From Candidatus Sulfotelmatobacter sp. (GTDB lineage: Bacteria > Acidobacteriota > Terriglobia > Terriglobales > Acidobacteriaceae), in contig JASHQK010000481.1 of the NCBI GenBank assembly GCA_030039195.1, positions 1 through 37,108 on the forward strand: 37,108 bases of DNA, in the 5' to 3' direction. Position 1 is the first letter of the stretch, and every line of letters begins with the position of its first letter. Positions 1 through 37,108 of this stretch are shown one piece after another. Position numbers and translations under genes: made by a program. Under the pieces are notes generated by a model. That model saw only the letters and a list, made by a program, of their open reading frames with translations, was not told where the DNA came from and searched no databases.

Positions 1-891
1 GCGCCGCATGCGCTGCACATGCCGTCGCACATCTTCGCCCGCGTGGGATTGTGGCAAGACGACATCAATTCCAATCTCGCCTCGATCGCCGCCACGCGCA
101 AGACGGCCGCAATGGGCATGGGCGGTGAAGGCCATCAGTTCCACGCCATGGATTTCCTCGTCTACGCGTATCTGCAAAGCGGACGCGAAGAGGAAGCCGC
201 CAAGGTCATCGACGAAGTGAAGACCATGCCGCCTACGAAGAACATGTATGGGATGGATTTCGATGTGAGGCTTCAGTCGGAAGAGCGCTTCGAGGCTAGC
301 TACGCGTTGGAACTGCACGACTGGAAACAGGCAGCATCACTGACTCCAGTCTCCGGCGATCCAGACAACAGGTCTGCAACCTATCTGGCGCGGGCGATCG
401 GCGCGGCGCGCACCGGAGACGTCGCGGGAGCGCAGAAAGATATCGAAGAGCTGAAGTCTATTTCCAAGTGGCTGGTCGAGAAAAACCGCAAGGACGATGC
501 GGATTTTCTCGACCGTCAGATCGCCGAACCGCAAGCGTGGATCGCCCATGCAGAAGGCAAAGATGACGATGCAATCGCGCTGTTGAAGCCGCTGGCCGAC
601 AAGGAAACCGACGGTTTCAGCAACACCGGATATCTTCCGGCTCACGAACTTCTTGCCGACCTCCTGCTCGAAGCTAATCGCCCGCAGGAAGCACTCGCGG
701 CATATCAAGCGGATCTGAAGCTGAATCCCAACCGCTTCGACGGACTCTACGGCGCGGCCCGTGCGGCTCAGGAAGCCGGCAAACAGGAGGACGCCGAAGA
801 ATATTACGCGTTGCTGGTGAAGACCTGCGAAGGCGGCAACTCCACGCGTCCGGAATTAAGTCGCGCGAAGCAACTAGTGGCGGAGAAATGA
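1..891 (+). CDS. TPR-containing protein, C-terminal part (5' truncated by window edge)
   Basis: Frame 1 is open from base 1 (APHALHMPSHIFARVGLWQDD...). C-terminal TPR-like helices (AHELLADLLLEANRPQEALAAYQADLKLNPNRFDGLYGAARAAQEAGKQEDAEEYY). Confidence 0.85.
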   Translation, partial: APHALHMPSHIFARVGLWQDDINSNLASIAATRKTAAMGMGGEGHQFHAMDFLVYAYLQSGREEEAAKVIDEVKTMPPTKNMYGMDFDVRLQSEERFEASYALELHDWKQAASLTPVSGDPDNRSATYLARAIGAARTGDVAGAQKDIEELKSISKWLVEKNRKDDADFLDRQIAEPQAWIAHAEGKDDDAIALLKPLADKETDGFSNTGYLPAHELLADLLLEANRPQEALAAYQADLKLNPNRFDGLYGAARAAQEAGKQEDAEEYYALLVKTCEGGNSTRPELSRAKQLVAEK

Positions 892-908
892 CCTTCCCTT
901 GTTTCGCT

Positions 909-1097
909 GTCATCCTGAGCGGAGCGATGCTTCGCGAAGCCGAAGCATCCACGGAGTCGAAGGATCTCATGCAGTCTGCGGCAACGTCAGCCTCACAGGG
1001 AATTCTCACGGCGCCCTTGGGCGCACGGGGCGAATCCCTCGATGCGCCTGTGCCGCGATTCGCTTACATGGGATCCTTCGCTTCGCTGAGGATGACA
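909..1097. repeat. Intergenic inverted-repeat element bounded by GTCATCCTGAG...GAAGGATC and GGATCCTTCGCTTCGCTGAGGATGAC
   Basis: Read directly: gtcatcctgagcggagcga (909) versus ggatccttcgcttcgctgaggatgac (1071-1096); related sequence at 10421-10455. Confidence 0.65.
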
Positions 1098-1135
1098 GGC
1101 CTGGGGGTGAGTGCTGCCCGCATTCGGTCACATTC

Positions 1136-1702
1136 TTACTGTTTTAGTAACTCCTTCTTCGCGATCAGCGCTGCCAATATCAGAAGCGCTCCCATCAGGG
1201 CGTTGTATTCGCGGTGCTTTCGATAGAGTTCGAGCGAAAATCCACCGGAGCCTTGCTCCGCTCGCGCATATGCCGTGAATTTCGGAAACATTCTCGGAAC
1301 GTTGCGGGCATACTCTTCAAATTCCGGAAACTTCTCCCGCAAGAACTTCTCTTCGCCGTGGATCACCGGAACATAGATCGCGAACAACATCAGCGTCAGC
1401 GCGAGCCCGATCCACCAACTGCGTGCCGCAATGGCGAATCCCACGCCAATCAAGAGCGATCCGAGATAAAGTGGATTGCGCGTGTACGCATACGGACCAG
1501 TCGTCGCAAGAGCTTCATTCTTACGCACGTGACCGGATGCGAGCCCACGGATCAAGAGTCCGGGCACAATCGCGATCGCGCCAAAGCCGATGAAAGACCA
1601 TGTGGGATGCGCCAGCCAGAGATACAGCACGGCGAAACCAAATCCCAGCGGCACGCGAATCCGTCGTGCAATTTTTGGCCAGCCAGCCGATGACTCAGCC
1701 AT
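1136..1702 (-). CDS. Isoprenylcysteine carboxyl methyltransferase / phospholipid methyltransferase-like membrane protein
   Basis: ATTGPYAYTRNPLYLGSLLIGVGFAI and HGEEKFLREKFPEFEEYARNVPRMFP are ICMT-family motifs; several TM segments. Confidence 0.85.
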   Translation of the reverse strand: MAESSAGWPKIARRIRVPLGFGFAVLYLWLAHPTWSFIGFGAIAIVPGLLIRGLASGHVRKNEALATTGPYAYTRNPLYLGSLLIGVGFAIAARSWWIGLALTLMLFAIYVPVIHGEEKFLREKFPEFEEYARNVPRMFPKFTAYARAEQGSGGFSLELYRKHREYNALMGALLILAALIAKKELLKQ

Positions 1703-2795
1703 GGCGCGTCTCCGTGGCTGCGTCGTGAAGCAACTCCCGAGCAGCGCTGACTACATCCTCTACGCTTATATTGAGCAGCCCTCTGTCCGGGTCGGAACGC
1801 CGCGCATGTGTCGTTGGGCTCGCCAGATTGCGCAACACGATGTTACGCGTTCCGTATGGTCCATTGCGCGCGGGGTTGGTCGGGCCGAAGATCGCCACCA
1901 CGGGAACGCGCAAAGCTGCGGCCAGATGCAGCGGACCAGTGTCGCCTCCGATGAACAGTTTGGCACCACGTGTAAGCGCGATCAGCTGTGTGATGGAACT
2001 CTCGAGCAGCGCGGCCGCGCCCTCACTCGCAGCTTCCGCTTCGCGCGCCAGTTCTTCTTCGCCCGGACCGTAGTTGATGATCGAGCGCAGACCGTCATCG
2101 ACGAGGGATTTCGCGACCAAGCCATATCGTTCCGCCGGCCAGCGCTTCGCTCCCCATCCCGCGCCCGGATTCAAGAGTGCAAAGTCGCGAATTCCAGCTT
2201 CGGCCAGAATTTTACCCACGCGTTGTTCAGCGGGGTGGTCCCGAGGAAGTTTCGCGTGCGGACTGGCAAATTTCCTTTGCGCCAGCGCTTCGACAACTGA
2301 GAGGTTCTGATCGACGACGTGCGTGCCGCGCGTGATGACAGGCCGCGAGTACCACAGGCTGGCCGGACATTCCCAAGGCTCAGCCGCGCCCCAAATCGCG
2401 CGAGCACCAGAACAACGGGCGAGAATCGCCGATCGAATCGCGCCCTGCAGATCCACCGCGACTTCGTAACCAACACTGCGTACATCGTTCCACACCCGCG
2501 CGATCTGCTGCGCAGTCGTAGCCGTGAGAAATGACTTTTTCCATCCACGCAGATCGACCGTGTGCACCCAATCCACCAGCGGCCGCTGTGGCGATCGCGC
2601 TCCGCGCCGCGGCACTCCTGCCGCGCATAGAAGTTCCGTCCAGCGTTCTTCAATCAGCCAGCCGATCATCGCGTTCGGGAATGCCTCGCGTAAGGCCTCC
2701 ACGGCAGGCAGCGTGTGGATTACGTCTCCCATGGCGCCCAGCCGCACCACGAGAAGTCGCTCGATCTGGTAAGTCACGTCGGAATCCGCGATCAC
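1695..2795 (-). CDS. Glycosyltransferase family 9 (heptosyltransferase I-like)
   Basis: LLVVRLGAMGDVIHTLPAVEALREAFP N-terminus and FIGGDTGPLHLAAALRVPVVAIFGPTNPARNGPYG are GT9 hallmarks; sits in an LPS operon. Confidence 0.9.
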   Translation of the reverse strand: MIADSDVTYQIERLLVVRLGAMGDVIHTLPAVEALREAFPNAMIGWLIEERWTELLCAAGVPRRGARSPQRPLVDWVHTVDLRGWKKSFLTATTAQQIARVWNDVRSVGYEVAVDLQGAIRSAILARCSGARAIWGAAEPWECPASLWYSRPVITRGTHVVDQNLSVVEALAQRKFASPHAKLPRDHPAEQRVGKILAEAGIRDFALLNPGAGWGAKRWPAERYGLVAKSLVDDGLRSIINYGPGEEELAREAEAASEGAAALLESSITQLIALTRGAKLFIGGDTGPLHLAAALRVPVVAIFGPTNPARNGPYGTRNIVLRNLASPTTHARRSDPDRGLLNISVEDVVSAARELLHDAATETRHG

Positions 2796-3403
2796 TGCTT
2801 CCTCGAAGAAAGGCGCGATCGAATGATGTGGCTGCTGGAGTGATTTTTCGGGTCGCCGACGATCTCGACCCGCCCTCCGTATTCGTGAACTGCGTCGCGC
2901 TCCGGAACCGAGTCAGCGGTATAGTCGGTTCCCTTGGCCTGAATCTCGGGGCGGATTTCGCGGATAATCGCGCGCACATCGAGCTCGGGAAAAATTACGA
3001 CTGCGTCGACTGGCTCAAGTGCAGCCACAATTTCCGCGCGCTCCTGTTGGGGAACAATAGGGCGCCCTTCACCTTTCAGCGCACGCACGGACTGATCGGA
3101 GTTGATGGCGACCACGAGTTTACCGCCCAGGGCCTTGGCCGCAATCAAGTAACGAACGTGCCCGACATGGAGGAGATCGAATGCGCCATTCGCGAGTACG
3201 ACGCGCTTTCCGGCGCGGCGCCACTCCTCGACTTGACGCCGCAGTTCCTCGCGGCCGAAGATTTTGTTGTTTTCGTTCAATGTGCGCTGTAATTCAGCTT
3301 CGTCGAATGCATGTTCAAGGAAGCTCTGGTCAGGCCGCCAGCGCCTAAAGCCGGGTCTGAAGAGGCTGAATTTACGAACGGCCTTAAGGCCGACCCTTCC
3401 CAA
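2792..3403 (-). CDS. hldE2: D-glycero-beta-D-manno-heptose 1-phosphate adenylyltransferase (HldE domain 2/RfaE2); true start probably internal, near 3290
   Basis: VLANGAFDLLHVGHVRYLIAAKALGGKLVVAINSDQSVRALKGEGRPIVPQQERAEIVAAL matches cytidylyltransferase-like RfaE2. N-terminal ~36 aa overlap a palindromic element. Confidence 0.9.
   Translation of the reverse strand: MGRVGLKAVRKFSLFRPGFRRWRPDQSFLEHAFDEAELQRTLNENNKIFGREELRRQVEEWRRAGKRVVLANGAFDLLHVGHVRYLIAAKALGGKLVVAINSDQSVRALKGEGRPIVPQQERAEIVAALEPVDAVVIFPELDVRAIIREIRPEIQAKGTDYTADSVPERDAVHEYGGRVEIVGDPKNHSSSHIIRSRLSSRKQ
3379..3392. repeat. 14-bp perfect palindrome CGGCCTTAAGGCCG
   Basis: Read directly at 3379-3392; close to the hldE1/hldE2 junction. 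Confidence 0.6.
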
Positions 3404-3422
3404 CCAGCACCGCAGTCAGCGC

Positions 3423-4457
3423 TCAATGCTGCCTGGTCGCCGGCGGTGACTGCTCGATCGCCTCTAACAGTTCCTTCTGCGTAGCCGTCGCCGTTCCGCG
3501 CTTCATCACGACGATTCCACCGGCATAATTGGCGACTTGCGCCGCTTCTTCGGTCGATGCTCCCGCTGCCAGCGCCGCAGTGTAGGCGGCAATGACCGTG
3601 TCGCCGGCTCCGGTCACGTCCGTGACCTGATCGGAGCCAAAGATCGGGATATCGACCGGATTGTGCTTGCCATCGAAAGCAACCATGCCGTCGCGCCCGC
3701 GCGTGATCACCAGCGATTGCAACTTCATGCGCCGCATCAGCTGTTCGCCGGCAGTAACGAGCCTCGTCCAGTCGTGCCCGATGCGGATGCTCAGCGCTTC
3801 TTCGACTTCCGGCTCATTGGGCGTGGCCGATGTGACGCCCGAATATTCCAGCATGCGAAAACGCGAGTCGAGAATAATTGGCACCGTTTGCAGCTTGCCC
3901 TTTTCTCGTAACGCGGCGACGAGGGCCGGAGTTGCCGAGCCGTAGCCGTAGTCGGAGACCAGCAGCGCGTCGGAAGCGTGGGCATAATTCCGAGCTGCCA
4001 GATAGAGTTCCCGCGTCAGGTGCGCATTGGGCGCCTCCTGCGGTTCGCGATCCATGCGGACGATCTGCTGCCGCGCCGTATGCGCCATTCCGGCCAAAAT
4101 GCGCGTCTTTGTTACTGTGGTAAAACTCTTGTCCCTGAGAACGCCGCTCACCGCAATGCGCTTGTGCCGGAAATGCTTGAGCAGCAAACGTCCGGGTTCG
4201 TCGTCCCCGACGATACCGACAGGAAGAACATTGACACCAAGGTCGGCCAGATTATTGGCCGCGTTGGCACCGCCTCCAGGTACGACCGTACGCTCGCGAT
4301 GCTTCAAAATCAGCACTGGAGCCTCGCGCGAGACGCGCGAAATCTCGCCGAAAACAAACTCGTCCGCGACCAGATCTCCCAGCATCGTGACCGTGACGTT
4401 AGGAAACGCCTCGACGATCTTCTTGAGCCTCTCGGCTTCCTTGGGATGTTTCGTCAT
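3423..4457 (-). CDS. hldE1: D-glycero-beta-D-manno-heptose-7-phosphate kinase (PfkB family, RfaE1)
   Basis: GGGANAANNLADLG and DVTGAGDTVIAAYTAALAAG PfkB signatures; adjacent to RfaE2. Confidence 0.9.
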   Translation of the reverse strand: MTKHPKEAERLKKIVEAFPNVTVTMLGDLVADEFVFGEISRVSREAPVLILKHRERTVVPGGGANAANNLADLGVNVLPVGIVGDDEPGRLLLKHFRHKRIAVSGVLRDKSFTTVTKTRILAGMAHTARQQIVRMDREPQEAPNAHLTRELYLAARNYAHASDALLVSDYGYGSATPALVAALREKGKLQTVPIILDSRFRMLEYSGVTSATPNEPEVEEALSIRIGHDWTRLVTAGEQLMRRMKLQSLVITRGRDGMVAFDGKHNPVDIPIFGSDQVTDVTGAGDTVIAAYTAALAAGASTEEAAQVANYAGGIVVMKRGTATATQKELLEAIEQSPPATRQH

Positions 4458-4478
4458 CGCTCGTTCTGACCGATTTTC

Positions 4479-5423
4479 TCATGAGGCACGCCTGCGTTCT
4501 TCGATCGCGTGGAGCATGGTATCGAGAACGTTAGCGGCATCGTCGAGTTGCATTCGAACCGGCACGACGCACAGCGGACGCAGCGCCGAAAGATGAAACC
4601 CAAGATTGACCGCGTCTTTTTCCGTCGTGACAAACCCGCCTGCTTCGCTTTGGTTCCTGAGCGCGAGCAGGTCGCGGATGTCGCTTTCAGTGTACGCGTG
4701 GTGATCGCGATAGAACGCCTCGGCCGCAGGTTCGATATTGGCGCTGCGCAATTGCAGAATAAGGTTCTGCGGCCGCGCGATTCCGCAGAAAACCACGGGC
4801 CGCGTAGGAACATTTTGCGGGGCGATGCCTCGCCGTACTCGCCAGACCAGTTTGCCGTCGAGCGCAAAAGATTCCGGCGATGCTCCGCTCGTCAGCACAA
4901 CCGCATCGGCACGACGCAAGGATTCGAGCGGCTCACGCAAACGCCCTGCCGGAAGCAGACGATCGCACGCATCCTGCGGCGTGACCAGCACGATATCGAA
5001 ATCGCGGTGAAGCTGGCGATGCTGGAATCCATCGTCGAGCAAATGCAGTTGCGAACCAAACTTGGATTCCGCGAATTGGCCCGCGTCGAAGCGATCTTCA
5101 CCCACAATGACAGGAACCTTCAACCGGCGCGCAATCAACAACGGCTCATCGCCAAACTGTGGCGCAAGGCCGCCCGGATCGACCTGCAGCGTGCCTCGCG
5201 ACTCGCGCCCGTAGCCGCGCGAAAGAACATCGAATGAAATGCCGCGGGATTTCAGCAGCTCTGCCAGAAGGATTACAAACGGAGTTTTGCCCGAACCTCC
5301 CATCGAAAGGTTGCCAATGCTGACCACCGGTCCTTGCAGGCGACGGGCTCGCATGATCCTGCGGTCATAAAGCGCGTTGCGCCCGGCCACGATGCTGCCG
5401 TAGATGGAAGAAAGAAGATTCAA
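4479..5423 (-). CDS. lpxK: Tetraacyldisaccharide 4'-kinase
   Basis: VVSIGNLSMGGSGKTPFVILLAELLKSRG (Walker A), LLDDGFQHRQLHRDFDIVL and FVTTEKDAVNL are LpxK motifs. Confidence 0.95.
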   Translation of the reverse strand: MNLLSSIYGSIVAGRNALYDRRIMRARRLQGPVVSIGNLSMGGSGKTPFVILLAELLKSRGISFDVLSRGYGRESRGTLQVDPGGLAPQFGDEPLLIARRLKVPVIVGEDRFDAGQFAESKFGSQLHLLDDGFQHRQLHRDFDIVLVTPQDACDRLLPAGRLREPLESLRRADAVVLTSGASPESFALDGKLVWRVRRGIAPQNVPTRPVVFCGIARPQNLILQLRSANIEPAAEAFYRDHHAYTESDIRDLLALRNQSEAGGFVTTEKDAVNLGFHLSALRPLCVVPVRMQLDDAANVLDTMLHAIEERRRAS

Positions 5424-6754
5424 GGGTTGTGCGCCGCCTTGGCGGAAGCAGGTTGCGCCGATTGGCGTGCTACTAACAAACGCTCGAGTGCGTCCGTCGT
5501 ACGCAGGGTCGCGCCCATCTGCGATTGCACGGTTTGCTGCGCGCGTTGGCCCAAGGCGCGGCGCTCGCCCTCATTGGCCAACAGATCGATCAACGTGCGC
5601 GATAATTGTTCGGGGCGGACGATTCGGACGGCATCGCGGCTCTGGAACTGAGAGACAACATCCCGAAAATTTTCCGTGTGCGGACCAACCACGATTGCCA
5701 CTCCATGCTGTGCGGGCTCAATGATATTGTGGCCGCCGCGCCGAACCAGGCTGCCGCCCACAAAGGCAATATCGGCCAGCGCATAGATCGCTGCCAACTC
5801 GCCGACTGAGTCGAGAAGCAGAATGCTGCCACCGAGAGGCTCTCCGTTCCACTCGGAGCGGCGCAAAAACGGCAAGCCCGCCGTGACCATCAGATCTGCT
5901 ACCTCGCTGAAGCGCTCGGGATGCCGCGGGGCGAGGATCATCACGGCGCCCGAGTGTTCCGTTCTGACCTTCCGAAATGCGCTCAGCAGCAGCGGTTCTT
6001 CACCTTCCACCGTGCTGCCGCAAACCAGCACTGGACCGGCGTTTTCGTCGGCAAGCGATTGACGAAGGCTCTCGAAGATGGGCGGCGGTGCGGGGGCCGA
6101 GACGTCGAATTTGAGATTGCCGGTGACCCGCACGCGTTCGGCTGAAACTCCGATCGTGCGCAGCCGCTCGCAATCCTGCTCCGTCTGCGCCAGAAAGAGG
6201 TCGATATTCGCCAGCGTTTTTTCCCAGGCCCAGCGAAAACGGCGGTACCGGGGCCAGGACCGGTCTGAGATGCGCCCATTCACGACCACAATTTTTGCGC
6301 CGCTCGCCGCCGCCAGTCGCAAAAAGTTTGGCCAGAATTCGGTCTCGGCGAGCACGATCAATTCCGGGATCACGGTGCGCAGATAGGGCCAGACGGCAAA
6401 CGCGAAATCCATGGGGAAATAAAAGACGCCTGCTTCGCCGAAGCGTTGGCGCGCCAGTGCCTGTCCGGTATCGGTCGTCGTCGACACCAGCACGCGATGT
6501 TGGGGAAATTTGCGGCGCATTTCCTGAACCAGTCCGCTGACAGCCAGAACTTCGCCCACCGAAACCGCGTGCACCCAAATCACACGTGGCGTATCCGCAC
6601 TCCGCAACAGGCGCGCCGGGACTCGGCCCATGCGCTCCAGAAAGCCGACGCGGTATTTGCCGTGCCGCAGGATCTGATAGAGCCAGTATGGCGACGTCAG
6701 AAGCATCCCCAGCGCGAGCAGCAGGCTGTAGAAGAGATAGATCAACCGAGTCAT
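5420..6754 (-). CDS. waaA: 3-deoxy-D-manno-octulosonic acid transferase
   Basis: IWVHAVSVGEVLAVSGLVQEMRRKFP, LAETEFWPNFLR, VNGRISDRSWPRYRRF and GGHNIIEPAQHGVAIVVGPHTENF are KdtA/WaaA motifs. Confidence 0.95.
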   Translation of the reverse strand: MTRLIYLFYSLLLALGMLLTSPYWLYQILRHGKYRVGFLERMGRVPARLLRSADTPRVIWVHAVSVGEVLAVSGLVQEMRRKFPQHRVLVSTTTDTGQALARQRFGEAGVFYFPMDFAFAVWPYLRTVIPELIVLAETEFWPNFLRLAAASGAKIVVVNGRISDRSWPRYRRFRWAWEKTLANIDLFLAQTEQDCERLRTIGVSAERVRVTGNLKFDVSAPAPPPIFESLRQSLADENAGPVLVCGSTVEGEEPLLLSAFRKVRTEHSGAVMILAPRHPERFSEVADLMVTAGLPFLRRSEWNGEPLGGSILLLDSVGELAAIYALADIAFVGGSLVRRGGHNIIEPAQHGVAIVVGPHTENFRDVVSQFQSRDAVRIVRPEQLSRTLIDLLANEGERRALGQRAQQTVQSQMGATLRTTDALERLLVARQSAQPASAKAAHNP

Positions 6755-6846
6755 TCTAAATCGAGGCAGCTAAAATCAGAGCGGCTCAGCCCGAGCGCTG
6801 AACCGGACTGCACACCGGGTTGCTGGTCGCGCCTATAATCACAATC

Positions 6847-7548
6847 ATGCAAAGTGCGGTCGCTACGCAATCGCCATGCACTCGTCAGCGCCGAATCGCC
6901 TCTTGGGGAATTATCGCGGCGACGGCATCCCTGCTTCTGGCGGGTCTGGTTGCGCCGCTTCTGGCGAAGTCCAAGCCTTTCGTCAAGCCCGTCGCTGAGC
7001 CGGCAAAGTCCTACCCTGCGCACGACAACCATCCCGATGAGAAAGTCGCCATCGCCGCCGATCCCTACGACACTCCGGCGAAGGCGAAAATCTTCACCAT
7101 TAATTTCGCCGAGCACGGATTCTTGCCCGTATTTTTCGTTGTGACCAATGACGGCGATCGGCCGGTATCGATCGCCAATATGCAGGTCACGCTGGTCAAG
7201 CCCGATCGCGCGAAACTCACGCCGGTTTCTTCCGACGATATATACCGGCGGTTGGTCAATCCGCAGGGAGAAACGCGGCCCAGTCCCATTCCGATTCCAC
7301 GCAAGAATGTGAAGGGCGCCATCACGCAGGAGCAGCGGGACGAAGTCGAGAGTTCGCAATTCGCGGCTCGCGCGGTTGAGCCACATGCCAGCCAGTCAGG
7401 ATTTTTATTCTTCGATGTGGCCGGAATCTCTGCTCCTCTGGCCGGATCGAGCATGGAGATCACCGGCGTTGATGACGCCAGCGGGAAAGAACTGATGTTC
7501 TTTGAGATTCCGATGGATAACTACCTGCATCCTTCGACGCCGCCATAG
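6847..7548 (+). CDS. Hypothetical membrane-anchored/exported protein
   Basis: N-terminal hydrophobic segment (GIIAATASLLLAGLVAPLLA) and Ig-like-looking body (FFVVTNDGDRPVSIANMQVTLVKPD); start at M10 of the 6820 ORF. Confidence 0.75.
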   Translation: MQSAVATQSPCTRQRRIASWGIIAATASLLLAGLVAPLLAKSKPFVKPVAEPAKSYPAHDNHPDEKVAIAADPYDTPAKAKIFTINFAEHGFLPVFFVVTNDGDRPVSIANMQVTLVKPDRAKLTPVSSDDIYRRLVNPQGETRPSPIPIPRKNVKGAITQEQRDEVESSQFAARAVEPHASQSGFLFFDVAGISAPLAGSSMEITGVDDASGKELMFFEIPMDNYLHPSTPP

Positions 7549-7581
7549 CAGAGGTCGCATCAGCCCTTATAATTGCTCTGC

Positions 7582-9069
7582 ATGTCCACCAGCGCAGAGC
7601 GTTCTGTCGCGATCCGGTCGAGCTTCGAGCCGGTGATCGGACTCGAAGTCCACGTTCAGCTTTTGACCGCGACCAAGATTTTCTGTTCCTGCTCCACTCG
7701 CTTCGGCGCGCCGCCCAACACGAATGTCTGCCCGGTTTGCCTGGGAATGCCCGGTGCGTTGCCCGTTCTCAACCAGAAAGCCGTCGAGTTTGCCACACTC
7801 GCCGCGATGGCGCTGAATTGCCGCATCAACGAAACTTCGATTTTCGCGCGGAAGAATTATTTTTATCCCGACCTGCCCAAGGGCTATCAGATTTCGCAAT
7901 ATGACAAGCCTCTGGCCGAGCATGGATTCATCGAAGTGCCGACCGGCGAAGGCAAGAAAAGTGAAAGAAAGAAAATCGGGATCACGCGCGTCCATCTCGA
8001 AGAAGACGCCGGGAAGAGCCTGCACGAAGGGTTCCCCGGCTCGGACGAAAAAACTGCAATTGATCTCAACCGCACTGGCGTGCCGCTGATCGAGATCGTC
8101 AGCGAGCCGGAAATTTCGTCGCCGGATGAAGCTTATGAATATCTGACCCGGCTTAAGGAGATCATCCTTTACACCGGGGTGAGCGATTGCAACATGGAGG
8201 AAGGCTCGCTGCGCTGCGATGCCAATGTCAGCGTCCGTCCGCGCGGGCAAAAGGAATTCGGAACAAAGACGGAAATCAAGAACGTGAATTCATTCCGCTT
8301 CATTCGCGAAGCGCTGGAGTACGAGATCACCCGGCAAATTGATGTGATCGAATCGGGCGGCACGGTCACTCAGGAAACGCGCCTCTACAACGCGAATGAA
8401 GGGAAAACCTATGGCATGCGTTCCAAAGAGCAGGCGCACGATTACCGGTATTTTCCCGAGCCCGATTTGCTCCCGCTGGTGATCGATGAAAAATGGCGAG
8501 CGGAAGTCGCGCGGACGCTGCCCGAATTACCCGAGGCACGCCGCGCGCGCATGGTGAAGGAGTACGGCATCACCGAATACGACGCGCAGGTGCTGACGTT
8601 TTCCAGGTCGCTGGCCGATCAATTCGAAGAAGCGGCGCGGGCTGCCAAGAATCCCAAGCGTGTGGCGAACCTCGTGCAAAGTGAGCTTGTGGGACGTCTG
8701 AAAGCCAAGAACCTCGAAATCGAGCACTCTCCCATTTCCATGCGCGGCGTCGCGGCCTCGGCCGATCTGGTCGGATCGGGCACCATCTCAGGCAAGATGC
8801 TGAAGGATCTGTATGACCTTGCCTTTGAGCGCGGTAAAGATTTTCCCCTTGTTTATGAAGAAGAAGGACGGCCGCAGCAGTCGACCGATACCTCAGCCCT
8901 CGAAAAGATCATCGATGAAGTGCTCGCTGCCAATCCCAGGCAGGTCGAGCAATATCGCGGCGGCAAGAAGACCATGCTCGGCTTCTTCGTTGGCCAGGTG
9001 ATGAAGGCTTCCAAAGGCCAGGCCAGCCCGCAGGTCGTGAACGAATTGCTGACCAGGAAGCTGGGATAG
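7582..9069 (+). CDS. gatB: Asp-tRNA(Asn)/Glu-tRNA(Gln) amidotransferase subunit B
   Basis: FEPVIGLEVHVQLLTATKIFCSC, CPVCLGMPGALPVLN, EDAGKSLHE, NRTGVPLIEIVSEPE, RCDANVSVRP; start at M4 of the 7573 ORF. Confidence 0.97.
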   Translation: MSTSAERSVAIRSSFEPVIGLEVHVQLLTATKIFCSCSTRFGAPPNTNVCPVCLGMPGALPVLNQKAVEFATLAAMALNCRINETSIFARKNYFYPDLPKGYQISQYDKPLAEHGFIEVPTGEGKKSERKKIGITRVHLEEDAGKSLHEGFPGSDEKTAIDLNRTGVPLIEIVSEPEISSPDEAYEYLTRLKEIILYTGVSDCNMEEGSLRCDANVSVRPRGQKEFGTKTEIKNVNSFRFIREALEYEITRQIDVIESGGTVTQETRLYNANEGKTYGMRSKEQAHDYRYFPEPDLLPLVIDEKWRAEVARTLPELPEARRARMVKEYGITEYDAQVLTFSRSLADQFEEAARAAKNPKRVANLVQSELVGRLKAKNLEIEHSPISMRGVAASADLVGSGTISGKMLKDLYDLAFERGKDFPLVYEEEGRPQQSTDTSALEKIIDEVLAANPRQVEQYRGGKKTMLGFFVGQVMKASKGQASPQVVNELLTRKLG

Positions 9070-9153
9070 TTTTGTTATGAACAAGATTGCGTGGGACGAA
9101 AAAAGCGTTGGTTCACTTTCCCCGTGTCCACGAGATCGAGTTTCGGAGGAATC

Positions 9154-9558
9154 ATGGGCTTCTCGCCTCTGGGATTGACCCCGCTGATCGGCGTTTTCGA
9201 TATGCCACGATCGCTTGCTTTCTACCGGGACGTGCTCGGTTTCGCGGTAGTCTCGGCGTCACCTGAAGTAGAGACCAAGGAGGGTCGGTTTTCTCACTGG
9301 ATGCTGCTACGATTTGGAGGAGCCGAGATCATGCTGAACACTCAATATGACTCGAATGAGCGCCCACTCGAACCTCCAGAGAAGAGTCCCAAGGATGCTG
9401 TGTTTTACATCGCGTGCTCCGACGTAGAGCTTGCTTATCGGGAGCTCAGAAACCGGGGTTTGAAGGCTGAGCGTCCAAAAGTAGCACCATACGGGCTCAA
9501 ACTCTTCAGCGCAGAAGACCCCGACGGCTACACGATCGTTTTCCAGGAAGTGCGTTAG
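9154..9558 (+). CDS. VOC (glyoxalase/bleomycin-resistance/dioxygenase) family protein
   Basis: LTPLIGVFDMPRSLAFYRDVLGFAVV...LFSAEDPDGYTIVFQEV. Confidence 0.85.
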   Translation: MGFSPLGLTPLIGVFDMPRSLAFYRDVLGFAVVSASPEVETKEGRFSHWMLLRFGGAEIMLNTQYDSNERPLEPPEKSPKDAVFYIACSDVELAYRELRNRGLKAERPKVAPYGLKLFSAEDPDGYTIVFQEVR

Positions 9559-9601
9559 CACACCAAGATTAACGGATGTCCAGGCGATCTCTTGGCCGCT
9601 T

Positions 9602-9622
9602 GACCGGGTCAGAAACCCGGTC
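9602..9622. repeat. Perfect hairpin GACCGGGT-CAGAA-ACCCGGTC
   Basis: Read directly; 8-bp stem, 5-nt loop, intergenic between the VOC CDS and the next CDS. Possible terminator or palindromic repeat. Confidence 0.65.
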
Positions 9623-9740
9623 CTACACCTTAATGTCCGACACCATCGCGATGTGACTTCCGTCATCTGATTTCCCCTTATGTCCGTGGCTACCATTGTA
9701 GATGGGATCCTCTGCCTGGCCGGACCTCCGGAGAAATGCC

Positions 9741-10376
9741 ATGAAGTTCAAAATCGACCGCATCATCAGCATTGCTACCCTGACCGCATCGCTGGTCGCG
9801 ATTTGTCTGGTTCTGAAGAGGCCTGCGCCGGTGACGCAGCCGCGAGTTCCGGCAGCAACGGAAGAACATGCGGGCTCGATCGATCAAAACATGGTGCCCT
9901 CAAGCGCGGTCGCGAGCCAGTCTCAGGGAGCTATCAGCAGCTCACCGCGAGCCAGCGCCTCCGCCGTTGCCCCGACTTCAACACCGGCTTCTGCGACCGC
10001 GCAGAGTAGCCAACCGCAAGCTCAACCTAAAGTTAACTCGGATGAGATCAGCGCCGTCCTGGCGCAGGCGCTCGGAGCGGCAGGGAGCGCGGGTCTCACC
10101 CCCGACTCAAATATCGGCAGCGGTGCGCCGCCCATCAAAGATCAGCAGATCAGCGTTGACGGCGATCTGGTGCACGGACAATTTCTCACCGAAATCGCCG
10201 GCAAGGATGTCTGGATCACGATCGCCGGGCACATCGGCGAGAAAGATGGCTACGCAACGTTCGATCCCACGGAGTTCAAGGTTGGCGATTTAGAAGTCCC
10301 GGTTTCGCTGGTCAATCCGGCGCTGCAGAAGAAGCTCGCAGAAGAACGCGATCGTTTGAAGGTTCCCAACAACTAG
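9741..10376 (+). CDS. Hypothetical single-pass/exported protein with Ser/Ala/Pro-rich linker
   Basis: MKFKIDRIISIATLTASLVAICLVLKRP TM/signal anchor, low-complexity region, then compact C-terminal domain; start at M14 of the 9702 ORF. Confidence 0.7.
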   Translation: MKFKIDRIISIATLTASLVAICLVLKRPAPVTQPRVPAATEEHAGSIDQNMVPSSAVASQSQGAISSSPRASASAVAPTSTPASATAQSSQPQAQPKVNSDEISAVLAQALGAAGSAGLTPDSNIGSGAPPIKDQQISVDGDLVHGQFLTEIAGKDVWITIAGHIGEKDGYATFDPTEFKVGDLEVPVSLVNPALQKKLAEERDRLKVPNN

Positions 10377-10420
10377 GGCGGGATCAAAGTGAAGTACGAA
10401 TGCTCCCTGCGGGATGCAAA

Positions 10421-10455
10421 GATCCTTCGGCGCAAAAAGCGCGCCTCAGGATGAC
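10421..10455. repeat. Copy of the ATCCTTCG...TCAGGATGAC intergenic palindromic repeat
   Basis: gatccttcggcgcaaaaagcgcgcctcaggatgac; shares ends with 1071-1096 and forms a GGCGC-AAAAA-GCGCGCC hairpin. Confidence 0.6.
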
Positions 10456-10489
10456 AAAGCAGTGATGGAATCAACGAACGATGTGAAAG

Positions 10490-11995
10490 CTAGATGCGAT
10501 TCTCGCCGGCAACCTTACCATACCACCGGCCAGACTCTTTGATGGTTCGTTCCTCCGTTTTGAAATCCACGTAACTGAGCCCGAAGCGCGGGCTGTATCC
10601 TTCCGCCCATTCGAAGTTATCCATCAAGCTCCAAGCGTGGTAGCTGCGGACGTTCGCGCCTTCGGCTATCGCCCGCGCCAGCGCAGAGATGTACTCGCGG
10701 TGATAAGAAATGCGGCGTTCATCGTGAATTTCGCCGTTCGCGTCGGGACTATCGTTATACGCGCAACCGCTTTCCGTGATCTCGATCGCCGGCCGGCTGT
10801 AGTCGCGCGTAATGCGCATAACCATGTCATACAAGGCTTTCGGCCAGACTTCCCAATCGAGGTCGGTCTTGGGACCCGACTGGCCGCCTTCCATCTTGAC
10901 CGGAAACAGCCATTCCTGCGCGCTCGTGACTCGCTCCAGCACCCTGGGCGCGGAGGCGATAGTGCGGGTGTAGAGATTGATGCCGATGAAATCTAACGGG
11001 ACGCGCATCGCCTCCATATCGCCGGGACGAATGCCCATGATGCGTTCCGGCAGAAAAGTCAGAGCGTTGGGATAGCGGCCGCGCAGCGGGGGATCGAGAA
11101 ACCATGTGTTCACGAAGGCGTGGGCGTGCTCGGCGGCGAGTTTGTCTTCCGCAGAATCGGTGGCCGGTTCGCAGGGAGACATCCAGAACGCGGTGCCTAC
11201 CCTCGCCTTGGGACATACGGCTTTTAGAGCGCGGAAACCGGCTCCCTGTGCCAGATTTACGACATGCGTAGCACGCAAGAAATCGACCAGACTCTTGCGC
11301 CCGGGCGCGTGTGTCCCTTCGAGATATCCCAGATCGACGAAGGAGTCCGGCTCATTGAACAGGGTCCAGTCGGAGACTCGATCGCCGAGCATCCGCGCAG
11401 CCAGCTGCACATACTCTGCAAATCGCGATGCCGTGTCACGGTCCGGCCATCCGCCGGCATCTTCTAAAACCTGCGGCAAGTCCCAGTGATAGAGCGTCAC
11501 GAATGGCCGGATTCCCGCTTCCAGCAGCGCGTCGACGAGCCGGCTGTAATAATCGATTCCCTTCGCATTCACCGCGCCCGACCCGGCGGGCTGCATCCGC
11601 GGCCAGGAAAGTGAAAAGCGATAGCTGTTGACATTCATCGCACGCATCAGCGCGAGATCTTCGCGCCAGCGATGATAAGAATCGCAGGCAATGTCGCCGG
11701 TGTCGCCGTTCTTGATCTTTCCCGGCGTATGTGTGAACCGATCCCAGATGGATTCTCCCTTGCCGTCTTCGTTCCACGCGCCTTCGATCTGATATGACGA
11801 AGTTGCGGCGCCCCAGAAAAATCCCTTGGGAAAAGTGAAGTCGGCCGGCGATTCGAATTGTGCAGCGGTGGAATGCCGAGGAGCGGTTGTCCCTGCTTTA
11901 GAAGAGACGCTGCATGCGGAAAATGCAACCGGCAGCGCGGCTAGAGCGCCGGCACTCAATGCGGAATGGATGAACTTTCGTCGTGTCAGGCGCAA
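10490..11995 (-). CDS. GH1 beta-glucosidase with Tat signal and lipobox-like Cys
   Basis: MRLTRRKFIHSALSAGALAALPVAFSACS (twin Arg, FSAC). FPKGFFWGAATSSYQIEGAWNEDGKGESIWDRF, WTLFNEPDSF acid/base, EITESGCAYND nucleophile region, SYHAWSLMDNFEWAEGYSPRFGL. Confidence 0.93.
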   Translation of the reverse strand: MRLTRRKFIHSALSAGALAALPVAFSACSVSSKAGTTAPRHSTAAQFESPADFTFPKGFFWGAATSSYQIEGAWNEDGKGESIWDRFTHTPGKIKNGDTGDIACDSYHRWREDLALMRAMNVNSYRFSLSWPRMQPAGSGAVNAKGIDYYSRLVDALLEAGIRPFVTLYHWDLPQVLEDAGGWPDRDTASRFAEYVQLAARMLGDRVSDWTLFNEPDSFVDLGYLEGTHAPGRKSLVDFLRATHVVNLAQGAGFRALKAVCPKARVGTAFWMSPCEPATDSAEDKLAAEHAHAFVNTWFLDPPLRGRYPNALTFLPERIMGIRPGDMEAMRVPLDFIGINLYTRTIASAPRVLERVTSAQEWLFPVKMEGGQSGPKTDLDWEVWPKALYDMVMRITRDYSRPAIEITESGCAYNDSPDANGEIHDERRISYHREYISALARAIAEGANVRSYHAWSLMDNFEWAEGYSPRFGLSYVDFKTEERTIKESGRWYGKVAGENRI

Positions 11996-12081
11996 ACTGG
12001 CTGGGCTCCATCAGGCATTGTAATGGAGCGGCGAAAGTTCCAGGAATGTGCTCTGAGAGTCCCGTCCCTTGCAATTCGCCT

Positions 12082-13662
12082 TTACTCTGGATTCAAGCTG
12101 TCGTACATCTTCCACAGCGAGTCGGCGGAAGCGCGGTAGACCACCCATCCCGTCCCGGCATCGGAGGTTTCGCGGAACAGTAATTCACCGCGCCCGTCTC
12201 CGTCCGCATCGACAGCATCGATCAGATCGAGGCGTGGAGTCACGTCGAGATGGTACTTGTCGGTGACTCCCACATACAGTTTGTGCACATTGTTGTAAAT
12301 GTCGGGGTACCCGACGATCGTAATCGAATACGTAAGATTGCTGAATTCCCCGGTTTGCGCGTCCGGCGGCATGTGCGCGTCCGCGCTGAAAACGATGACC
12401 GGCTGATTGCTGAGCCACAAGTCGTAGGCGATCATCTTCACATTTTCCAGGATCGGCTCGGGCATTTTTTTCGCCGGCTCACGGTGAGACGTCCGTGAAG
12501 GACGCGCTTCTGGCTTGATTTCCTCTTTCGCCTGCGCCTTCAAGTACGAGGCCAGTTGCTCTTTGGCGAGGGCCACCATCTGGTCGTGGCGTTGACTTTC
12601 CTCGCCCGTAAGCCACTCGAACGCATAGGAATGTGGCTCCGGACCGTGCGCATCCGAAATGGCCGGGATCAACTGAAGGGGCCCGGGGGTCGATTCACTC
12701 TTCGCGGCCGTCGACGCGGGCTTTGCCGACGCCGTTACTCCGGGCTTGCTGTAGCCAGGGAAATCTTCGTCGGCGAAAGACACTGCCGGCTTGCCGCGCC
12801 GTAACAGCGGACGATCGGCAGCACCCGCTCCGCTGTCATCTACCGGAACATTTTCTTGAGTGCTCGCCTTGCCGCTTCCGGGCTTGGCAGGAGCCGGGGA
12901 TGAATTTGTCGATGTCTGCGCCGATCCGGTCCCTGAACCGGTCTGCCCTGAGCTGGAGGGTTGGGAATCCGAAGACGAAGCCGGCTTAGACAGGCGTGGA
13001 GGTTCATCACCCGAACCACTCGAACTCGGCGACGATGATGGCGACGGCTCCGGCTTGTTCAGCCGCGGAGGCCCATCACTAGACCCTCCGGAGTTTGGGG
13101 ACGAAGCCGCCGGACCGCTCGCTGCCGGATTCTCTGGATAAACCTTCGTGGGATCTCTGGTCAGCCGCGGAGGAGCATCGGTATCGGTCAACCCGAGCGG
13201 CACCGCCCGGGCCGTCATCACAGTACTCTTGGTTTCTGTTCCTGCCGGAACCCAGGAGCCGGTTGCAAGCCACGGTACGGGCCCGTTCACGGCATTACTG
13301 TGCAGAGCGCTGCCCACGGTGAACAGCCCCTGGGAACTTCCGTCGCGCTCGACTTCATAAACCGTGCCCGATTCCAGCGCCATGGGCACAGGGTCGGCCT
13401 TGTACGCGCTTGCGTCCCAGAACTTGCCATCGATCATGATCGCGATGGGCACCAGCGAAGTCTTTCCTTTTTCTCCCATCTGCAGGATCGCGAGTGCCCG
13501 CGGCCCCAGGTCTTTCTTGGTCGGAAGCTTGTGCTCCGACGGCATGATTTGCGGAAGGTCGCCCTGAGCCGCGACCGGGGCGCTCCACAGTAAGGCGCAG
13601 GCCAGCATGCTCGCCGCGGCGAGGCCACGTATGCGGCGCGAAATTTCGTGCTCTAGAATCAT
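12082..13662 (-). CDS. Hypothetical exported protein with repeated PPRL-type Pro/Ser linker and C-terminal DADGDGRGELLF motif
   Basis: Signal peptide after M40 of the track ORF (MILEHEISRRIRGLAAASMLACALLWSAPVAAQ); repeats APPRLTRDP/GPPRLNKPEP/EPPRLSKPAS; C-terminal FG-GAP/Ca-loop-like DAVDADGDGRGELLFRE. Confidence 0.75.
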   Translation of the reverse strand: MILEHEISRRIRGLAAASMLACALLWSAPVAAQGDLPQIMPSEHKLPTKKDLGPRALAILQMGEKGKTSLVPIAIMIDGKFWDASAYKADPVPMALESGTVYEVERDGSSQGLFTVGSALHSNAVNGPVPWLATGSWVPAGTETKSTVMTARAVPLGLTDTDAPPRLTRDPTKVYPENPAASGPAASSPNSGGSSDGPPRLNKPEPSPSSSPSSSGSGDEPPRLSKPASSSDSQPSSSGQTGSGTGSAQTSTNSSPAPAKPGSGKASTQENVPVDDSGAGAADRPLLRRGKPAVSFADEDFPGYSKPGVTASAKPASTAAKSESTPGPLQLIPAISDAHGPEPHSYAFEWLTGEESQRHDQMVALAKEQLASYLKAQAKEEIKPEARPSRTSHREPAKKMPEPILENVKMIAYDLWLSNQPVIVFSADAHMPPDAQTGEFSNLTYSITIVGYPDIYNNVHKLYVGVTDKYHLDVTPRLDLIDAVDADGDGRGELLFRETSDAGTGWVVYRASADSLWKMYDSLNPE

Positions 13663-13747
13663 TCCATGTAGAATCTCGGCGGCTGGCCCTCCGCTTGCTT
13701 TATTGGCCCCGCCACGCGTCAAGTTCGATCTTCGACGAGGAAAGTTC

Positions 13748-14218
13748 ATGAATATCCATGATAAAGCGCCCGACTTCACTTTGCAGGACGAGAATGGAAA
13801 AGAAATCTCGTTAAAAGACCTGCGCGGAAAGACCGCGGTTTTATATTTCTACCCTCGCGCTGACACGCCCGGCTGCACCATCGAAGCGTGCGGGTTCCGC
13901 GACACATACAGTAAGATTCAGAAAACCGGAGCCGTGCTGCTCGGAGTCTCGCCCGATACGGTCGCGGCGGAGAAGAAATTCTCGGAAAAATTCAATCTCC
14001 CCTTCCCTTTGCTGGCCGATGCCGACAAGAAGGTCGCCCACGCCTTCGGCGTCATGAAAGAGAAAAACATGTACGGAAAGAAAGTGATGGGAGTGGCGCG
14101 CACCACGTTTGTGATCGGTCCCGATGGCAAAATCGAGCACATCTTCGAGAACGTCAAGCCTGACGGCCACGCCGAAGAGGTGCTGGAGTATCTGAAATCG
14201 ACGAAAAAATCGGCGTAG
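13748..14218 (+). CDS. bcp: Peroxiredoxin, BCP/PrxQ type
   Basis: APDFTLQDENGKEISLKDLRGKTAVLYFYPRADTPGCTIEACGFRD (Cys-x4-Cys PrxQ motif). Confidence 0.95.
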   Translation: MNIHDKAPDFTLQDENGKEISLKDLRGKTAVLYFYPRADTPGCTIEACGFRDTYSKIQKTGAVLLGVSPDTVAAEKKFSEKFNLPFPLLADADKKVAHAFGVMKEKNMYGKKVMGVARTTFVIGPDGKIEHIFENVKPDGHAEEVLEYLKSTKKSA

Positions 14219-14290
14219 CGAGATTGTTGCCCTAAAGAGAGATTCTATGTGTCCCAGAGGTACAAAGCCCCAGAAAGACGGTGAGATTTG

Positions 14291-14322
14291 TTTTCTCCGT
14301 GCCTCCGTGACTCCGTGGTGAA
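14291..14322. repeat. Copy of TTCTCCGTGCCTCCGTGACTCCGTGGTGAA dispersed repeat
   Basis: ttttctccgtgcctccgtgactccgtggtgaa; partial copies at 30838-30862 (inverted) and 31027-31060. Confidence 0.6.
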
Positions 14323-14327
14323 CGATT

Positions 14328-14957
14328 GTGATTCGTCCTCTGCTGCGCGAATTCTTTGCCCGTGATCCTCGAAAAGTCTCCCGCGAACTGCTGGGAAAGG
14401 TTCTGGTTCGCGCCAGCCAAGATCGAGATGCAACGCTTACCGCCCGGATCGTCGAAGTCGAGGCCTACCTTGGCGAAAATGATCCGGCAGCGCATGGTTC
14501 TGCCGGACGAACGCTCCGCAACGAAGTTTTGTTTGGCCCGCCCGGCCACGCTTACGTCTATTTCATTTACGGCAATCACTACTGCCTGAACGTTTCCTGC
14601 GAACCGGAAGGCCAGGCGGGATGCGTGCTATTCCGTGCGCTCGAACCACTCACGGGAATCGAAGGGATGGCTCAGGCGCGTGCCGTTACTATCCGCACTC
14701 CACGCGACCTGCGCCAGCTCACCAGCGGCCCGGGACGGCTCGCCGAAGCCTTCGGCATTACCCGCATCCGCGACAACGGATGCGATATGACATCGCCGAG
14801 CAGCGGTCTTTGGATCGGGAACGACGGATATCGTTCCAGACGTATCTGCCTCTCGCCGCGGATCGGAATCACCAAGGCGGCCGAGCGAAAGCTGCGCTAC
14901 CTGATCGCCGGCAATCCTTTCGTGTCAGGGCCCAAACGCCTGGCCGCCCAAGTCTGA
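14328..14957 (+). CDS. 3-methyladenine DNA glycosylase (AAG/MPG family)
   Basis: GTG start; LLGKVLVRA, IVEVEAYLGENDPAAHGSAGRTLRNEVLFGPPGHAYVYFIYGNHYCLNV, GPGRLAEAFGI. Confidence 0.95.
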   Translation: MIRPLLREFFARDPRKVSRELLGKVLVRASQDRDATLTARIVEVEAYLGENDPAAHGSAGRTLRNEVLFGPPGHAYVYFIYGNHYCLNVSCEPEGQAGCVLFRALEPLTGIEGMAQARAVTIRTPRDLRQLTSGPGRLAEAFGITRIRDNGCDMTSPSSGLWIGNDGYRSRRICLSPRIGITKAAERKLRYLIAGNPFVSGPKRLAAQV

Positions 14958-15178
14958 GGAGACAATTCCAGAGGGCCCGGTGCGCGAAAACCTGCCCCCT
15001 CTTGACCTCCGGGTGTACACTGTTCGGCGGGTTAAGTGGGGGAAAACCCGTGCTGGCCACGGCTTTTCACGTCTTCGCGAAAACATCCACAAATTGCCGA
15101 ACCCGCGAGAGCCTTCGCGGCATCTCAGTAGCTGGCAGAACTTCGTCCAGCGAAAAGGTCTTACCGACTGGAGTCCAC

Positions 15179-15943
15179 GTGTCCGCCCTGGCGCGATCTC
15201 GTTGCTTATTCGCTGCTTTTCTGAGCATCGCCACGGCCCTCCCGCTGTTTGCCGAAGGCGGCGCCATTGAGCATGTTCAGAAATTTCCGGATTACATCGT
15301 GATTGGCTTCGTGGGCGGATTCGTGCGGCATGACAATCCCAATCATGGGCCAGTTCAGGTGGCCGAGCGCATCGAACGCACCGATTCCTCCGATGCCTAC
15401 GTGCAAGTCTTCGAAAATCGGCACAGAAAAGCCGCCTACGAGACCGTCTTGCGTCTTCTGGATCGCGACCACGACGGCAGTCTCAGCCCACAGGAAAAAG
15501 ACCGGGCGCGCATCATTCTCTTCGGTCAAAGCTGGGGCGGTTCGGCCGTCGTGATGCTGGCTCGCGAACTGCGCCGCATGGGAATCCCCGTGCTGTTGAC
15601 CGTTCAAGTTGATAGCGTGGCCAAACCGTGGCAGAACGACAAGGTCATTCCGCCCAATGTCACCGAAGCGGTCAACTTCTATCAGACGCAGGGGCTGATC
15701 CATGGACGCCGCCAGATCCGGGCCACTGATCCTTCCCGAACCGAAATTCTGGGAAATTTCCGCTTCGATTACAGGCATACACCGGTTCAATGCCAGAGCC
15801 GGCTTTCCTGGTACGATCGCGTGCTCACGCCCGGCCACGCGCAGAGTGAGTGCGATCCTCGTCTTTGGAGCGAAGTCGAAGCGCTGGTACGACAGCATAT
15901 CGAGCCGCCGGCCAGTGCGGCCGTGGCAATGCCCCGCCCCTAG
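15179..15943 (+). CDS. Exported alpha/beta-hydrolase-like protein with EF-hand-type Ca2+ loop
   Basis: GTG start plus signal peptide VSALARSRCLFAAFLSIATALPLFAEGG; DRDHDGSLSPQE followed by IILFGQSWGGSAVVMLARELRRMGIPVLLTVQVDSV. Confidence 0.75.
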   Translation: MSALARSRCLFAAFLSIATALPLFAEGGAIEHVQKFPDYIVIGFVGGFVRHDNPNHGPVQVAERIERTDSSDAYVQVFENRHRKAAYETVLRLLDRDHDGSLSPQEKDRARIILFGQSWGGSAVVMLARELRRMGIPVLLTVQVDSVAKPWQNDKVIPPNVTEAVNFYQTQGLIHGRRQIRATDPSRTEILGNFRFDYRHTPVQCQSRLSWYDRVLTPGHAQSECDPRLWSEVEALVRQHIEPPASAAVAMPRP

Positions 15944-16106
15944 GATCGTGCTGGACCGTTGATCCTACTGGGCATTAGGGGGCAAAGAAATGAGGTTTTG
16001 GGCCGGGACAACTTCTCGGCGGAGATTGGGTTCAAATTAGATAGCTCTACCAGAGGTGTGTCGCCATCCCTGCGCAACTCACCTTGTCAGGTGGAAGGGG
16101 CCAACC

Positions 16107-16742
16107 ATGAGAATGTCCACCTTGTCGAACGCTCTTGTCGCAGCAGTTTCATCCGTTATTCTCGTTTGCTTACCCACCCCGGTTCTTGCCCAGCGTGGCG
16201 GAGGCGGCCACGGCGGCGGTGGAGGCGGTTTCCACGGCGGAGGTAGCTTCGGGGGTGGTTTCCATAGCGGCGGATACGGCGGTGGCTTCCATGGAAGTAG
16301 CGGCTTTGGAGGATATCGCGGCGGCTACGGCAGTCGCGGATTCGGTGGTTACGGCAATCGTGGCGGATTCTCCGGAGCGGGGCGCGGCTTCGCAGGTGGG
16401 CGAGCGTGGGCCGGTGACCGTGCCGCAACCCATGCCGGTCTGGCAGACGGCCAGTGGCATGGTTTTGCAGGATCCCGCGTCGCAGGCAACTTTGGCGGCA
16501 GAGCGGGATTCGGAGTTGGCTGGCGCGGCGGATATGGCCCATGGCGAGGCGGCTATGGTTATGGAGGTTGGGGCTGGGGTGGTTGGGGACTCGGTTGGGG
16601 TTGGGGCTGGGGCTTAGGCTTGGGATGGTGGGGGTCCGGCTGGGGATGGGGTTGGGATCCCTTCTGGTATTGGCCACCCTACTGGTATAACGCCTGGGGA
16701 CCCTGGTGGGGTTGGGACTACGGCGACGGCTATCCGTATTAA
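16107..16742 (+). CDS. Secreted Gly/Trp/Tyr-rich low-complexity protein
   Basis: Signal peptide MRMSTLSNALVAAVSSVILVCLPTPVLAQ followed by RGGGGHGGGGGGFHGGG..., then GYGGWGWGGWGLGWGWGWGLGLGWWGSGWGWGWDPFWYWPPYWY. Confidence 0.75.
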   Translation: MRMSTLSNALVAAVSSVILVCLPTPVLAQRGGGGHGGGGGGFHGGGSFGGGFHSGGYGGGFHGSSGFGGYRGGYGSRGFGGYGNRGGFSGAGRGFAGGRAWAGDRAATHAGLADGQWHGFAGSRVAGNFGGRAGFGVGWRGGYGPWRGGYGYGGWGWGGWGLGWGWGWGLGLGWWGSGWGWGWDPFWYWPPYWYNAWGPWWGWDYGDGYPY

Positions 16743-16781
16743 GATTTCAACACCGCGCGTTACGAGCAGTGAGGGTTCCCG

Positions 16782-16809
16782 ACCCTAACTGCGTTCTGAG
16801 TGTTAGGGT
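16782..16809. terminator. Stem-loop ACCCTAAC-N12-GTTAGGGT, possible terminator between convergent genes
   Basis: Read directly; 8-bp stem between the Gly-rich CDS (+) and panC (-); competing upstream pairing with AGGGTT at 16772. No clear U-tract. Confidence 0.35.
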
Positions 16810-16871
16810 GGGGATTCCGACTTTCTAAGCTATTTTGTTTGCTGTCTTCTTTTGTTTGCTGTCTTCCGGCT

Positions 16872-17717
16872 TTATTTCCCCAGCAGAATGTTATCGATCA
16901 ACCGGGTCGTTCCCACGTAGGCGGCTATGGCGACGAGCGCACCGTCGGAAATATCCGTAACGGGATCGAGCGTATCCCGATCGACGATCTCAAAATAGTC
17001 GAGCCGCACGGCAGGTTCGCTGCGAAATTCTTCGCGTCCGGCCTGCCGAAGCTTGCCTGCGTCCCGCTCCCCCGCATCCGCCAGCCGCTGCACGCGCATC
17101 AGCGACCGATGCAGCGCCAGAGCCTGTTTGCGCTGTTCCGCGTTGAGATAGGCGTTGCGCGAACTCATCGCCAGTCCATCTGGCTCGCGCACAATTGGGC
17201 ACGCCACGATCTCGACCGGAAAATTCAGATCGCGCACCATGCGACGAATGATCGCCAGCTGCGCTGCATCTTTTTGTCCAAAGAACGCCAGATCCGGCTC
17301 GACAATATGAAATAGTTTGGCGACCACGGTTGTGACGCCGCGGAAGTGTCCCGGACGCGAGCGGCCATCGAGCTTCCCGCTTAACCCTTCAACCGTCACC
17401 CAGGTTACAGCTCCCGCGGGGTACATTTCTTCGACGCTCGGACCGAACAGCCAGTCAACCCGCTCGCGCTCCAGCAGTTCGCGGTCGCGCTCGAACGATC
17501 GCGGATAGCTCGCCAGGTCCTCATTCGGCCCAAACTGCGTGGGATTGACGAAGATCGACGCGGCAACGGCGTCGCATGCCGCCTGCGCCGCACGCACCAG
17601 CGACAGATGTCCCGCGTGCAGTGCTCCCATGGTCGGAACAAGTCCCAGCCGCATGCCGCCTTGCCGCGCCGCGCGCGATGCGGCTCGCATCTCCTCAATT
17701 CTTGTGAAGAGTTTCAA
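16872..17717 (-). CDS. panC: Pantothenate synthetase
   Basis: GLVPTMGALHAGHLSLVRAAQ, VASIFVNPTQFGPNEDLASYPR, FFGQKDAAQLAIIRRMVRDL, REPDGLAMSSRNAYL. Confidence 0.97.
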   Translation of the reverse strand: MKLFTRIEEMRAASRAARQGGMRLGLVPTMGALHAGHLSLVRAAQAACDAVAASIFVNPTQFGPNEDLASYPRSFERDRELLERERVDWLFGPSVEEMYPAGAVTWVTVEGLSGKLDGRSRPGHFRGVTTVVAKLFHIVEPDLAFFGQKDAAQLAIIRRMVRDLNFPVEIVACPIVREPDGLAMSSRNAYLNAEQRKQALALHRSLMRVQRLADAGERDAGKLRQAGREEFRSEPAVRLDYFEIVDRDTLDPVTDISDGALVAIAAYVGTTRLIDNILLGK

Positions 17718-17727
17718 GAGTATATAG

Positions 17728-17766
17728 GGACAGCCGCCTCGGCTGTCCGGTCGAGCGACGCTCGAC
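17728..17766. repeat. Tandem perfect hairpins GGACAGCCG-CCT-CGGCTGTCC and GTCGAGC-GAC-GCTCGAC
   Basis: 17728-17748 (9-bp stem) and 17750-17766 (7-bp stem); intergenic upstream of panC. Confidence 0.7.
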
Positions 17767-17798
17767 TTTGATCCATGAAACGAAGGAGGGCGTCGGTC

Positions 17799-18245
17799 TC
17801 ACGTTTGCGGCACCCACCGAATCGCGACTTGCGACTCTTCCAGCAGTCCTCCCACCAACCCCTTGTTGCGCCGGATGGCAACGCCATCCTGGTCCGACGA
17901 CGCAGTCACTTCCGCAACTGCAACCACGCGTCCGTAGGGCCAGTTCGATCGCGGCAGTTGCGACAGCGCCCCGATCACCTCTTCCGGCTTCAATATGATT
18001 TCCGCGCTGTCGGCCGTGTCGTACAGTGCTACGCCATCCGCGCTAATAATCAAGTACGGATTGCGCCAGTTCTTTGTGTCCTGCACGTGTTCGTATTTTG
18101 CCGGATCGGCTGCGGGGATGGCCTGCAATATGGCTTCGGGGGACGGCTTTTTCGGCCCACTGCGCTGTGAACACGACGACAAGGCCAGCGCCAGAAAAAG
18201 GCAAATAGCCAGACGAGGGCGCGATCCCTTCACCTTCTCGGTCAC
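17799..18245 (-). CDS. Small putative lipoprotein of unknown function
   Basis: VTEKVKGSRPRLAICLFLALALSSCSQRS signal peptide with LSSC lipobox; GTG start overlaps the stop of the upstream Imm-like CDS by 4 nt (GTGA). Confidence 0.75.
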   Translation of the reverse strand: MTEKVKGSRPRLAICLFLALALSSCSQRSGPKKPSPEAILQAIPAADPAKYEHVQDTKNWRNPYLIISADGVALYDTADSAEIILKPEEVIGALSQLPRSNWPYGRVVAVAEVTASSDQDGVAIRRNKGLVGGLLEESQVAIRWVPQT

Positions 18246-18445
18246 CTCACCACGGAAGGAACGTCCTGCTTCGCCGCCCAAACCAGCGCGATAATCCAGC
18301 CGATCACGCTCCATCCCAGAAACACGTTCAGCAGCAGGATCGCCACCGTGTCGCGTTTGCTCTTGATCACCGCAATGATCGTCGGCAGGAAGTACAACAC
18401 AAAGCCGAAGCCGAAAAACGGGAAGAACAGGAATCCGAGAGTCAC
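18242..18445 (-). CDS. Superinfection immunity (Imm-like) two-TM membrane protein
   Basis: MTLGFLFFPFFGFGFVLYFLPTIIAVIKSKRDTVAILLLNVFLGWSVIGWIIALVWAAKQ fits the Imm_superinfect family pattern (YFLPTIIA..K....I..LN.FLGW..IGWI.ALVWA). Confidence 0.8.
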   Translation of the reverse strand: MTLGFLFFPFFGFGFVLYFLPTIIAVIKSKRDTVAILLLNVFLGWSVIGWIIALVWAAKQDVPSVVR

Positions 18446-18570
18446 AAGTTACCTCCCTCCCAATAGCCTAGCATCAATCGGGCGCACAAATCCTCACCCG
18501 CTAAAGGATACGCAGCCGCAGCGCCAGAGTTCCATGTGGCAGCGCAAATTTCTTGTCGATTCGGCGGTAA

Positions 18571-19476
18571 CTAGCGCCGCATCGCCCGTTTTCGCGCCAG
18601 CACTGTATCGAGCGCCGCTCGCGTATCTTTCGGTAGATGATACGACTCCTCATCTGCCGGATATTGATGCGATTTCACATCGGCGCGAAACGCCTGCATG
18701 GCACTCATGATCAGAGCCGCCGCGTCGGCATAGCGCCGAACGAACTTGGCCGGAGGCCCGAACGTCAGGTTCAGAATGTCGTGGAAAACCAGTACCTGTC
18801 CATCGCATTCCGGACCGGCCCCGATACCGATCGTCGGTGTGCTGACCTCCGCCGTAATCATGGCCGCGACTTCGCGTGGAATGCCCTCCAGAAAAAGGCA
18901 TGACACTCCGGCCCGGTCGAGGGCGACGGCGTCGCGCATGAGTTGCTCAACCGCTGCCAAGTTCTTGCCTTGTACCTTATAGCCGCCCATCACGTTCACC
19001 GACTGCGGCGTCAGGCCGATGTGCCCGGCAACCGGAATTTCGGCGTCGATGATGTGGCGGATGAGATCTGCTCGTTTTTCGCCACCCTCCAGCTTGACGA
19101 CTTCCGCGCCTCCTTCTTTCACGAATCTGGCTGCATTGCGCACCGCATCTTTCTCATCCACCTGATACGATCCGTACGGCATATCGGCCAGCAGCAGCGC
19201 GTTGCGCACGCCGCGCCGCACGGCTTTCACATGATGCAGCATCTCGTCCATCGTGACCGAGAGCGTGTTTTCGTAGCCGAGCATGGCCTGAGCCAGCGAG
19301 TCGCCCACCAGCACCATGTCGATGCCCGCCTCGTCGACCAGGCGCGCGCCAGCATAGTCATAGGCCGTAAGGCAGGTGATCGGTTCGCGTCGGAGTTTTT
19401 GTTCCCGCAGAGTTGCGGTCGTGATTTTCGGGCGGGACTCGTCCGGTAGACGCCCGTTGATCGGCGTGAGACTCAT
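18571..19476 (-). CDS. panB: 3-methyl-2-oxobutanoate hydroxymethyltransferase
   Basis: ITCLTAYDYAGARLVDEAGIDMVLVGDSLAQAMLGYENTLSVTMDEMLHHVKAVRRG; HIGLTPQSVNVMGGYKVQGK; IGIGAGPECDGQVLVFHDIL. Confidence 0.97.
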   Translation of the reverse strand: MSLTPINGRLPDESRPKITTATLREQKLRREPITCLTAYDYAGARLVDEAGIDMVLVGDSLAQAMLGYENTLSVTMDEMLHHVKAVRRGVRNALLLADMPYGSYQVDEKDAVRNAARFVKEGGAEVVKLEGGEKRADLIRHIIDAEIPVAGHIGLTPQSVNVMGGYKVQGKNLAAVEQLMRDAVALDRAGVSCLFLEGIPREVAAMITAEVSTPTIGIGAGPECDGQVLVFHDILNLTFGPPAKFVRRYADAAALIMSAMQAFRADVKSHQYPADEESYHLPKDTRAALDTVLARKRAMRR

Positions 19477-19751
19477 TTGTCCTCCAGTGCCCCTCCGGCT
19501 CGGCCGGATAGAGCCTGTACAGCGCGTCGTGGGCGCTTCACGTCATTGGATGACGCTTGGCATATTATAGCCGCAAATCGGGCGCGAGTCGATACCACCG
19601 GAATGGGGTTAGGGCATTGAAGGAAAAGATGTTCCTCGCCGAGACAACCAGCGGGAGGCGAAACATTTATTGCCAGTGCGACTATTTTGTCGAGGCCGCT
19701 AGGGTCGTCAAATTCGCCCATCTGTTCCACTTTGGAATCTGCGATTGGAAA

Positions 19752-19769
19752 ATGTGTTCCGGAACACAT
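19752..19769. promoter_or_regulatory. 18-bp perfect palindrome ATGTGTTCCGGAACACAT, candidate operator upstream of the tRNA-like gene
   Basis: Read directly; 33 nt upstream of the tRNA-like 5' end; regulator unknown. Confidence 0.45.
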
Positions 19770-19802
19770 CTGGGAGCGATTTCAGGACCGTAATCTGATT
19801 TG

Positions 19803-19875
19803 GGGTCCGTGGTGTAATTGGCAGCATATCAGCCTGTCATGCTCGAAGGTGCGGCTTCGAATCCCGTCGGGTCCA
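19803..19875 (+). tRNA. tRNA-Asp(GTC)-like gene; no encoded CCA; one C.C mismatch in the anticodon stem and one at the 53-61 T-stem pair
   Basis: Hand fold: acceptor GGGTCCG/CGGGTCC (7/7 with two G-U), D-arm GTGT-AATTGGCA-GCAT, anticodon arm TCAGC-CTGTCAT-GCTCG (anticodon GTC), variable AAGGT, T-arm GCGGC-TTCGAAT-CCCGT. Confidence 0.7.
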
Positions 19876-19907
19876 CAGCATTCCCTGGTTCGGTAGGGAA
19901 TCTGAAA

Positions 19908-19933
19908 GAGGAGCCTCGACAGGCGGGCTCCTC
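19908..19933. repeat. Perfect stem-loop GAGGAGCC-N10-GGCTCCTC downstream of the tRNA-like gene
   Basis: 8-bp inverted repeat read directly. Confidence 0.65.
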
Positions 19934-19977
19934 AAGTAACCTTGACTTCTGGTTCTTATTCTGCCGATAATCAACTT

Positions 19978-20002
19978 GAGCATGACAGGCTGATGTGCTA
20001 CC
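19978..20002. repeat. 25-nt inverted copy of the tRNA D-loop/anticodon arm region
   Basis: gagcatgacaggctgatgtgctacc is the reverse complement of 19820-19844 except one mismatch and one position that would be a G-U pair in RNA; 17 nt contiguous perfect. Confidence 0.85.
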
Positions 20003-20036
20003 CCGAGCGGAAGACGCGCTCGGGGTTTCGCTTTTT
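20000..20036 (+). terminator. Rho-independent terminator-like hairpin ACCCCGAGCG-GAAGACG-CGCTCGGGGT + TTTCGCTTTTTC
   Basis: 10-bp stem, 7-nt loop, T-rich tail. Confidence 0.75.
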
Positions 20037-20301
20037 CTTGCCAATCCTGATGCACGCACAAAACTAGCCCGTGCTTTCGCCTGGGACGAGGCCTTGCTCT
20101 CGCGCAACCCGCTCGAGTTTTGTCTTTTCTCTCGCTCGAATTGCGGAGACTGGATTGCCGCATTCAACGCACGGAACCTTTTTCGCCCGCATCATTCACG
20201 AGGTTCGTTGCTATGTACATACAATAACATACATAAGCGTTCCTTAAGGAACACTGTGGAAAACTATCCGCGTGGAATGTAAGTGGCTTGTTTTCAAATG
20301 G

Positions 20302-22083
20302 CTAACTCTTGCCCCGCACCTTCGCCCAGGTATCCTTCAGCGCCACTGTGCGGTTGAACACGGGCGTTCCAGGCTTCGAGTCAGGATCGACGCAGAAGTA
20401 TCCCAGGCGCTCGAACTGGTACCGGCTGCCTGCGGCCACGTTGGCCAGCGACGGCTCCAGCTTCGCGTGCTGAATCACCTCCAGCGAGTTCGGACTCAGA
20501 TTCTCGGTGAAGTCGTGGCCTTCCGGAACGTCCGTGGGGTCAGGCTTGCTGAACAAGTTTTCGTAGATGCGCACTTCAGCGTCGATCGCATGCGCAGCCG
20601 ACACCCAATGGATCGTCGACTTCACCTTGCGTCCATCAGGCGCGTTGCCGCCGCGAGTGGCGGGATCGTACGTGCAGTGCACCTCGACGACTTCTCCCTT
20701 CTCATTCTTCACGACGCTCTTCGCCGTAATGAAATATCCATAGCGCAGGCGCACTTCTTTCCCAGGCGACAGGCGAAAATATTTTGGCGGAGGCACTTCG
20801 CGGAAATCGTCCTGCTCAATGTAAAGTTCACGTGAAAAAGGAACTTTCCGCGAGCCTGCGCTTGAGTCTTCCGGATTGTTCTGCGCGTCCATCTCCTCGA
20901 CTTGATTCTCGGGATAGTTGTCGATCACCACTCTCAGCGGGCGCAGCACGGCCATCATGCGCGGCGCGCGCTTGTTCAGGTCTTCGCGGACGAAGTGCTC
21001 CAGCATCGCGAGATCAACGATTCCATTGGTGCGTGACACGCCGACAGCAGCCACGAAATTGCGAATCGCGTCGGGCGTGTAGCCTCGGCGCCGCAGGCCG
21101 CCCAGCGTAGGCATGCGCGGGTCGTCCCACCCGCGAACCGTGCCGTCCTCAACCATGCGGCGCAGCAGGCGCTTCGACATGACGGTGTAGGTCAGGCTGA
21201 GACGGTCGAATTCAATCTGCTGCGAAGGAAAGATCCCAAGCTGCTCGATGAACCAGTTGTAGAGCGGCTGATGATCCGCGAATTCGAGCGAGCACATCGA
21301 GTGCGTGATTTTTTCGATCGAATCCGACTGGCCATGCGCGAAGTCGTACATGGGATAGATCGGCCACTTGTTGCCGGTGCGGTGATGCTCGGCGTGCAGG
21401 ATGCGGTACATCACCGGATCGCGCATGTTGAGGTTGGGCGAAGCCATGTCGATCTTCGCCCGCAGAACCCGCGATCCGTCAGGGAATTCGCCGGCGCGCA
21501 TGCGCTCAAATAAATTCAGATTCTCTTCCACGGACCGATTGCGATACGGGCTGTCTTTGCCCGGTTCGGTCAGCGTGCCGCGATGCTTGCGAATTTCTTC
21601 CGCGGAAAGATCATCGACGTAGGCCTTGCCGTCTTTGATCAGCTTGATCGCCCACTGGTAGATCTGTTCGAAATAATCGGAGGCGTAGAAAAGCCCGTCC
21701 CAGTGGAAGCCGAGCCACACGACGTCCTGCTTGATCGATTCGACGTACTCGACATCTTCTTTCTCAGGATTCGTGTCGTCGAAGCGCAGGTTGGTCTTCC
21801 CGCCGAACTCTTCGGCGAGACCGAAATCGATGCAGATCGCTTTGGCATGACCGATATGCAGATAGCCATTCGGCTCAGGTGGAAAGCGGGTCTGCACACG
21901 TCCGTTGTACTTGTTGCTCTTGAGGTCTTCGAGAATCTTGTCGCGGAGAAAATTCGACGGGCGCGACTCCGGAGTCGAATTCGCGTCCGTTTCCGCTTCT
22001 GCCGTTGAGGGAGTCATGACTTCGATGTTACCGCAAAGAAGGTCCGAAATCCGCTGTTCAAGGTGTTGAAGTTCGCCAACCAT
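20302..22083 (-). CDS. glnS: Glutaminyl-tRNA synthetase (start 22083 or 22017)
   Basis: [98 protein letters not shown] (KMSKS-equivalent MSKR). Confidence 0.96.
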
Positions 22084-22123
22084 AAGTACTCTCCTTCCCA
22101 AACACGAAAAAGCGAAAATCGAT

Positions 22124-22273
22124 TTGTGCAGGGGTGGACGCATTCGTCCACTCCGCGAGGCGAATCCGAGCGTGCACGGCGGTGTCGACCACCTCGTCAT
22201 TGCTTCGTTGCGTACCCCGTCCATTGCTAGCTTCGCGCGCAACCCCGGACGAATGCGTCCAGGGCTGCACAAC
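22124..22273. repeat. ~150-bp intergenic element flanked by ~26-bp imperfect terminal inverted repeats (TTGTGCAGGGGTGGACGCATTCGTCC / GGACGAATGCGTCCAGGGCTGCACAA)
   Basis: Both termini read directly; each carries a small GGACG/CGTCC hairpin; related sequence at 32595-32620. Confidence 0.65.
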
Positions 22274-22278
22274 TTTTG

Positions 22279-23817
22279 CTACACACCCGCTGATACCACG
22301 TGCCCGCTCAGCGCACTGACGGATTCTGTTTCAGCCAGCCTGCCCCGATAGCGCACATGGCGCCAGCGCGTCATCTCGACCAGCGGCTTCCACACGGGAT
22401 TCACGAGATCGTGCTTGATCAGCAGGTGCCAGAAGCGGTTCGAGCGCTTGTAGAGGTACGACATGGCGAGATAAAGTGGGACGGCCTGCCACTGCTCCGG
22501 CCGTCGACCCCAGATCGACGCGTGCGAGAACAGGCGCTGGTAAATCCAGGCATAGCCGTGCTCGAGCTCTTCTGGCGACATGTGCCTGGGACGAAAGACT
22601 GCATGGGCCGTGTCGTAGAGAGCCCAGTCGCGATGCAGGATGCGGCCTTGAGCTTCCATCTGCCGGAAGAGCGGCGTTGCTGGATACGGCGTGAGTATGT
22701 GGAAGGTGGCGCACTCCAGTCGGTTCTGTTCGATCCATTCGGCTGTACGGGCAAAAACGTCTTTGCGATCGTGATCGAATCCCAGCACGAACGATCCGTT
22801 TACCTGAATGCCGTAATCGTGCAGGATGCGCACGCGGCGGGCGTAATCGGAAGTTTTCGGCGTCTTTTTGTGCGAGTCAGCGAGATTGTCGTCGGAGAGT
22901 GATTCAAAGCCGATGAATACACCGGTGCAGCCTGCCAGAGCCATGTTTCGAATCAGCGACGGATCGTCAGTGACGTCGATGGTGACAGCGGCGCTCCAGA
23001 TCTTGTTCAGCGGACGGAGCGCATTGCATAGCGCGTGCAAGTAATCGCGGCGCGAGCCCAGATTGTTGTCGATAAAGACGGCATAGGGCTGGGCATCTTC
23101 CGCAAACTCGGAAGCCACTTGGTTGGGATCGCGCATCCGGTATGGCATACGCAGGCCGTCGGTCGCGAGATAGCAGAACCCGCAGCGGTTGTGGCATCCG
23201 CGAGTGGCGATCAGGCTGGTAGTGGTCAGAAAGCTGCGACGGGGAAGAAGTGAGCGGCGAGGCGGAGGGTCGTCGCGATAGTCGTTTTCGTAGGTTGCGA
23301 CATAGCGCGGCTGAAGATGGTCGGTTTCGATATCGTGCAGGATGCGCGGCCAGAGCTGCACGCCATCGCCGAGCGCGAGGGCGTCCGCATGGGGCGCGCA
23401 TTCGTCGGGGCAAGAGAGAACGTGCAATCCTCCAAGGATGACTCTTGATCCGCGAGCGCGATACCAGTCGGCAAGCTGGTAGGCGCGCCGGGCAAACGTC
23501 AAATGAACCGTGATGCCGACGACCTGCGGCATGGGGTGACACGGCGGGCGCCCGTGAAGCAGATTTTCGTCCCAATATTCGAGGCGCCAGTGCGCGGGAG
23601 TGGTTGCGGCGAAGCTGGTCAAGGCGAGCGTGGGAGTGAGCACGTGCTTGCCGAAGCTGGCATTCGCGTCCTTGGGATAGAAGGGGTTGATCAAGAGCGC
23701 ATAGTGCGGATCGAGTGGCCCGGCAGGGCAGTTATCCAGCGCGGGGGCACGAAGCATCTCAGGAGGAATCCAGCGTCTGCGGATGGGGCGTCGGAAGGGT
23801 TCGCTCCAATCGATCAT
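22279..23817 (-). CDS. B12-binding-domain radical SAM protein
   Basis: N-terminal Rossmann-like B12-binding region (RVILGGLHVLSCPDE...DALALGDG), then SLIATRGCHNRCGFCYLATDG (CxxxCxxC), GFESLSDDNLADSHKKT, GSFVLGFDHD, FHILTPYPATPLF. Confidence 0.9.
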   Translation of the reverse strand: MIDWSEPFRRPIRRRWIPPEMLRAPALDNCPAGPLDPHYALLINPFYPKDANASFGKHVLTPTLALTSFAATTPAHWRLEYWDENLLHGRPPCHPMPQVVGITVHLTFARRAYQLADWYRARGSRVILGGLHVLSCPDECAPHADALALGDGVQLWPRILHDIETDHLQPRYVATYENDYRDDPPPRRSLLPRRSFLTTTSLIATRGCHNRCGFCYLATDGLRMPYRMRDPNQVASEFAEDAQPYAVFIDNNLGSRRDYLHALCNALRPLNKIWSAAVTIDVTDDPSLIRNMALAGCTGVFIGFESLSDDNLADSHKKTPKTSDYARRVRILHDYGIQVNGSFVLGFDHDRKDVFARTAEWIEQNRLECATFHILTPYPATPLFRQMEAQGRILHRDWALYDTAHAVFRPRHMSPEELEHGYAWIYQRLFSHASIWGRRPEQWQAVPLYLAMSYLYKRSNRFWHLLIKHDLVNPVWKPLVEMTRWRHVRYRGRLAETESVSALSGHVVSAGV

Positions 23818-23819
23818 CT

Positions 23820-23846
23820 AATGTACTTTATATTACAAAGTACATT
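23820..23846. promoter_or_regulatory. Palindromic operator AATGTACTTT-N7-AAAGTACATT
   Basis: Perfect 10-bp arms, 2 nt upstream of the radical SAM ATG, in the divergent intergenic region. Confidence 0.75.
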
Positions 23847-23853
23847 GTGTCAA
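23827..23853 (-). promoter_or_regulatory. Putative sigma70 promoter TTGACA-N15-TATAAA for the radical SAM gene
   Basis: tgtcaa at 23848-23853 and tttata at 23827-23832 read on the minus strand. Confidence 0.55.
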
Positions 23854-23921
23854 ATTGCCATGGAAGATGGGAACCGGAGGGCGGCTGCGTGCGTATACTA
23901 CGTGCGTTTGAAGGAGAACTT

Positions 23922-25268
23922 ATGCGCCATCGTCTGATCGCAGTCAGCTTTGTCGTCATCTGTATCCTGTCCTGCCTTGCGGCCGCGCTGCAACCAACGC
24001 CCGGCCAGCTGCCGGGCACGGCCATGCCCACGATTACCAGCGTGCCGGCGGGAGCGCAGGCTTCGCCCAACTTTAACGCCGATGCTGCGACGGAGGCTTA
24101 TCTGGCCCTGATCCCGCCGGAGGCCAAAGCCCGTTCCGATGCCTATTTTGAAGGCGGGTACTGGATGATCCTATGGGACTTTCTTTATCTCGCCGTGGTG
24201 ATGCTAATTCTGCTGAACCTGGGCTGGTCGGCAGGGATGCGCAATCTGGCCGAGCGCATTACGCGCTTCAAACCGCTGCAGACGTTGATTTACTGGATTG
24301 AGTACATCGTACTGGTCTCGGTTATGACATTTCCCCTTACGGTGTATGAAGACTACTTCCGCGAGCATAAATACGGCTTGGCGACGCAGACTTTCGGGCC
24401 GTGGATGGTAGATCAGCTGAAGGAATTGGGGGTCGACCTGGTGCTGGGCGGCATTCTGGTGATGGTGCTGTTCGGCGTAGTGCGGCGCCTGTCGCGCAGT
24501 TGGTGGATCTGGGGATCGGCGGTCAGCATCGTCTTCGTCATTTTCCTCGCGCTGATCGAGCCAGTGTATTTGATGCCGATTTTCAACAAGGTGAAGCGAC
24601 TGGACGATCCGAAAGTCACGCAGCCGATTTTGCAGTTGGCGCGGGCGAACGGAATTCCGGCCAAAGACGTCTACGAGATTGATGCTTCGCGGCAGTCGAC
24701 GCGCATGAGCGCCAACGTGAGCGGATTTGGCCAGACCATGCGCATCACGTTAAATGACAATCTGCTGCGGCGCGGATCGCCGGAGGAGATTCAGGCCGTG
24801 ATGGGGCACGAGATGGGGCACTATGTGCTCGATCACGTGTACAACGGCATTCTGTTTTTCTCGGTGGTGATCGTGATTTTCTTTGCGCTGCTGCGCTGGG
24901 CACTGGAATGGACGCGGGCGCGATGGGGCGAAAAGTGGCGGATTCGCGGCATCGGCGATACGGCCGTGCTGCCACTCGTGGTGCTGTTGGGATCGATTTT
25001 CTTCTTCGCGATGACCCCGGTACTCAATACCTTTACGCGCACGCAGGAGCATGAGGCCGACATGTTCGGCCTGAACGCCAGCCGCCAGCCCGATGGTTTC
25101 GCGCAGGCGGCGATTCACCTGGGGGAATATCGCAAGATGAGCCCGGGGACGGTGGAAGAATGGGTTTTCTTCGATCATCCGAGTGGAAGACATCGCATTC
25201 ACGATGCCATGGTGTGGAAGGCGCAAAATCTGAATCTGCCTCAGCCGCAGGGGACGGGAACGCCGTAG
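23922..25268 (+). CDS. M48 family (Ste24-like) membrane metalloprotease
   Basis: AAGGAG RBS; signal/TM segments; VMGHEMGHYVLDHVYNGILFFSVVIVI (HExxH); EHEADMFGLNASRQPDGFAQAAIHL. Confidence 0.93.
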   Translation: MRHRLIAVSFVVICILSCLAAALQPTPGQLPGTAMPTITSVPAGAQASPNFNADAATEAYLALIPPEAKARSDAYFEGGYWMILWDFLYLAVVMLILLNLGWSAGMRNLAERITRFKPLQTLIYWIEYIVLVSVMTFPLTVYEDYFREHKYGLATQTFGPWMVDQLKELGVDLVLGGILVMVLFGVVRRLSRSWWIWGSAVSIVFVIFLALIEPVYLMPIFNKVKRLDDPKVTQPILQLARANGIPAKDVYEIDASRQSTRMSANVSGFGQTMRITLNDNLLRRGSPEEIQAVMGHEMGHYVLDHVYNGILFFSVVIVIFFALLRWALEWTRARWGEKWRIRGIGDTAVLPLVVLLGSIFFFAMTPVLNTFTRTQEHEADMFGLNASRQPDGFAQAAIHLGEYRKMSPGTVEEWVFFDHPSGRHRIHDAMVWKAQNLNLPQPQGTGTP

Positions 25269-25370
25269 AAGATTGGGGAGTCGCGGACGGGCATGCGACT
25301 CAAGGCTTAGCTGCGGAGCTTCGCTCCGCCGGACAGCCGGGGCGGCTGGCCCTGCAAGTCCATCTTGCTA

Positions 25371-25407
25371 TTAGAAAAAACGGACTGGAGAGGCCCCCTC
25401 CAGTCCG
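25371..25407 (-). terminator. Rho-independent terminator of katG
   Basis: Minus strand CGGACTGGAG-GGGGCCT-CTCCAGTCCG followed by TTTTTTCTAA; 27 nt past the katG stop. Confidence 0.9.
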
Positions 25408-25433
25408 CCATGATTTCTCCTGCCGAATCGCTT

Positions 25434-28201
<2,768 letters not shown>

Positions 28202-28228
28202 GGGAGAGGGTTATAGCTTATTACTGAA

Positions 28229-28243
28229 TAATAATGATTATAA
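28229..28243 (-). promoter_or_regulatory. PerR-box-like operator TTATAATCATTATTA
   Basis: 14/15 match to the known PerR box TTATAATNATTATAA, read on the minus strand. Confidence 0.8.
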
Positions 28244-28264
28244 AAGGCAGGAGGATGATGTCAA
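28237..28264 (-). promoter_or_regulatory. Consensus sigma70 promoter TTGACA-N16-TATAAT for perR-katG
   Basis: tgtcaa (28259-28264) and attata (28237-28242) on the plus strand. Confidence 0.8.
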
Positions 28265-28351
28265 GCGCTGCGAAGACTGAACCCCAGTCAACTTAGCTCA
28301 AGGCGATGCAGCACATCCGCGACACGAGCATTCCGGTACACTGATACATTC

Positions 28352-29110
28352 ATGCACTGCATCTACGGCATCAACGCGGTCAGTGAAGCGCTGAAGGCGC
28401 GCGGGCGGGCGTTTGAGTGGGTGGGCATGGCGAAGGAGCGGCACGACCTGCGCCTGCAGCGGCTCATCGAAGATTGCCGGCGCTTGAGCGTGCCGGTGCG
28501 CTTCATGCAGCGCACAGAACTCGACCGGATCGCCGGAGATGCCGCGCATCAGGGAGTGGTCGCGGTCACGTCGGCCAAGCAATACAACGATCTCGAGGAT
28601 GTGATCGAGGCGAAACGCGGACAATATTCTCTGATCGTTGTGCTCGATGGCGTGGAGGATCCGCACAATCTGGGTGCGATTTTGCGCACAGCTGATGCAG
28701 CCGGAGCCGATGGCGTGGTGATTCCCGAGCGTCGTGCTGCGGGTGTGACCGGAACGGTGGCGAAGGTCTCGGCCGGAGCCAGCGAGCATTTGCCGATCGC
28801 GAAAGTCACGAACATCGCACGAACGGTAGAAGAGTTGAAGGACCGCAACATATGGACCGTCGGCCTCGACGAGCACGGCACGCAAAGCTATGACGCTCTC
28901 GACTACAAAATGGATTGTGCGGTCGTGCTGGGCGCCGAAGGCAAGGGATTGCACGACTTGGTGAAAAAGAAGTGCGACTTTCTGGTTTCGATCCCGATGC
29001 TCGGCAAAGTGCCGTCGCTGAATGTTTCCGTGGCTGCGGCTGCAGTTTTGTACGAGATTGTGCGGCAGCGGCGCGCGAATCAGGCAGTCAAATCCAGAAT
29101 AGTTCCGTGA
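28352..29110 (+). CDS. rlmB: TrmH/SpoU-family 23S rRNA (guanosine-2'-O-)-methyltransferase RlmB-like
   Basis: YGINAVSEALKARG; VVLDGVEDPHNLGAILRTADAAGADGVVIPERRAAGVTGTVAKVSAGASEHLP; VLGAEGKGLHDLVKKKCDFLVSIPMLGKVPSLNVSVAAAAVLYE. Confidence 0.95.
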   Translation: MHCIYGINAVSEALKARGRAFEWVGMAKERHDLRLQRLIEDCRRLSVPVRFMQRTELDRIAGDAAHQGVVAVTSAKQYNDLEDVIEAKRGQYSLIVVLDGVEDPHNLGAILRTADAAGADGVVIPERRAAGVTGTVAKVSAGASEHLPIAKVTNIARTVEELKDRNIWTVGLDEHGTQSYDALDYKMDCAVVLGAEGKGLHDLVKKKCDFLVSIPMLGKVPSLNVSVAAAAVLYEIVRQRRANQAVKSRIVP

Positions 29111-30837
29111 TGAAGTTTCCCATTCGAATCTCCAGCATCCTTTGCATCGCCTGTCTTTACGTGGCAAGTTGTTCTGCCCTCGATCGCGAAGCATTTACCT
29201 TTACAAATTACGATCTGCATGTGCGGCTCGAACCGGAGCAGCAAAGGATCGGCGTACGCGGCAAGATCACTCTGCGCAACGATTCCTCCAGTCCACAGAA
29301 GCTTGCTGTTCTACAGATTTCGTCCTCGCTCGATTGGCGGTCGATCACGATCGGCGGCAAGGCTCCGCAGTTCGTACTGCACCCCTACGCGTCTGACATC
29401 GATCACACCGGCGCGCTTTCCGAAGCGATTGTGACTTTGCCGCAGGACATTGCGCCACACGGCAGCGTGGATTTGGAGATCGGTTATGAAGGAGTAATCC
29501 CGCTTGATACGACGCGGTTGACGCGCATCGGCACGCCGGAAGACGCGGCCCAGAGCGCAGACTGGGATCAGATCAGCGCGAATTTCACGGCGGTGCGCGG
29601 GATTGGATACGTGGCGTGGTATCCGATTGCGACCGAATCGGCGAATCTGTCGGAGGACGACAGCCTGGATCAGATTCTGGGCCGGTGGAAGCAGCGGGAA
29701 GCAGGGGCGATGATGACGGCCGCCTTCGAGAATGAGGACCAGGCAAGCAACGGAGCGGAGCGGGTGATCTGCGGCGCACAGGAAATGCAGGGCACGACTA
29801 GTGACGGTGCTCCCAAGGTGCCGTTCTGGCAATGCAACTACGACGATATTTCGCAGTCCACGCCCACGTTTGTAAGGGCGAATTACGGAGTTGTGAATCG
29901 CCCGTCGATAACGGTTTTCAACTTGCCGACGCATGCGGTCGCGGCTGAGAGCTATGCCGACGCGGCGGAGAAAGCTGTTTCAGTAGTCACGGATTGCTTC
30001 GGCACTCCGCGCGAGAAAGCGCAAACCGTCGACCTTCAGGATCCTGATGCCGCGCCTTTCGAGAGCGGGTCGCTGCTGCTAACGCCGCTGGCCAGCATCG
30101 ATGCCCAGTCAAGCGGGCTGGCTGCGGCGCATCAATTGACGCACGCGGCCTTCGTATCGTTTCGTCCGTGGATCGAGGAGGGGCTGGCGCATTTTACGCA
30201 GGCCCTCTACGTGGAACGGGGTAAGGGCCTCCAGGCTGTGCTCGACTACATGGCGGCGCACCGTGCCGCGCTGGTTCAGATCGAGAACTCAACTGCGGTC
30301 ACCGAGGGAGCTGATCAGACAAAGCAGTCGCTCGTGAACACGACGAATGAAGAACTGTATCGCAGCAAGGCGATGAGCGTGTGGTGGATGCTGCGCGACA
30401 TGGTGGGTGACGCGGCACTGAAGAAAGCTTTGGCGCAATATCGTGCCGGGCAGGATAAGGACCCTTCGTACATGCAAAGACTCATCCAGGCCCAGACGCA
30501 GCGCGATCTGCAGTGGTTTTTCGATGATTGGGTTTACCGCGACCGCGGATTGCCCGATTTCAAGGTCGAGTCTGCCTTCGCGAGCAAAACTGTGCACGGA
30601 ACGTTCATGGTCACCATCACGATCGGCAACCCGGGATGGGCTGGTGCCGAAGTGCCTGTGACCGTGAAGTTCGCCACTGGGGAAATCGCCACGAGACTGG
30701 AAGTACGCGGGAAAAGTCGAGCGACGACCCGCGTAGAAACTCCGATGGCACCGGAGGAGATCGTCGTAAACGACGGCAGCGTGCCCGAAGGCGATGTCTC
30801 GAACAACAAGTTCGAGTTTAAGACGCCGGAGAATTAG
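29110..30837 (+). CDS. M1 aminopeptidase-like exported protein with degenerate active site (HQLTH)
   Basis: Signal peptide MKFPIRISSILCIACLYVASCSA; M1-like N-terminal beta domain; AAHQLTHAAFVSFRPWIEEGLAHFTQALY; start overlaps the rlmB stop (TGATG). Confidence 0.8.
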   Translation: MKFPIRISSILCIACLYVASCSALDREAFTFTNYDLHVRLEPEQQRIGVRGKITLRNDSSSPQKLAVLQISSSLDWRSITIGGKAPQFVLHPYASDIDHTGALSEAIVTLPQDIAPHGSVDLEIGYEGVIPLDTTRLTRIGTPEDAAQSADWDQISANFTAVRGIGYVAWYPIATESANLSEDDSLDQILGRWKQREAGAMMTAAFENEDQASNGAERVICGAQEMQGTTSDGAPKVPFWQCNYDDISQSTPTFVRANYGVVNRPSITVFNLPTHAVAAESYADAAEKAVSVVTDCFGTPREKAQTVDLQDPDAAPFESGSLLLTPLASIDAQSSGLAAAHQLTHAAFVSFRPWIEEGLAHFTQALYVERGKGLQAVLDYMAAHRAALVQIENSTAVTEGADQTKQSLVNTTNEELYRSKAMSVWWMLRDMVGDAALKKALAQYRAGQDKDPSYMQRLIQAQTQRDLQWFFDDWVYRDRGLPDFKVESAFASKTVHGTFMVTITIGNPGWAGAEVPVTVKFATGEIATRLEVRGKSRATTRVETPMAPEEIVVNDGSVPEGDVSNNKFEFKTPEN

Positions 30838-30862
30838 CCTCACCACCCAGGCACGGAGTCAT
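30838..30862. repeat. Inverted partial copy of the CTCCGTGCCT...GTGGTG repeat
   Basis: cctcaccacccaggcacggagtcat; reverse complement resembles 14291-14322. Confidence 0.45.
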
Positions 30863-31026
30863 CGTGAAAGACCAACGAATGTTCCGCAAAATTCTGGCTG
30901 GATGCCTAAAGGCCTGATTGCCGGTCCGATCGTTAGCGCCGCAGTCTTCCCTGCCGCAATCTCCCCGGCTGCAATCTTCGTCGCACGCGGTCTATTGGAT
31001 TGTGGATCTGCCGCACGGTCAAGTTG

Positions 31027-31060
31027 TTTTCTTCCTCCGTGCCTCCTTGTCTCTGTGGTA
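31027..31060. repeat. Copy of the CTCCGTGCCTCCNTGTCTCTGTGGT repeat
   Basis: ttttcttcctccgtgcctccttgtctctgtggta. Confidence 0.5.
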
Positions 31061-31065
31061 GCTTG

Positions 31066-32517
31066 ATGATTTCGGTGGAGGGGACTTTGGCTTACATCCA
31101 GTTTCTTGGCGCGGCAGGGACGGTAACGGGATCGAAACACCTGATTAACACCGGCGACGGCTCGGCGACGAGCGGCTTTAAGGTTCTGATCGATTGCGGA
31201 TTGTTTCAGGGCCAGAAAGACTGGCGGGAGCGCAACTGGCGCGACACACCGGTACCGGCGAAAGAAATTGATGCGGTCATTTTGACGCACGCGCACCTCG
31301 ATCACTGCGGATGGATTCCACGGCTGGTGAAAGAAGGATTTCGCGGGCCGATTTATGCGACGCCGCCGACGATTGACTTGTGCGGAATCATCCTGCCCGA
31401 TTCCGGCCACCTGCAGGAAGAAGACGCGAACTTCTATAACAAGACGAAGAAGTCGAAGCATGATCCCGCGCTGCCGTTATATACGTTCGAAGAAGCGCAA
31501 AATTCATTGCAGTATTTCAAGCCAGTGCAAGTCGGCGAGACGAATGAGCTTTCGCCGGAGATTTCCTTCCGCTTTGTTCGCGCTGCGCACATTCTCGGTT
31601 CGTGCATGGCAGAAATCTCTCTGAAGGAAAACGGCACGATGCGGCGCTTGCTGTTCACCGGTGACATCGGTCGCGTGCATGATCACGCGGTTGCGCCCGG
31701 CAAAGTGGTGCACTCAGGGCCGCAGGAAGGCGAGACGGCCGATGTGGTGGTGATGGAATCGACTTACGGGAACCGCGTGCATCCCAAGGAAGATCCTTTG
31801 CCCGAACTGGCCTCGCTGATCACAGCGACAGTCAAACGCGGGGGCAGCGTGGTGGTACCGGCATTTGCCATCGAACGCACGCAGAAATTTGTTTTCATTC
31901 TGAAGCATCTCATGGAGTCGGGCGAGATTCCGCGCTTGCCGGTGTTTTGCGACAGCCCCATGGCGATCAAGGCGGTCGAAATCTTTCTGAAGCACGACGA
32001 GGAATACAGCGAGGAAACGCGCGAGATGATCCGCCGCTACGGTTCGCCGCTCAAGTGGCCGGGGTTCACGTTCGCGTTGACGCCCGAAGATTCGAAAGAG
32101 ATCAACGACGTGCGTACGCCGGCGGTCATTATTTCGTCGAGCGGCATGGTGACGGGCGGGCGGATTCTGCATCATCTGGCGCTGCGGTTGCCGGAACCGA
32201 TGAATTTGGTGCTGTTTATCGGATTTCAGGCGCCGGGCACGCGCGGCTTCACCATCAAAAGCAAAGCGGACGACGTGAAAATCTTTGGAGATTATGTTCC
32301 TATCCGGGCGCAGGTTGCGGCGCTCGAGCAGTTCAGCGATCACGCTGATCCACCCGAATTGTTGCAGTGGCTGCGAACGTTCCGCAGCCAGCCCACAACC
32401 ACATATCTGGTGCACGGGGAGCCGGATGCCGCGGCGCAGTTGCGCGAGGTGATGAATCAAGAGTTGGGATGGAATGTCGAGATCGCGCAATATCGGGAGA
32501 AAGTGGAAATAGGCTGA
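31066..32517 (+). CDS. MBL-fold beta-CASP RNA-processing nuclease family protein
   Basis: IQFLGAAGTVTGSKHLI; VILTHAHLDHCGWIPRLVKEGFRGPIYATPPT; AAHILGSCMAEI; LLFTGDIGR; VVMESTYGNR; VIISSSGMVTGGRILHHL; VHGEPDAA. Confidence 0.93.
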   Translation: MISVEGTLAYIQFLGAAGTVTGSKHLINTGDGSATSGFKVLIDCGLFQGQKDWRERNWRDTPVPAKEIDAVILTHAHLDHCGWIPRLVKEGFRGPIYATPPTIDLCGIILPDSGHLQEEDANFYNKTKKSKHDPALPLYTFEEAQNSLQYFKPVQVGETNELSPEISFRFVRAAHILGSCMAEISLKENGTMRRLLFTGDIGRVHDHAVAPGKVVHSGPQEGETADVVVMESTYGNRVHPKEDPLPELASLITATVKRGGSVVVPAFAIERTQKFVFILKHLMESGEIPRLPVFCDSPMAIKAVEIFLKHDEEYSEETREMIRRYGSPLKWPGFTFALTPEDSKEINDVRTPAVIISSSGMVTGGRILHHLALRLPEPMNLVLFIGFQAPGTRGFTIKSKADDVKIFGDYVPIRAQVAALEQFSDHADPPELLQWLRTFRSQPTTTYLVHGEPDAAAQLREVMNQELGWNVEIAQYREKVEIG

Positions 32518-32594
32518 TGGCAGCTTGATTGGTTGCCAAAAGTTTTATTGCGCTCTTCGCGCTCAGCTGTCACACCGGCACGCGAAAAGCGCGA

Positions 32595-32620
32595 CCCCGG
32601 ACGAGGGCGTCCGGGCTCCA
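32595..32620. repeat. Palindromic ACCCCGGACGAGGGCGTCCGGGCTCC, related to the terminus of the 22124-22273 element
   Basis: Compare ACCCCGGACGAATGCGTCCAGGGCTGCAC at 22242-22270. Confidence 0.6.
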
Positions 32621-32633
32621 CTTATCGTGCGCA

Positions 32634-33287
32634 ATGCTAAAATTTCGCACGATGCGAAGGAAAACATCTGCGCAAGCTCGCGCTCGCAAGATCAAGCTGC
32701 TTTTGTTCGATGTAGATGGCGTGATGACCGACGGCAAACTATTCGTTTTTCCTGCGCCGGCGGATACCCGGCAGAGCATTCTGGAGCAATCGGCGGAGCA
32801 CGGCGGCGAAGGCGGATTCGGATTTCACAGTCAGAGTCTGATCGAAGCCAAAGGATTTCACGCGCACGACGGCACCTCGATCTCGCTGGCTCGCCTGGCG
32901 GGCATCAAGGCTGGATTGATTACAAAACGAATCTCGGAGACGGTCGCGCTGCGCGCACGGGATCTCAAACTCGAATTTGTGCGCCAGGGAATTCAGGACA
33001 AACGCACGTATTTCGACGAAATTGTCCGCGAAGCCGGACTTCGTCATGAGGAGGTTGCATTCGTCGGGGACGACGTGATCGATCTTCCCGCGATGCGTGC
33101 CGGCGGCCTCGCGATCGCGGTGAAGAACGCCCGGGCTGAAGTAAAGAAGGAAGCTCACTATGTGACCCCGCACTGCGGCGGGGACGGGGCGATACGCGAC
33201 GCGGTCGAATTCATTCTGAAAGCGCAGGGGAAGTGGAAAGCCGTGGTCGAGGCCTACATTAGCGAGCGCAGCCCGACGCCGCAATAG
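32634..33287 (+). CDS. KdsC-like HAD phosphatase (3-deoxy-D-manno-octulosonate 8-phosphate phosphatase family)
   Basis: IKLLLFDVDGVMTDGKLFVF; GIKAGLITKRISETVALRARDLKLEFVRQGIQDKRTYFDEIVREAGLRHEEVAFVGDDVIDLPAMRAGGLAIAVKNARAEVKKEAHYVTPHCGGDGAIRDAVEFIL. Confidence 0.88.
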   Translation: MLKFRTMRRKTSAQARARKIKLLLFDVDGVMTDGKLFVFPAPADTRQSILEQSAEHGGEGGFGFHSQSLIEAKGFHAHDGTSISLARLAGIKAGLITKRISETVALRARDLKLEFVRQGIQDKRTYFDEIVREAGLRHEEVAFVGDDVIDLPAMRAGGLAIAVKNARAEVKKEAHYVTPHCGGDGAIRDAVEFILKAQGKWKAVVEAYISERSPTPQ

Positions 33288-33408
33288 TCTCCCAAGAATA
33301 CTCGAGCGAAAAATGCCCCCCCGGGCGCTCGGGGCGCCATGTTACCGTGGTGCGTCGAGTCGTCCGGTGTTTCAGGATTTTTCGATTTATCTCGTTTAGA
33401 ATTTCGCC

Positions 33409-34179
33409 GTGCTCAAATCAGGGATTGCCCTTCTGTCGTTGTCGGTTGTCGGGCTGCTGCCGGTTCAGAAAATCCGAGCGCAGGAGCAACCGGCGAATGC
33501 GCCTTCCACTCAGCCGCAGGTGCAAGTTCACATGCTGAATGTGTGCACGCCGCCGGCGGAAGACCAGAGAGAAATCTCCGCTGCGCTGGCGCGCATTCCA
33601 AAACAGCCTTTGTTTGGTACGGATTTTGAAGTTTCCCGCGGACGCTCCACTTTGACGGACATGCCGAGTTTCCTGCGGCCGGGCCCGAATCCTCCGCCGG
33701 CTGGACAGCCGCCGGTGGCCAGTTATGTCCGGGTGCGGCGCGAGTTCGCGGTGCAGGCGCTGTTTGCGAGTTTGCAATATTCCTTCAGCAACGACGGCCA
33801 GAACATGATCGAAACGCTGGTAATGCACGTGCGCGACCCCAAGGATCTGATGGAAGTCTCGATCGAAGACAGCGCCTCAGCAGTCACGAGTGCGGAGGCG
33901 ATGCTGACGGCGAATACTCCGGCGAGCCGGATTCGGCTGGAGCGGTTCGGGAAACCGTCGGTCGTGCTGGCCCGCTGCACCGGCAGCGAGGGTGGTCCAC
34001 CGCCGGATCAGAGCGCGTACGAGCCTATGTTTCAAAGCGCGTCGGATGTATTGCAGAATTATCGCCACCTGCTCGGTGTGCGGACGCTCGTGCCCCAGGA
34101 ATTGGCTAGCATCGCCGGTATCTCAAAACCGAAGGCCGCAGCGAAATCCAACAGCGCGAAATCCGCGGCAAAGCAGTAG
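33409..34179 (+). CDS. Hypothetical exported protein
   Basis: GTG start; signal-peptide-like MLKSGIALLSLSVVGLLPVQKIRAQ; no family recognised. Confidence 0.7.
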   Translation: MLKSGIALLSLSVVGLLPVQKIRAQEQPANAPSTQPQVQVHMLNVCTPPAEDQREISAALARIPKQPLFGTDFEVSRGRSTLTDMPSFLRPGPNPPPAGQPPVASYVRVRREFAVQALFASLQYSFSNDGQNMIETLVMHVRDPKDLMEVSIEDSASAVTSAEAMLTANTPASRIRLERFGKPSVVLARCTGSEGGPPPDQSAYEPMFQSASDVLQNYRHLLGVRTLVPQELASIAGISKPKAAAKSNSAKSAAKQ

Positions 34180-34259
34180 AATGCTCGTTCACAGTTCAGA
34201 ATAGCGGCTGTGCATCGAAAGTTCGAATCGGCCATCTAATCGGCAAAGAACAATCATCA

Positions 34260-35192
34260 ATGAGCGAAACTCGCAACGTAGTCATCATTGGCTCCGGATG
34301 CTCGGGACATACTGCCGCGCTTTACACTGCACGCGCGAACTTGAAGCCGCTAGTGATTGAGGGCCATGAGCCGGGAGGCCAGCTTTCTCTCACCACCATG
34401 GTCGAGAACTTTCCCGGGTTTCCTGAAGGCATCATGGGGCCGCAACTGGTCGAGAACATGCGCAAGCAGGCGGAGCGCTTCGGTGCTGAGTATCGGATGG
34501 CGCACCTGACCAGTGCGGACCTGAGCCAGCGTCCGTTTGTGCTGCACATCGGGCACAACGTGGTGCACGCACAAACGCTGATTATCGCCAGTGGTGCGTC
34601 GGCTCGATGGTTGGGACTGCCGCACGAGCAGCAACTCATAGGCCACGGAGTTTCTTCGTGCGCCACGTGCGACGGCTTTTTTTTCACCGGCAAAGAAATC
34701 GTGGTCGTGGGCGGGGGAGACTCGGCGATGGAAGAGGCGCTGTTTCTGACGCGCTTCGCGACGAAAGTGACCATCATTCATCGCCGCGACACATTCCGCG
34801 CTTCGAAGATCATGCTAGAACGCGCGCAAAAGAACGACAAAATTCAGTTCCTTACCGACACGATCGTCGAGGATGTTCACGACGCCGGCAAGCAGGAAGT
34901 AACTTCGCTCAAGCTGAGAAATGTGAAGACCGGCGAGGTTTCGGATTTTCCCACGAGTGCGTTATTTCTCGGCATCGGCCACGTGCCCAACGCGAAGATG
35001 TTCGAAGGGCAACTGGATATGGACGCCGACGGATACCTGAAAACACATAATTACGTTTTCACGCGCGTGCATGGTGTCTACGCCTGCGGAGACGTGCAGG
35101 ACCGGCGGTATCGCCAGGCAATTACCGCCGCAGGAACAGGCTGCATGGCGGCGATAGAGGCCGAGAAATTCCTGGAAGCGCACGCAAAATAA
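34260..35192 (+). CDS. trxB: Thioredoxin reductase
   Basis: VVIIGSGCSGHTAALYTARANLKPLVIEGHEPGGQLSLTTMVENFPGFPEGIMGPQL; GVSSCATCDGFFF (CxxC); VVVGGGDSAMEEALFLTRFATKVTIIHRRD; YACGDVQDRRYRQAITAAGTGCMAAIEAE. Confidence 0.96.
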   Translation: MSETRNVVIIGSGCSGHTAALYTARANLKPLVIEGHEPGGQLSLTTMVENFPGFPEGIMGPQLVENMRKQAERFGAEYRMAHLTSADLSQRPFVLHIGHNVVHAQTLIIASGASARWLGLPHEQQLIGHGVSSCATCDGFFFTGKEIVVVGGGDSAMEEALFLTRFATKVTIIHRRDTFRASKIMLERAQKNDKIQFLTDTIVEDVHDAGKQEVTSLKLRNVKTGEVSDFPTSALFLGIGHVPNAKMFEGQLDMDADGYLKTHNYVFTRVHGVYACGDVQDRRYRQAITAAGTGCMAAIEAEKFLEAHAK

Positions 35193-35351
35193 GACGAGTG
35201 CCAAACTCGCACCTCGTTGCAAAATCTGTGCGGCTGATCACGCTCGCGAACTGCCGGTTGTGATAAAAAATTCTGTGATCTTCATGCGAGGATCGGCCGT
35301 GCGTTTTCTTATCTTTCCGGGCCGTATCCTTTTCCAACAGGCAGGTACTCC

Positions 35352-36278
35352 ATGTTGAGGGCGTTCTTCGTTCATCTGTCTGAAAACCGGTCTTTGCGCA
35401 ACTTCGCCGAGCAGTCTGCGCTGGGACGGCGGGTCTCGAGCCGCTTCGTCGCCGGCACGGAAATTGCCGACGCGGTGCGAGTGACAGAAGCCGTCAATCG
35501 CGCCGGAATGAGCGTCAGCATCGATAATCTAGGCGAGAACGTTACCAGTCCGGACGAAGCCCGCCAGAGCGCGCAACTCTATCATCAGATTCTTGATGCC
35601 ATCGCGGCCAACAATCTCAATGCGAATATCAGCCTCAAACTCACGCACATGGGGCTGGATGTCGACGAGAAGCTGGCGCGCGAGCAGGTTTTGAGCCTGG
35701 TGGATAAAGCGGCGGCGATGACGCCGCGCGGCTTTGTGCGCGTGGACATGGAGGGATCTCCGTACACCCAGCGCACGCTCGATTTTGTCCACGAATTGCA
35801 TCGCATGCCGGGAAATGGAAACAGCGTCGGTACTGTGATTCAGGCATATTTGAAACGGTCGGAAACGGACGTTGCCGATCTGCTGGCCGAGGGAATCCGC
35901 ATTCGCCTTTGCAAGGGCGCGTATAAAGAACCGGCGAGCATTGCATTCGAAGCCAAGGCCGACGTGGATGCGAATTACATAAAGCTGATGAAAGTCCTGA
36001 TGACGAGCGGCATTTATCACGGGCTGGCCACGCACGACGAAAAGATCATTCGCGCGGCGCAAGCCTTCGCTGTACAGGAAAAGATCGATCGCGATTCGTT
36101 CGAATTCCAGATGCTCTATGGGATTCGCCGCGATCTGCAGCAGAAGCTGGTGCGCGATGGATGGAGGATGCGCGTATACATTCCATTCGGCTCGGAATGG
36201 TATCCGTACTTCATGCGGCGGCTGGGCGAGCGGCCGGCCAATGTGTTCTTTATAGCAAGAAACCTGCTGCGGAAATAA
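35352..36278 (+). CDS. Proline dehydrogenase
   Basis: SIDNLGENVTSPDEA; ANISLKLTHMGLDVD; FVRVDMEGSPYTQRTLDFV; RIRLCKGAYKEPASIAF; ATHDEKIIRAAQAF; FEFQMLYGIRRDLQQKLV; RVYIPFGSEWYPYFMRRLGERPANVFF. Confidence 0.95.
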   Translation: MLRAFFVHLSENRSLRNFAEQSALGRRVSSRFVAGTEIADAVRVTEAVNRAGMSVSIDNLGENVTSPDEARQSAQLYHQILDAIAANNLNANISLKLTHMGLDVDEKLAREQVLSLVDKAAAMTPRGFVRVDMEGSPYTQRTLDFVHELHRMPGNGNSVGTVIQAYLKRSETDVADLLAEGIRIRLCKGAYKEPASIAFEAKADVDANYIKLMKVLMTSGIYHGLATHDEKIIRAAQAFAVQEKIDRDSFEFQMLYGIRRDLQQKLVRDGWRMRVYIPFGSEWYPYFMRRLGERPANVFFIARNLLRK

Positions 36279-36429
36279 GCGGCGCGAAGTATATTTCCCC
36301 GGCCCTGCGCCTCAGCACGCGTCTGCCCGAACCTGACCTGGTAACTCCTTTGAGCCGTTGTTCTGATTGGGGGACATAACTTCCGGTTTGCCCGTGGTCC
36401 GTTCTCAGAGGTCAGAGATAATTAGACTT

Positions 36430-37108
36430 ATGATTCCAGGCGCTCCCGTTCAATCGCGTTGGCTCCGAGCGAAGCCGCGCCGCTCGCTTCCTGCGCGCGT
36501 GTTGGAGGACATCATTGGCACTGCATTTCCACGCTGCCGGTTGGTGGACGCGCAGCCCTTCGCTGATGGCTTCCGTAACGCCAATTTCAGGCTCCGGCTC
36601 GACTCAATACCTGGATTCGTTGTGCTTCGTATTTATGAACACGATCCTTCGCTTTGCGCCAAAGAAGTAGATCTCCTCAACTCAATCAAATCTTCAGTTC
36701 CCGTCCCCGCAATCATCCATGCCGAGCCTGAAGGACTCAATGAAATTCCTCCTTTTCTGTTCATGCACTACGTCGACGGAATCAGCTTACGTGAATTGAA
36801 GCGCAAGGGGGACTCTGGCTCGATCGCCCAGGCTGCGTCTAGCGCAGGACAGACTCTGGCAGTAATCAACCGGACTACCTTCACCAAATCCGGATGGCTC
36901 GGTCCTGGACCAGTAGTGGGCGCCCCACTTTTGGAAGGCGCAAACCCGGGGCCGCGCTTTGTTGATTTATGTCTAGCATCTGGGAACAGTCAGATTTACT
37001 TGGGATCCGAGTTGACCGATCAAGTCCACGCCCTGGTTTGGTCGTACGCCCCACACCTCGCCGCACTGGATGACGAGACATGTCTCGTTCATGGTGACTT
37101 TGGCAAAC
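36430..37108 (+). CDS. Aminoglycoside phosphotransferase (APH)-family kinase, truncated by the window end
   Basis: Manual translation MIPGAPVQSRWLRAKPRRSLPARVLEDIIG...GFRNANFRLRLDSIPGFVVLRIYEHDPSLCAKEVDLL...LFMHYVDGISLRELK...TCLVHGDFGK(N); absent from the ORF track because there is no stop. Confidence 0.85.
   Translation, partial: MIPGAPVQSRWLRAKPRRSLPARVLEDIIGTAFPRCRLVDAQPFADGFRNANFRLRLDSIPGFVVLRIYEHDPSLCAKEVDLLNSIKSSVPVPAIIHAEPEGLNEIPPFLFMHYVDGISLRELKRKGDSGSIAQAASSAGQTLAVINRTTFTKSGWLGPGPVVGAPLLEGANPGPRFVDLCLASGNSQIYLGSELTDQVHALVWSYAPHLAALDDETCLVHGDFGK

Follow-up and report, generated by a model that had tools for sequence, protein, structure and literature searches.

A conserved RNA module of 234 nt is encoded on the forward strand at positions 19803–20036 of a 37,108-nt stretch of DNA from Candidatus Sulfotelmatobacter sp. 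(hereafter, the window), which carries one copy of it. In our opinion, the module probably comprises two RNAs that obey the logic of a toxin and its antitoxin, i.e., a tRNA-like RNA that would be costly when free and a dedicated antisense RNA that would neutralize it; we favor this reading while retaining considerable doubt. The tRNA-like structure (TLS) is perhaps a mistranslating tRNA. The computed basis of this reading consists of the parts of the module, their conservation and co-variation, the promoter geometry, the acceptor identity set, and an asymmetry in loss.

Organization of the locus

The TLS (19803–19875; anticodon GUC, no encoded CCA), recognized by ARAGORN, by Rfam, and as a conserved family, is preceded by TAATCT (19791–19796), the −10 box of a putative promoter P1, located 6 nt 5′ of the first TLS base, G1. 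Downstream lie hairpin A (19876–19904), which folds around ATTCCC...GGGAAT and is present in most family members, and hairpin B (19908–19933), the GAGGAGCC/GGCTCCTC stem of which has co-varying pairs. The hairpin B loop, GACAGGC (19918–19924), is the complement of the TLS anticodon loop. A second putative promoter, P2 (19942–19971), matches the consensus with TTGACT (19942–19947) as the −35 box and GATAAT (19966–19971) as the −10 box, and stands directly 5′ of the antisense segment (19978–20002). This segment is the complement of TLS positions 19820–19844 and the predicted 5′ part of an RNA of ~58 nt transcribed from P2. An intrinsic terminator (20000–20036), present family-wide, would end the antisense RNA as well as any TLS read-through; no terminator separates the TLS from the antisense in the window copy. 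All of these features are on the forward strand. An earlier note on this DNA had described the tRNA fold, a hairpin, the antisense segment, and the terminator, each of which was found where it had been placed; P2, the −10 box before G1, and the anticodon-loop complement in hairpin B had been overlooked.

Read directly, 19978–20002 pairs with 19820–19844 through 23 Watson-Crick pairs and one G-U, with one mismatch and 17 contiguous pairs, exactly as the note had counted. The complementarity score of the window TLS and antisense is 22.6, compared with a maximum of 18.6 among 2000 shuffles. Folding of the 234 nt, a check that the note had proposed, gives −113 kcal/mol vs −79.5 kcal/mol for shuffles (z −7.5); the stability, far greater than that of shuffles, comes from pairing between the antisense segment and the tRNA part.

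Co-variation of the tRNA-like RNA and its antisense

Conservation of the antisense segment in relatives had been named beforehand as an observation whose absence would refute the proposal; the segment is kept, and it co-varies with the TLS. Among 71 distinct copies, 17 of 17 anticodon-arm/antisense pairs have changed on both sides. In the same copies, 89.5% of cells are paired in the true register vs 32–40% in slid registers, and the covariation score is 0.606 vs 0.222 for shuffled and 0.07–0.13 for slid alignments, where the relatedness of copies remains in the shuffles and is kept by the slid control too. Complementarity averages 15.55 in cis vs 7.51 in trans, the maximum over 20,000 permutations being 9.31. 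The guide diverges freely along with the TLS, so that 52 distinct arms occur among the 71 copies, and at one and the same panB-glnS locus, the orthologues of the window, L124, L130, L143, and L154 differ on both the TLS and the antisense sides. None of the 26 genuine tRNAs checked has a comparable antisense (maximum score 11.1). Two adjacent predicted RNAs with dedicated, co-evolving complementarity, as found here, are one of the features expected of an RNA-RNA toxin-antitoxin pair.

Identity and structure of the TLS

ARAGORN and Rfam call a tRNA at 19803–19875/6 with anticodon GTC, at only 47.1 bits; Rfam release 15 gave no match above gathering score other than tRNA, and permissive thresholds likewise yielded tRNA alone. 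The note had termed the gene tRNA-Asp-like, a name that holds for the anticodon and fails for the identity: the anticodon was the sole basis of the label, and the TLS is not a tRNA-Asp. The genuine tRNA-Asp of the window genome (G000) lies elsewhere (L004), and the TLS is identical to it at 49 of 73 positions. A CCA is encoded in 26 of 26 genuine tRNAs checked and is absent from the TLS. G73 is an established AspRS determinant. It is present in the genuine tRNA-Asp of G000, and the discriminator is A73 in 76 of 80 parsed TLS copies.

The acceptor of the window TLS is of the alanine type. G3.U70 is found in 75 of the 80 parsed copies, and G1-C72 and G2-C71 are likewise kept in nearly all; together with A73, these form the alanine set (PMC9976931), which is also present in the genuine tRNA-Ala of G000. 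Acceptor pairs 4-69, 5-68, 6-67, and 7-66 vary with compensation (L164, L165, L168) while the alanine set stays. It should be noted that the contig pattern search required CGGGTCCA; for G3.U70 we therefore rely mainly on the BLAST and covariance-model matches, in which this sequence was not imposed. The anticodons of 72 copies are GUC (49), GCG (10), GCC (8), GCA (2), AUC (2), and GCU (1), and never an alanine anticodon. By its acceptor identity set, the TLS is thus of the alanine-accepting type, with charging predicted from sequence. The exception is L172 (genome G492), which lacks the alanine set (G73, G3-C70) and has A20 and anticodon GCU. This arginine-type body (A20, G73) is followed by P2 and an antisense, so control of this kind may not be confined to alanine-type bodies.

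The TLS folds into a complete cloverleaf with the tertiary bases retained, a 7-bp acceptor, and a 5-bp T stem, shortened in L165 alone. In the window TLS, C53 and C61 are mismatched in the T stem, so this copy may be weakened. In many copies, the anticodon stem contains a 3′-side bulge or a mismatch; U33 is present in 51/71, a purine at position 37 in 51/71, and both in 32/71. These variable positions, together with the anticodon-stem defects, make ribosomal misreading uncertain and decoding doubtful for many copies. Should the TLS decode at all, an alanine-charged form with such anticodons would misread.

Other alanine-type tRNA-likes occur in the genus. L269, L271, and L276 (genomes G012, G016, and G004) are related genes with GGGCCTG/CAGGTCC and A73; CCA is encoded in G012 and G016. 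In these genes, an extended hairpin, sealed by a 4-nt loop and showing compensatory changes, takes the place of the anticodon arm, and no antisense was found downstream in the two checked. They are possibly non-decoding alanine carriers. The window's own genome also has a 102-nt tRNA-like with G3.U70 and A73 (L266; G000:C147:4628-4729), in which the anticodon region is long and irregular; it lacks an antisense.

Promoters and hairpins

At P1, the motif TANNNT (consensus TARRCT) lies 5–9 nt before G1 in 52/72 copies vs 0–6/72 at other upstream anchors, a spacing at which G1 would apparently be the transcription start of the TLS. Just 5′ of P1, the window has a perfect, operator-like 18-bp palindrome, ATGTGTTCCGGAACACAT (19752–19769), which is absent from one relative compared by eye; in several relatives, TGTGA is found ~50 nt before G1.

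P2, with a TTGAC-type −35 box and a GATAAT-type −10 box spaced mostly by 17 nt, is present in nearly all of 73 copies. In about half of the copies, the antisense starts 5–6 nt past the −10 box; in nearly all, the distance is 1–9 nt. Since this geometry places the +1 position at the antisense start, the antisense is most likely a separate small RNA, the product of a predicted gene, rather than mainly a processed trailer. The note's proposal of a co-transcribed, processed trailer consequently loses its main part to P2, while its fold-back survives as a possibility for read-through transcripts. Apart from its guide and the terminator, the antisense RNA contains very little. Its predicted duplex with the TLS has −57 kcal/mol vs −24.6 kcal/mol for the TLS alone.

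The hairpin B loop matches the anticodon loop with a cis run of 6.06 vs 4.49 in trans (permutation maximum 4.99); this loop-restricted score is clear, whereas hairpins A and B scored jointly against the whole anticodon arm give only a marginal result. L168 and L172 retain P2 and the antisense and have no hairpin B counterpart, so the core looks like TLS, P2, and antisense.

Distribution and genomic context

BLAST of 19600–20302 against 100 relatives delineated, in many congeners, a conserved block bounded by G1 and the terminator, outside which the sequences have diverged. When named genomes were scanned with a pattern, 34 places matched; a single one lay outside Acidobacteriota, and most were in Candidatus Sulfotelmatobacter and other Terriglobia metagenome-assembled genomes (MAGs). 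With a covariance model composed of the TLS, hairpins A and B, and the P2 −35 box, and a family cut of at least 65 bits (other tRNAs scored at most ~61 in the order scan), the module was found in 31/45 genomes of the window's genus, with up to 5 copies each, while 14/45 show no TLS. The model also finds it in other genera of the same family, and rarer copies occur in other families of class Terriglobia (L163–L166, L168, L172). L169 looks like a degenerate copy. Class-level matches near 64–70 bits (e.g., L167, L170, L171, L173–L187) look like ordinary tRNAs and were set aside. When the whole phylum was sampled with a strict threshold, matches came solely from the window genome and a single congener, and plasmid, phage, and viral collections contained no match to the module. 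All copies come from draft genomes, mostly MAGs, and the E-values of the models are rough.

The copies adjoin housekeeping genes, not plasmid or phage settings. The neighbors include panB/glnS, gltX, alcohol dehydrogenase, thiolase, pcrA, mqnC, urocanase, and lepA, among others, and no gene that might encode a protein partner is common to all.

Asymmetric loss of the two RNAs

Every TLS with perfect acceptor, D, and T stems has an antisense partner (52/52), and a TLS-only model that does not require the antisense revealed no further intact TLS in 45 genomes. Conversely, an antisense next to a lost or broken TLS was found at at least 15 loci, a rough count because window-derived queries were used for antisense-only loci. 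The antisense stands alone at L050, L052, L229, L233, L235, and L236, beside a broken TLS at L043, L148, L150, L151, L152, and L213, and as a tandem second copy at L047 and L063/L143; the second guides of these tandems fit no TLS copy found in the respective genome. In the 96% complete genome G025, each of the three loci found (L273–L275) has the TLS destroyed and P2, antisense, and terminator kept. At L151 and L152, similar inserts, AGGTCC(C/T)TCGC...GCTCAGGATTTCG..., break up the TLS at one shared position in the T arm, and the antisense remains.

Copies without an antisense are themselves broken (L049, L040, L214), with the exception of the Dehalococcoidia outlier L061. This locus, from a MAG, has an alanine-type acceptor, a canonical anticodon arm, and anticodon GCG; no antisense was found on either side within about 1.5 kb. 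That the antisense outlives the TLS is what a harmful RNA and its antidote would leave behind; in an RNA-RNA toxin-antitoxin pair, the antitoxin can stand alone and the toxin cannot, as is seen here within the limits of the rough counts. Mutations have a somewhat larger target in the TLS than in the antisense, and part of the asymmetry could stem from this; differing target sizes are compatible with the pattern, although they fit it less well.

Proposed mechanism

We infer that both RNAs are transcribed, that they form a duplex in cells, and that the TLS is charged and carries a cost. P1 would produce a tRNA-like RNA starting at G1, with a tRNA-folded body and the full alanine acceptor set, and with an anticodon that would read Asp codons here and those of Arg, Gly, and Cys in relatives. 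P2, a strong and constitutive-looking promoter, would supply a steady ~58-nt antisense RNA, which would pair along 12–24 nt with the anticodon loop and the 5′ anticodon stem, take apart the anticodon arm, and so disable the TLS. The simplest guess about the cost of free TLS is that, charged with alanine, it would misread other codons; the antisense would be its antitoxin. Several observations count against this reading, i.e., the variable decoding features, the lack of an encoded CCA, the exception L172, and the location of the copies next to housekeeping genes instead of on plasmids or phages. A read-through TLS transcript carries the antisense and hairpin B and so would start folded shut: hairpin B and the 3′ antisense copy would pair in cis and could hold the precursor inert until 3′ processing, which is needed anyway because no CCA is encoded. 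Slow 3′ processing would release active TLS once the antisense RNA runs out. A more specific version is a tRNA-based toxin-antitoxin system in which an alanine-charged tRNA with a foreign anticodon would misincorporate alanine at Asp, Arg, Gly, or Cys codons and would be silenced by a co-evolving antisense that occludes the anticodon arm; each genome would then harbor several such pairs, orthogonal to one another. This version is in our opinion conceivable and only tentatively proposed.

Alternative explanations

The TLS might instead be a useful carrier of alanine, i.e., an alanylated non-ribosomal RNA serving cell-wall, lipid, or signaling reactions, with the antisense as an ordinary regulator or anticodon shield and no toxin involved. 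The conservation of the alanine set while decoding features vary speaks for such a carrier, as do the alanine-type tRNA-likes of the same genus with sealed anticodon arms, no antisense, and, in two genomes (L269, L271), an encoded CCA. We nevertheless regard it as rather unlikely: the neighborhoods of the copies share no protein partner gene, 14 of 45 congeners show no TLS, and the order of loss is that expected of a harmful, not a useful, TLS. An improbable variant makes the 234-nt read-through the main product, a single self-folding RNA with processing as its switch and P2 minor. It would accommodate the very stable fold, the lack of a terminator between TLS and antisense, and the mimicry of the antisense by hairpin B, but P2 is near consensus, with its +1 on the antisense start in most copies, and antisense genes with P2 persist where there is no TLS.

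Those antisense-only loci could also suggest that the antisense regulates mRNAs in trans and that the TLS is its decoy. E. coli has known tRNA-derived sponges as a precedent. Its 3′ETS-leuZ, which the note had cited, is a trailer serving as a sponge for unrelated sRNAs, and is not close to the present module because the antisense partner here is the tRNA-like part itself. Moreover, the free divergence of the guide is unlike that of a seed held by mRNAs, and an RNA with little beyond guide and terminator does not fit a trans regulator well, which leaves the sponge slightly less credible than the self-folding RNA. Reversed roles, with the antisense as an attacker of genuine tRNAs and the TLS as its antidote, might be suggested by the partial resemblance of GUC loops to the tRNA-Asp loop. 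Yet the window antisense scores 9.3 or less against genuine tRNAs, no better than background, compared with 22.6 against its own TLS, and it persists without a TLS; we give this reading almost no credence. Hardly any remains, either, for the debris of a second tRNA that the note had considered, or for a passive mobile repeat, i.e., a tRNA fragment inverted by recombination. Several loci per genome with varied flanks would suit such a repeat, but conservation and co-variation of the antisense segment, the promoter geometry, and the conserved panB-glnS locus already refute it. The pair of a costly TLS and its antisense antidote remains our preferred reading.

Relation to known systems and significance

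In type I pairs such as hok/sok and tisB/istR, a constitutive antitoxin RNA is transcribed antisense from its own promoter, the precursor is folded and inert, and the target is a peptide mRNA. The module described here resembles them in the own-promoter antisense and the inert folded precursor predicted for it; the target here is a tRNA-like RNA. The tRNA-like domain of tmRNA is charged with alanine via G3.U and A73; the TLS shares these determinants and, unlike tmRNA, has a complete anticodon arm. ARAGORN called no tmRNA in the window.

Allo-tRNAs, whose hosts include Acidobacteria, have anticodons mismatched to the charged amino acid (Mukai et al. 2017, reviewed in PMC7609411). GCG and GUC anticodons are frequent among them, some have the G3:U70 alanine pair, and some are suspected of toxin-antitoxin or transposon links (PMC7609411). 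The TLS is like them in its irregularity, its odd combination of identity and anticodon, its GCG and GUC anticodons, the G3:U70 pair, and occurrence in Acidobacteria; however, its acceptor domain is 7/5 rather than the 8/4 or 9/3 of allo-tRNAs, and that review mentions no antisense RNA. The tRNA-Other of Bacillus cereus is analogously a tRNA-like part of a longer, regulatory-looking RNA without use in translation, but it has a Trp anticodon, is confined to the B. cereus group, and, in the consulted part of the source, has no dedicated co-varying antisense reported (PMC3399842). CreTA/type VIII pairs likewise combine a small RNA toxin acting on translation with an adjacent RNA antitoxin; CreA represses creT via a CRISPR effector (PMC8501985), whereas the present module relies on direct RNA-RNA complementarity, i.e., plain antisense. 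Most of the genes that immediately flank the sampled loci have housekeeping functions, and no cas gene adjoins the copies examined. Thus, allo-tRNAs, tRNA-Other, CreTA, and type I pairs are analogues rather than families that contain the module.

To our knowledge, no tRNA or tRNA-like gene of bacteria has been described that has its own dedicated antisense RNA. A literature search, which did not reach the original allo-tRNA paper, found no antisense-paired bacterial tRNA or tRNA-like, and the sources consulted contain no description of such a two-RNA control pair. Owing to the three-way co-variation, the pairing can be tested directly, and the orthogonal natural pairs are a ready set of antisense switches for tRNA. 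If our reading is true, antisense-RNA control would extend to tRNA-type molecules, the odd tRNAs of soil bacteria in which identity and anticodon disagree would gain a testable reason for their existence, and regulated mistranslation would be a possible new toxin principle.
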